A model generated the notes under the pieces. The model worked only from the letters and a program-made list of their open reading frames with translations. It searched no databases and had not been told where the DNA came from. 64,000 bases of DNA, taken from positions 2,728,001 through 2,792,000 of the forward strand of contig AP026545.1 in the NCBI GenBank assembly GCA_026075535.2, written 5' to 3'. The stretch's first letter is position 1. Each line of letters begins with the position of its first letter. Source of the stretch: Tricholoma matsutake (lineage: Eukaryota; Basidiomycota; Agaricomycetes; Agaricales; Tricholomataceae). Both the position numbers and the translations under genes were made by a program. This document shows, piece after piece, positions 1-64,000 of this stretch.

Positions 1-371
1 TGGCTGTGCACAGACCATGTGGTCATGTTTGTGCCCAAAAAAATAAAAGTGGTGCCATTTTCCAAGAACCATGTGTGCGTGATTGCTAGTGTTTGAAAGT
101 CACCACTGGCAGCTAACAAGCCACCTCGCACACAATGCAGGCACATGTAAGTTTTATTCTTTCTTGTTTCTATGAAATTACAAACTAACTTTTCATTATA
201 ATTTAGATTCCATTGTAGTGGTAACAAAGGACACTGACAGGACACCACCCACCCATGGCCATGGCCGCCGAATCCCCTCCTCCCTGTCTAAATGGGATGT
301 GAGGGTGTCATTTAGGGTCAGGAGCACAGAGAGCGATGCCAGGAGACCCTGTGAGGGGGATACCCACCAGG
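1..371 (+). pseudogene. Possible remnant of an intron-containing gene, cut by the window edge
   Basis: Two stretches read like exons: 1-146 and 207-371, separated by a possible 60-bp intron (147-206) that starts GTAAGT and ends TTTAG after a T-rich tract. A second GTAAGC donor follows at 372, with a C-rich stretch ending AAACAG near 438. The first stretch has a lysine/valine-rich run (PKKIKVVPFSKNHVCV) but a TGA at its end, and the two exons are not in phase as they stand. I do not recognise the product. It could be a captured fragment inside the hAT-like element whose right end is at 1186, or chance. Confidence 0.25.
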
Positions 372-399
372 TAAGCACCCAACTAGCCCTGTAGACATG

Positions 400-1020
400 C
401 TGTGTCATGCTGACCTGCCCAACCCCCCCCCCCCAAACAGATGACAACAACAGAAACAAGCACCAGGGCCCCACCACAACCACCCACGGCGACGAACAAC
501 ACACCACCTGCCCCCAGCCCCATGAGCAACTGCTCGGGGGGTGGATCATGGGTGGAACACCAACGACAATGAAGGGGAGGGGAGACAAAAAGAAGGGAGA
601 TGGCTATGACCACAACACCAGCACCACCAGTGAAAAGTGGCCACAGAACACCCCAACAACGACATTGGCGAGCACCAGGCCAGGAATGAGCTGCTGTCAA
701 CAATGACAATGACAGGGATGGGGATGGGGATGGGGAGAAAATGATGAAAACAACAACAATGACAACGGGGAATGGTGGGGACAACAAATGGGATGACTAA
801 TGGCAGGGACAACAAACAGGATGACTAACAGCAGGGACAACAAATGCAGGGACAATAAACAGCAGGGACAACAATTGTGGGGACGACGAATGGCTGGGAT
901 GACACAATAACCCCACCCTCACTACAAACATGAGACAGTGGGCTGTTTTTTTTTTCTTTCTAACTCTTTTTCTTTTTCTATTCTCTTAGCAATACCCCAC
1001 TGCTGTGAGCACCTGCTCGC
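400..1020. repeat. CA/GT-rich dispersed repeat with GAGCAGCTGCTC-like palindromes
   Basis: Low-complexity sequence rich in ACAAC, CACCAC and GGGAC runs, with a 13-14 C run near 421 and short tandem units (GCAGGGACAACAAA-like) at 785-900. Two imperfect palindromes sit at 524-535 (GAGCAACTGCTC) and 1007-1018 (GAGCACCTGCTC). The reverse complement resembles 49331-49940 and 60560-61020, so this is a dispersed family rather than a gene. The open frames through it are compositional and I do not call them. Confidence 0.5.
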
Positions 1021-1074
1021 AGGGTGTGATTGTTAAATAGTTTTATCTACTATATATTAGAATTTATTTAGCTC

Positions 1075-1186
1075 GTAAAACCGGTTACAGTCCATATGAC
1101 TTATGGTAATGGTCTAGACCGGTTACGGTCCCGCTTAACCCTCTTAGGGGTCAAAAAACCAGACCAAACCAAACCTTAAAACACTA
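1075..1186. mobile_element. Right terminus of a hAT-like element
   Basis: The last bases before the gypsy fragment read ...CCTTAAAACACTA; reversed this is TAGTGTTTTAAGG, close to the terminal repeat TAGTGTTTAAAGG of the complete 836-bp element at 45395-46230. Subterminal ACCGGTTACGGTCC and GACCGGTTAC motifs resemble the GACCGGTTGC motifs of that element. It ends exactly where the reverse transcriptase reading of the family D fragment begins (TTCATCCA at 1187, the candidate 8-bp target duplication). I found no left end in the window, so its extent to the left is unknown. Confidence 0.6.
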
Positions 1187-2764
1187 TTCATCCACCCCTC
1201 CAAATCCCCTCATGGCGCTCCTATACTCTTTGTCAAGAAAAAGGATGGGAGTCTCTGACTTTGCATCGACTACCAGGGACTCAATCGCATCTCAAAAAAG
1301 GACCACTACCCACTTCCTCTAATCTCAGATCTCCTGGACTCTCTGGGAAAGGCACATGTGTTCACCAAAATTGACCTCCGGCATGCTTATCACTTGGTCC
1401 GCATTGCTGAGGGAGATGAATGGAAGACCACTTTCCACATGTGCTATGGCTCTTTTGAGTGGCTGGTAGTTCCTTTCAGACTCACCAATGCACCTGCTGC
1501 CTTCCAGTGCCTCATGAACGACATCTTCAGTGACCTATTAGATGTCAGTGTCATTGTTTATCTCAATGATATCCTAATCTACTCCAAGGACATGAGTCAA
1601 CACAAGGCTCACGTCAAGGAAGTCCTCTGGAGACTCTGGAAGAATGGCCTTTATGCTGCTCTGCAGAAATGTGAGTTCCATAAAGACAGCATGGAATACT
1701 TGGGGTTCATCCTCTCTCCAGATGGGCTCCAAATGTCCAAAGATAAAGTCAAAACCATCCTTGACTGGCCCAAACCTTGAAAGGTTAAGGATATCCAATC
1801 CTTCCTGGGATTCTGCAACTTCTACCGATGGTTCATCCACGGATATTCCGACATCATCATTCTGCTCACCAGACTCACCCGGAAACATATGCCTTGGAAC
1901 TTTGGCAAGAAATGTCAAGAAGCCTTCAGCAAACTAAAAGAAGAATTCACTCATGCCCCAATACTCACTCAATGGCTACTGGATTCCTGCATTATCTTGG
2001 AGACAGACACCTCAGATTATGCCTTAGTAGCAATCCTTTCCATCTATACCTCGGATGGAGAAATCCACCCAGTTGCATTCCACTCTCATTCCTTCAACCT
2101 GGCTGAATTGAACTATGACACCCATGATAAGGAACTTCTTGCTATCTTCCAAGCTTTCAAACACTGGTGACAGTACCTCAAAGGTTCCAGAAATCCAATA
2201 GATGTGGTCATGGATCACAAAAACTTGGAATACTTCAGTACCACAAAACTCCTTACTCATCGTCAAGCTTAGTAGTCAGAATACCTTTCACAGTTCAAGC
2301 TTGCCATCCGCTTCCGCCCTGGTAAACTAGGGGCTAAACCCAATGTGCTCACTAGATGCTGGGATGTCTACCGCAAAGGGGGAAATAGCGACTTCGCCTC
2401 AGTAAATCTGAGCAACTTCTGTCCAGTCTTTACTCAAGAACAACTCACATCCTCCCTCCAAGCCACTTTCCTTGCTACTCCTATCCTCCATCAAGCCGTT
2501 CTCATGGACATTGAAAGACTCCACAATGATATTCGATCTTCACTTCCTCTTGATCCCATCTCCTCCTCACACCTTCCTTCACCATCCACCCCAAATTGGT
2601 CTCTAGATGACAGCAGACTTCTCCGCCACTTCGACCAGATTTACATTCCAGATGTTGTGGACCTCCATCTTAAAGTCTTACAATACAAGCATGACCACAT
2701 CCTCTCAGGTCACTATGGGCAAAACAAGACTCTTCAGCTTATCCGACAGGAATACGTCTGGCCC
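1187..2764 (+). pseudogene. Gypsy pol fragment: RT, RNase H, integrase N-terminus (family D)
   Basis: Begins in the RT at [21 protein letters not shown], then the palm domain to about 1780, RNase H with the [12 protein letters not shown] motif near 2215, and the integrase HHCC start near 2690 (HDHILSGHYGQNKT). The RT active site reads YLNDILIYS instead of YxDD, so one catalytic Asp is lost. There is a TGA just after the KKKDGSL motif, TGA near 1778, TGA in FKHW*QYL and TAG near 2270. It ends in the integrase zinc domain. Not functional. Confidence 0.85.
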
Positions 2765-2765
2765 T

Positions 2766-3219
2766 ACTCCTGCACCCCCTGCTTCATCAGCAAGTCCTGG
2801 CAGCTCCCCTTGTACCTCCAACTCCTCCTCCTCTTCACCCTCTTCTTCTTCATCCTCTTCCTCCTCAGACTCCTGGTTCCACTCCAGATCCAATGCCACT
2901 AGGATGTCTGACATCATTTCTTGGATGCCAATCACACCCTCGCTTATCACCCAGAGCTCCCTTCAGCCTCTTCAGGCTCCACTGCTCTGGCTTTCCACTT
3001 CTTTTCTGCCCTCTTAGTGGCAGCAGTCTTCTTCTGTTCCTCCTCTGCAGCCTTTTTCTCAGCCTCCACCCTAGCCACCTCCACTTTGGCAGCCTCCTCA
3101 GCTGCTTGGCACTCCTCAGCTTCCCTAGCCTCTTCTTCCAACTGGAGCTCTTCCATCAATCGCTCCTGCTGGGCCTTGATGGCCACTATCTTTTCTGCAT
3201 ACGAGGGGATGGTGGACAT
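2766..3219 (-). pseudogene. Antisense coiled-coil ORF of family D (copy A)
   Basis: Opposite in strand to pol, between the broken integrase and the 3' LTR. From an ATG at 3217-3219 (MSTIPSYAEKIVAIKAQQ) it encodes a long Glu/Ala/Lys-rich helix (EAREAEECQAAEEAAKVE...), then a basic stretch. After a stop at about 2947 the same gene continues as an acidic tail (EEEEDEEEEGEEEEELE). It matches the antisense gene at 44130-45109 in position, strand and helix pattern. The distal Cys cluster of that gene is not visible here. Function unknown; see findings. Confidence 0.6.
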
Positions 3220-3352
3220 CTTGGTTGAAGGGAGTGAAGGGGTGTGGTGGTGGTTGAAAAAAAGAAACCCTGGGAACCCATCAACATCAACATACCTGAT
3301 TTGGATTTGAACCTTCATGTGCCTTGTAGGCTTGGCACTAAGGGGGAAATAC

Positions 3353-3887
3353 TGTCAAGACTGATTCTTCCGACTGGACTTCTGATCGTTTTCCGCCCCC
3401 TTCCCAGCTGCCTTACATCACAGCCAACCTCCTATCAGCAGCACTGCCTAGAGGTGAAATTTCCTCATTTCCAATTAGGTGAAACAGTTTCAGGATTTGC
3501 CTCGGAAGCCGGTTTTCATAATAACCACAGCCTTGGAAACTCTGACCTTAGTATTTAAGCTAGCTACTTTCATTTTGTATCGCCAGTTTGTAAATCAACC
3601 AAGTCTCCCACTTAATCTTATCCTCTTTAAAACTCCAATTATGTTCTTAAGTCAATCTTGAACTCTTACTCATCCTCTCCAGAAATTCTCCGGACCTCTG
3701 GTCACCTTTCTTACCCTTGCCTTGAAATTAGGACACTTGATGAGGAGAAGGGCACAACTTCTTATAAGTTGAAGCCAAGTCCTTTCTGCTCCCCAATTGG
3801 TACAACACATCAAGTAAACCCTGCCCCGGAATTCCATAGGATTCCCTGTCTTACTTGATCCATCCTCTACAACGTTTAGTAATAACA
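3353..3887 (+). repeat. 3' LTR of family D copy A
   Basis: Starts TGTCAAG directly after the purine-rich GGGGGAAATAC, as in the complete D element. A block at 3724-3790 (GAAATTAGGACAC ... AAGCCAAGTCCTTTC) is shared with both D LTRs. The 3' boundary is my estimate from the TAATAACA end, by analogy with TTCTTAACA in D; the rest is strongly diverged, and no target duplication can be checked because the 5' LTR is absent. Confidence 0.55.
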
Positions 3888-4215
3888 ATTCATTTCATGA
3901 GTGACATTGACACTGAATGTTTATCATCCAGTTCATGCCAAGTTCATGCTATAGTTTTAGCTGACAACTTTATTCTGTACTTCAATAAACAATTTTACTA
4001 TTTCTGATCAGAACTACAATACATTGCTGCCAGAGGTGTTGAAGGTGTTGACGACTTGACACGGTGAGTTTGGCAGGTTCCGACGCATCATGTGATCATG
4101 CTTGCGGCAATTTTGAGTTCCTTTGTTCTCAACATGTTTGCGCATACTCGTCTTCTGGCTTTACTGGATACCTGGACTCTTTATTCCATCATCTTCTATT
4201 GACTCTGAAACTACA

Positions 4216-5021
4216 ATGGATCCTCGTGCAAGTTCTAGTTCAGGAGAGGCTGGCCCATCTCAGGCTGGACTTGGCAAGTGCAAGCATTCTCTGAGCAACA
4301 TGAACCCTGGTTCAAGAGCTTTGCAAGCAAAGAAAGCCTGCAAGGCCTTTGCAAAGCAACCCAAGAAGCCCAAGAAGCCTAGTGATTGGCACATGAGAAA
4401 AGGAGAGGTACCAAAGGAGGCTGAGAAGACAAAGGTGCACATTTATTGTATTCAAGCACTTTAAAGTCTAAATCACTTTCAGGCTGCACTTGAGCTTCAT
4501 CTCCATGTCCTTTGGGGCTTACCACACCAGACTACTGTCCCCCCAAGGTCACAGAAGGTGACAAAGTACCCTTCACCCACCACTTTACCTCTGAAGCACA
4601 GTTGCAGAACTCTGTCACAGCCAGTCTTGACAACAACTCAGCTAGCATTCAGGGCATCCAAATGAAAGTGCACAAGCTCCTTAACTCTATCTCAGACTCA
4701 GTTGGAATTATTGCCAACAATATCAAGCACATTCCGGAATCCCATCTGTTGCTCATGTTCAGGTCGGTGGCATGCCTTGGGCTTCAACAGTGGGCAACTG
4801 ATGTCTTGGGTAACAATCTGGAGTCTATGTATAATCTCCTTCATGAGCACATTGCCCTCAAGACATTTGAGCAGGTCTCAGGCGCATTTGGATACTCTCA
4901 CATGGGAATGAACCTGTCATGTGTCAACAATTTTGCACTTATGCGTAAACTTTATTGAAGGTTTGTTTTCTTGTATATGCATGGTATTGCCAAGTCAGAG
5001 GCAAAGAATCCAGGAAGTGTT
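4216..5021 (+). pseudogene. 5' half of a multicopy-type hypothetical gene, split by gypsy B1
   Basis: Exon 1 runs from ATG 4216 to 4434 (MDPRASSSSGEAGPSQ..., then a Lys-rich stretch KQPKKPKKPSDW). A 58-bp intron (4435-4492, GT...CAG) follows in phase. Exon 2 starts ALELHLHVLWGL and, after a one-base frameshift near 4530-4560, continues to a block GLQQWATDVLGNNLESMYN and FEQVSGAFGYSHMGMN. A TGA lies at about 4956. From memory this order (Lys-rich N-terminus, LWG, W..DL...SLYN, TF..V...Y..MN) fits a family of hypothetical proteins repeated in mushroom genomes; no function is known to me. The copy is interrupted at 5021 by B1; the rest is at 11049-11838. Confidence 0.6.
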
Positions 5022-5447
5022 TATAAGGGCAACCTAAGCCTCTAGCAAAGGGAAATCCAAAGTTAAAATTATACTACATAGTACAGGCATTGGGGACACA
5101 CCTAGCAAAGGGAAATCCGAAGAGAAAACTCTAAGGATCCCCTTGCTGATGCCCAGTATATGTGAAGACGACAAAAATCAAATATAACCTAAAAATAGAA
5201 AAAGGTGGAGATAGGCAGATCAAGGCAGCCAAATGACATCATACCAAGGGGTATGTGTCGGAAGGGGTACTCCGCCTCTAAATATAAAAGTGTCAACATG
5301 TACAAACATGATAGCAAGGGAAAATTAGTAATAAAATCCGGAAAAATCATAGAAAATGAAGAATAGAAGGAAATGAGGTGGGGAAAAATATAGGACAAAC
5401 ATAAAAAATAGGAAAAACACACAGGGCACCCCCCTAGTCCCCTTACA
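5022..5447 (-). repeat. 3' LTR of B1
   Basis: 426 bp, the same length as the partner at 10623-11048 and as the B2 LTR at 49942-50367. It contains the tract complementary to the primer site (AGAGTTTTCT on the element strand). Confidence 0.92.
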
Positions 5448-5482
5448 TCACCCCCTCTCTAAGATGCATCGCCCCGATGCAT

Positions 5483-8400
5483 TCAAAATCGCATACGACC
5501 AAAGTCCGTGACTTGAATGCGACACGGTGCAGCAGTGTGCCGTCGGTGGAATTCCTTGATTAACTGAGGGGCATTTATGTCAGACTCTTCGACCCATGAG
5601 TTCTCCTCATACCCATAACCCTTCCAATGTACCAAATACTGGAGTTTTCCTTGACGCAAACGGCTGTCCAAGATTGACTCGACTTTGTATTGGGGTTCTC
5701 CCTCAATCACTGTAGGTGGTGGTGGTGGGTGTGAATGGCATCCTGGGAATGGATCTGGGGGAGCTGGAAGCAATTTGACGACATGGAAGATGGGATGGAG
5801 TCTGGACATGGAGGCTGGGAGGCGTAGATGATAGGCATGCGTTCCAATGCACTTGACAATGGGGAAAGGTCCCAAGAAGCGATGAGCGAGTTTCTTGGAT
5901 GGACGTGTAGTGGAGACGTCACTGGAGTCAAGATAAACTCAATCACCAACCTTGTACTGAGGGGTTGGGGAGTGGCGTTGGTTGTAAAATCGCACCATGT
6001 CGTCCTTTGCCTTTGCTAAGGCTGCCCTTGCCTCCTCCAAGCTATCCCTCATGTGTTCTGTGAACTCATTCACTGTCTCGATGTGTGAGGGAGTTTGGCG
6101 AGGTTCAAATCCCATGCATGGATGTTGTCCAGTGTCTAAGAGGAAAGGGGTCTGTTGAGTGGAAGCATGGACATGGTTGTTGTATCCAAACTCGGCCAAA
6201 GGAAGGAGATCATCCCAATTGTCCTGGCGTTCATTGACAAAGAGGCAGATGTACTGCTCCAGTTCCTGGTTGACTCGCTCCATCTGGCCATCAGTTTGTG
6301 GGTGATAAGCGGTTGAAGCAAGGAGTTTGATCCCCAGGAGTCGGTACAGCTCACGAGTGAACTCTGCCATGAACTGAGGGCCACGATCCGAGAGGAAGGC
6401 ACCAGGAAGTCCATGTAATTTCCACACATGGTGGAGGTAGAGTCAAGCGGCACCTAGGGCACTGACAGTGGTGTGAGTGGGAATGAAGTGAGCACATTTT
6501 CCCACTGAGTCAACTGTGCACATCACCGCATCAAACCCGTTTGACTCTGGCAATTCCACCACAAAGTCGATGCTGACGACATCCCAACAACTCTCTGGAA
6601 CAGGAAGAGGGTGTAGCTCGCCAATAGGCTTGCGACGAGGAACCTTGGTGCATAAGCAAAGGTCACAAGTGCGACAATACTGACCAATGAGCCGTGACAT
6701 TTGTGGCCACCAATAGTTCCATGAGGTGAGCTCCAAGGTCTTCCAGCGTCTGGGGTGGCCAGCAATCTGTGAGTCATGGTGTTGGGATATGATGCGCTGG
6801 CAAAGGTCTGGGTCATTGGGAACATAGATGCGATTCCTGAAATACAACAAGTCCTCCTTTTCAGCCCACTCTGCTGCATGTAAGGAAAGGGTCGATCCCT
6901 TCCTCAGTTCTTTAACAGCTCAGGCGACAACATCCTCATGTAAACCGCTATGGTTTGCGCAACGAATGTCACGTAGGATGTCCCGCTCCTCGCCCTGGGG
7001 TGTGATGCCTTCCAGTGCCCGAATGGTGAATAGGTCTGGCTGCAACAGCACAATGTTTTGGTTGTCACTGCTGCCATCCCCATGGTCTGCACGTCGGGAT
7101 AGGGCATCGGTCTTCCCCATGCTGTGACCCGGACGGTGGTGCAAGGAGAAGTCAAATCTAGATAGATACAGGGACCAACAAGCTTGACGATGGTTCAATT
7201 TCTTGGCCGTCATGAAGTACTCAAGATTCTTGTGATCCGTCCAAATTTCCACCTTGTGTTGGGCACCCTCGAGGAAGTGTCGCCACTCCTCAAGCGCACG
7301 CATTATCGCCAACATCTCCTTGTCATGGATCTCATAGTTTCACTCTACAGCACTAAGGCTTTTGGAGTAGAATGCAACAGGATGCCACTTCTGGTCCTCC
7401 GGAGACTGCTGAGACAACACGGCGCCCATTGCAAAGTCAGAACTGTTGGCTTCTACACGAAAAGGACGCGAATCATCAGCAAAGGTAAGGATTGGAGCAG
7501 AAGTGACCATCTCCTTAAGCTTTTCGAACACCTCCTGTTGTGCATTATCCCACCTCCATGCCTCCTTTCCTGTCAAGTCAAACAGTGGTCGTGCATGATG
7601 TGAGCAATCCTTGATAAGATGCTGATAGAAATTGATGAAGCCCAGGAAAGACTGCACCTCCTTCTTGTTCGTGGGCGTCGGCCAAGCTGTGACCCCATTT
7701 ACCTTGATAGGATCCATCTCCACTTGACCCTCCGAGATAATCAGGCCGAGGTACTCGATCTTGGTCTTTTTGAACTCGCATTTGTCCTGACGAAGGTAGA
7801 GTTTGTACCGTCGAAGTCGCTCTAGGACAAGGCACATGATGCGATGGTGCTCTTCAACCATGTGAGTGAAGATGAGGATGTCGTCGAGATAGATGCAGAC
7901 AACGCCTTCGAGGATGAGGTCGTGGAAGATGTCGTTCATCATGGTCTGAAAGGTGGCAGGGCTATTAGTAAGGCCAAAGAACATGACAAGTGGTTCAAAA
8001 AGACCATGGTTGGTACGAAAGGCTGCCTTCCACTCATCTCCCTCCTTTATCCTCACATTATTATAGCCCCAATGGACATCAAGCTTGGTAAAGTATCGGG
8101 CTCCACGGAGCTGGTTTACGAGTTTGGAGATGAGGGGTAGTGGGTAGCGATTTTTGACTGTGATGTTGTTGAGCCTTCTGTAGTCTTGAACCGGTCGAAG
8201 TGAGCCATCCTTCTTCTTGACAAAGAAAAAGGGAGAGGCCATGGGTGACTTCGATGGTCGAATACGTCCAGAGGCCAGGTGCTCGTCGATGAACTGGTCA
8301 CGCTGCCATTGTTCTTCTGGAGAGAGAGGATAGACCTTGCAGGATGAAGGGGTTGCGCTGGGGCTGAGTTCGATCGCATGATCCCATGGCTTGCGCGCGG

Positions 8401-9341
8401 GAAGAGAGTCGAATGACTCCTTGGAGAACATGTCTTCAAACTCATGGAGATGAGGGAGTAAGGAGTTAGTAGAGGATTTAGCAGCGTTGTTTTTGTGGAA
8501 GGCCTCAGTGAGGCATTGGGATATGTTCAATGTGGCAAATCGCAGTGTAGAAGATCTGATCACCCTCCTCCACTTCCTCTGGGTCCTCATCATCATCATC
8601 TGAGTCCAGCATTAGATCAGGAACCCCTTCCAATTCCACTTCAGGTATAGGCAGGGGTCCAGCACGACACTTCTGAGTATGTCGTATCACCACCTTCTGT
8701 CCACAACGTTCTTGCCTGGCTTCTGTGAAACACGTCCAACAGCGGGATGGACATCAGCTCATGGTAACCTCCCCGGTATGCCAGTCGACCTCTGGATTAT
8801 GGTCTCAAAGCCATGGATATCCCAAAATCACCTTTTGCTTTCCTAATTGAGTGACAGCAAAAAGGGCACGCTCACTATGATCTTTGTAATGGAGAACCAG
8901 GTCTGCAACCTCTCGGATGGCACCAGCTTCATTTGGGGATCCATCCACATTATATACAGGTATCGGACGTGAGAGTGAGCGAGTATTTAGGCGATGTTGT
9001 TGTACCAGATGAGAATCGATGAAGAGACCAGTTGCACCAGAGTCCAGGAGCGCAGAGACACCGAGTATCTGTCCAGTGTTGGTCGTCTGCAGTTCGATGG
9101 CTAGGTTCAAGGAATGTGCAGAGGGAGTGGATGCCACAATATACTTGCGTGGTAGTTTATGCTCCCATGATTTAATTTTGGGACATGGAGTAGAAGGAGA
9201 GATGGGGAGAGCAGGTACGTCTTTAGCCAACTTTGAAGGGTCAGATAGGGGAGCAGTCACAGAAATGGATTCATTCTCTGGGGATTCAACTGACAAGACT
9301 TCAAAGCGGTTATGGACAGGCAGTGAGGGCATACGATTCAC
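5483..9341 (-). pseudogene. B1 pol: protease, RT, RNase H, integrase, chromodomain
   Basis: Order on the minus strand: aspartic protease with LLDSGATGLFIDS (about 9050) and ILGYPWL; RT with IYLDDILIFTH (about 7880); RNase H with [13 protein letters not shown] (about 7210); integrase zinc domain (HHDSQIAGHP, CRTCDLC, about 6660-6780) and core with SIDFVVELP and SDRGPQF; chromodomain YKVESILDSRLRQGKLQYLV (about 5600-5680). The protease ends in TGA at 8805-8807 where B2 has CGA. Several further stops and frame changes follow (near 8600, 7330, 6900, 6440, 5930, 5875). The chromodomain presumably steers integration to marked chromatin, as in other chromoviruses. Confidence 0.88.
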
Positions 9342-10456
9342 TCGCTGCGAATAGGAAAATCCTGCTCCTCTACAACTTCCAACTTAATCTCCTCTGCAAC
9401 TTGATCCTTCACTTCCTCAACATCTACAAGCGCCAACAAATCTTGCAGGAGTTCGTCTCGTCCCTTGGGGGTGAGCATGCGGATATCCTGACAATGGGGA
9501 CATGCTCCAGCCCTGTGTCCAGGTTCCCCACAATGGTAGCAGAGATCCAACTTACGTGCACGGCTGTGGGCTGCATCAACATCCATTGGTACTGGGACAT
9601 TGACGGCTGGTGTGGGAGTTTGACGAACAGGAATGGGGTTAGGGTGGGGGAGGCTTCGATTGAAGGTGTAGGGTGTATGAGTGGTAGTTGGAGCACGGAA
9701 TGCAGCATTAAACGCCGCATTTGTGAGTCGGTTCTCGTCACAGAGTGAAGCAGCTTCATACCAAGCAAGGATATCATCGTCCGCTGGGCGCCCTTCCAAC
9801 ATCTGTGCAATCTGGTCCTGAATTTCTCGGTTGAGCCTCCATCGGAACTTCACCACCACTGGTAACCCACTCCCATATCCTGCCATGTCCACCAAATCCT
9901 TGAACTCATCGATATAGTCGTCCACGGATCGACGTCCCTGGTGGTAAGCAGATGACTCAAGTCGTGTCACTGCTTGGTGGCATTCATTGAGGGGGCAGAA
10001 GTGGCGTACGAACTCAGCTTGAAAGTCACCCCAAGTGGAGAAAGGTAGAGAACCGAGTTCTTTAGTTTGACATAGGATACGGTCCACATAGAGATAGGCG
10101 CGTTCAGATTTCATGTATGTGAAGGCCCAATAAATTTTTGCAGCCTCATCGACGAATTGATGCGACTGGAGACTAATGTATAACTCACAGGAATTAAGGA
10201 ATGCACGTCCCTGCGTACATGCACCATTAAATTCGGCAGGGGGGGACGGTTTGATCTGGGCACGTTCCTTAGTGGACGTGTTTGGCAAAACGTCATTGTT
10301 GGGTGCGCTTGGAGTCATAAAGGGGGAACTATTGGTCATAGGGTTAGCCTGGAGGGTCCTAACGAAGTTTTCAATCGTAGATTTAAGCGAGTCGATTTGC
10401 GCGTGCATTCTGGAAATGTCACTTTCAAGCACGTCAAAGCGTTCTGATGCGTCCAT
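9338..10456 (-). CDS. gag: B1 Gag, open reading frame
   Basis: 372 codons without a stop, from MDASERFDVLES. The first 55 residues form a heptad-like helix (IDSLKSTIENFV), followed by a Ser/Thr-rich linker and the capsid-like region with YINLQ-type helices, then FRAEFVRHF-like and YIDEFKDLVDMAGYG motifs typical of retrotransposon Gag. Near the end is one zinc knuckle, CYHCGEPGHRAGAC (C-x2-C-x4-H-x4-C). The frame is open upstream of this ATG to about 10605 but has no other ATG. The stop overlaps the start of pol in the -1 frame. This is the only intact Gag in the window. Confidence 0.85.
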   Translation of the reverse strand: MDASERFDVLESDISRMHAQIDSLKSTIENFVRTLQANPMTNSSPFMTPSAPNNDVLPNTSTKERAQIKPSPPAEFNGACTQGRAFLNSCELYISLQSHQFVDEAAKIYWAFTYMKSERAYLYVDRILCQTKELGSLPFSTWGDFQAEFVRHFCPLNECHQAVTRLESSAYHQGRRSVDDYIDEFKDLVDMAGYGSGLPVVVKFRWRLNREIQDQIAQMLEGRPADDDILAWYEAASLCDENRLTNAAFNAAFRAPTTTHTPYTFNRSLPHPNPIPVRQTPTPAVNVPVPMDVDAAHSRARKLDLCYHCGEPGHRAGACPHCQDIRMLTPKGRDELLQDLLALVDVEEVKDQVAEEIKLEVVEEQDFPIRSE

Positions 10457-10610
10457 GTCGCTAGGGAGCGTGTTTGGCGAAAATGGCGGCGTAATAAAGG
10501 CGAGATTATCTGGAACGGTGTGTAGGGACTCTGTGGAGCTTTGGGAAGCGTTGTCCAGTCCGTACCTGCCTATCTTGGGCAGCGCGTTCGTGATTTTCGG
10601 GCCTTAGGGG

Positions 10611-10620
10611 AGAGTTTTCT
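10611..10620 (-). promoter_or_regulatory. B1 candidate self-priming site
   Basis: Two bases after the 5' LTR, the element strand reads AGAAAACTCT. Its exact complement AGAGTTTTCT lies inside the same LTR (10724-10733). No tRNA-type TGG site follows the LTR. B2 keeps the site at 50370-50379 with one mismatch in its LTR partner. Complementarity is seen; use as primer is inferred from Tf1/sushi elements. Confidence 0.55.
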
Positions 10621-10622
10621 AC

Positions 10623-11048
10623 TATAAGGGCAACCTAAGCCTCTAGCAAAGGGAAATCCGAAGTTAAAATTATACTCCATAATACAGGCATTGGGGACAC
10701 ACCTAGCAAAGGGAAATCCAAAGAGAAAACTCTGAGGATCCCCTTGCTGATGCCCAGTATATGTGAAGATGACAAAAATCAAATATAACCTAAAAATAGA
10801 AAAAGGCAGAGATAGGCAGATCAAGGCAGCCAAATGACATCATACCAAGGGGTATGTGTCGGAAGGGGTACTCCGCCTCTAAATATAAAAGTGTCAACAT
10901 GTACAAACATGATAGCAAGGGAAAATTAGTAATAAAATCCGGAAAAATCATAGAAAATGAAGAATAGAAGGAAATGAGGTGGGGAAAAATATAGGACAAA
11001 CATAAAAAATAGGAAAAACACACAGGGCACCCCCCTAGTCCCCTTACA
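10623..11048 (-). repeat. 5' LTR of B1
   Basis: 426 bp; near-identical to 5022-5447. Terminal bases TGTAAGG and CCTTATA on the element strand, flanked by GTGTT on the outside. Confidence 0.92.
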
Positions 11049-11838
11049 GTGTTGTGAAAGCAAAGCAGATGACTGGAGTATGGAAATGATGTAGTGTGGT
11101 ATGTAATTCCTGGAATTCTGTATATGCCATTTGCAGATTGTATTTACTAATAAACCTTGATAGCTTGCTGATGGCAGGATGGATGTGTTCAGGGCACATG
11201 GTTTCAATAAACATGTTGTGGCCTTGGCTAGAGAGAATGAGGCCCATTCAGATGATGAGTTGGCCAAAGGGAATGCTTAGTCAGTTGATGCAGTGTACCA
11301 CATCAAGGAGAAGGAGGGACGTTCAACAAAAGTTACTGCATTCTTTAGAATGGCTGATCAAGAGTGCAAGCGGATGAATAGAAGCAAAAGAAGACACCTT
11401 AAGTTGGCCAGTCTTTGTTTTTCTTTTTACATTTGACTGATCCTATTTATCTGTAGACTGGAGCAGCGCCATGAAGACCCCCCCATGCCAAAGTTATCTG
11501 AGCTCACTGCTCTCCCAAAGAAAGTCCTGATTGATTGGTTTGATCCTATCTATTGGAACAATCTTTCTATCCATGAGCATGCCCAATATGTCAAGAATGG
11601 TACTTATGTTGCTCTGCCACCTGCAGAGCTCTGTGCCAGCTGGGATGAGTGTGAGAAATGGAAGAGTATGCCAGAGAAGGAGTTTATGGCCAAATATGGT
11701 GATGAAGTGCATGCAGAATACAAGCTACCTATGCCAGACGAATTGGAATGACTTGAGCAACAGGATGATGAGGATGATGAAGATGAGCCAGATGTATCAG
11801 GTGAGGGGTCGGGAGATGAGGGCTCAGGTGATGAATGA
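11049..11838 (+). pseudogene. 3' half of the multicopy-type hypothetical gene split by B1
   Basis: Continues the gene broken at 5021. Readable blocks: RENEAHSDDELAKGNA, then after TAG the block VYHIKEKEGRSTKVTAFF, then an intron at about 11418-11454 (GTCTTTG...CTGTAG), then an exon with LTALPKKVLIDWFDPIYWN and a proline-containing stretch up to 11750. A TGA (TGG in a healthy copy, by context) precedes an acidic tail EQQDDEDDEDEPD that stops at 11836-11838. Upstream frames are scrambled by shifts. Same family as the 5' half; function unknown. Confidence 0.6.
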
Positions 11839-12459
11839 GATATGGGTGTTGTTTAATACATATTCTGGTTAATGGTGGTAATTGATTTACTTCCCTCTTT
11901 ATATTCATGCTTGCCAAGTCACTTAATGTATTTCAAGTTAATACCATCTTTTCTATTTATCCAAAGCTATTGTTACAATCTGAGACACATGAGAGACAGA
12001 TGTAGGGCAAAATGGATGTGGGGAAAATCTACAACCTGATGAAAGACAACTGTTGTGATCTGAGACAGGATGTAGGCTAAGGCAGATAAAGGGAAAATCT
12101 ATGACCTGACAAAAGACAACCGCACGAGTAGAGCACAATATGCACACAGAGCAAGTGAGCCATGCGGCAACATACAAGGGGGGAACAGACTTGGCTTCAG
12201 TGAGCTGTGCCTCCCTGTGCTTATGTGTGTCCACAACTTCAAGGGGTGTTGTGCATGAGATGAGCAAGCCAAGAACTGATGCATGGGATTACGAGTTGCA
12301 ATTTGGTGTTAATCAAGTGCGATTATCAGACTAAGCTATTACAAACAATACTATAGACTTAAATATGCAGAAACAGAACATAGGTAGTATGCTAAAGATA
12401 GTGCAGAACAGAATAAGGAAGTAGAAGTGGAACAAGATTTCAAGTTGGAAAGAAGTCAG
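11839..12459. other. Gene-free stretch with an ~80-bp tandem duplication
   Basis: No convincing coding sequence. At about 11970-12045 and 12052-12122 two diverged units share CTGAGACA, GATGTAGG, GGGAAAATCTA and ACCTGA.AAAAGACAAC. They read as an old direct duplication. The open frames here are not supported by any recognisable motif. Confidence 0.45.
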
Positions 12460-13805
12460 AACAGGAAAATGAAGCATAGAATGAAGGCATAATTGTGGTT
12501 ATAACAGCTATTTACACATTGCCAGGGATGCAAAATTATCAGTGCCCTCTGTTGGGAGCCCAACATACAACCAGGACCTTCCTGCCAATACCATAAGTGC
12601 CTGCTGGCCACTGGACAGTTGTGACATGAGTGATAATATGGACAGCTCAATAGGTTGTTAGAGGGGAGTGCATCAACAATTCATACCATAAATCCAGGGC
12701 CTCTCCTCTTGCATAGATAGTGATTGATGTGAGCAGACTCTTATAAAGGTGTGCATTATTCCCTCCAGCAGAAGTCTCCAAATGTTTTGAATGAATCCTG
12801 TATCATGAGCCTGTGTCAATGGATTGTAGAACTTTATAGCACTGTTTCCTTTATGTGACTTTTCACAACTGAATGTGCACTCATCATGGTGCACCTGCAA
12901 AAGATGCTGGGCTTGTGGAGGGAGAATAATGGCATTTGGCAGATGGGGAAGATCAGAGTAAGCTTGGTATGGTCTTCCTGTCTGGTGAAGATAATTAGAG
13001 CAGATTGTTATAATCTACTTCAAGAAGGCAAGGTGCCTTAGCTAGAATATTTGCCACTTCTGCAGGCTGGAGAGGTACTGGATGGTCATCCATGGCCATG
13101 TCTGCTGGCTCAAGAATATCACATAATTCTTTTAAATGATCTTTACTGTGCAGTAAAGCATCTACATGCTACACATACTTGACGACTCATCTGATGAAGC
13201 ATTGTAAGATCTAAATCACCTGATTTTGGTATTAGCTATCAATTGTTGAGCAAAATAATTGAAACACATACGGAGATGATAATTGGTGTTCATTTTTTGC
13301 AACTTTCCATTCATTTGTTCACCTGGAAACTCACTAAAAGAAGCCAAAGGACCCCAATATTTGAGAAGAGCACCATTATGCATTGCATAATAATGGTTTG
13401 GCTTGGATGGACAATGTGGAAAAAGTTGTTGAATAGCAGTTCAATATTGAATATAATGCTGAGTATAGGCATCAGCATCAGCATTGGAGGTTTGATATGC
13501 AGCTACAATATTTGTTGCTGCAACAACATGATAGAAGCAGTAGAAGTGCTGGTGGTGGAAATTTGTGGCAGTAGTCATGTACCAGAATTCAGGAATAATG
13601 AGGGGAAAGATACATGTGAACAGGGTGAGATATTCCTGAGCTTTGAGCTTGCCATAGCTTGGTTCATCAAGATTGGTTGGTGGTCTTTGTATCCATGTTG
13701 GAAGAGTGATATCATGAATGCAATTTCTTATTGCTTGTAGCTCAGTTTCTGTGAAGCTAAAAGGCAAAGGGTCAACAAGAATATAGTTATCATCATCATC
13801 ATCAT
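12460..13805 (-). pseudogene. 3' half of a transposase-like gene, split by a hAT-like MITE and C1
   Basis: Read on the minus strand it begins inside an Asp repeat at 13805 and continues DNYILVDPLPFSFTETELQ, PTWIQRPPTNLDEPSYGKLK, EYLTLF..., IPEFWYM, then after a stop at 13441 YWGPLASFSEFPGEQMNGKLQ, and a C-terminal block with HDECTFSCEKSHKGNSAIKF near 12860. It joins the 5' half at 22602. From memory this is the C-terminal part of a transposase type common in Agaricomycetes (Tnp2/CACTA-like or KDZ-like; I cannot decide between them). Several stops show it is dead. The downstream boundary is approximate. Confidence 0.65.
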
Positions 13806-14027
13806 CAGGGCATGGCACGGGTATGGGTAACACTGTGTGTTTCCAGTCACAGGTATGCATGGGTATGGGTACAGGTATGGGATTGCCATACCCGGGCAAC
13901 ACCATACCCTTTTCCATGGTGTTACGGGTATGTCCAGGTATGCTGGTACCCGGATTTTGGTCAGGTGAGTGATCATCTGTGTTGAGATTTTGACTTTTTA
14001 ATGATATATCACAGGAAAAACCCCTGT
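13806..14027. mobile_element. hAT-like MITE, left part (split by C1)
   Basis: Left terminus CAGGGCATGGCAC at 13806, preceded by ATCATCAT (13798-13805). With the right part (22315-22601, ending GTGCCATGCCCTA and followed by ATCATCAT at 22602-22609) it makes a 509-bp element with an 8-bp target duplication and inverted ends of the form YAGGG, both hAT features. Subterminal GGGTATGGG and CATACCC runs repeat in both orientations. No coding capacity, so non-autonomous. Confidence 0.8.
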
Positions 14028-14786
14028 TGTTAAGGGCAAAGCCTCAACCACTCGATCTAGTCGATGTCGTTCAACGAGGTGCTTCCTCGATGAGTCATTC
14101 AGCACTAGTCTTACTCGGAGCATCCAACATAAGATAGGTAGTGCACTCTAGCAGGGCTTCTGCGTAGAGTCATTCAGGTTCACGCACTAAGGGGCTTCCT
14201 TAGTGGTTTCGAGTAAGTTCATGAGTTGCAAGTAAAGGCTGTAGAATGCCTAGATCTAAACTAAGGACATCCCTACTACAAGTCGCAGTACTTATACTAG
14301 TAGGAAGGTCCTTATCATCCAATCGGAAAGGTAGATGTGTATCAGGTATGAATAGAAACAATAAGCCTCATGCCTTGCATGAGGCGTCCGATGTCACAGA
14401 GTGCTGCGGTGCAGCATGTCAGGAAGCAATAAGAGATAAGCCTCATGCCTAGCATGAGGCGTCCAATGTCATGGATCCAATGTCAAGGATCCAATGTCAA
14501 GGACATGCTGCACCGCAGCATGTCGATCGTGAGAGTCCGACGTCACGGACCTCATGTCAAGAAGCTGTCGTATCACAGCATGTGTGGGAGTGGGTTTGGG
14601 TGCATGGAGTCACCATGCGTCAAGGGTGCCTTCCACGGGAAGGGGATCAAATGCATGCAGTCGGCATGCGTCGTGTGTGTATCTGATGTCAAGGACATGC
14701 CCTAGGCATGAATCAAGGGGTGTCTCCTGTCTGGAGGAGATCATCGGGTGCATCGGGTTCCATGAGTTACAGGGAAAATTGTAACA
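14028..14786 (-). repeat. 3' LTR of C1
   Basis: 759 bp, the same length as the C2 3' LTR (29869-30627). Contains a run of hairpins: CCTCATGCCTTGCATGAGG, CCTCATGCCTAGCATGAGG and CATGCTGC...GCAGCATG between about 14365 and 14525, plus two ATCCAATGTCAAGG units. Confidence 0.92.
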
Positions 14787-15155
14787 TTACCCCCTCGCTA
14801 TGGTCGAAAGTTCCACACTTCGACCTAAATCTTCATCTCTCCTTCGTGGTCTGATCGGGCGTGGTCTGGTTATGTGGGTATGTCGGGGTCGAGGGGTACG
14901 ATGGAGGAATAATTCATGTCTGAACTCGGACCATGATCGGGTTCTTCTGGTTCGTGCTGCCCTAGGTAGTGGTGTCAAGGAGTCGGTAGTATTGTTGAAA
15001 GGGGGGCGTTGCAGGATGGCAAATTCAATGTCTGTGATCGGGGGTTCGGGTTCTGTTCGGAAGATGGTGTAGAGGCAAAATGCAAAGGTTAGGGCTGCCG
15101 CTGCAGCCAGGGTTGTGCCAACGATGATGGCGAGGATTGTAATCCCTGTGAGCAT
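14787..15155 (-). CDS. C1 ORF4: small single-pass membrane protein next to the 3' LTR
   Basis: 122 codons, no stops. Residues about 4-32 are one hydrophobic helix (ILAIIVGTTLAAAAALTFAF) followed by a hydrophilic tail that is strongly basic (RAARTRRTRS, RPRPIRPRRR), with NNTT at about 54-57. The stop codon is flush with the LTR: the last codons (ARG-stop) are made of the purine tract GCGAGGGGGTAA. The C2 copy has the same length and about a dozen changes. Position matches env in retroviruses and errantiviruses, but there is no envelope-like length, cleavage site or fusion region. Function unknown. Confidence 0.7.
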   Translation of the reverse strand: MLTGITILAIIVGTTLAAAAALTFAFCLYTIFRTEPEPPITDIEFAILQRPPFNNTTDSLTPLPRAARTRRTRSWSEFRHELFLHRTPRPRHTHITRPRPIRPRRRDEDLGRSVELSTIARG

Positions 15156-15194
15156 GGGTCTGTCTTGTCATGCCATCGTCTTGAGCTCTGCCTT

Positions 15195-15919
15195 TTAAAT
15201 CCTTCCATATGGTTCTCATGTCATGTTTCCCATTGCGTCATCATCAAAATCATGGTATCCGGAGTTAAAGAAGAGCTGCTGTCTCTGCTCGGCTTCTCTT
15301 TGATTGGTCTCTCGATCTTTCTGAGGTTTCTCCGGGCAATTCATCCTGTAGTGTCTGGGGCCTCGCTGTTTGCAATACCTGCAAATGTATCATTGGCAAA
15401 TCAGGCTGAAGTGGCCTATCTGTTGGCAGATGAAACATCTAGCAGTCTCATGTGTGGGGGAGACCAAGGCGGTTGGGTGGTCTTCGGTTCGGGTTTGGGG
15501 GTGGTCAGATCAATTATTTTGGGTGCCCTAGGCACAATCTTCGGGTTCTTCATAGAACAGGAGGAGCCTCCAGAGGGAGCTCGTCATTTGTCTCTGTTGC
15601 TCTGCTCGCTGAATGGTGAGAGCGAGGTCGGTGGTCGTCTGTGTTGACCTAAAGGGGTGTGAGGTCTCTCCTCAGCTGTTCTCAGTCTGTCTGACCATGG
15701 TGCAATCATTTCCTGGATCGCCTGCTCGATCCCTAGGGCGTCTGCATCGTTCATTGCTTCTTCTAGATTTCATTCCATCTGTTCAATAGTGCTCGCATAG
15801 TAGAGGCACATCCTGGCTAGATGGTATTTTGGTGGATCGTGGGTGAGGTGAATGCGAAGGGCGTCAGCATTCAATCAGTTTCATAGGTATTCTCAGGTAA
15901 ATCGTCGTTCGACAGGCAT
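15195..15919 (-). pseudogene. C1 ORF3: zinc-knuckle protein, interrupted
   Basis: Homologue of the C2 ORF at 31036-31761. Starts at ATG 15917-15919 (MPVERRFT) and has stops early, including the TGA shared with C2 at codon 15 and a TGA where C2 has CGA (in QMERNLEEA). The two Cys-His motifs and the acidic DLT motif can still be recognised in pieces. Same strand as pol and directly after the chromodomain. Confidence 0.6.
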
Positions 15920-15965
15920 ATTGGGGAGTGTCATTGTGGAAAGAGAGGGGGTTTTTGGGTTTCCA

Positions 15966-18900
15966 TCAGAGGTGGTACCTCTTCTTATATGCCGTCAGGA
16001 TCTCGGGGGCATTCTTTAGGTTTGATTTGGGTTCCCATGTGTTTTTGGATGTCGGGTAGCCAACCCATTTCACGAGGTAACGGCATGTCTTGCCGTGCTT
16101 CTTGTGTGCGATGATCGCTTCCACCTTGTATTTGTTTTCTCCTTCCACGAGGTCGGGTGGTGGAGTCAGGAAGTTTCATCCATGAGTGTCGTTCTCATGG
16201 TATCGCGTGAGTAAAGCCGCATGGAATACCGGGTGGATCTTCCATCCCGGTGGCAGTTTCAATTGGTATGTCGTTCTCGACAAGGCATCTTCAATCACAA
16301 AGGGCCCTTCTCATTTTGGCGCCAGTTTTCTCATTGGGTAGCCAATCTTCAGGTTCTTGGAGTCAAGCCATACTTGTTCTCCAACCTTGAACGGTTTGTA
16401 TCGCCCTTTTGTTCGGGCAGCCATAGCCTGTCTGGCTAGTTCATGTGCAGCAAGAGCTTCCCTTCTCGCAGAGAGAAGTTCTTGGATTCTCTGTTCGGTG
16501 GCCGGCATGTTCATCTTTTCGTATGGGGTGGGGATAGCGCGTGGTTGATATCCCATCATCAAGTAAAACGGCGAATGTTTTACTGTGGAGTGCGTCTTCT
16601 GATTATGCGCAAATTCTGCCATTGGGAGATAACACTCCCAATCTTCTGGTTTGTTCGAACAGAACATGCAGAGGTAAACCTCTAGTTCTTGGTTTACTCG
16701 CTCCGTTTCTCCGTCGGTCTGGGGGTGATAGGCGGTGCTCATGGATAGCTTGATTCCGAGCAGTCGTCCGAGTTCTTGGAAGAGTTTGGATGCAAATTGA
16801 GGGTCTCTGTCTGAGATGATTCTTCCGGGGAGTCCAAATCTTGTGTACACATGGCGCAGGTAGAGGTCTGCAGCGCCAAGTGCATCAATCGTTTTCGTGC
16901 AAGGGATAAAAATTACCCCCTTCGTTAGACCATGGTCTACCACGACCATGATTGAGTCAAATCCATTTATTATGGGCAGGTCTGTAATAAAATCTGTTGT
17001 TACCAGCTCAAATGGTTTGCTGGCATCGGATGAAATCGGTGTTGGTGGTGGGGTCGTCGGGTGGGTGTTGATCTTTATTTGCTGGCACTTTGCGCAGCCT
17101 TCAACATATTTCTTTATGAAGTTGGCCATTCCTGGCCACCAGTAGTCTCGTTGGATCAGTTCAATTGTTTGCCATTGTCCAGGGTGTCCTGTCGTGATGC
17201 TATCATGGTATTTCCATATGATTGCTCGGCGGAGGGTTTCATCCTGTGGCACATAGCACCTGTCTTTGAAAAAGAGCAGGCTGTCTTCGAATTTCCAGTC
17301 CTCCAATGCAGACTTGATTGGGGGAGTTCTGTTGTTCTTCAGGGCTCGTAAAGCTTCATTTATGAGGTCGTCCTTCATTATTGCTGAGACCAGGGCTCCC
17401 TGGAGCTCAGTGTCAATCGTTTTGATGAACAGTTCATAAGTGAGGATGGTCTTGTCCTCGTTATCGGTGTCTTCTTTGGCTATGTGATCTGCTCTCCTCG
17501 ATAGGGCGTCAGATTGTACCATCTGTGATCCCGGTATGTGTTGTAGCTTCAGGTCAAATTGTGACAGGTAGATGGCCCATCTAGCCTGTCGTCAGTTTAG
17601 TTTCTGTGGCTGACGGAAGTACGTCAGGTTCTTGTGATCGGACAGTACCGTCATGGGGAACGGTGTCCCCTGCAGGTAGGGTCTCCATGTCTCCAGTGCT
17701 CGGATCACTCCCAATAGTTCTTGGTCATATATCTCGTAATTTCATTCCACTTCGTTGAAAGAATGCGAGATATAGCCGCATGGGTGCCAGTCTCCATTGG
17801 CATCCTGTTGTCTGAGTACTGCACCTGTCGCAAATTTCGAGGCATCAGATTCCACCACAAATGGTTTCATTGCATCTGGCATCAGCAGTACTGGGGTTTC
17901 GTTGAACTTCCTTTTTAGCGCATCAAACGACTGCTGGCAGTCGTTCGTCCATTCGAATTTTTGGTTCTTCTTTGTTAAATCATTCAGCGGTCTAGCCAGA
18001 TCCGCGAAGTGTCCGATGAATCTTCGATAGAAGTTCCCGAATCCTAGGAAGGATCTTACGTCCTTCACTGTCCTTGGCGTGGGCCAGTCCTTGATCCCAG
18101 CCAGTTTCGTGTTGTCCATTGCAAGTTCATTGGGTCTGATGATCATGCCCAAGAACTCGACTTCCTGTACACTGAATCTGCACTTCTCTATTTTCAGGTA
18201 GAGATCGCATTGTTGTAGTCGTTCGAGGACCCTTTTGGTCCTTATCCGGTGTTCTTCTTCCGTCTTCGAGAAGATCAGGATGTCGTCCATATAGATGACG
18301 AGCCATCCTTCATCTAGCATATCTCAGAAGAGATCGTTCATCATCACCTGGAATGTTGCCGGTGAGTTGCACAGCCCAAAGAACATCACCATTGGCTTGA
18401 ATAGCGCTTGGTTAGTCTTGAATGCTGCCTTCCACTCGTCTCCTTTCTTTATCCATACGTTATGATATCCCCATCGAATATCAAGTTTCTTGAAAAATCT
18501 TGCTCCCTTCAGCTTGTCCAAGAGGTCTCTGATCAGTGGCAGGGGGTAGTTGTTCCGGATCGTTCCTTCATTCAGATAGCAATAGTCTTGGCAAGGTTGT
18601 AGAGTGTCGGAGTCCTTCTTCGACATGAAGAAGACTGGGGATGCCATGGGTGATTTCGATGGTCAGATGTATCCTTTCTCCAGGTTTTCATCAAGAAACT
18701 CATTGAGTTTCTCTTGTTCTTTCGGTGTCAATGGGTAGACTTTGCAATCTTTTGGTACAAAGCCTTCCTTCAAGTCAATTGCATGATCCCACGGTCTTGA
18801 TTCCAGGAATCATTCAGATGCGGCCTTTTTGAATACCTGTCTGTATTTCTGGTATTCTGGTGGCAGCAAGTTGTCCAGGGTCTGTTGGCTAGTCTCCTTT

Positions 18901-20358
18901 CCCTCCTCTTGTTCATGTGCCAGTCGTTGAGATATGGATGTCTTTGCTCTGATCCATATGTCGGAGTTGAGTAGGTATCGTGGGGAGCCCTTCCCTTTCA
19001 TGAGTCTGGGGATGGTGTTCATCTTTCGGATGTATTTGTGTGTCAGCTCCCAATGTTCTTCCATCAGGGGCAATTCTATGGCTGGTCCGAATAGGCCGAT
19101 GACTGGTTCGCCTCGTACGTATGCAATTAGTATTGAGTCATCCTCAATCATATCTCGTTCAGGGGTCGGTTCCATTGCTCATATTTCCATGCCGGTGTCT
19201 GCCAGTAGTTCTTCATCGGGTACCTCTTCGATCTTTACCTGAGGGGGGGTCTCCCTGTGCATAGGTATTTCAGCGTTGATGGTACCGTGATCTGGAGTCC
19301 TATAATTGTGGGTCGGGGTAGTCTGTTGTCGAGGGTAGTTTATTCTGTTTTGTAGTGTCATTTTCACATTCCTTTTGCCGGTGCTTCCCTCCCCTGTGGA
19401 GGTTAGCAATTCCTTCATCTTTTGCACAATTTGTTGTGCCCTGTCGCATTCTTTGTTTTTGCCTTTTTCCAGTTGTTTCTTCTTCTGGTTTTCTTGGGTC
19501 TTGGCGACAGCACGTTGTGCTGCTTCAAGGCCTCTGGCTCGTTTAGGGGTGTTGCTGCTCCTGGTCTTTGCGACAGCTATCTGGGCAGAATCCAGTTCCT
19601 TGGCTTTCTTCTCGGAAAGCCTTTCCTTCGTTTTTGCCACGGCCAATCGGGCTCGGGCAAGGCTCCTCTCTTTTTCTTCAGCAAGCCTTTCTCTCACTTT
19701 TGCCATGGCTAGTCATGCTCGGGCAAGGTTTCTCTCCTTCTCTTCGGAGAGTCTTTTTTTTTGTTTTGGCCACAATGTGTCAAATTCATGCCATTCTGTC
19801 ATTTGGTGCCTCCCTTTTGGCGTCTACCCTAGGAAGGTTTAGGGTGTTCGGGAGGGCCCGTTCAGCTCTTTTTGTCTTTTCCAAGATTTGTTTGATTTGA
19901 GCCCATCGTTCTTCATCTCGGAACTCAAAGGTTCCCTTCTTCCAATTGATGATCGGGTTTATCTCCCGCAGCCATGGCAGGCCCAGGATTACTGATTCTT
20001 TGCCTAGTCCGGCGACTAGGTATTCTATGGGGTAGCTTCTTCCGTTGATGTGGAGTCTTCCTTTCATGCATCTGGTGATCGTTCCCTGCTTGTTCAGGGT
20101 CCCGTCTACATTCATGGCCCGGATGGTGCGGCCTAAGGGATATGTTCTGATCCCTTCTCGTTTGATGAAGTTTGAGTCAATAAAGACTCCTCCTGCTCCA
20201 GAGTCGAGGAGCGCGTTTGTTGCAACATCTTTCCCGTTGTCTGACTCAGCTACCCAAATAGACAGGTGCATAGATTGTCTATTCATGGTAGCTAAGAGTA
20301 CAGACCCTAGGGAGACTACAGCAGTGACTGGCGTCGTATCAGGCCGCTGTTCTAAAAA
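15966..20358 (-). pseudogene. C1 pol: protease, coiled linker, RT, RNase H, integrase, chromodomain
   Basis: On the minus strand: protease LLDSGAGGVFIDS (about 20200) and VILGLPWL; a Lys/Glu/Ala repeat linker (19179-19790); RT with [11 protein letters not shown] (about 18290); RNase H near 17600-17750; integrase zinc domain (HDSITTGHPGQW, CAKCQQ, about 17090-17210), core with TTDFITDLP and SDRDPQFAS, one 403-codon open stretch 16311-17522; chromodomain YKVEAIIAHKKHGKTCRYLV (about 16060-16130) ending at 15966. Stops at about 18322, 18660, 18810 and 17530 among others. RT section 18038-18962 is almost identical to C2 (see findings). Confidence 0.87.
20352..20358 (-). other. C1 gag/pol junction with T5 run
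   Basis: The element strand reads GGT TTT TAG in the gag frame. Slipping back one base on TTT gives TTA GAA CAG, the start of the open pol frame. C2 has the same bases at 36195-36201. Suggests a programmed -1 shift. Confidence 0.5.
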
Positions 20359-21518
20359 CCCGATTCCTCCATGAGGTTGAGGGCTCGTTCCTTTTCTTCT
20401 TCATCTAGTTCATCCAGCATCGTGCGGATCTTCTGGTAGGTGTCCACCCCAGTCTTCTTCTGGGTGAAGCGGTTTCGGTAGGGAGGGGGCACTGACCCCA
20501 TCTGAGTGGGGTTCTTTCCATCCCTGTGGTTGGATGATCAGTGTCCCGGTTGGTGGCAGATGAAACACAATCCCTTCCGGAGGTGTTCCACGCGTTCTTG
20601 GTTCGTTAGTCGGTTGATGTCAAGAGAGGGCTGTCCTTTCTTTGTTGTTTCGTTTGTCTTCTGGTTTTGCCTGGTCTTTCCCAGGATTGCCATGGCCCAT
20701 TTCCATTGGCCTTCATATTTCAAAGCTGCCTTTATCCAGCCTTCGAGAGTGTTGGGCACTGTCTCCATTGTGTGTACCCTCTTCAGTAACTCGGGATGCA
20801 GTCCATCCATGAAGTACTCGATCATGGCTGCATCTTCGGTGATTCCTGTGCTGTCTTTCAGGATGCAGAAGTTCACCACATATTCTTTGAGGTTCCCTGA
20901 ACCTTGTTTGAGATTCTTAATCTCTGTCTTTGCCGTTCCGGCGTCATCGATCGGTGAGAAGGCCTCTAGGACCTTCTGTCGGAAGTCTGCGTATTCACCT
21001 AGTCCCTCGGACTGGTTCTGGTTGACAAATGCCTGTGCCCAGGCATCTGCTGTCCCTCCATTCATGAAGGACAGCATGAAGATAATCTTCTTGTCGTTCG
21101 TGTCATAGACCTGGTCATTGATTCGCAGGTACAGGTCTATCTCCTGCAGGAACTTGGCAGTCTTGGTCCGCTCTCCTGAGAAGTCTGTTGGTGATCAGAT
21201 TTGAATGTCCTTCACGGACGTCATCGGTGTGGTTGTGGGTTCGGACATCTCGTTGTGGAGGTTGTCGGTTTCGTCTATTAGGAAGCGGGTGGATGTTTCG
21301 GGTGGGGGTGTGTGTGGTTGTTCAAAGTCTTCGTCGGTGAGGAAATCTCCTCTTTGTCTGTCGGTTGATCCGTAGAACCAATGCTGTGCTGGGGTCGAGT
21401 AACGGACTAGTCTTCCATTGTATCGGTACCAAGATGAACCTGACTGTGGTTCCGCTTCTCTTGGTGGTCGGTCTAGGGTTTGTCTAGACCTGGGTCACTG
21501 TGGTGTGTATTGAGACAT
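20352..21518 (-). pseudogene. C1 gag
   Basis: ATG at 21516-21518 (MSQYTPQ) followed at once by TGA. Further on an open stretch 20538-21077 carries the retrotransposon Gag fold signature (NGGTADAWAQAFVNQ, DFRQKVLEAFS, YFMDGLHPELL, WIKAALKYEGQW). The zinc motif CFICHQPGH...NH ends in His instead of Cys and is followed by a stop. Gag ends ESGF-TAG at 20352, after a T5 run; pol is open in the -1 frame. Confidence 0.8.
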
Positions 21519-21550
21519 ATTGCCTACACCTAGGTAGGTGGGCTAGCAGA

Positions 21551-21562
21551 TAGTTTAGATCT
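21551..21562 (-). promoter_or_regulatory. C1 candidate self-priming site
   Basis: Element strand AGATCTAAACTA begins 2 nt after the 5' LTR. The complementary 12-mer TAGTTTAGATCT is inside the LTR (plus-strand positions 21789-21800). C2 keeps both (37394-37405 and 37632-37643). No TGG tRNA site is present. Confidence 0.6.
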
Positions 21563-21564
21563 TA

Positions 21565-22309
21565 TGTTAAGGGCAAAGCCTCAACCACTCGATCTAGTTG
21601 ATGTCGTTCAACAAGGTGCTTCCTCGACGAGTCATTTGGCACTAGTCTTACTCGGAGCATCCGACATAAGATAGGTAGTGCACTCTAGCAGGGCTTCTGC
21701 GTAGAGTCGTTCAGGTTCACGCACTAAGGGGCTTCCTTAGTGGTTTCAAGTAAGTTCGTGAGTTGCAAGTTAAGGCTGTAGAATGCCTAGATCTAAACTA
21801 AGGACATCCCTACTACAAGTCGCAGCACTTATACTAGTAGGAAGGTCCTTATCGTCCAATCGGAAAGGTAGATGTGTATCAGGTATGAATAGAAACAATA
21901 AGCCTCATGCCTTGCATGAGGCGTCCGATGTCATGGAGTGCTGCGGCACAGCATGTCAGGAAGCAATAAGAGATAAGCCTCATGCCTAGCATGAGGCGTC
22001 CGATGTCACGGATCCAATGTCAAGGACATGCTGCAGCGCAGCATGTTGATCGTGAGAGTCCAATGTCACGGACCTCATGTCAAGAAGCTGTCATATCACA
22101 GCATGTGTGGGAGTGGGTTCGGGTGCATGGAGTCACCATGCGTCAAGGGTGCCTTCCATGGGAAGGGGATCGAATGCATGCAGTCAGCATGCGTCGTGTG
22201 TGTATCTGATGTCAAGGACATGCCCTAGGCATGAATCCAGGGGTGCCTCCTGTCTGGAGGAGATCATCGGGTGTGTCGGGTTCCATGAGTTACAAGGAAA
22301 ATTGTAACA
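21565..22309 (-). repeat. 5' LTR of C1
   Basis: 745 bp; differs from the 759-bp 3' LTR mainly by loss of one ATCCAATGTCAAGG unit and by CpG-type changes. Outer end flanked by CCTGT. Confidence 0.92.
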
Positions 22310-22314
22310 CCTGT

Positions 22315-22601
22315 GATGAGATGCAAACATCTTTTTCTATCAAATATCATGAAAAATAACAGTAAAAAATGCAGGGGTACTTTTTGATGACATATTGCAG
22401 GAAAACCTGTGAGAAGATGCAACATCTTTTTCAGCAATTTCCTATCAAATATAATGAAAAATATCAATATCCGCGAATAACCACGGGTAACCCGCAAAAA
22501 CCCGTGGTAACACCATACCCCTACCTGTGTGGGGACAGTGTTCATGGGTCTGGGTACAGGTATAAGAAAATATACCCGAGGGTTACCTGTGCCATGCCCT
22601 A
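22315..22601. mobile_element. hAT-like MITE, right part
   Basis: Continuation of 13806-14027 beyond the C1 insertion. Contains two ATGCAACATCTTTTTC-like units and several CCCGTGG/ACCACGGG and CATACCC motifs, and ends GTGCCATGCCCTA before ATCATCAT. Confidence 0.8.
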
Positions 22602-24449
22602 ATCATCATCATCATCATAATTGAAGCCATATGCATAGGGATTTGTGTGGCTCTGTGTGGTTGTAGGTGTTGATGATGAGGATGAGTTCGATAATTCAGA
22701 AGAAGATGGTGAGGGAGACATAGGTGGTGGTGTATGGTGCATTGCCATCGCAGCCTCAAGATTATGTTTAGCTGCTTCTTGAAAAAGGTCATCCAATTCT
22801 TCAGCAGAATCTGATACATCTGCCTCACTCCACTGCTCATCCTTTTCCACCTCTTTAACTTTTTGGCTTTCATCCTCATCCCATCCAATTCCCCAGAGTG
22901 CACAAAGATGATGCTGTAAAACACCCTCAAGCCAGTTATGCATAAAACCTAGTACAACATGTTTGACTGGATCCCAATATGGAAGATTATGCAGTGGAGT
23001 CCATCACACACCAGTTGTCTTTTGCAGAGCATTTTGACCAGCTTTGGTTGTCTGATGCAACCATGCCTCTGCCTGTGCTCACACCTGTGCACCATTATGG
23101 AGTTCCCAAGATTGAATATTGAGATCCTCTAGCTAATCACTGGTGCAGAGGCAGAAAGAACAGAACATTGTAGCACCATGTCCCAAAAAGCCAGTAGCCT
23201 TGCAACTTCCCTCAAGACCAGCAATCACAGGTGCAATTTTTGCTTTCACAGAGATGCCATCAGGATGTCTAGATGTTGGCAAATTTTGGCCTGGTGCAGC
23301 ACCATACTTGGCAACAGATTTAATAACAGGTTCAAGCAGACAAGAGATGGCTGTGGGGTCAGGAAGATGTGGAGGAGGTGTGAGACCAACAATAAATGTA
23401 TTCTCAAATTGATACCAAAGATGAAAAGGTAAGTTCAAGCAATAAAGCAGGATTGCTCCACAAGACACTTTTTTTGCCTATATATAAAATAAGCTGTGTC
23501 ATAGTCTATGCAGAATTTGTTAATAACTTACCAGCAATCTTATTGGTATAAGGATTGAACCAATCAATATAGATTCCAAATATTAAATGATAAGGAGACT
23601 GTAGAAAACCCTGCAAGTCATCCCAAGCAGGACTATCCTGGATATCATTCATAGTGGCACCAAAGGTAGCTGGTATATGGTTTCTGTGGTGGTTGAAAGC
23701 CTCATGAAGGCTGTCTTCAATGACCTTGGAAGATAAAAAGAACTGAAGCCAAGAATCAAAGGATTGTGTAGTGTATAGATGACATGGGACCCATTTAGGC
23801 CCATTTGGAGTATTCTGAGTTGTCCAGAGTTTTGTGTTACAAGATTGTGATCTTGGGGATGCCTTCCACTGACATTGCCAAGGAATAGGATGAGAAAAGA
23901 GGGAAAAGCACTTGGGGCAGCATGCTGTCCAAATGATTTCTGGCTCTGAGCAGTGAAGCCAATATGCTGTATGGACATCATGAGGAAGTTTGATGTTTGG
24001 AAGCTTGACATTGAGTCCAGATGATGAAAGAGCAACCTTGACAATAGAGAGAGTCACATAAATAATAAGTTGAAGTCCTTGTAGAATTTTGTTGGTGATA
24101 GAATGACTCACACCAGCTCTATTGTGGAGCCAGATGACAAGGAGGCAGATCATCTTTGTGATACGTACTGTAGAAAAGTTGATATCTGCATAGTTACTAT
24201 TAGTCTTGATCTAACAATAACAATGTAGCACTTACCTGTGGGAGAATTAGAAGCTCTAGAATGTTTTGGTGATGGGCTTGGGGATGATGATTGCCGCTTC
24301 CCCTTTGCCAGTTGTGAAACAGGCCATTTATCCTGTTTCTCATGCTTCAAACAGGTAGAACCATCAACATACTGTCCTGGCTGTTCAAGACCATTGATGA
24401 AGATGGTTTTTGTGCTACAAATTGTGCAGTTACATATGACTGGAGGCAT
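22602..24449 (-). pseudogene. 5' half of the transposase-like gene
   Basis: ATG at 24447-24449. N-terminal motif CNCTICSTK and GLEQPGQYVDGSTCLKHE, then a Ser/Pro-rich stretch. Intron 24168-24235 (GTAAGT...CTACAG). Next a helix-rich part, then SSGLNVKLPNIKLPHDV, CCPKCFSLFSHPIP, NIQDSPAWDD-like and FGIYIDWFNPYTNKIAG. Intron 23478-23531 (GTAAGT...TATAG) joins in phase to KKVSCGAILLYCLNLP, then HPDGISVKAKIAPVIAGLEG, CSFCLC, TGA, LPYWDPVKHVVLGFMHNWLEG, and an acidic tail ending in an Asp run at 22602. Likely a DNA transposase of a mushroom-specific type; three or more TGA stops. Terminal repeats of this transposon were not found. Confidence 0.7.
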
Positions 24450-24707
24450 GGTAAACTTGGTGAAGCCTCAGTGAAGGAAAAAGAGGGGAAAGAATGACAG
24501 CTGTTTTGGACCATTTTAATAGAAACATCAAAATTGGTTGCTATTGTAACTGATGTACATCCTCTAACCATCCCATGCAACAGTCTGATGCCTGTCACCA
24601 TAGTCACTATCATGAACCTATTGATTTAAACAGATATTTATTTGTAAAAGGAAGCATCAATCCAAGTGCTCAATTTGGTAGGATTATGTAATAAGGTGCA
24701 AGCTCCA
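24450..24707. other. Upstream region of the transposase-like gene
   Basis: No gene seen. AT-rich with ATATTTATTTG near 24629, a weak TATA-like candidate on the minus strand. Nothing else supported. Confidence 0.3.
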
Positions 24708-24759
24708 GTCAACCATGAGTCAACCGTAAGTCAACTACGAGTCAACCATGAGTCAACTG
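24708..24759. repeat. Tandem AGTCAAC repeat with TGAGTCA sites
   Basis: Five units of 10-12 bp based on AGTCAACCATG. Two junctions form TGAGTCA and others TAAGTCA and CGAGTCA. TGAGTCA is the core of the site bound by Gcn4/AP-1-type bZIP proteins. It lies about 260-310 bp upstream of the transposase-like ATG; a regulatory role is a guess. Confidence 0.5.
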
Positions 24760-25461
24760 CCTCAGAACTTGCCCGTTGTGTAAGTTGTTTTGTTTGGATG
24801 ACTTTCCAGCATTTTATGGTGCTATTATTAGGGAATGAGAATGTCAATCCCTGCACCATCACTACCATAGTTTGTGGGGGCTCAAGTAGGGTACTAGAAC
24901 ATGTTTTAATGCCCAACATCACTTGTCCAGTTGGGCCATGGCTATGCCTGGCATGAATGAGTCCTCACTTCATGGACTTTCTTTTCTTTAGTCTGCAATT
25001 ATTTTCAACTGACTCCCATCGTGCCACTGAAAAGATGCATAGGATACCAAGACAAACAGGAAGGCAAGGCTCAAACAAAGTTAAGTAGGATGGAATTGGA
25101 CGAAAGATGAAATGAGCCATGAAAACACCTTCCTGTCTTCTTAGATTAGTCTTTAGAAAAACTCACCTATCCCAATTGTATGCACTATTTTTGGCTACCA
25201 AGATTGATGATGACATAAGCAGCAAATAAACTCGTTTAGTTACCGGAGATGACGTCTATGCTTTTCGGACCTCCTGGTCGATCAGCATTAATTGGTGTTC
25301 TCGTAAAATCTTTGTAGTATCACCTTGACTTCAGATGTTGAATTTTAACCTATTCCTTAACTCAAAAATTTTTTAAAGTGCCCTGAACAGCCAAGCTCTA
25401 CAAGGACAGCCCATTTGACCAGGATTATGCTTCCTGAGACAATAAAACTACCATGGAACAG
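24760..25461. other. Gene-free left flank of element E
   Basis: No recognisable gene or repeat. It would have been continuous with 60258 onward before E inserted, since ACAG occurs at 25458-25461 and 60254-60257. Confidence 0.4.
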
Positions 25462-26592
25462 TGATGATACTTGACCAGGAAACCCAAACAAAACCCACAA
25501 TAAGGGCTTGAATGGTATATAATGCTAGTTAGAGGAAGGTTGCAAGGTGGTACTAAATATCACCGCTGTTACCCAAAGCTATGAAAATGACTCTAGAGGG
25601 TGTCTGATGAAGTTCAATGAGGTTCGAGAGTATTCAAAGTGCTACAAAGGTGTTCGAGAGAAGTTCAATAAAGATTGAACATGTACAAAGTGCTGCGACG
25701 ATGTTCGAGGGAAGTTCAATGAAATTCAGGAGTGTACGAAGAGGTGCGATGATGTTCAAAGAAGTTCGAAGAGGTGCAAGGATGTTCAAAGAAGTTCGAA
25801 GGGCTTTATAGAAGATGAGGATGTTTTCGACAATGGCTGAGGATAGACTATAGGGATGTAGAAAGGCATCAAGAGGGGATAGACAATATGCGATAGTTTT
25901 GAGAAGCTAGTACGAGGAGTTCAAGGAAATTTGGTGTAAAACACTGAACTTCAAGACTAAGTCAAGACACTTGGACTCAAGAGAATGGCTCTTAAATCAG
26001 ATGATTGGTGTGAGAGGACAATGTATTCTGTTCTTCTAAGTAGCTAGTACAAGGCTATATATGTTTGGGAGAAGTGATACTAAAAAGGAAATAAAACATG
26101 AGGAATACATGAGGCAAGATATAAAACAATAGAGAATCTTTGAAAATCATAGAATAAATGAAAGAAGATGAGAAGGGAAATGTATAGAATCATGATTTAT
26201 CATGGGTACCTGTCCCCATTGATCCAATATATCATCAAGATGTCAAAGTGCCACAATCGCATCCTAAAATCCCATTGTTGTGTCTCCTTGTGTCCAGTGG
26301 TGCTCAATATGCAATGCACTAACTCTTACAAGGTGTGCTGCATGTATCTGAAGGGCAGTGCAATAGGTGTATGGCGGCCGAAGGCATTCAAAGTGCTGCA
26401 AAGTTATTTGAAGTCATTCAAAGTTGTTCGAGATCGTTCAAAGCCATTCGAGATCGTTCAAAATTGTTCAAAATTGTTTGAAGTAGTTTCGGAGTGGTGT
26501 TGTGGGGTTCATAGGGGTTGGGAGCATGCATGTTGATGTGTCGATGCCTCTGGAGATGTTCCCAGAGCTTAGAGCGCACAGTGGACCTATCA
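25462..26592 (-). repeat. 3' LTR of E
   Basis: 1131 bp. Rich in TTCGAA/TTCAAA-type words: three 30-bp units (GAGGTGYGATGATGTTYRAAG-like) at about 25740-25805 and a run of GTTCGAGATCGTTCAAAG units at 26395-26485. Differences from the 5' LTR are mostly CG against TG or CA. A purine tract (GTGAGGGGGAGGA) precedes it on the element strand. Confidence 0.88.
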
Positions 26593-26740
26593 TCCTCCCC
26601 CTCACTGAAATCCTGACTGTCCCAGTCAGCCGATTGGAGTCACGTGCGACCTGCATGATCATGTTGAAATTGTAAACAAAACTCAAAAAACTTCTCGTTC
26701 TGCTTTGTCACCTCTTAAACCTTTGACACTATATCTCATC

Positions 26741-28023
26741 ATGTCTCTTCTCGCCGAACTCAACACCGAAGTCCTCAAATATGCCAAATCGATGCCCAAT
26801 TGTGGTGTTGCTGAAGACCTCGACTTTGAAGTGTGGGGGAAAGGTTTTTGTGAGAAGATGGTAAGTTTCTGATTCCCATTTCATATTTGGATTCTAATAT
26901 GATATGTTCAGGTGGAATACGACGAACTGGGGGACAATTTGGGTGAAGAGCATGACTTGACTAGGCAACAGGTCATCAAAGAGGTTTTTGAGCTGTTCAA
27001 ACTGATGGCTCGATGCGAATGGCTTTTGTGGGGTGGGGACTTCTTGTTTGCAGATCTGAGTGAGCAGGTAGAGCGAGAGCAAAGGGAAGATGAAGCAAGA
27101 TGAGTTCGGGAGGAGGAGGAGGCTCACAGGGTGGAGGAAGATGCGAAGAAGGCAAAGATCGAGGCTTGGAGGGGGGCATTAGGAGACGCTCGAAATGCAG
27201 CTCTTGCTGCATTTTGTGCTAAAACTTTGTCAAAGGAGGAACTACAGCAATGAAACATGGAGCTCACAGTGGAAGTGCAAGCGATCGAGAAGCTAGAGGC
27301 TGGAGAGGAGGACGAGGAAGAAGATTTGGGAGGGTTGCCAATAATCAGGATTGGGAAGCGGAAGGCAGTGGAGATTGAGGGAGGCGAGGATGAGGAGGAC
27401 AAGGTAGAGAGCAAGTGGAGGAGGTTCACTGAGGGCAGACTTCTCAACTTCGAAGACCCAGTCAGTTTTTTTGTTTGGCTTCAATGTTTTTTCTGATTGC
27501 TAACAATGTCGTAGTGTGATCGATGTGCTAGGATGATATCCCAGCCATCATGCATTGTCAAGGAGGGAGCCCCAAAGTGCACAAAGTGCACTCAGGCAGC
27601 ACAGGGGTGCTACTGAGAAGGGGTCTTGAGGCAGGGACTTTACAAAGGCAAAGCGGGAAGATTTGGGGTTGCAGAACCAGATTTGCACCCAAAACCAGGT
27701 ATGAAACTTATTCAATATAATTTTGTAGTGTATGCTAACCTATTTTTGGATCGAAAGTGCCTTGGATTCGTGTATTAGGCCCCATCGCTGACATCGAACT
27801 GGTCACAGGCCCTTCAAGACCATTGAAAGAGAAAAAGAGGTTGTCAAAGGGAAAGGCAAAGGCAAAAATGAAAGTATCAGGTGGTTTTGAAGAGAGTGAG
27901 GATGTCGATGAGGAAGTCGTGACTTGTCATCGATTCCTGGCGATGAGGTTGGCGGAGTTGAAGGTCGAGATGGAGGTCTTGTGTAGGCAGATAGAAGTGG
28001 TGGAGGAGATGTTGGAAGAGTAG
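26741..28023 (+). pseudogene. Antisense intron-containing gene of element E: coiled coil plus Cys cluster
   Basis: Opposite strand to E's pol, between integrase and 3' LTR. Exons 26741-26860, 26912-27460, 27515-27698 and 27758-28023, joined in phase by three GT...AG introns of 51, 54 and 59 bp. Start MSLLAELNTEVLKYAKSM. Exon 2 is a charged helix (EQVEREQREDEAR, REEEEAHRVEEDAKKAK) then acidic and basic stretches. Exon 3 opens with CDRCARM, C, then KCTKCTQAAQGCY: C-x2-C-x7-C ... C-x2-C-x6-C, resembling but not identical to Zn2Cys6 clusters. Exon 4 has a Lys-rich run (KGKAKAKMK) and a final helix. Three in-frame TGAs (27101, 27252 and 27614 approximately) make this copy dead. Function unknown; a DNA-binding or Gag-like role is conjecture. 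Confidence 0.7.
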
Positions 28024-28390
28024 AAGATTTTTGTTGTTCTTTCTGTTTTATAATTTTGATTTTTTTGTGAGTCGCGATAAGAAAAGTAAGAAAGAAAAGA
28101 AAGAAGAAAGAGAAAAAAAGGAATAAGGGAAAGGCTCAGTAGATCATCATGGCCGAAAAACCCTTTTGGAGTTTGCGCGACCACGCTATAAATATCGCGA
28201 CTTGTATTGTACACTAAAACAAATCAAGGTCATAGGTAAGTGATCATGAACAAAGAGAAAGGGATAATTATTTGTCTTTGAAGTCCGGAAGGTCTTTGGG
28301 AATATCTTTGTTGATGTTTGAAGTGTTCCAAAGTTTTTCGAGACGTTTGGAGTCGATATCAAGGAAGTTCAGCGGCAGGGGAATTGATTT

Positions 28391-29868
28391 TCATGCAAAA
28401 TAGGGCAGGAGCCAGAAGGCTGCGACCAGTCGATGAAATACTGATCCATCGAGTTCACAGATGATGTAGGCTCCTCCATAGTTTCGATCAATGACGATGA
28501 GGGGTCCTAAATATCGAGGTCGCATCTTGTGATTGAGAGATTTCTCGATTTGCGTGTTGCGAAGTAGGACCAGGTCGCCTTTTTCAAAGTCATAGTCATG
28601 CATTGTTTGTTTGTGATTGAGTTTGAAACATTTTGCAGCTTCGAGTCGAGCAGTATAGACTTTCGAATAAGGTCGGATGATCGTTTCTGTAGTGCTATTG
28701 CTCTTCGAGCGATGAGATTGGTTGTTGATAAGATAGAATCGGGAGGGGGTTGCAAATATGTTGCTTTGGAGATGTCGAGTGGGATTAGGGGATGTGATCC
28801 TGTAATTGTGAAGTAAGGAGAGCAACCCATGCGTCTACGAACTGTAACTTGTTCTGCCCAAAACACTGAGTGTGCTCCAGCTGACTATTTGCTCTGGTCT
28901 CCATCGACTGCTTTGAATAACAATTGTCAAATATCAAAGTGAGCTTGTTCAACAATTCTGTTTGCACAAGAGTTGTAGCCGCTAATTCGAATGTGGTTAA
29001 TATGATATCGTTTTGCAAGGTACTCCAATGCTGCGATGAATGCTGATCCATTATTGCTCACGATTTCATATAGTGAACCCCATCTACAAATGATATCTTC
29101 AAAGATCCAGTCCCTGAGGGTTGTGGCATTTTCTCGTCAAAGGTTTCGCCACTCAGGATAAGTCGTTAGTGAACATCAACCTTGTACGATATACTTGAAT
29201 CCACTCGAGGGAGGCATTTGCATGGTATCGATGTAGACTTTGCCGAATAAAGGTGCGGGTGTGGCGATGGTAGGTGAGATAAGGAGATTTCAAGTTTGTT
29301 GTACCTGGCACAGGTGGCAAGTGCAAATATACCATGCGATGTCTGCTTTCATGTTAGGCCACCAGAATCGTAGGGAAATAATGGCTTTCGTCACAAAGAC
29401 CATTTTGTGTCCAATATCATTGTGAGCTGCACAAATAATTTCAAGATGATGTTTGGGAATTGTGATGATTTCATGAGCTCCATGCGAGTCCTTCCTCCAA
29501 AGTTTACTGCAATCTAAGAAGAATTTGGTGCAATATCAAATGAAGGTAGCATATTTGGAATCTGATAAATCTGGAGGTCGTACCAAATCCTCTCACCATT
29601 TTCAAACACAAATTAATCTTTCATCTTCCTTTTTCACATTGTTTATTTGTGGGACATTGTCATAGGTCAGATCCTCCCCCTTACTGAGATCTGAGGAGAG
29701 GGAGAGTGTCAAAACTCAATAGGAAGTGAAGGGTCGAGTTGTAATGGGATTGATTTGGTGTACAAAACCATGAAGATGGTCAATCCAGTGTCTGAAATTG
29801 TTTTTGCTATCGAACTGGTCATCTTTATCTTGTGGAGGATGTCTCGAAAGTCCATCTGGACCATGATG
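28391..29868 (-). pseudogene. Element E: end of RNase H, and integrase
   Basis: Continues from 38093 across C2. After GPDGLSRH (end of RNase H) comes the integrase: zinc part HHLEIICAAHNDIGHK...CTCHLCQ (about 29315-29440), core with VYIDTMQMPP (Asp 1), IVSNNGSAF where the second catalytic Asp should be (Asp changed to Asn), and RIVEQAH (Glu), then [17 protein letters not shown] and the C-terminal domain with [19 protein letters not shown] and ending LPYFA at 28391. No chromodomain seen. Several TGA/TAG stops and at least one frameshift (about 28600-28800). Confidence 0.85.
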
Positions 29869-30627
29869 TGTTAAGGGCAAAGCCTCAACCACTCGATCTA
29901 GTCAATGTTGTTGATGAGGTGCTTCCTCGACAAGTCGTTTGGCACTAGTCTTACTCGGAGCGTCTGATGTAAGAGAGATAGTGCACTCTAGCAGGCCTTC
30001 TGCGTAGAGTCGTTCAGGTTCATGCACTAAGGGGCTTCCTTAGTGGTTTCGAGTAAGTTCGCGAGTTCACAAGTTAAGGCTGTAGATTGCCTAGATCTAA
30101 ACTAAGGACATCCCTACTACAAATTGCAGTACTTATACTACGAGGGAGGTCCTTATTGTCCAATCGGAAAGATAGATGCATATCAAGTAAGAATAGAAAC
30201 AATAGGCCTCATGCCTTGCATGAGGTGTCCGATGTCACAGAGTGCTGCGGCACAGCATGTCAGGAAACAATAAGAGATAAGCCTCATGCCTAGCATGAGG
30301 CATCTGATGTCATGGATCCAATGTCAAGGATCCAATGTCAAGGACATGCTGCGGCACAGCATGTCGATCGTGAGAGTCCGACGTCACGGACCTCATGTCA
30401 AGAAGCTGTTGTATCACAGCATGTGTGGGAGTGGGTTCGGGTGCATGGAGTCACCATGCGTCAAGGGTGCCTTCCATGGGAAGGGGATCGAATGCATACA
30501 GTCGGCATGCATTGTGTGTGTGTCTGGTGCCAAGGACATGCTCTAGGCATGAATCAAGGGGTGCCTCCTGTCTGGAGAGGATCGTTGGGTGCGTCGGGTT
30601 CCATGAGTTACAAGGAAAATTGTAACA
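29869..30627 (-). repeat. 3' LTR of C2
   Basis: 759 bp, TGTTACAATTTTCC...CCTTAACA on the element strand, with the CCTCATGC..GCATGAGG hairpins at about 30207-30300. Confidence 0.92.
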
Positions 30628-30996
30628 TTACCCCCTCGCTATTGTCGAAAGTTCCACACTTTGACCTAAATCTTCATCTCTCCTTCGTGGTCTGATCAGG
30701 CGTGGTCTGGATATGTGGGTAGGTCGGGGTCGAGGGGTACGATGGAGGAATAATTCATGTCCGAACTTGGACCATGATCGGGTTCTTCTGGTTCGTGCTG
30801 CTCTAGGTAGCGGTGTCAAGGAGTCAGTAGTATTGTTGAAAGGGGGGTGTTGCAGGATGGCAAATTCAACACCTGTAATCGGGGGTTTGGGTTCTTTTCG
30901 GAAGATGGCGTAGAGGCAGAATGCGAAGGTTAGGGCTGCCGCTGCAGCCAGGGTCGTGCCAACGATGATGGTGAGGATCGTAATCCCTGTGAGCAT
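30628..30996 (-). CDS. C2 ORF4: small single-pass membrane protein next to the 3' LTR
   Basis: 122 codons, open, starting MLTGITILTIIVG. Predicted as one transmembrane helix at residues about 4-32, then PPFNNTTDS and an Arg-rich tail. Terminal ARG-stop is encoded by the purine tract that should prime plus-strand synthesis, so the gene runs to the LTR edge. About 12 residue differences from the C1 copy, none a stop, although gag and pol of both copies carry many. The neighbouring ORF3 ends 39 bp upstream. Could be an env-position membrane factor or a remnant of a captured gene. Role unknown. Confidence 0.72.
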   Translation of the reverse strand: MLTGITILTIIVGTTLAAAAALTFAFCLYAIFRKEPKPPITGVEFAILQHPPFNNTTDSLTPLPRAARTRRTRSWSKFGHELFLHRTPRPRPTHISRPRLIRPRRRDEDLGQSVELSTIARG

Positions 30997-31035
30997 GGGT
31001 CTGTCTTGTCATGCCATCATCTTGAGCTCTGCCTT

Positions 31036-31761
31036 TTAAATCCTTCCATATGGCTCCCCTGTCATGTTTCCCATCGCATCGTCATCAAAATCATTGTATC
31101 CAGAGTTAAAGAAGAGCCGCTGTCTGTGTTCGGCTTCTCTTTGATCAGTCTCTCGATCTTTCCGAGGTTTCTCTGGGCAGTTCATCCTATAGTGTCCGGG
31201 GCCTCGCTGTTTGCAATACTTGCAAACGTATCGTTGGCAAATCAGGCGGAAGTGGCCTATCTGTTGGCAGATGAAACATCTAGCATGTCTCATGTGTAGG
31301 GGAGACCAAGGCGGTTGGGTGGTCTTCGGTTCAGGTTCAGGGGTGGTCAGATCAATTATTTCGGGTGCCCTAGGCACAATCTTCGGGTTCTTCATAGAAC
31401 AGGAGGAGCCTCCAGAGGGAGCTCGTCGTTTGTCTCTGTTGCTCTGCTCGCTGAATGGTGAGAGCGAGGTCGGTGGTCGTCTGTGTCGACCTAAAGGGGT
31501 GTGAGGTCTCTCCTCAGCTGTTCTCAGTCTGTCTGACTGCGATGCAATCATTTCCTGGATCGTTTGCTCGATCCCCAGGGTGTCTGCATCGTTCATTGCT
31601 TCTTCTAGATTTCGTTCCATCTGTTCAATAGTGCTCGCATAGTAGAAGCACATCCTGGCTAGATGGTATTTCGGTGGATCGTGGGCGAGGTGAACGTGAA
31701 GGGCGTCAGCGTTCAATCAGTTTCGTAGGTATTCTCGGGTAAATCGTCGTTCAGCAGGCAT
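31036..31761 (-). CDS. C2 ORF3: double zinc-knuckle protein downstream of pol
   Basis: From ATG 31759-31761 (MPAERRFTREYLRN) 241 codons with one TGA at codon 15 (context suggests Trp originally; C1 has the same stop); after it, 226 codons are open. Features by residue: helix with Leu/Glu about 45-75; Arg/Pro/Ser-rich middle; EIIDLTTPEPEP at about 134-145, which looks like a SUMO-interaction motif followed by acidic residues; CFICQQIGHFRLIC (C-x2-C-x4-H-x4-C) at about 162-175; CKYCKQRGPGHYRMNC (C-x2-C-x6-H-x4-C) at about 180-195. It starts 48 bp after the chromodomain stop, on the same strand as pol. Resembles a nucleocapsid-type RNA binder but Gag has its own knuckle. Function unknown. Confidence 0.65.
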
Positions 31762-31809
31762 ATTGCAGAGTGTTGTTGTGGGAAGAGAGGGGGGGTTTTT
31801 GGGTTTCCA

Positions 31810-34800
31810 TCAGAGGTGGTACCTCTTCTTATATGCACTCAGGATCTTGGGGGCATTCTTTAGGTTTGATTCAGGTTCCCATGTGTTTTCGGATGTCGGG
31901 TAGTCAACCCATTTCATGAGGTAATGGCGTGTCTTGCCATGCTTTTTGTGTGTGATGATCGCTTCCACCTCGTATTCGTTCTCTCCTTCCACGAGTTTGG
32001 GTGGTGGAGTCAGGAAGTTTCGTCCATGAGTGTCATTCTCATGGTATCGCATGAGTAAAGCCGCATGGAATACCGGGTGGATCTTCCATCCCGGTGGCAG
32101 TTTCAATCGGTATGTCGTTCTCAACAAGGCGTCTTCAATCACGAAGGGCCCTTCTCATTTTGGCGCCAGTTTTCTCGATGGGTAGCCAATCTTCAGGTTC
32201 TTGGAGTCAAGCCATACTCGTTCTCCAACCTTGAACGGTTTGTATCGCCCTTTCGTTCAGGCAGCCATAGCCTGTCTGGCTAGTTTGTGTGCAGCAAGAG
32301 CTTCCCTTCTCGCAGAGAGAAGTTCTTGGATTCTCTGTTTGGCGGCCGGCACGTTCGTTTTTTCATAAGGGGTGGGGATAGCGCGTGGTTGATATCCCAT
32401 CATCAAGTAAAACGGCGAGTGTTTTACTGCGGAGTGCGTCTTCTGGTTGTGCGCGAATTCTGCCATTGGGAGATAACACTCCCAATCTTTGGGTTTGTTC
32501 GAACAGAACATGCGGAGGTAAACCTCTAGCTCTTGGTTTACTCACTCCGTTTCTCCGTCAGTCTGGGGGTGATAGGCAGTGCTCATGGATAGCTTAATCC
32601 CGAGCAATCGTCCGAGTTCTTGGAAGAGTTTGGATGCGAATCGAGGGTCTCTGTCTGAGATGATTCTTCCGGGGAGTCCAAATCTGGTGTACACATGGCG
32701 CATGTAAAGGTCTGCAGCGCCAAGTGCATTGATCGTCTTCATGCAAGGGATAAAAATTACCCCCTTTGTAAGACCATGGTCTACCACAACCATGATTGAG
32801 TCAAATCCGTTTATCACGGGCAAGTCTGTGATAAAATCTGTCGTTACCAGCTCGAATGGTCTGCTGGCATCAGATGATATCGGTGTCGGCGGTGGGGTCA
32901 TCGGGTGTGTATTCACTTTCATTTGCTGGCACTTTGCGCAGCCTTCGATGTACTTCTTGATGAAGTTGGCCATTCCTGGCCACCAGTAGTCTCGTCGGAT
33001 CAGTTTGATCATCTGCCATTGTCCAGGGTGTCCTGTCGTGATGCTATCATGGTATTGTTGTATGATCGCTCGGCGGAGGGTTTCGTCCTGTGGCACGTAG
33101 CATCTGTCTTTGGAAAAGAGCAGGCCATCTTCGAATTTCCAGTCCTCCAATGCAGACTTGATTGGGGGAGTTCCATTGTTTTTCAGGGCTTGTAAAGCGT
33201 CATTTACGAGGTTGTCCTTCATTATTGCTGAGACCAGGGCTCCCTGGAGCTCAGTGTTGATCGTTTTGACGAACAGTTCATCAGTGAGGATGGTCTTGTC
33301 CTTGTTATCGGTGTCTTCTTTGGCTATGTGATCTGCTCTCCTCGATAGGGCATCAGATTGTACCATCTGTGATCCTGGTACATGTTGTAGCTTCAGGTCG
33401 AATTGTGACAGGTAGATGGCCCATCTAGCCTGTCGTTGGTTTAGTTTCTGTGGCTGACAGAAGTACATCAGGTTCTTGTGATCGGATAATACCATCCCAG
33501 GGAATGGTGTCCCCTGTAGGTAGTGTCTCCATGTTTCTAGCGCTCGGATCACTCCCAATAGTTCTCGGTCGTATATCTCATAATTTCTTTCCACTTCGTT
33601 GAAAGAATGCGAGATGTATCTGCATGGGTGCCAGTCTCCGTTGGCGTCCTGTTGTCTGAGTACTGCACCTGTCGCAAATTTTGAGGCATCAGATTCTACC
33701 ACAAATGGTTTTGTTGCGTCTGGCATCAGCAGTACTGGGGTTTCGTTGAATTTCCTCTTTAGCGCATCAAACGACTGCTGGCAGTCATTTGTCCATTCGA
33801 ATTTCTGGTTCTTCTTTGTCAAGTGGTTCAGTGGTCTGGCCAGATCCGTGAAGTGTCTGATGAATCGTCGATAGAAGTTTCCGAATCCTAGGAAGGATCT
33901 TACGTCCTTCACTGTCCTTGGCGTGGGCCAGTCCTTGATCCCAGCCAGTTTCGTGTTGTCCATTGCAAGTTCATTGGGTCTGACGATCATGCCCAAGAAC
34001 TCGACTTCCTGTACACTGAATCTGCACTTCTCTATTTTCAGGTAGAGATCGCATTGTTGTAGTCGTTCGAGGACCCTTTTGGTCCTTATCCGGTGTTCTT
34101 CTTCCGTCTTCGAGAAGATCAGGATGTCGTCCATATAGATGACGAGCCATCCTTCATCTAGCATATCTCAGAAGAGATCGTTCATCATCACCTGGAATGT
34201 TGCCGGTGAGTTGCACAGCCCAAAGAACATCACCATTGGCTTGAATAGCGCTTGGTTAGTCTTGAATGCTGCCTTCCACTCGTCTCCTTTCTTTATCCAT
34301 ACGTTATGATATCCCCATCGAATATCAAGTTTCTTGAAAAATCTTGCTCCCTTCAGCTTGTCCAAGAGGTCTCTGATCAGTGGCAGGGGGTAGTTGTTCC
34401 GGATCGTTCCTTCGTTCAGATAGCAATAGTCTTGGCAAGGTTGTAGAGCGTCGGAGTCCTTCTTCGACACGAAGAAGACTGGGGATGCCATGGGTGATTT
34501 CGATGGTCAGATGTATCCTTTCTCCAGGTTTTCATCAAGAAACTCATTGAGTTTCTCTTGTTCTTTCGGTGTCAATGGGTAGACTTTGCAATCTTTTGGT
34601 ACAAAGCCTTCCTTCAAGTCAATTGCATGATCCCACGGTCTTGATTCCAGGAATCATTCAGATGCGGCCTTTTTGAATACCTGTCTGTATTTCTGGTATT
34701 CTGGTGGCAGCAAGTTGTCCAGGGTCTGTTGGCTAGTCTCCTTTCCCTCCTCTTGTTCATGTGCCAGTCGTTGAGATATGGATGTCTTTGCTCTGATCCA

Positions 34801-36201
34801 TATGTCAGAGTTGAGTAGGTATCATGGGGAGCCCTTGCCTTTCACGAGTCTGCCAATGGTGTTTGTCTTTCAGATGTATTTGTGTGTCGGCTCTCGATGT
34901 TCTTCCGTCAGGGGCAGTTCTATGGCTGGTCCAAATAGGCTGATGACTGGTTCGCCTTGTACATATGCAATCAGTATTGAGCCATCCTCAATCATATCTC
35001 GTTCGGGGGTCAGTTCCATCGCTCGTATTTCCATGCTGGTATCTGCCAGTAGTTCTTCATCGAGTACCTCTTCGACCTTTACCTGCGGGGGGGTCTCCCT
35101 GGGCATAGGTACTTCAGCGTTGATAGTACCGTGATCTGGAGTCCTATAATTGTGGGTCGGGGTAGTCTGTTGTCAAGGGTAGTTTATCCTGTCTCATAGC
35201 GTCGTCTTCACATTCCTTTTGCCAGTGCTTCCCTCCCCTGTGGAGGTTAGTAATTCCTTCATCCTTTGCACAATTCATTGTGCCCTGTCGCATTCTTTGT
35301 TTTTGCCCTTTTCCAGTTGTTTCTTCTTCTGGTTTTCTCAGGTCTTGGCAACAGCACATCGTGCTGCTTCAAGGCCTCTGGCTTGTTTAGGGGTGTTGCT
35401 GCTCCTGCTCTTTGCAACAGCTATCTGGACAGAATTTAGTTCTTTTGCTTTCCTCTCTGAAAGCCTTTCTTTTGTTTTTGCCACGGCCAATTGGGCTCAG
35501 ACAAGGCTCCTCTCTTTTTCTTTGGCGAGCCTTTCTCTCGTCTTTGCCACGGCTAGTCGTGCTTGGGCAAGGTTTCTCTCCTTCTCTTCAGAGAGTCTGT
35601 TTCTTGTTTTGGCCACGATGTGTCGAATTTGTGCCATTCTGTCATTTGGCGCCTCCCTTTCGGCGTCTACCCTAGGAAGGTTTAGGGTGTTCGGGAGGGC
35701 CTGTTTGGCTCTTCTTGTCTTTTCCAGGATCCGCTGGATTTGAGCCCATCGTTCTTCATCTCGGAACTCAAAGGTTCCCTTCTTCCAATCGATGATCAGG
35801 TTTATCTCCCGCAGCCACAGCAGGCCCAGGATTACCAATTCTTTGCCTAGTCCGGCGACTAGGTATTCTATCAGGTAGCTCCTTCCGTTGATGTGGAGTC
35901 TTCCTTTCATGCATCTGGTGATCGTTCCCTGCTTGTTCAGGGTCCCGTCTATGTTTGTGGCCCAGATGGTGCAGCCTAAGGGATATGTTCTGATCCCTTC
36001 TCGTTTGACAAAGTTCGAGTCGATAAAGACTCCTCCTGCTCCAGAGTCGAGGAGCGCGTTCATTGCGACGTCTTTCCCATTGTCTGACTCAGCTACCCGA
36101 ATAGACAGGCGCATAGATTGTCTATTCATGGTAGCTAAGAGTACAGACCCTAGGGAGACTACAGCGGTGACTGGCGTCGTATCAGGCCGCTGTTCTAAAA
36201 A
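31810..36201 (-). pseudogene. C2 pol
   Basis: Minus-strand order: protease ALLDSGAGGVFIDS (about 36050), repeat linker (35150-35640), RT start near 34490 and YMDDILIFS (about 34135), RNase H with LSDHKNLMYF (about 33480), integrase zinc domain (HDSITTGHPGQW ... CAKCQQ), core TTDFITDLP and SDRDPRFAS, chromodomain YEVEAIITHKKHGKTRHYL (about 31920-31980) ending 31810. The longest open stretch is 540 codons (32542-34164) from RT through the integrase core, ending at a TGA in TDGETE*VNQ. Other stops lie at about 34166, 34505, 34660 and 35110. Confidence 0.87.
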
Positions 36202-37361
36202 CCTGATTCCTCCATGAGGTTGAGGGCTCGTTCCTTTTCTTCTTTGTCTAGTTCATCCAGCATTGTGCGGATCTTCTGGTAGGTGTCCACCCCAGTCTTC
36301 TTCTGGGTGAAGCGGTTTCGGTAGGGAGGAGGCGCTGACCCCATCTGAGTGGGGTTCTTTCCATCCCTGTGGTCGGACGATCTGTGTCCCGGTTGGTGGC
36401 AGATGAAACACAATCCCTTTCGGAGGTGTTCCACGCATTCTTGGTTCATCAGTCGGTTGATGTCGAGAGAGGGCTGTCCTTTCTTCGTTGTTTCTTTTGT
36501 CATCTGGTTTTGCCTGGTCTTCCCCAGGATTGCCATGGCCCATTTCCATTGGCCTTCATATTTCAAAGCTGCCTTTATCCAGCCTTCGAGAGTGTTGGGC
36601 ACTGTCTCCATTGTGTGTACCCTCTTCAGTAATTCGGGATGCAGTCCGTCCATGAAGTACTCGATCATGGCTGCATCTTCTGTGATTCCCATCCTGTCTT
36701 TCAGGATGCGGAAGTTCGCCACATATTCTTTGAGGTTCCCTGAACCTTGTTTGAGATTCTTAATTTCTGTCTTTGCCGTTCCGGCATAGTCGATCGGTGA
36801 GAAGGCCTCTAGGACCTTCTGTCGGAAGTCTGCATACTCACCGAGTCCCTCGGACTGGTGTTGGTTGACAAATGCCTGTGCCCAGGCAGCTGCTGTCCCT
36901 CCATTCATGAAGGACAGCGTGAAGATGATCTTCTTGTTGTTTGTGTCATAGACCTGATCATTGATTCACAAGTACAGGTCTATCTCCTGCAGGAACTTGG
37001 CAGTCTTGGTCCGCTCTCCTGAGAAGTCTGTGGGTGATCAGATTCAAATGTCTTTCATGGACATCATTGGTGCGGTTGCAGGTTCGGACATCTCGTTATA
37101 GAGGTCATCGGTTTTGTCTGTTAAGAAGCAGGTGGATGTTTCGGATGGGGGTGCATGCGGTTGGTCAAAGCCTTCGTCAGTGAGGAAATCTCCTCGTTGT
37201 CTGTCGGTTGATCCGTAGAACCAACACTGTGCTGGGGTCGAGTAACGGACTAGTCTTCCATTGTATCTGTACCAAGATGAACCTGGCTGTGGTTCTGCTT
37301 CTCTTGGTGGTCGGTCTGGGGTTTGTCTAGACCCAGGTCACTGTGGTGTGTATCGAGATGT
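36195..37361 (-). pseudogene. C2 gag
   Basis: Open for 237 codons from 36908 to the TAG at 36195, including AWAQAFVNQ, YFMDGLHPELLKRV and the motif CFICHQPGHRSSDH, a C-x2-C-x4-H-x4-H variant of the usual CCHC knuckle. Upstream, TGA stops and loss of the start codon (ACA where C1 has ATG) break the N-terminus. Pol follows in the -1 frame across the T5 run at 36197-36201. Confidence 0.8.
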
Positions 37362-37393
37362 ATTGCCTACACCTAGGTAGGTGGGCTAGCAGA

Positions 37394-37405
37394 TAGTTTA
37401 GATCT
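37394..37405 (-). promoter_or_regulatory. C2 candidate self-priming site
   Basis: AGATCTAAACTA on the element strand, 2 nt from the LTR; complementary to 37632-37643 inside the 5' LTR. Identical to C1. Confidence 0.6.
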
Positions 37406-37407
37406 TA

Positions 37408-38092
37408 TGTTAAGGGTGAAGCCTCAACCACTCAATCTAGTCAATGTTGTTGACGAGGTGCTTCCTCGACAAGTCGTTCAGCACTAGTCTTACTCGGAGC
37501 GTCCGACGTAAGAGAGATAGTGCACTCTAGCAGGCCTTCTGCATAGAGTCGTTCAGGTTCACGCACTAAGGGGCTTCCTTAGTGGTTTCGAGTAAGTTCG
37601 CGAGTTCACAAGTTAAGGCTGTAGATTGCCTAGATCTAAACTAAGGACATCCCTACTATGAATTGCAGTACTTATACTACGAGGGAGGTCCTTATCATCC
37701 AATCGGAAAGATAGATGCATATCAAGTAAGAATAGAAACAATAGGCCTCATGCCTTGCATGAGGTGTCCGATGTCACAGAGTGCTGCAGCGCAGCATGTC
37801 AGGAAACAATAAGAGATAAGCCTCATGCCTAGCATGAGGCATCCGATGTCATGGACCTCATGTCAGGGGGCTGTCGTATCACAGCATGTGTGGGAGTGGG
37901 TTCGGGTGCATGGAGTCACCATGCATCAAGGGTGCCTTCCACAGGAAGGGGATCGAATGGATACAGTCGGCATGCGTCGTGTGTGTGTCTGGTGCCAAGG
38001 ACATGCCCTAGGCATGAATCAAGGGGTGCCTCCTGTCTGGAGGGGATCGTCGGATGCATCGGGTTCCATGAGTTACAAGGAAAATTGTAACA
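37408..38092 (-). repeat. 5' LTR of C2
   Basis: 685 bp; about 74 bp shorter than its partner because the segment with the ATCCAATGTCAAGG units and one CATGCTGC hairpin (between about 37855 and 37865) is deleted. Confidence 0.9.
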
Positions 38093-38236
38093 TGATGTGT
38101 ACCTGCGACATGAACTAACGTGAAGTGAAAAGTGAGGATCAAGATGATCCATCAATTGTTGCTAGCGCTAGGTGCGATATCAGGGTTCGAGAGCATGCCT
38201 TTGATATACCTTGCATCGACTTCGACGATGAGGTTT
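38093..38236 (-). pseudogene. Element E RNase H island between C2 and D
   Basis: Only 144 bp remain between two separate insertions. Read on the minus strand it gives LIVEVDARYIKGMLSNPDIA and ILTFHFTLVHVAGTHH, the C-terminal half of a gypsy RNase H with its Asp. It connects 46823 (upstream part) to 29868 (GPDGLSRH). One TGA where Trp/Arg is expected. Confidence 0.8.
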
Positions 38237-38942
38237 TGTCAAGAACCATTCCTTGCCTGATCGGAACCCACATCCATCTGACCCTTTTCTGCACATCAAA
38301 CCCGACGTTTGTCTACTCCTGCCAATTTCGTTCCCGGCTGCCTTGCACTGCCACACTGCTGTGCACCAGGCCACCTTGTACAGCACCCACAGCTGCCTTC
38401 CTAAGGCTGCCATCTCTATTGCAAATTTGACTATGGATTCCTGTGTGGCTCCCACTAGGTAATTTATCTACACAATAGAGACACTGCCACAGTCTTTGTG
38501 CCTGTTCTGCATTTATTCCAGACTACAGTATTTAAGCTTAGTTAGTTTTGCCTTGTATTCCTCAGTTCATATATCAACATAGACTTGACTTTAACCTGCC
38601 AATCTAAACCTTCTTCTACTCCAACCTCAGTTCTCTAAGAGTCTGAACTCCATTTGACTTGACCTCTAGTCTCCCTCTGAAGTTCTCACCTCATCTGAAC
38701 TTAACCTAAGTCCCTCCATACTCCTTCCCAGGTTTACCCACACTTTCCCGCTCCTACCTCCAAACCTTTGACTTGAAATTAGGACACCAGACAAGGTGAA
38801 GGGCACAACTTCTTACAAGCTGAAGCCAAGTCCTTTCCATTTCCCCTCCTGCAGAATCCACAATGACCCAACAACCTTCCACTATCATCACCCGCAGGGT
38901 CCAATTGGATTCTGATGCATCGTCTAGGATCAGTTCTTAACA
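38237..38942 (+). repeat. 5' LTR of D
   Basis: 706 bp, TGTCAAGAACC...TTCTTAACA. TATTTAAG near 38531 is the best TATA-like element. It holds the intact target (CACACTGCTGTGCACC) that the MITE hit in the 3' LTR. Confidence 0.92.
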
Positions 38943-38982
38943 GTATATACAAACTCACACATCACTCATCTCATTCCTCTCT

Positions 38983-40374
38983 ATGACCCCTACCGAGACC
39001 CGCCAATGCACAACCAGAAATTCCCAATGCGCCGGTACTATCCCAGGGATCTCTGCAATCCAGTGATCCACCCTTCCTGACCCTCGACCCACCACTACTT
39101 TCAGAGTCTCTTCCAGACCCTCAAATATATTCCAACAAATCGGCTCAGGAGCCCCTTCAATCAGTGCCAATCTCATGTCCACTCGTGACCCACACCCTTC
39201 TGCCAACCTGGAAGGTTTTTGATCAAGAACTCCCCTTGAGTATGTAGGGGGCATCAACCAGCCTGAACCCTTTGGGTTGGAAAGTCCTGGTCTAGAGGAC
39301 AGACCCCCCGGTGGACCCAACGATCTTAGTGGTCCTGATGGCCCCAGGGGTGACCCTGATCCCAATGATCCAGAGGATCAACCTCCTGCGGGGGAAAACC
39401 CTGACCCAGGGGATAGGTTCATAGATGTCCTTTACAACCTCTCAAAGAGTATCTGCACCCTTCATCAGAATAACGCACCCAAGACTGAGAAAATCAAAGT
39501 TCGCAACCCTGACACTTTTGACGGCACCAATCCAAAGAAACTTAGAGACTTCCTAGTCTCTTGCAATCTTCATTTCTGCAACCATCCGCATGTATTTTCC
39601 TCTGATGAGAAAAAGATCATATTTATCCTTTCTTATCTTAAAGGATCAGCTCTCAGTTGGTTTGAGCCTGGTCTTAATGACCTGACAGATTCCGCACACT
39701 GGATGTGGGACTACAAAGCTTTCCTCACTGAACTGGAAAGTAACTTCGGCCCGCACGACCTGGTCGGAGATGTGGAAAAAGCTCTCTCTGACTTAACAAT
39801 GAAGAAAGGTGGTCATATCACGAAATATAATGTTGACTTCTGGGAATTAGCTTCTAGGGTCAATTGGAACGAAGCAGCCCTTCATGACCACTATTTCTGC
39901 GGTCTTCTGCTCTGACTTTGCATAGAAGTTCTCCAGGGTGGTAAACCCAATACTCTTGCAGAACTGCGCTTGAAAGTGCAGGACAGCAATGACATCTACT
40001 GGATGCAAGAAGATGAATCCCATTTTGGAACAAAGAATTCTAGTAACATCACTAACTCTAGTTGGAAGGACTCTTCCAAAAGTCCTTCCCCATCTACAAA
40101 CCAAACCTCTTCAAACTCTGCCCATGGTAACACCTCCAACCAGCAGTCTTCCACAACAAAGAACACTCCCCAGGACAAGCCCAAGTCATCCATCTCTGAT
40201 AAGTTGGGGAAGAATGGCAAGCTCACTGAGGAGGAACAAGAATGTCGCATGAGAGAACAACTTTGTCTCTACTGCAGTGAGGAAGGGCACGTAACAGGAA
40301 ACTCCCCGAAATCCAAAGCCGCAAAAGCCCATGCATCTGTCATCATTCCCAATGCTACGGACTTGGAAAAATAG
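38983..40374 (+). pseudogene. D gag
   Basis: Frame begins at the first ATG after the LTR (MTPTETRQCTTRNSQ) and runs 464 codons with three in-frame TGAs (39064, 39220, 39913). A Gly/Pro/Asp-rich segment (GPNDLSGPDGPRGDPDPNDP) precedes the capsid-like region (FLVSCNLHFCNHPHVF, LKGSALSWFEPGL, FLTELESNFGPHD). The zinc knuckle CLYCSEEGHVTGNS has Ser for the last Cys. Ends GAA AAA TAG, with pol open in the -1 frame. Confidence 0.8.
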
Positions 40375-43300
40375 TCCGCAGCCCTCAGGATACAGCCATT
40401 GGGATTGGGGGTTGCATTGACCTTACCCATTTGGCTGCCTATGTTTGTCTCAACATGTCTGCTCTTTCCGACCCTGACTCCCTAACCATTCTTTTGACCT
40501 TTCCTGACTCTTACACCCCTTTCCAAACCCTTATTGACTCTGGCTCCTCCCACTGCTTCCTTGACTCCTCTTTTGTGTTGGATAACCAACTCAGCATGGA
40601 ATCCATTAACCCAATTGGTCTACAACTCTTTGATGGATCTTGCAACTCCACCATAACTCAGGTCATCAAACTTCCGGTCACCTTCCCTGCCAGTGAAGTG
40701 TTCAATTTGTCATTCTATGTAACCTCGCTCAACTCTTCCTGTTCTGCCATACTCGGTCATAACTGGCTGAAGCAATACAATCTGTTGATTGACTGGTCTT
40801 CAAGCCAACTCGCTTTCCACTCTGCAGATCATAGAGGTCCAGTACCCCTGACATCACCTTTGTCCCCAAACCTTCCGGTAGAAATCCTTGACTCCTCCGC
40901 ACTTTCCAAACCCCTCATTCCTCCTAAGTTTATACCTCCCAACATCTCTTTCATCAATGCTGCCACTTATGTGCATGCTAGCAAACTTCCTGGGGCAGTA
41001 GCTTTTCAGATGACCTTCACTCCAGAAGGGTTATCCGCCCGCTCCACCCAATCTGCTAACTCATCTGACATTTTCGATATTCTGCCCAAGTATCACAAAT
41101 TTGCTGATGTCTTTAATAAGACTAAAGCAGATACCCTTCCTCTGCACTGGTCTTACGACCTCAAGATAGAGACAGAAGACAATACTCCTCTGCCTCCAGG
41201 CTGCATGTATTCTCTCTCCCCCTCAGAATTAGAAGCCTTACAAGTCTTTATTGATGAAAACATCTGCTCAGGTTTCATCTGCCCATCCAAGTCCCTGCAT
41301 GGCACTCCGATTCTCTTCATCAAGAAGAAGGACGGTAGCCTCTGACTTTGTGTCGACTACTGAGGACTTAACCATCTTACGAAGAAGGACCACTACCCAC
41401 TTCTGCTCATTTCCGACCTCCTCAACTCTCCCTGCAAAGCCCGCTTATTCACCAAGATAGACTTGCAGCACGCTTATCACCTAGTCCACATCACTGATGG
41501 TGATGAGTGGAAAACCACTTTCTGCACCCGCTATGGATCCTTCAAGTGGTTGGTGGTTCCCTTTGGACTCACTAATGCACCCGCAGCTTTCCTGCGGTTT
41601 ATGAACAACATCTTCAGTGACATGCTGGATGTTTGTGTCATCATGTACCTTGACGACATCCTAATCTACTCCAATGACAAGTCCCAGCACAGGGCTCACA
41701 TCAAAGAAGTCCTCCGCCATCTCCAGAAGAATGGACTTGATGCCTCTCCACAGAAATGTGAGTTGCACAAAGACACCATTGAATATCTGGGTTTCATCTT
41801 GTCACTGGATGGACTGCAGATGTCCAAGGATAAAGTCAAACCGTGCTCGACTGGCCCAAGCCTAGGAAAGTTAAGGATATACAATCCTTCTTAGGCTTTT
41901 GCAACTTTTACTGCTGCTTCATTAATGGCTATTCAGACATTGTCATTCCACTCACCCACTTGACATGGAAATCTGCACCCTGGGACTTCAACAAGAAGTG
42001 CCGCGATGCTTTTGAAAAGCTCAAACAAGAATTCACTCACGCCCCCATCTTAACTCAATGGGTACCCAACTCACAGATGGTACTCGAAACCGACACTTCT
42101 GACTATGCCCTAGCAGCTATCCCTTCAGTTTACACTGTGGATGGAGAAATCCATCTGGTCACTTTTCATTCCCACTCCTTTAATCCCGCTGAACTAAATT
42201 ACAACATCCATGATAAGGAACTCTTGGCCATTTTCGAAGCCTTCCAGCACTGGTGGCAGTATTTCAAGGGTTCCGCAAACCTGGTTGATGTGGTCACTGA
42301 CCACAAAAATCTTGAGTACTTCAGCACTACTAAGTTGCTCACCTGTTGCCAGGCCCGTTGGTTTGAATACCTTTCCCAGTTCAATCTCATCATCTGCTTC
42401 TGCCCCAGGAAATTAGGGGCCAAGCCAGACGCACTCACAAGATGCTGGGATGTCTACCGCAAAGGGGGAAATAGCGACTTCACCTCCATAAACCCAACCA
42501 ACTTCCAACCTGTATTCACACAGGAACAATTCACCTCCTCCCTCCATGCCACCTATCTCGCCACACCCATCATCCAACAAGCCATAATTATGGATGTTGA
42601 GAAACTACATAACGACATCCACACCCCTTGACCCCCTATCATCCACACATCTTCTGACACCTGTTGACCCCAACTGGACTATAGACAAGGCAGGTCTTTT
42701 CCGCCACTTTGACTGGATTTATGTTCTGGACATTGCGGACCTCCGCCTCAAGGTCCTTCAGTACAAACACGATCATATCCTCTCTGGCCACTTTGGACAA
42801 AACAAAACCCAGCAGCTTGTCCATTGGGAATATGTCTGGCCAAACCTCCGCACCTTTGTGCAGGAATTCTGCAAATCCTATACCACTTGCAAATGATCCA
42901 AATCGCCTTGACACAAGCCCTATGTGTTCCTAAAGCAACTTCCAGTCCCAGAACGACCTTGGAACTCAATATCCATGGATTTCATTGAACAACTACCCAA
43001 CTCCAACGGCCACACAGCTATCCTGGTCATCATTGACCACCTGACCAAACAAGGCATCTTCATCCCAACTGTCAGCAAAATCACAGCCCAAGAATTAGCC
43101 AACCCGTTCATCCTCCACGTCTTCTCCAAGCATGGTGTCCTGTCGCATGTCACTTGCGACTGGGGATCTGAGTTCATCTCCCATTTCTTCTGCTCCCTTG
43201 GAGAAGTGCTCGACATGCAGATCCACTTCACTTCTGGTTATCACCCGCAAAGTGATGGTCAGACAGAATGACTTAATCAGACCTTGGAGCAGTACCTCTG

Positions 43301-44040
43301 GATTTTCTGCAACTATCAGTAGGACGACTGGTACCCTTGGGTGAATTTGCCTACAACAATGCTCCCTCCACCTCTACAGGCATATCTCCTTTCTTCGCCA
43401 ACAAGGGCTACCACCCAAACACTTCCGTCTTCCCTGAATGCGACTTAGCCTCACAGTGCTCCCGCAAGTTTGTCATTGACTTAGATGACCTTCATCAGGA
43501 GCTTCAAAAACAGCTTGCAGCTGCTCAAAAGCATTATCAGGGCCCTGCGGATAGACATCAGGCACCTGCACCCAACTTCAATATTGGTGACTCTGCCTAC
43601 ATCACTGCAGAAAATATCCGCACCACTTGTCCCTCCAAAAAACTTTCTGAAAAGAACCATGGCCCCTTTGAAATCATCGCCCACCCAGGCACTCACTCAG
43701 TCACCCTGTGGCTCCCAGACCACATGCAGGCCATCCACCCTGTTTTCCATGTCTCTCAACTAGAGAAACACTCCCCGAACACAATTCCAAATTGAGTACA
43801 ACCTCCACCTCCTCTGATCACCATCGATGATGAGCTCAAATATGAGATTGCCAAAGTCCTCGACTCCAAGGTCGACAACTGACATCGCTGCAAAATTCTC
43901 TACCTCATCCAATGGGAAGGTTACCAGGGGACCGATGAAGAGACCTCCTGACTACCTGTTATGGAACTTGACCATGCCCAAGAACTCCTTGTGGACTTTC
44001 ACACCTGTTACCCACAGAAACCTGGTCCATTACCTGCTTG
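40366..44040 (+). pseudogene. D pol
   Basis: Protease LIDSGSSHCFLDS (40530-40570) and ILGHNWL; RT YLDDILIYS (about 41650) preceded by TGA twice near 41345-41360 in the SLRLCVDYRGLN block (both CGA to TGA by context); one-base loss near 41838; RNase [14 protein letters not shown] (about 42300); frame change near 42620; integrase zinc domain HILSGHFGQNKT ... CKSYTTCK and core SMDFIEQLP, CDWGSEF (Arg changed to Trp) and GQTE; chromodomain YEIAKVLDSKVDN*HRCKIL (43850-43990) with two TGAs. Stop at 44038-44040. Confidence 0.87.
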
Positions 44041-44129
44041 AAGTCTATTCATGTTACTTATTCACTCAGTTGGAACTCAGAAACAAACTTATATTGCAAA
44101 AAGATTTTTTCTTGGATCCAACCAGATCC

Positions 44130-45109
44130 CTACACTACCTCCACTTCTCCCTCTCCATCTTCAGCACCCTCTCCCCCAACTTTGCCCTCTTCTCCACCCT
44201 TGTCCTTCTCTCCAGCCTCACCCTCATCCCCACTCTCACTCTCCTCCTTGTCATCCACCCACCTTTTCTCCAGATATCTCTGGAAGGCCACCCAGTCATC
44301 TCCAGACTTGTGGATCCTGCATCTTTCCTTCCAGGACTCTCGCACTGCCCACTCCACTTCTTCATCGCCTTCATCGCTCTCCTCCCCAGCACTTTTGTCT
44401 TCCACCCACTCTGGGTCCAATGCATCCCGGATCTCCCCTATCGATTCCCACACTGCATTTGCCACCTCAGCAAATCCCTTCCTCATCATCCTCATCACCT
44501 GCTGCATCATTTCCACATTTTCTGGGCTAATCCCCGTCGACCCTGTCATTCCTGCCGGTTTTGCTGCAGGGGCCTCCTGCCCCTCCCACACTACCTCCTT
44601 GCACTTATGTTTGATGTGCATGCAGTTGTCGCACATGCGCCCCCTCGCACCCATCTTGAAACAAGCAATCTTTTGATATTTGCATCTAGGCCACTTGTCA
44701 GTAAAAGAAGACTGAGAAGGAAAACAAGTATGCACCTTTTGCAGGGCAATGCAGCCTGCACCCACACCAGACCCTCAGACTCCTCTGACCCCACTCGTGC
44801 CTTCAACTTGGCAACTTTCTTTTTCTTTGGGGACTTGCTCCCCTTGGCCTCATCCTCCAAACCTGTGGCTGCAGCTGCCCGCTTCTTTCCTGCTCGTCAT
44901 GTGGCCAATGCCTCCTTCTGCTGCGCCTCTGCCTTGCGCACCTCCTCCGCCTTTGCAGCCTCCTCTGCTGCCTTTTGCGCCTCCTGTGCCCTGCGCTCCT
45001 CCTCCCTCACCGCTTCCTCCAGCTCCTTCATCTCCTGTTCCATCTGCTCTTTCAACTCCTGCTCCCTCTGTTCATGTTGGGCCTTCATTGCAGCCATTTT
45101 GATCTGCAT
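44130..45109 (-). pseudogene. Antisense gene of family D: coiled coil plus Cys-rich cluster
   Basis: About 326 codons opposite to pol, filling the space between chromodomain and 3' LTR. From ATG 45107-45109: a long helix (KAQHEQREQELKEQMEQEM, EEAVREEERRAQEAQKAAEE), a TGA at 44897, then a basic nuclear-signal-like run KGSKSPKKKKVAKLKA, CKRC, a frameshift near 44740, then a cluster CKYQKIACFKMGARGRMC, CDNCMHIKHKC (Cys spacing x6, x9, x2, x6), and an acidic C-terminal third with helices (MMQQVMRMMRKGFAEVANAV). The start lies 158 bp from the 3' LTR. The same arrangement occurs in copy A (2766-3219) and, with introns, in element E. Function unknown. Confidence 0.65.
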
Positions 45110-45267
45110 GGAGACTGCTGGGGGGGGACATTTTTGATAGGTGATGGGAGTAAGAAACAATGTGAAAATATTTTCAACCAATTGCCGCATTTGGAAATTC
45201 AACCAACTTCCTTATTCAGACTCAAGCACTCAGGTGCCTCATAGGCTTGGCACTAAGGGGGAAATAC

Positions 45268-46817
45268 TGTCAAGAACCATTCCTTGCCCAATCAGAACCC
45301 GCATCCATCCGACCCTTTTCTGCACATTGAACCCGACATTTGTCTACTCCTCCCAATTTCATTTCTGGCTGCCTTGCACTGCCACACTGCTGTGTAGTGT
45401 TTAAAGGTCCAGTCTGTAGGACCAAAAAAAAGACCAAAACTGACCTGAACTGGACCGATTAGGACCAGACCAGTGGTCTATTTATGGACCAGTCTTTTTC
45501 AGTCCAGTTGCTGGTCTTTCGTTTTGAAAAATATAGTAGGACCAATGAAAAACCAGTTAAAACTGGTTGCAACCGGTCTCTTGCTCCAACGTGTGTTAGA
45601 CCTTACTCCCACACATATTTCCTTTATTTTCGGTCCCTGGATCATCAAGAACGGTCAAGAATTGGTTGAGATATGACCAAAAACATTTTTGTACGAGTAT
45701 TTTGTTGTATCAGAACAACTTTGATTGCATTGCTTATTACCTGAGCTATAATTTTTTTTGTACAGCTATATAGTATCATAAAAGTAACAACAACACACCT
45801 AATTATCTGTACCATGGGATTTTATTTATACAACAGCCCAAATGAGTGCAACTACAAATTACAAATTACAAACTACAAACCGCAACTTGAATGCATGTGC
45901 TTTTGGTTTTGGCCATATCTCAGTCAAATCTTGACGGAATTGCTTAAATGTTGGATCGGTCTACGTAGCATTACAATCTCTATCCATTAATATAATATAT
46001 GAGGTGATGGTCATATTTGTTGAGATACATATGGGTTATTTGGCACAATAAATTTTACAACAAAAAACCAGTCTGAACCAGTCTTTTTTCGGTCCATGGA
46101 CCAATTAGGACCGGTCCTAAAGGGTCCAGTTGCGGTCCTCCAATATCTAGATTGGTCCTAGACCGGTTGCGGTTGCTGGTTGCCCCATTTGGAAGTCAAA
46201 AACTGGACTGGACTGGACCTTTAAACACTACTGCTGTGCACTAGGCCACCTTGTACAGCACCCATGGCTGCCTTCCCAAGGCTGCTGTCTCTATTGCAAA
46301 TTTGACTACAGATTCCTGTGCAGCTCCTGCTAGGTAATTTATCTACGCAGTCAAGACACTGCTGCAGTCTTTGTTTCTGTTCCGCATTTATTCCAGACTA
46401 CAGTATTTAAGCTTAGTTAGTTTTGCCTTGTATTCCTCAGTTCATATATTGACATAGACTTGACTTTAACCTGCCAATCTAAACCTCCTTCTACTCCAAC
46501 CTCAGTTCTCTAAGAGTCTGAACTCCATTTGACTCGACCTCTAGTCTCCCTCTGAAGTTCTAACCTCATCTGAACTTAACCTAAGTCCCTCTGTACTCCT
46601 TCCCATGTTTACCTGCACTTTCCCGCTCCTACCTCCAAACCTTTGACTTGAAATTAGGACACCAGATGAGGTGAAGGGTGCAGCTTCTTACAAGCTGAAG
46701 CCAAGTCCTTTCCATTTCCCCTCCCACAGAATCTGCAACAACCCAACAACCTTCCGCTATCGTCACCCACAGGGTCTGATCAGATTCTGACGCATCTTCT
46801 AGGATCAGTTTTTAACA
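45268..46817 (+). repeat. 3' LTR of D, interrupted by a hAT-like MITE
   Basis: LTR sequence 45268-45394 and 46231-46817 flanks the MITE. Without it the LTR equals the 5' LTR in length. Ends TTTTTAACA before GGTTT. Confidence 0.92.
45395..46230. mobile_element. 836-bp hAT-like MITE with 20-bp perfect TIRs
   Basis: Ends TAGTGTTTAAAGGTCCAGTC and its exact inverse; 8-bp target duplication CTGCTGTG at 45387-45394 and 46231-46238; the empty site is visible in the 5' LTR at about 38353. TAGTG fits the YARNG start and 8-bp duplication of hAT elements. Interior is AT-rich with repeated ACCAGT/GGTCC/ACCGGTTGC words near both ends and no transposase. Confidence 0.9.
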
Positions 46818-46822
46818 GGTTT

Positions 46823-48155
46823 CAGACCCCTATTAGGTACAATCGAAGTGCTCCGAGGGTGCAATATAGACCATAGAGTTCAAGTTTCACTTGCAAAAAC
46901 TTGGATTCGTGGTCATTAAGCATGATTGAGCCAAATCGACTGTAATATCATTTTTGAGGGTTGTTGGGATTGCATTGCACGAGAAAGAAACCAATAGTGA
47001 TGTATGAAGTATTGACTGATAGGATAACTGGGGCGTCGGATGAGTAGTCAATAGCACAAATTGCTGGGGAATTGATCAATGCTTGCTTCAAGGGACATCT
47101 TTTTGTGTAAGGTGTATTAGAGCTGTAGCATGTGGAGTGAAGTTTTGAATAAAGATACAACAAACTCCAATAGTTCCTAGAAATGCCTTGACTTTGGTAA
47201 GGCTTCGACAAGGCCCCCATTTGCTAACTGCTGCGATGTGAGTGGGATCAGCCATACGACCTTCAATATTGCATCGATGACCTAGAATGATTATTTTGGG
47301 GATGCAAAGGTAAAGTTTCAGACCAGAAAATGTTCCTCTGCAATACTTCATGCATTGGAGTATACGATTTAGATTCCTGAAATGTTCCCAAACGAAGCAT
47401 CGAATGCCTGGATTATCGGCGATCATTTCATAAGATCCTCCAATAGTTTGATATTCTGATTTTGGATCCTTAACTGGTGTGTCATCAATGTAAGGGATGG
47501 TGATATGAGGGATTTTGGGTTGTAGGATAAATGTTACATTGTCATGTAAGATTGGAACCGAGTTTGTCCAACTCATTGGTAGGGTGACGATTCAAAGCAC
47601 TCTGAAAGGTGTCTGAAACATTGTTAGATCTCAAGATGATTCTGTGACTTTCCTTTCATCGAATGCAACATATAGGTCCAACATTCCACCGCAAGTGCAT
47701 CTGCCAAATTGTTCAGCTAGATGCTCGGGGATTGGGATGATGCCAGAGTGCTGAATCATTACTTGATTAAGAGGCTCGAGACTGAATGATTCTGGCCATA
47801 GGAAATTGCCAGGATGGTTTTTGTCGATAATAGCTTTGCATTCGAGTGTATATCGGGGAGAAGGGATGAACAATGGGGGGTGAGGATTGAGTTTTGGCAT
47901 TTTCTCGAGGGGGTCACCAGTGATTGTTTGAATGATGCGAAATCGATTGGGTAGTTCAGTAATAACTGGTCAAACTTTCTGTGCAACTGGTTTGTATTTC
48001 TTCTTTGAGGCTGTGAAGATTTGGTATATAGAGTTGGTTGATGAGATGGAAATGATAACAGAGTCGTGCATAGAGGTGGCCATCGAGGCCAATAAAGACA
48101 TTGCATACTGGCGACTAGCCATTAAATATAAAAGGAAAACAGTATGGGCCCACAC
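46823..48155 (-). pseudogene. Element E reverse transcriptase and start of RNase H
   Basis: From SKKKYKPVAQKV (about 48000) through DKNHPGNFLWPE, then a direct jump to SLEPLNQVMIQHSG, so a stretch that normally holds the RT fingers is deleted near 47790. Next CGGMLDLYVAFDER, MSWTNSVPILHDN, YIDDTPVKDP (catalytic YIDD kept), LGHRCNIEGRMADP, KAFLGTIG, and RNase H ILSVNTSYITIGF, where the first catalytic Asp has become Asn. Stops at about 47625, 47610 and 46840. Interrupted at 46823 by D. Confidence 0.83.
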
Positions 48156-48204
48156 GACTATAGCGTACAGGACTTGAATTACTGCTGTTATTACAAATCA
48201 TAAA

Positions 48205-48690
48205 GAATATATCCTAAAACAGTACATTGTAGTGACCGGCACCGGTGGGGATATACACAGGCATGTAACAGAAGAGAACAATCATTAGTCGAAGACAGTA
48301 GTAATGTGCAATGAGAGTAGACGTAGATTAATCCTGACACTGGCCGGAAAGCAACTGTCGCTTGTGTGGCAGTCAGCTATTTCCAAATTGTATCTCTCGG
48401 CACTGGAAAAGGTAAAGGTGGCACTGGTCATCCACATAGCTCTTAAAAGACTTGTATACTAATTGCGGCCACTGTGCACTACAATATGGATAACAAATGC
48501 AGGAATGGTGACATGCTGTATGGTGTAGGAATGTGGGAGGATAAGGATATATGCAAAATCAGTACATTGCAGTGACTGGCGCCGGTAGTGATAAAGTCAC
48601 TGGTGGCGATAAGCATCCAAGTCAAGAGCAAAGTGAATGACCAGTGCAGAATATATGCTAAAACAGTACATTGGAGTGATGGGCCCCGGA
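48205..48690. repeat. Three dispersed ~45-bp direct repeats
   Basis: Units at about 48205-48253, 48545-48592 and 48648-48690 share ATATATSCHAAAA.CAGTACATTG.AGTGAYYGG, each ending in a palindromic GC core (CCGGCACCGG, GGCGCC, GGGCCC). Nothing coding in this stretch. Origin unknown. Confidence 0.5.
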
Positions 48691-48719
48691 GAAGACAACG
48701 TCGCGCCGATCGTAAACTT

Positions 48720-49083
48720 TGCACTCCCCCCCATATTCCTATTGGAGTGCTAGGAGTCCGAGTTTTCCAATAAGAGTCCGATCAGAATCCAATAGGAGTC
48801 CTACTAGTCTGACACTAGTCCTAGGAGTCTGATAGGAATCCGATTGGAATGTATCTTGATGACCATGTACTTTTATTTCCAAGAAATTCCTAGTAAATTC
48901 CGAGTAAAGTCCTATGCAATTCCAACAGGTAGTAGTCGGAATACCACACCATTTCGGAAGACTTAACTTGATGAAAGTGCTTACAAAATAAATGGGCAGA
49001 GCAGGAATTGAACTCTAGGCCTTGGGATATAAGTGACATGACTACCAAACAAGTGCTCAACCAGTTGAGCCACAGGAGCATTA
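48720..49083 (-). mobile_element. tRNA-related SINE candidate
   Basis: On the minus strand the 5' part has an A box (TGGCTCAACTGGTTGAGC, 49055-49072) with a foldable D-arm and a B box (GAGTTCAATTCC, within 49001-49015), 39 nt apart. The acceptor and anticodon arms do not fold as a tRNA. The 3' part (48741-48862) is an array of RGGAGTCYGATNGGAATCC-like words. Together this looks like a SINE with a repetitive tail; no target duplication was identified, so the ends are approximate. Confidence 0.5.
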
Positions 49084-49180
49084 ATAAATATGTAATATAA
49101 AGTCCATTTAAAGCACTTAGGATTGATTAGTTCACTTATTTTTAACCTCTCTCACAAGAGCTCGAAAAAAAATTGTTGAG

Positions 49181-49330
49181 CCCTCACATCTTTGCGAGGG
49201 AGTAGATAACTAATATAGATTTTTTTTAAAACCCCCACGCAAACGCGAGGGGGAGAATTAATTATACTATTTAATTATACTATTTTAAATTCTACAAAAA
49301 AAACCCACCCCCCTGCAAAACGGGGGGGAG
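49181..49330. repeat. Three successive GC hairpins in AT-rich DNA
   Basis: CCCTCACATCTTTGCGAGGG (49181-49200), a CCCCC...GGGGG hairpin at 49232-49253 with loop GCAAACGC, and a C/G-run hairpin at about 49305-49330. They share a CCCYCRC...GYGAGGG pattern and sit in A/T-rich spacers. Confidence 0.5.
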
Positions 49331-49940
49331 GGGGTGGTGGTGCATCGCGTTGGCTGTCTCGTCAGCCCTGTCCCGTTGTTTCCCCTCCCTCTCATCTCCG
49401 TCATGTCTCGCCTCCCTCACCTTGCCTCCCCCATGGCTTCCCTCCCCTCCCTTGTCTCCCCTCCCTTGTCTCCCCTCCCTTGTCTCCCCTCCCTCATCGT
49501 TCCACCCACCGTCCACCCCACGAGCAGTTGCTCGCGAGGCTGGTGGTGGGTGGTGCATCGTATGTTGGTGGTGGCATTTGTCCATCGTCTCCCCTTCTGG
49601 TCATCGTTTCCCTTTCCCCTTGTCGTTTCATCACCCTTGTCATTCATCCCCCTTGTCGTCTGCACCCATGAACCACCCTATGGGCAGCTGCTCATAGGCG
49701 TGTCATTTGGTGCTGTCGTCGTCCCTCCACGCCATTCCCGTGTTCTTGCACCCCATATACACCCCACGAGCAGTCGCTCACAGTGGTGATGGGGGGTGCT
49801 GGATGTCATTGGTGTTGTGGGGGGTCCATGCACTCACGATCCACCCTACGAGCAGCAGCTCGTAGGCATGGGGTGGGTGCATTGTCAGTTTGTCAGTGAC
49901 GTGGCTTGAGGGGAGGGGTCGGGTGGTGCTTACCGGGCAG
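49331..49940. repeat. CT/GT-rich dispersed repeat with four palindromes
   Basis: Reverse-complement relative of 400-1020. Contains tandem CCCTCCCTTGTCTC units (49440-49495) and palindromes at 49522-49533, 49676-49697, 49768-49779 and 49850-49861, all variants of GAGCAGCTGCTC and mostly preceded by CCACCC. Open frames on both strands are compositional. Confidence 0.5.
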
Positions 49941-49941
49941 G

Positions 49942-50367
49942 TGTAAGGGGACTAGGGGGGTGCCCTGTGTGTTTTTCCTATTTTTTATGTTCGTCCTATA
50001 TTTTTCCTCACCTCATTTCCTTCTATTCTTCATTTTCTATGATTTTTCCGGATTTTATTACTAATTTTCCCTTTCTATCATGTTTGTACATGTTGACACT
50101 TTTATATTTAGAGGCGGAGTACCCCTTCCGACACCTACCCCTTGGTATGATGTCATTTGGCGGCCTTGATCCGCCTATCTCCGCCTTTTTCTATTTTTAG
50201 GTTATATTTGATTTTTGTCGTCTTCACATATACTGGGCATCAGCAAGGGGATCCTTACAGTTTTCTCTTCGGATTTCCCTTTGCTAGGTGTGTCCCCAAT
50301 CCCTGTATTATGTAGTATAATTTTAACTTCAGATTTCCCTTTGCTAGAGGCTTAGGTTGCCCTTATA
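49942..50367 (+). repeat. 5' LTR of B2
   Basis: 426 bp, TGTAAGG...CCTTATA, matching both B1 LTRs. Primer tract AGAAAACTCT follows at 50370-50379; its LTR partner at 50257-50266 (ACAGTTTTCT) has one mismatch. Confidence 0.92.
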
Positions 50368-50533
50368 GTAGAAAACTCTCCCCTAAGGCCCGAAAATCGT
50401 GAACGCACTGCCCAAGATAGGCAGGTACAGACTGGACGATGCTTCCCAAAGCTCCACAGAGTCCCTACACACCGTTCCAGATAATCTCGCCTCTATTACG
50501 CCACCATTTTCGCCAAACGCGCCCCCTAGCGAC

Positions 50534-51652
50534 ATGGACACATCAGAACGTTTCGATGTGCTTGAAAGCAATGTTTCCGGAATGCGTGCACAAATCGACT
50601 CGCTTAAATCTACGATCGAAAACTTCGTTAGGACCCTCCAGACTAACCCTACGACCAATAGTTCCCCCTTTACGACTCCAAGCGCACCCAACAATGATGT
50701 TCTGCCAAACGCGTCCACTAAGGAACACGCCCAGATCAAACCGTCCCCCCCCGCTGAATTTAACGGTGCACGTGCGCAGGGACGTGCATTCCTTAATTCC
50801 TGTGAGTTATACATCAGTCTCCAGTCGCATCAATTTGTCGATGAGGCTGCAAAAATTTATTGGGCCTTCACATACATGAAATCTGAACGCGCCTATCTCT
50901 ATGTGGACCGTATCCTGCATCAAACTAAAGAACTCGGTTCTCTACCCTTCTCCACTTGGGGTGACTTTCGAGCTGAGTTCATACGCCACTTTTGTCCCTT
51001 CAATGAATGCCACCGAGCAGTGACACGACTTGAGTCATCCGCTTACCACCAGGGACGTCGATCCGTGGATGACTATATTGATGAGTTCAAGGATTTGGTG
51101 GACATGGCAGGATATGGGAGTAGGTTACCAGTGGTGGTGAAGTTCTGATGGGGGCTCAACCGAGAAATTCAGGACCAGATTGCACAGATGTTAGAAGGAT
51201 GCCCAGTGGATGATGATATCTTTGCTTGGTATGAAGCTGCTTCACTCTGTGATGAGAACCGACTCACAAATGCAGCGTTTAATGCTGCATTCCATGCTCC
51301 GAATACCACTCATACGCCCTACACCTTCAATCGAAGCCTTCCCTGCCCTAACCCCATTCCTGTTCGTCAAACTCCCACACCAGCCGTCAATGTCCCAGTA
51401 CCAATGGATGTTGATGCAGCCCGCAGCCATGCACATAAGTTGGATCTCTGCTACTGTTGTGGGGAAACTGGACACAGGGCTGGAGCGTGTCCCCATTGTC
51501 AGGATATCCGCATGCTCACCCCCGAGGGACGAGATGAACTCCTGCAAGACTTGTTGGTGCTTGTAGATGTTGAGGAAGCAAAGGATCAAGTTGCAGAGGA
51601 GATTAAGTTGGAAGTTGTAGAGGAGCAGGATTTTCCTATTCACAGCGAGTGA
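50534..51652 (+). pseudogene. gag: B2 gag
   Basis: Starts MDTSERFDVLES, collinear with the intact B1 Gag; one TGA at 51146-51148 where B1 has CGA. Zinc knuckle CYCCGETGHRAGAC retained. Ends FPIHSE-TGA at 51650-51652; pol is open in the -1 frame from 51607, so the frames overlap by about 45 nt as in B1. Confidence 0.85.
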
Positions 51653-54600
51653 ATCGTACGCCCTCACTGCCTGTCCATAACCGCTTTGAAGTCTTGTCAG
51701 TTGAATCCCCAGAGAATGAATCCATTTCTGTGACTGCTCCCCTCTCTGACCCTTCAAAGTTGGCTAAAGACGTACCTGCTCTCCCCATCTCTCCTTCTAC
51801 TCCACATCCCAAAATTAAATCATGGGAGCATAAACTACCACGCAAGTATATTGTGGCATCCACTCCCTCTGCACATTCCTTGAACCTAGCAATTGAACTG
51901 CAGACGACCGACACTGGACAGATACTCGGTGTCTCTGCACTCCTGGACTCTGGTGCAACTGGTCTCTTCATCGACTCCCATCTTGCACAACAACATCGCC
52001 TAAATACTCGCTCACTCTCACGTCCGATACCTGTGTATAACGTGGATGGATCCCCAAATGAAGCTGGTGCCATCCGAGAGGTTGTAGACCTGGTTCTCCA
52101 TTACAAAGATCATAGTGAGCATGCCCTTTTTGCTGTCACTCAATTAGGAAAGCAAAAGGTGATTTTGGGATATCCATGGCTTCGAGACCATAACCCAGAG
52201 GTCGACTGGCATACTGGGGAGGTTACCATGAGCCGATGTCCATCCTGCTGTCGGACTTGTTTCACAGAAGCCAGGCAAGAACATCGTGGACAGAAGGCGG
52301 TGATACGACATACTCAGAAGTGTTGTGCTGGACCCCTGCCTATACCTGAAGTGGAATTGGAAGGGGTTCCTGAGTTGGTGCCAGACTCAGATGATGATGA
52401 TGAGGACCCAGAGGAAGTGGAGGAGGGTGATCAGATCTTCTACACTGTGATTCGCTCATTGCACGAGGTGTGCGCCACATCAAACATATCCCAACGCCTC
52501 GCCGAGGCCTTCCACAAAAACAACGCTGCTAAATCCTCTACTAATTCCTTACTCCCTCATCTCCATGAGTTTGAAGACGTGTTCTCCAAGGAGTCGTTCG
52601 ACTCTCTTCCTGTGCGCAAGCCATGGGATCACGTGATCGAACTCACCCCCGGTGCGACCCCTTCATCCTGCAAGGTCTATCCTCTCTCTCCTGAAGAACA
52701 ACGACAGCTTGACCAGTTCATCGATGAGCACCTGGCCTCTGGACATATTCGACCATCGAAGTCACCCATGGCCTCTCCCTTTTTCTTTGTCAAGAAGAAG
52801 GATGGCTCACTTTGACCGGTTCAAGACTACAGAAGGCTCAACAACATCATGGTCAAAAATCGCTACCCACTACCCCTCATCTCTGAACTCGTGAACCAGC
52901 TCCATGGAGCCCAATACTTCACCAAGCTCGATGTCCATTGGGGCTACAATAATGTGAGGATAAAGGAGGGAGATGAGTGGAAGGCAGCCTTTCGTACCAA
53001 CCGTGGTCTTTTTGAACTGCTTGTCATGTTCTTTGGCCTTACTAATAGCCCTGCCACCTTCCAGACCATGATGAATGACATCTTTCATGACCTCATCCTC
53101 GAAGGTGTTGTCTGCATCTATCTCGACGACATCCTCATCTTCACTCGCATGGTTGAAGAGCACTGTCGCATCACGCGCCTCGTCTTAGAACGGCTTCGAC
53201 GGTACAAACTCTACCTTCGTCAAGACAAATGCAAGTTCGAGAAGACCAAGATCGAGTACCTTGGCCTGATTATCTTGGAGGGTCAAGTGGAGATGGATCC
53301 TATCAAGGTGAATGGGGTCACAGCTTGGCCAACACCCACGAACAAGAAGGAGGTGCAGTCTTTCCTGGGGTTCATCAACTTCTACCGGCGTTTTATCAAG
53401 GACTTCTCACATCATGCACGACCACTGTTTGACTTGACAGGAAAGGAGGCATGGAGGTGGGATAATGCACAACAGGAGGCATTCGAAAAGCTTAAAGAGA
53501 TGGTCACTTCCGCTCCCATCCTTACCTTTGCTGACAATTCGCATCCTTTTCGTGTAGAAGCTGACAGTTCTGACTTTGCGACGGGCGCCGTGTTGTCTCA
53601 GCAGTCTCCGGAGGACCAGAAGTGGCATCCTGTTGCATTCTACTCCAAAAGCCTTAGTGCTGTAGAGCAAAACTATGAGATCCATGACAAGGAGATGTTG
53701 GCAATAATGCGTGCGCTTGAGGAGTGACGACACTTCCTTGAGGGTGCCCAACACAAGGTGGAAATTTGGATGGATCACAAGAATCTCGAGTACTTTATGA
53801 CGGCCAAGAAATTGAACCATCGTCAAGCTTGTTGGTCCCTGTATCTATCCAGATTTGACTTCTCCTTGCACCACCATCCGGGTTGCAGCATGGGGAAGAC
53901 CGATGCCCTCTCCCAACATGCAGACCATGGGGATGGCAGCGATGACAACCAAAACATTGTGTTGTTGCAGCCAGACCTGTTCACCATTTGGGCACTGGAA
54001 GGCATCGCACCCCAGGGCAAGGAGTGGGACATCCTACATGACATTCGTCGCACAAACTGTAGCAGTTTACATGAGGATGTTGTCGCCCGAGCTGTTAAAG
54101 AACTGAGGAAGGGATCGACCCTTTCCTTACGTGTGGCCGAGTGGGCTGAAAAGGAGGACTTGCTGTACTTCAGGGATCACATCTATGTTCCCAATGACCC
54201 AGACCTTCGCTGGCACATCATATCCCAACACCATGACTCACAGATTGCTGGCCATCCCGGATGCTGGAAGACCTTGGAGCTCACCTCATGGAACTATTGG
54301 TGGCCACAAACATCACGGCTCATTGGTCAGTATTGTCGCACTTGTGACCTTTGCTTATGCACCAAGGTTCCTCGTCGCAAGCCTATTGGTGAGCTACACC
54401 CCCTTCCTGTTCCAGAGAGTCATTGGGATGTCGTCAGCATCGACTTTGTGGTGGAGTTACCAGAGTCAAATGGGTTTGATGCGGTGATGTGCACAGTTGA
54501 CTCAGTGGGAAAACAGGCTCACTTCATTCCCACTCACACCACTGTCAGTGCCCTAGGTGCCGCCCGACTCTACCTCCACCACGTGTGGAAATTACATGGA

Positions 54601-55119
54601 CTTCCTGGTGCTTTCCTCTCGGATCATGGCCCTCAGTTCATGGGAGAGTTCACTCGTGAGCTGTACCGACTCCTGGGGATCAAACTCCTCACTTCAACTG
54701 CTTATCACCCACAAACTGATGGCCAGCCTGAGTGAGTCAACCAGGAACTGGAGCAGTACATCCACATCTTTGTCAATGAATGCCAGGATGATTGGGACGA
54801 TCTCCTTCCCTTGGCCGAGTTTGGATACAACAACCATGTCCATGCTTCCACTCAACAGACCCCTTTCCTCTTAGACACTGGACGACATCCACGCATGGGA
54901 TTTGAACCTCGCCAAACTCCCTCACACATCGAGACGGTGAATGAGTTCACAGAATGCATGAGGGATAGCTTGGAGGAGGCAAGGGCAGCTTTAGCAAAGG
55001 CGAAGGACAACATGGTGCGATTTTATGGCCAGTGCCATTCCCCGACCCCTCAGTACAAGGTTGGTGATCGAGTTTATCTTGACTCCAGTGACATCTCCAC
55101 TACATGTCCATCCAAGAAA
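51608..55119 (+). pseudogene. B2 pol, truncated
   Basis: Protease LLDSGATGLFIDS and VILGYPWLRDHN intact through 52815, then TGA in the SLRPVQDYRRLN block (52813). RT with IYLDDILIFTR (53115-53150) open to 53727; TGA at EE*RHF; RNase [14 protein letters not shown] (53770-53810); integrase zinc domain (HHDSQIAGHP, CRTCDLC) and core SIDFVVELP, SDHGPQF; TGA after GQPE at 54733; then to 55119. Compared with B1, stops are at different places, and most are CGA or TGG changed to TGA. Confidence 0.87.
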
Positions 55120-55685
55120 ATGTCAATGGCAGAAATCCAGTCAAAAGTGTAGTTGATCTGGGTTCATCGATCATCGCAATGTTGGAAGAAGTCTGTCATG
55201 AACTCGGTCTTGCATACAATCCTTTGATACACATCCCGCTACAATCGGCTAACGGTGGTATTGACCAGAGTCTACATTTAGCATGGAACGTACCTTGCAA
55301 AGTCAGTAGCATCACTCTCTATATGCAAATACACATCATCCATGATCCAGCATACGACATTCTACTCGGATGACCATTCAATGTTCTCACAGAGAGTACA
55401 GTGAAGAATTATTGAAACAAAGTGCAAACGATAACAATATTCAATCCAAACTTGACACAATCCTGCGCTATTTTAACTATCCCCCAATCTAATCATCGAA
55501 GAAGAGTAGTTTGCAAGGATTTTTGCAACTAGAGGATAAAATCTTGGAGAATAACCAGTGCACCCTCATTATTTCATTTGACCATTCTAATTCCTCTATA
55601 ACTATTGAGTACACTGCAATTATTCCCGATATTGACTCCTCGAACTCTTAGAACCCCTTTTCCTTTTCCTTGATCCTTGTGACAT
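55120..55685 (+). pseudogene. Element E protease fragment, inverted
   Basis: Plus-strand reading VNGRNPVKSVVDLGSSIIAM, CHELGLAYNPLI, QSANGGIDQSL, ITLYMQIHIIHDPAYDILLG then TGA, NVLTESTVKNY. This is the aspartic protease expected between E's gag and RT, but gag and RT are on the minus strand. ATGTCA at 55120-55125 and its inverse TGACAT at 55680-55685 bound the segment, which supports a simple local inversion. Confidence 0.7.
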
Positions 55686-55957
55686 AATAACCAATCTAAT
55701 AGAGTGTGATTCCTTCACTGCGATAAAAGGTTCAGGTATTTCTCCAGGGCAAAGACTGCTAATATAGGTTTTATAAGGATCGTCAATTATGAATATGTCA
55801 TCATGAAGGAGATTCATAGCATTATTTCCTTCAGGTTGCTGGATATGACGTGCAGTGACCTGTTCCTTCCATTTTGTACAAACTTTGGGCAATAGCAAAA
55901 GTAATTCTTTGGGTGTTAGAGTAATAATTGGTGTTTTCATCGATCGAGTGAAGACGT
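55686..55957 (-). pseudogene. Element E gag, C-terminal part
   Basis: TRSMKTPIITLTPKELLLLL, KWKEQVTARHIQQPEGNN, DDPYKTYISSLCPGEIPEPF, HSIRLVIMS. Continues the gag reading interrupted by the solo LTR at 55958-57326, and would continue into the protease if the next segment were turned round. Confidence 0.72.
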
Positions 55958-57326
55958 TGATGATGCTCAACCTGGAAACCCAAACAAAACCCACAAAATG
56001 GCTTCAGATGGTATAACACAAGTCAGAGGAAGGATGCAAGGCCCTCTAGACATCATCTGTCAGATCAACCATCAAATAGTCATAAAAGGACTGCTTGTCG
56101 AAGCAGTTCAAGGCTAAAAGAATGTGTTTCGAGGACTTGCGATGATATTTGAGATGTTGCAATGCTTTTCGAGATGTTGCGATGCTTTTCGAGATGTTGT
56201 AATGCTTTTCAAGATGTCGCAATATTTTTTGAAGAGGTTTCGAGTAATTTTGAGTGGGTAGATATGTTCGGACACAAGATCGGGGGACTAGACAAGTAGT
56301 ATAAGTGAAGAAAAGGCTAATTGAGGGAAGCAAGAGCAAAAATAGCATAATGTGAGGAATTTCGAGGAATTTCGAGGAAGTTTAGCGTAAAACACCAAAC
56401 TTCAGACTGAATAAAACTAAACTGTACTCTCAAATCACTGTGATCTGGGAGGAAGACGATGACTTTCTTGTTTTTCTTTGTATCTAGTACATCTTTTTAT
56501 ATAAAATAAAGAAAGTACCTAAAAAGGCTAGAGAACATGAGGCAAACATGTGGAAACCTCAAGGCAAAAGACAATATAAGTATATCAGAACAATAAAGCG
56601 AGCCTAGAAGGGGTGAATATAACACATGATGAAGAAATAATAAGAAAGAATAGCTAAAACTGGACTGTCCTTGTTATAAATTGAATAAAAGATCGGAAAC
56701 TGCTTTGAGTGGATTGTATGCATGCACATGCAGTCGAAATGTGTTCGATATACGCGATATAGTGTCCCATATGTCCAGCATGCATCCAAAGATTGTTCAA
56801 ACAGGAAATACTGTGTCTGACAATGTTTTTCGAGGTTCAATGTTTTTTGAAGATTTTCAAAGTTTCTTCGGATTTTGTTCGTGGCCCGATATTGGTGCGA
56901 TATTGTTCGACAATGGTAGGGGATATGTCTGGCATGTGTGCAATGAGTATTCAGATAGTGATATAGTGTCCAATGTCGATTTGCAATGTTCAATGATTTT
57001 CGAGGTCGGTCAAGGAAATATCGGACTTGTTCAAAGGCCAATATCACTGCGATATTGCTCGATACTGGTTCGGAACCCATCGACGATGCTCCAAGTGTAT
57101 ATCCTGAGCTGTCCAAAGGTCGGGGGAGTCATACTATGGCAGCCGAAGGCATACGAAGAATTTCAAGGTGTCGTGAAGAGTTTCGAAGCATTGCAAAGAA
57201 TTTTGAAGCATTTTTGTGACCTTGTAGAGGTTCATAGAGCTTCGTAGAGCTTCGGAGGGGTTCGTAGAGCTTCAACAACGATCATAGATGTGTTTTCCAA
57301 GCTTGAACAACAAGGTGGACCTATCA
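55958..57326 (-). repeat. Solo LTR of an E-related family inside E's gag
   Basis: 1369 bp. Ends match E LTRs (TGATAGGTCCAC and ATCATCA on the minus strand). Flanks ACGT (55954-55957) and ATGT (57327-57330) fit a 4-bp duplication with one CpG change. The interior has four AGATGTTGCGATGCTTTTCG-like units at 56150-56225. No second LTR or internal genes, hence solo. Confidence 0.75.
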
Positions 57327-59083
57327 ATGTCTTCAGTGATTTTGTCCTTTTGAATGGGGGCTTGGGTATGGTATGATGGGCCATCTTTTGCTTTTCCTGT
57401 CAATGTGAAGTTGCATTCGTGAGGAGGTAGGTACAGATTTTCTTTAGCGCTGTTGTAGGGATGTATTACCAGTTGCGATGGTTTCTCAGAGGTCGAAGAT
57501 GGTGCCGAATTCGAAGTAGGTGGGTTGGTTGCTGTGGACAATATCAGCGGTGCAGATAGTTGTGGGACGAACCGTTCGACTGGCACAGAAATTGAAAGCC
57601 ATGAGGTAGGAACTGTTGGCACATTTGAATCAGTTTGCACAAAAGGTCTACCACTTTGCAAACCATATATCTCTTGTTTGAGTTGTGCGATACGATCTTC
57701 AGCCATTGTGGATAAGTCAGTAATTTGGTAGACACCTCTGGATGGCATCGAAGAAACTGTCGAAGGTGCAATATTATACATTAGCAAAGGGGTAACATTA
57801 GATGGAGGGTTTCGTCAAGTCCATTCGTCAATCCTGTCCTTGATAAAATGACTGGGGATGCTTTGATGAGTGAATTGACCATTTGGGAGAACAATTTTGC
57901 CTTCAGTGTTCTTCTTACACTTTCCTTCATTGATATAAGACTGGCAAACCAAGCAATCACTAATAAAATGTCCTGTAAGCCCACAAAAGATGCAAACTAA
58001 AGTTTCGAGCTGGTCCAAATGAAATCCACTGTTAGGTTGAGTAGTGTTCATGGTCTTCGAACCTGCTAAAGCTGTTATGAGAGTGGCTGCAAATTTCTCG
58101 AGGATTGGCATAAGGTCTTCTGATTTAATTTGGGGCGAAGATGTTGAGGTTGTTGGGATTGCCGAAGGTGCTGAAGAATGCGAGCTGAGTAGTGATGTCA
58201 AATCTGAGCCGATAGAACAAATTTTGCCACTGCATGAATATCGTCGAGTGGGTAGGGGTCATCGGGGTAGTGATTGGGGAATTTTAGTTCGGATCGTCGA
58301 ACAATTCTAGCCCATAAGCCTGGTTGGAAACCCCGGACAAAGGCTCTGCTTTGTTCAGCGTCAGAAATCCTGCCTTTAGTAGATAGAAACTTTGTAATGT
58401 TATAGAATGACCAAAAGTATAATCCCAAATCGCTCGCATTGTAAATACCTATGCGAAGTTGTTTGCTGACAAGTTTGTCCATGTCCAAAATTGACCATTT
58501 CCAATCATCTTCAGAACCAGGGTACAGTTGGTGAATAGCAATGCAAAAGTTCTGGAACGAAATGCCAGCATCGTATTCTGGAATCGATTCCCAAAGCTCG
58601 GAAGTGTTGATATCAAGGTAGCAACAAGCATGCTTCTTCATTTCTTCTGAGTTTGTGACATTGCACACCAAGAAAAGCAATTCAAGCTCATTAAAGTATC
58701 TGCAAAGTTCTCACAGCTGGGTAGGATCGAATTTCAGAGCCATGGAATGACCACAAGCTGGCATTATTGCTTGTGTAGTCATGAATGCAATGTTTCTAGG
58801 GGTAGGGGTTAAAACTTGTGTGAATGATGGTAGAGGAGTCAAAGTTGTTGGAAGGATGAATGAAGATGTAGATGATGAAGATGAAGAAGTAGAGGATGAT
58901 GTTGAGGGTGATGAGATTGGTGAAGGGAATAGTCGATGATGAGTCGATTCTGCTTCAGAAACAGGGATTAGAATATCTCCCAATTGTTTGAGAGTTTCGA
59001 AGGCGTGGCGAGTGTCAATTTGTAGGTTTCTAGCTTGTGTTGGCCTAAGCCAAGAAATTGGAGATGGATTAGGCGATGAAATG
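57327..59083 (-). pseudogene. Element E gag, N-terminal and central part
   Basis: Ser-rich N-terminus (SPSTSSSTSSSSSSTSS), then FDPTQL-TGA-ELCRYFNELELLF, KKHACCYLDINTSELWESI, DDWKWSILDMDKLV, then a low-complexity stretch and the zinc motif CIFCGLTGHFISDC (C-x2-C-x4-H-x4-C, about 57960-58000), KCKKNTEGKIVLPNGQF, a coiled part (AQLKQEIYGLQ) and PPHECNFTLTGKAKDG. No ATG near the expected start. Several TGA/frame breaks. A TGG-type primer site (TGGAGCCCACC on the element strand, 59101-59111) lies 3 nt from the 5' LTR. Confidence 0.78.
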
Positions 59084-59114
59084 ATCTAGAAACCCCTTGT
59101 GGTGGGCTCCAAAA

Positions 59115-60253
59115 TGATGATACTTGACCAGGAAACCCAAACCAAACCCACAATAAGGGCTCGAATGGTATAATGCTAGTTAGAGGAAGGTTGCAAGGTG
59201 GTACTAAATATCACCGCTGTTACCCAAGGCTATGAAAACAACTCTAGAGGGTGTCTGATGAAGTTTGATGAGGTTTGAGAGTATTTGAAGCGCTACGAAG
59301 GTGTTCGAGAGAAGTTCCATAAAGATCGAACATGTACAAAGTGCTGCGACAATGTTCAAGGGAAGTTCAATGAAATTCAGGAGTGTACAAAGAGGTGTGA
59401 TGATGTTTGAAGAAGTTCAAAGAGGTGTGATGATGTTTGAAGAAGTTCAAAGAGGTGTGAGGATGTTCAAAGAAGTTCAAAGGGCTTTATAGAAGACAAG
59501 GACACTTTCGACAATGGCTGAGGATAGACTATAGGGATGTAGAAAGGCATCAAGAGGGGATAGACGATATGCAATAGTTTCGAGAAGCTAGTATGAGGAG
59601 TTTGAGGAAATTCGGCGTAAAACACTGAACTTCGAGACTAAGTCAAGACACTTGGACTCAAGAGAATGGCTCTTAAATCAGATGATTGGTGTGAGAGAAC
59701 AATGTATTCTGTTCTTCTAAGTAGCTAGTACAAGGCTATATATGTTTGGGAGAAGTGATACTAAAAAGGAAATAAAACATGAGGAATACATGAGGCAAGA
59801 TATAAAACAATAGAGAATCTCTGCAAACCATAGAATAAATGAAAGAAGATGAGAAGGGAAATGTATATAGTCATGATTTATCATGGGTACCTGTCCCCAT
59901 TGATCCAATATATCATCAAGATGTCAAAGTGCCACAATCACGTCCTAAAATCCCATTGTTGTGTCTCCTCGTGTCTGGTGGTGCTTGATGTGCAATGCAC
60001 TAACTCTTACAAGGTGTGCTGCATGTATCCGAAGGGTGGTGCGATAGGTGTATGGTGGCCGAAGGTGTTCAAAGTGCTGCAAAGTTGTTCAAAGTTGTTC
60101 AAAGTTGTTCGAGATTGTTCAAAATCATTCAAAATCATTCAAAGTAGTTTCAGAGCGGTGTTGTGGGGTTCATAAGGGTTGGGAGTGTGCGTGTTGATGT
60201 GTCAATGCCTCTGGAGACATTCCCAGAGCTTAGAGCACACAGTGGACCTATCA
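59115..60253 (-). repeat. 5' LTR of E
   Basis: 1139 bp partner of 25462-26592, with the same 30-bp units at about 59390-59480. Followed on the outside by ACAG. Confidence 0.88.
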
Positions 60254-60576
60254 ACAGCGGTGATGGTTGGCAAAAAGAAGGCCAATACAAACAGAGGCCA
60301 ATACAGCCCATGCAAAATGGCAATTGCCAAACAGAAGTTTGGGGACATCTTGTAGCCGGGTGCTGATGATGGAACCTGCACAATTACAAGATTACTTAGT
60401 CAATGGGCCCTTTCTCGAGGCAGTCTAATAAAATGAGATCTATAAAATCACTACAAATAAATTCAATGAAATAAAAATATAATACAAAGAATGGTTAGTA
60501 TGGAGTACAAGAGGATGTTGGATATAAGCTATGCATTTACTAGAAGTGATCCATGGGAGATGGGTGGGTGCAATAG
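60254..60576. other. Gene-free right flank of element E
   Basis: Contains two copies of AGGCCAATACA and no supported gene. Would join 25461 if E were absent. Confidence 0.4.
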
Positions 60577-61033
60577 TTGCTGTCGCCCACTATGGTGGTA
60601 GCTGTGGTTGCCGTTGCTGTCGCTTCATGGCTGTCTCCTCATGATCGCCACAGTCGTCCTCTGCTATCGTTCCCCTGTTGTTGGTCTTCCCCCATTTGCA
60701 CTGTTCTCCCTGCCATCGGCTCATCCCTGTTGGCTCGTCACCCTGCTCGCAGAGGCTGTCTTCATTGTGGTCATCATCCCTCTGTTGTCCTTCATCCTTG
60801 TTGTCCCCATCCTCATCCAAGCCATCCTCTTCCTCATCCCCTGGTCCCCGCTGTTGTTCTCCATCCTTTCATTGTTGGTGTCATTCTCATTGTTGTTTTC
60901 CCCCCGGCCCTGTCATGGTGGTGCCCTCTCACCATCTTTGATGTCCAACCTGTGAGCAGCTGCTCACAGCGGCAGCAGGGGTCTGGTAGGTGGGTGCTGG
61001 TGGCAGTCATCATCATCTGCACCTTGCCATTTG
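60577..61033. repeat. GT/CT-rich dispersed repeat with perfect palindrome
   Basis: Third member of the family at 400-1020 and 49331-49940. Carries CTGTGAGCAGCTGCTCACAG (60950-60969), a perfect 20-bp palindrome. Open frames are Leu/Ser/Pro compositional. Confidence 0.5.
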
Positions 61034-61775
61034 TGTTACAATTTTCCTTGTAACTCATGGAACCCAACCAACCCGACGTACCCGACAATCCCCTCCAGAC
61101 AGGAGGCACTCCTGATTCATGCTTAGAGCATGCCCTTGACACCAGACACACACATGATGCATGCTGACAACATGCATTTGATCCCCTTCCCATGGAAGGC
61201 ACCCTTGATGCATGGTGACTCCATGCACCTGAACCCATTCCCACACATGCTGTGATACAACAGCCCTTTGACATGAGGTCCATGACATCAGACTCTCACA
61301 ATTGACATTGGATCCTTGACATTGGATCCATGACATTGGACGCCTCATGCTAGGCATGAGGCTTATCTCTTATTGTTCCCTGACATGCTGCACTGCAGCA
61401 CTCTGTGACATCGGATGCCTCATGCAAGGCATGAGGCTTATTGTTTCTATTCTTACCTGATATGCATCTACCTTTCCAATTGGATGATAAGGACCTCCCT
61501 CTTAGTATAAGTACTGCGACTCGTAGTAGGGATGTCCTTAGTTTAGATCTAGGCAATCTACAGCTTTAACTTGTGAACTCGCAAACTTACTTGAAACCAC
61601 TAAGGAAGCTCCTTAGTGCATGAACCCAAACGACTCTATGCAGAAGGCCTGCTAGAGTGCACTATCCATCTTACGTCAGATGCTCCAAGTAAGACTAGTG
61701 CCGAACGACTTGTTGAGGAAGCACCTCATCAAACAACATCGACTAGATCAAGTGGTTGAGGCTTTGCCCTTAACA
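61034..61775 (+). repeat. Solo LTR of family C
   Basis: 742 bp, TGTTACAATTTTCC...CCCTTAACA in plus orientation, aligned along its whole length with the C1/C2 LTRs including the CCTCATGC..GCATGAGG hairpins. Flanks ATTTG and GTTCA do not match, so it is either a recombinant between two insertions or has lost its duplication. Confidence 0.85.
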
Positions 61776-62334
61776 GTTCATCCTTGTCACTGGGCCAAGT
61801 TGTCCCCATCATCATCCTGATCCATTATCCACCCTGCAAGCAGATACTCACAGCAGTGGCATGGATGTAGGTCTGCTGTCTTGGCGCTGTCTCATGGTAA
61901 TAGAACCTAAATATCAAAACAAAGCATTTGTTAGTTGAAAAGAAAAGAGAAGAGAAAAGAAGAGAAGAACTTGACACTTAGGCCCAACAAACAACTCATT
62001 TGCGGCTGTACATTGCGTTGCTGAGCATTGTTGAGGAAGTGTGACTCAACATGACAGTTTCCTTTTTTGTTCAAAATCCGCATGTTGGTAAAACCTGCTG
62101 AATGTGAAAATATGTAAGGGGCTGAGTTTGACTGACTTCAAAATATAAGCCTGCATTCAGAAAGACTTGAAACTCTGAAGCCTGCTGAGCAGCCATCAGA
62201 CTTAACGTATCACTTTTGCTGGGTGGTTGGTCGAGTTAAAAAGACAAGTCCTTGTACCTCAGACTCGTAATTGTATGGTCAGCCTATATTTATGAATGAG
62301 ATCTGATGAGCATTCCCAATCACTGGGTGCAGGG
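61776..62334. other. Gene-free stretch with one degenerate palindrome
   Basis: AAGCAGATACTC at 61838-61849 after CCACCC is a decayed member of the palindrome family. Otherwise no gene or repeat is recognised. Confidence 0.4.
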
Positions 62335-64000
62335 CACAATACCCCTGGTGGGGTATTATGTAAGTATCTTGGAAGTATTCCTAATACTGTCAAGATACTA
62401 GCCCAGAAGTATGTTGCAAGTATGCTGATTGTTGATTACCATACCTCTACATTAGTAACTTGTACATATTGTAACTGTATTCTGAATGTCTTGGCTGAAA
62501 AATAATACAATATTTCCTCCCTACTATCACAATAATATTAAGATACTTCTAATGGAGGATTGAAGTTAAAGATCAAAATATTTTTCAAGTACTGAGAAGG
62601 CAGTAACTTGGTGGTATTGAGGTAATTTCTTCAGTACTACCAAGATACTATCTACAATACTATCAAGATGATATCACAATACTTTGCTTGGGATATGTTA
62701 GCAATATGATGGAAAAGATCTAGAAAACCTCTGTGTCAGTATGCTTGAAATATCATGGAAGTACACAAACAAAAAGAGTAGTCATGCACCCCATACCTTC
62801 ACCATACTAAAGCCAGGGAATATTGGAAGTATTGAAGTGTTGTTTATTCAATACTGTCAAACTACTCTATGGGAAGTACATAAGAAGAAATTTGATAAAT
62901 TGGGAAAGTATTATTAGCAGATGTCTGCACATGCAGGTCTGCTGTTGCAAGTATCTAATTCCATGTCTGAGTACCTACATGTCCACTGGCAGGTATCTAC
63001 TCGGGTACTCACTTGCACATCCAAGTTGTATGTCCAAGTACTTACTCAAGTACCTACTTGCACCTATTTGAGTACTTACTTGCATATCCAAATACCTACT
63101 TTATATCTACCTGCATGTTCAGGTATCTACTCAAGTACTCACTTGCACATCCAAGTACTTACTCAAGTACCTACTGTTACCCTTACTCAAGTACCTACTG
63201 TTACCATATCCAAGTACTTACTCAAGTACCTGCTGGTACCTATTTCAGTACTTATTTGTATATCCAAGTACCTACCAGTGGTTATTTGAGTATTTACTTG
63301 TATATCCAAGCAGTGCCTACTAGTATCTATTTGAGTACTTACTTGTATATCCAAGTACCTACTTGATATCTACTTGTGTGTCCAGGTATGTACTCAAGTA
63401 CCACTTGCACATCCAAGTTGTACATCCAAGTACTTACTCAGGTACCTAGTACTGGCACCTATTGGAGTACTCACCTGCACATCCTGGTACTTACTCAAGT
63501 ACCTACTGTTACCTATTTGAGTCCTTACTTGTATATCAAAGTACCTACTTGATATATACTTGTGTGTACAGGTATCTACTCAAGTACTTACTTGCACATC
63601 CAAGTTGTACATTCAAGCACTTCCTGAAGTACCTATTTGAGTACCATCTTGACCTACTTGCATATCTGAGTACTAGTACCTTCTTCCATGACCAGGTATT
63701 TACTTGAGTACTTACTTGAATGTCTGAGTACATATCTGAGTACTAGTACCTACATCCATGACAAAGTACCTATTTAAGTACCTATCTTGGATATCCAGAT
63801 ACCTAATTAATAGGTACTTTAGGAAGTACTTGGACATACAACTTGAACATGAAAGTAAGTACCCAAATATGTACCAGTAGGTACTTGAGTAAGTACTTGG
63901 ATAAGGTGCCAGTACTAGGTACCTGAGTAAGTACTTGAATGTACAACTTGTGTGTGCAAGTAAGTACTCAAATAGATACTAGTAGGCACTGCTTGGATAT
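62335..64000. repeat. Degenerate AAGTACTT minisatellite, continuing past the window
   Basis: From 62335 words such as AAGTATT and CAAGATACT become frequent; from about 62940 the array is dense with CAAGTACTTACTCAAGTACC-like units (about 20-28 bp, irregular). From about 63810 the units are in reverse orientation. 63302-63345 is the exact inverse of 63957-64000 (44 bp). The Thr/Tyr/Leu-rich open frames are a by-product of the repeat. Confidence 0.75.

Follow-up and report, generated by a model that had tools for sequence, protein, structure and literature searches.

How can a retroelement hold on to introns? Retroelements are expected to lose them when they are copied via spliced RNA, and yet one element lineage in the mushroom Tricholoma matsutake keeps three, because these introns face the other way. 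They belong to a gene that a gypsy-type element, here termed element E, carries in antisense, with the end of pol on one side and the 3' LTR on the other. The copy described lies in the window, i.e., the 64,000-nucleotide stretch of T. matsutake chromosome 8 that was analyzed as a whole and to which all coordinates refer. The best explanation, to which we assign a probability of about 0.7, is that we are dealing with an old and large gypsy-type lineage equipped with a spliced antisense accessory gene, the protein product of which would be a nuclear regulator of the element.

The original prediction for this locus proposed four exons, joined in phase at 26860/26912, 27460/27515 and 27698/27758 across GT...AG introns of 51, 54 and 59 bp, and this model was borne out. 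The gene resides on the plus strand. Exon 1 (26741..26860) starts with ATG, comprises 40 codons and is matched in 11 of 11 divergent loci described below; it is followed by intron 1 (26861..26911, 51 bp, GTAAGT...CAG). Exon 2 (26912..27460) specifies a charged long-helix region together with the basic patches, and intron 2 (27461..27514, 54 bp, GTCAGT...TAG) is located immediately 5' of the sequence for a six-cysteine cluster, C-x2-C-x8-C-x8-C-x2-C-x6-C, encoded by exon 3 (27515..27698). Intron 3 (27699..27757, 59 bp, GTATGA...AAG) precedes exon 4 (27758..28023), which encodes a basic stretch and a charged C-terminal end and terminates with the stop codon at 28021-28023; matches to exons 3 and 4 extend to this end in several divergent loci. 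The window copy contains three in-frame TGA stops, at codons 104 and 154 in exon 2 and at codon 257 in exon 3, and is therefore a pseudogene, a point absent from the original prediction.

The 3' LTR of element E (3' in pol sense; 25462..26592, minus strand) has a length of about 1.13 kb and was delimited from repeats and sequence, its ends being set by eye to within 3 bp on either side; a second, solo copy of the LTR is found at about 59115-60253. Directly inside the 3' LTR lies the polypurine tract (26593..26602, minus strand), read from the sequence as purine-rich in pol sense and present as the same block in 13 of 13 loci displayed. It is separated from the antisense gene by a 17-bp palindrome with the arms CTGACTG and CAGTCAG around TCC (CTGACTGTCCCAGTCAG; 26613..26629). 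The palindrome pattern is present in 38 of 41 loci, with perfect arms in 35 of these 38, and in two divergent loci it has changed on both sides, from T/A to C/G, with pairing kept. Judged by its sequence, it could equally be a site bound by protein, a hairpin formed in the genomic RNA or part of the polypurine tract. A conserved non-coding block (AAGGCTCAGTA.ATCATCATGGC..CTATAATGCGATATCGCGACTTG; 28136..28236), defined by alignment of 13 loci, separates the convergent 3' ends, that is the antisense stop and the pol stop, and is strongly conserved, also in divergent subfamilies. The 3' part of pol with the integrase (28268..29840, minus strand; pol stop placed by eye) was recognized by its DNA match to other copies; it is broken in the window copy, where pol is truncated near 29870 by the LTR of another element. 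The predicted arrangement, with the gene opposite to pol and adjoining the 3' LTR, recurs throughout the copies that we aligned: LTR DNA was found on the expected side at 30 of 30 loci and pol-end DNA at 28 of 30. Two pieces of other copies gave Pfam matches, both on the minus strand: an open pol-end piece of one copy with Integrase_H2C2 (PF17921; 2e-14) and, in a different copy, a piece further upstream with an aspartyl protease (PF13650; 2.4e-6). No Pfam family was obtained for a 237-residue integrase piece of E, for the piece from the reverse transcriptase (RT) side or for the window piece 28391-28834. With the RT-side and 237-residue integrase pieces matching no Pfam family, we take E only provisionally to be gypsy-type; the label derives from the LTR and polypurine anatomy and from a weak match (24% identity, 6e-9) between its RNase H and that of a second element in the window, element D.

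The deduced protein has the features ascribed to it originally, a charged helix and a cysteine cluster; in detail, these are a long predicted helix, basic patches and six cysteines in the spacing C2C8C8C2C6C. The patches KRK, KRRR and KR..F were identified by reading and resemble signals for nuclear import. An AlphaFold model of the database homologue P0009, calculated with 19 relatives, comprises helices 11-37, 42-111 and 115-136, in which ten-residue blocks reach pLDDT values of 76-99 (86-99 in helix 42-111). For the model overall, the mean pLDDT is 64.9 and the pTM is 0.38, and the part outside the helices, which includes the cysteine cluster, lies below 60. The profile search that had been suggested for this cluster did not yield a Pfam family assignment. 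Neither cluster nor helix produced anything above the curated cut-offs in Pfam, NCBIfam or PDB sequences, the best matches resembling coiled-coil noise, and a bZIP domain is absent among the Pfam matches. Fungal-type Zn(2)-Cys(6) clusters have the spacing C2C6C5-12C2C6-8C; the spacing in the E protein falls outside this pattern, and the protein has no match to PF00172 above the Pfam threshold. DNA binding is only suggested, because the cluster matches no Pfam family. Taken together, these features suggest a coiled-coil protein of the nucleus, the cysteine cluster of which would bind metal.

The following course of events would account for the persistence of the introns. Antisense RNA would start in or next to the 3' LTR and, once spliced, would be exported for translation; the sense genomic RNA would retain the introns as their reverse complement and pass them on to the next copy. 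As the splice signals exist only in antisense, the genomic RNA should keep the introns, which would thus survive reverse transcription. This escape from removal was part of the original prediction; it is sound in its logic and agrees with the finding of introns 1 and 2 at every one of the 41 loci read (30 + 6 + 5). The introns might also serve as a strand lock, because unspliced RNA cannot give the full protein. With less certainty, the protein, with its long coiled helix, basic patches and six cysteines, would act in the nucleus and regulate the element, the conserved palindrome next to the polypurine tract being a possible binding site; a role in transcription or silencing, as originally suggested, is a guess. 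A much bolder version holds that a gypsy lineage of mushrooms has long been using introns as a strand lock, that the six-cysteine protein arises from spliced nuclear antisense RNA only, binds the palindrome and toggles the element between a jumping state with sense expression and a quiet state with antisense expression, that it is an independent fungal counterpart of the retroviral protein HBZ and that the distant lineage of element D follows the same design. We regard this combination as improbable.

It is conceivable, if on balance rather doubtful, that the spliced antisense gene is real and that its protein serves retrotransposition, for example in nuclear carriage of the pre-integration complex, in chromatin tethering or in packaging, and not transcription. 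Basic patches, long helix and cysteine cluster fit such functions equally, the gene travels with the integrase lineage, and Vicient and Casacuberta discuss such roles for plant antisense ORFs. A protein of the particle or of integration would, however, be produced more simply in sense together with gag-pol, whereas antisense control separates its expression from theirs. This is an argument and not a datum.

Both the regulator view and the retrotransposition view presuppose that the antisense strand encodes a protein. In the T. matsutake assembly (161,040,721 bases, 13 contigs), at least 45 stretches matched the E gene (best 40 of 680 candidates scored), and the window copy and the next 29 best loci were aligned (n = 30). 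With CpG-like contexts set aside, the copies differed pairwise (transitions and transversions combined) at rates of 0.030, 0.025 and 0.083 at codon positions 1, 2 and 3 compared with 0.093 in the introns, all these rates being derived from pairs that are not independent of each other; exon 3 alone has little codon periodicity, as judged from transversions. Relative to the window copy, the length was divisible by three for 47 of 70 indels in the exons, for 1 of 59 in the introns and for 48 of 177 in the flanks, the last figure being inflated by 42 cases of one 9-base difference. The reading frame is kept to the same final stop in 18 of the 30 copies, and one copy is fully open (373 codons). Stops number 3.7 per copy in the gene frame, the final stop included, as opposed to averages of 6.9-21.0 in the five other frames. 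Of the 81 in-frame stops, 70 are TGA at codons that read CGA in another copy, so most of the damage represents CpG decay of once open frames. Decay of the E copies in general is mostly CpG to TpG/CpA, a pattern that suggests methylation-linked mutation. Failure of the exons to be conserved in other copies had been named beforehand as an observation that would speak against the gene; in fact, both coding signature and splice sites are kept across the 30 aligned copies. At the sequence level, we have demonstrated a protein-coding antisense gene that experienced past purifying selection, has three introns readable only in the antisense direction and is kept across divergent subfamilies. Antisense RNAs of Ty1 act as RNA (PMC12786077), and by analogy the antisense RNA of E could act through double-stranded RNA, silencing or interference with the ORF as a by-product. 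Codon-position bias, frame-keeping indels, the retention of the splice sites and a similarity between the proteins that extends to identities as low as about 31% render this very unlikely.

In order to reach beyond close copies, the genome was also searched with two of the database homologues, which gave at least 137 and at least 150 matched stretches. At the six divergent loci that were read, the integrase lies on the opposite strand and the layout is the same (6/6). Compared with E, exon 2 is 36-48% identical at these loci and the integrase piece 73-84%, so the accessory protein evolves much faster than the integrase. Introns 1 and 2 are present with GT..AG at the same places in 6 of 6, as is intron 3 by reading (6/6). 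Five further loci were chosen via their integrase (72-76% identical) and had no gene match near them among the matches listed. All five nevertheless carry an antisense gene in the same place, opposite to the integrase, with identities to E of 46-58% for exon 1, 31-54% over parts of exon 2 and 36-69% for the best pieces of exons 3-4. Introns 1 and 2 have GT..AG in 5 of 5, and the donor of intron 3 was found by pattern search in one only. The generality of the gene in the lineage rests on these five loci, because the other 36 of the 41 were found via the gene itself and are uninformative on elements without it. The same five loci bear on the idea that the element picked up an intron-containing host gene in antisense orientation, which has since been hitch-hiking without use to it. 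The multi-intron structure does resemble that of an ordinary mushroom gene, and capture in antisense would have kept the introns. On the other hand, selection is old, the gene is in place at 5 of 5 integrase-picked loci despite deep divergence, relatives exist in databases, and no single-copy host homologue was identified among the at least 137 and at least 150 matches, although one would have been hard to tell apart in such a crowd, element context having been read at the named loci only. Useless hitch-hiking is most improbable; an old capture followed by use by the element is fully compatible with the explanation that we favor, a spliced accessory gene for a nuclear regulator.

The introns themselves are well preserved. 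GT..AG is kept in 30, 29 and 27 of the 30 aligned copies for introns 1, 2 and 3, the exceptions being a donor changed to GA in intron 2 of one copy and altered acceptors of intron 3 in three copies. A YTRAY branch-like motif is present within the 30 nt at the 3' end of these introns in 27, 29 and 29 of 30 copies, respectively. Short introns are easily found by eye, but the possibility that GT..AG pairs occur here by chance between pieces of a single ORF is negligible, given that donors, acceptors and branch-like motifs are kept at the same places and intron indels are so rarely multiples of three.

Further relatives came from a profile search of a protein collection, which retrieved 27 homologues with 36-60% identity from sources tagged jgi, ena and lgn, most of which we take to be soil metagenomes. 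The majority span mainly exon 2 and, by their sequences, look like gene calls blind to introns: 23 of the 27, some of them near-duplicates, continue as V-S or V-H exactly at the donor of intron 2, and the boundary is not shown in P0007, P0010 and P0021. Five homologues have tails of at least 60 residues, and all five can encode the six cysteines in the right spacing after 51-56 nt, a fit that was reached in 0 of 300 shuffles for each and in 0 of 20000 for two. In four of the five, AG precedes the placement; P0009 lacks the acceptor AG, its frame continues across intron 2, and this sequence may have ceased to be an intron there. The shorter tails of P0013, P0017, P0018 and P0027 accommodate three cysteines after 58 nt, with AG in front of them. 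For the short tails of P0008 and P0015 a 35-nt placement scored best, and the remaining homologues are too short to tell. On the 7.7-kb contig of P0007 we recognized by eye an LTR end, a polypurine tract, MSLLAGLN..., a 51-nt intron 1 ending with Q (CAG) and then exon 2, and thus the same anatomy as in element E. P0020 joins exon 2 to exon 3 without an intron at the predicted junction (...LLNFEGL to CDRC...) and may derive from spliced RNA or from a copy devoid of the intron. About 25 codons of exon 2 are, by eye, missing from it as well, and we give it little weight as it may be a rearranged copy and not an mRNA. Among the IMG/VR contigs searched with the E profile, none was confirmed.

A similar gene is present in element D, the pol of which encodes a Tf2-1-like SH3 domain and RVT_1. 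Its antisense gene (about 45129-44131, minus strand; with a stop in the window copy) specifies a charged helix and a cysteine cluster and contains one intron of 50 bp (44735-44686, minus strand) that splits the first CxxC and has GT..AG in 7 of 7 copies. Indels in its exons are multiples of three in 10 of 11 cases. For codon positions 1, 2 and 3, seven copies gave 0.101, 0.111 and 0.150 for all differences and 0.024, 0.017 and 0.014 for transversions, the latter without a third-position excess, in a computation that ended one or two bases off the stop. The gene appears real in outline from its sequence, and the codon-position rates are unconvincing. The cysteines of the D protein are spaced C2C6C9C2C6C, which fits the Zn(2)-Cys(6) spacing, and yet PF00172 gave only E = 4.1, on a fragment. 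E and D had been put forward as two unrelated families of the same design, and a check of homology between their proteins had been proposed. The design is indeed similar, with an antisense gene, intron, charged helix and cysteine cluster in each, and the pol genes are as distant as the RNase H comparison indicates; shared descent of the proteins did not emerge. Alignment of the cysteine regions with hhalign (24 rows for E, six of the seven copies for D) gave a probability of 2.5% and a score of 15.8; higher scores were reached by 4 of 100 column shuffles and by at least 10 of 100 shuffles with fixed cysteines. A common family of the two antisense proteins is therefore not supported, there being no detectable homology of the cysteine regions and a score within the shuffle range. 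No homologue of the D protein was found in the protein collection at E <= 0.001 among 7993 candidates scored. What is observed is a similar design in two distant lineages of one genome.

Several other features of the window may be recorded here. Five stretches elsewhere in the window share 35-74% identity with the RNase H of element D. Two related gypsy elements at 1277-2539 and 41364-42628 are 73% identical in RT and 74% in RNase H and share a border motif (3295-3367 and 45210-45282). The element at about 29870-38081 has an ORF 3' of pol (31036-31716, minus strand) with two CCHC-like zinc knuckles, seen by eye, which from its sequence may be either an extra sense gene or a displaced nucleocapsid. 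Between two LTR elements, ORFs at 22583-24440 (minus strand) resemble what we take to be the remnant of a basidiomycete DNA transposase with introns.

Antisense accessory genes at the same place are already known from plants, from the fungal element Boty and from HTLV, which the original prediction did not mention. Plant LTR elements contain antisense additional ORFs of the aORF-3R type, as in Grande (gene23), RIRE2, Retand (TRP28) and PvRetro13 (PMC7264820; PMC11963269). Like these, the E gene is located between pol and the 3' LTR, in antisense, and occurs in many copies with coding conservation; the plant ORFs are found in most copies and in several species, and a nuclear role is suspected for them as it is for E (PMC7264820; PMC11963269). 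The hosts differ, mushroom versus plant, and the word intron is not used in the accessible text of the Retand article (PMC11963269). E shares no family such as TRP28 with them, because no Pfam family was matched. In fungi, brtn of Boty/BcGypsy1 from Botrytis cinerea is an antisense additional gene in a gypsy element (Zhao 2011, as mentioned in PMC8365987 and PMC7264820) and in this respect resembles the E gene; its host is an ascomycete. A review from 2020 calls for looking for antisense and spliced transcripts, and among the open-access articles listed in our searches none described an antisense gene with several introns from an LTR lineage of fungi. With element E, a mushroom lineage joins the plants and retroviruses from which the phenomenon has mainly been described. 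The element lends itself to a clean test, set up by nature, of whether retroelement antisense genes make proteins with a job and, for studying transposon self-control in a repeat-filled mushroom genome, it provides a defined protein and a conserved candidate site.

The E protein and Zn(2)-Cys(6) proteins (PF00172) each have six cysteines in two groups. Among retroviruses, HBZ of HTLV-1 and APH-2 of HTLV-2 are made from a spliced antisense message that originates from the 3' LTR side, and the protein lowers sense transcription of its own virus (PMC3185765). The E protein has a six-cysteine cluster where HBZ has a bZIP domain, which is also lacking in APH-2; the start codon of spliced HBZ lies in the LTR, that of E about 150 bp inside, and unlike HBZ, E has three introns within the coding region (PMC3185765). 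By analogy, the E protein may be functionally comparable to HBZ and APH-2, although we put this forward with less confidence. Introns as such are not foreign to LTR elements: plant Ogre and EVADE hold them in sense, where they serve the elements' own subgenomic RNAs, and E resembles these as an LTR element with introns but has them in its antisense gene instead (PMC12786077). Seen against these systems, the E gene is a multi-intron, lineage-wide variant of the known antisense accessory genes.
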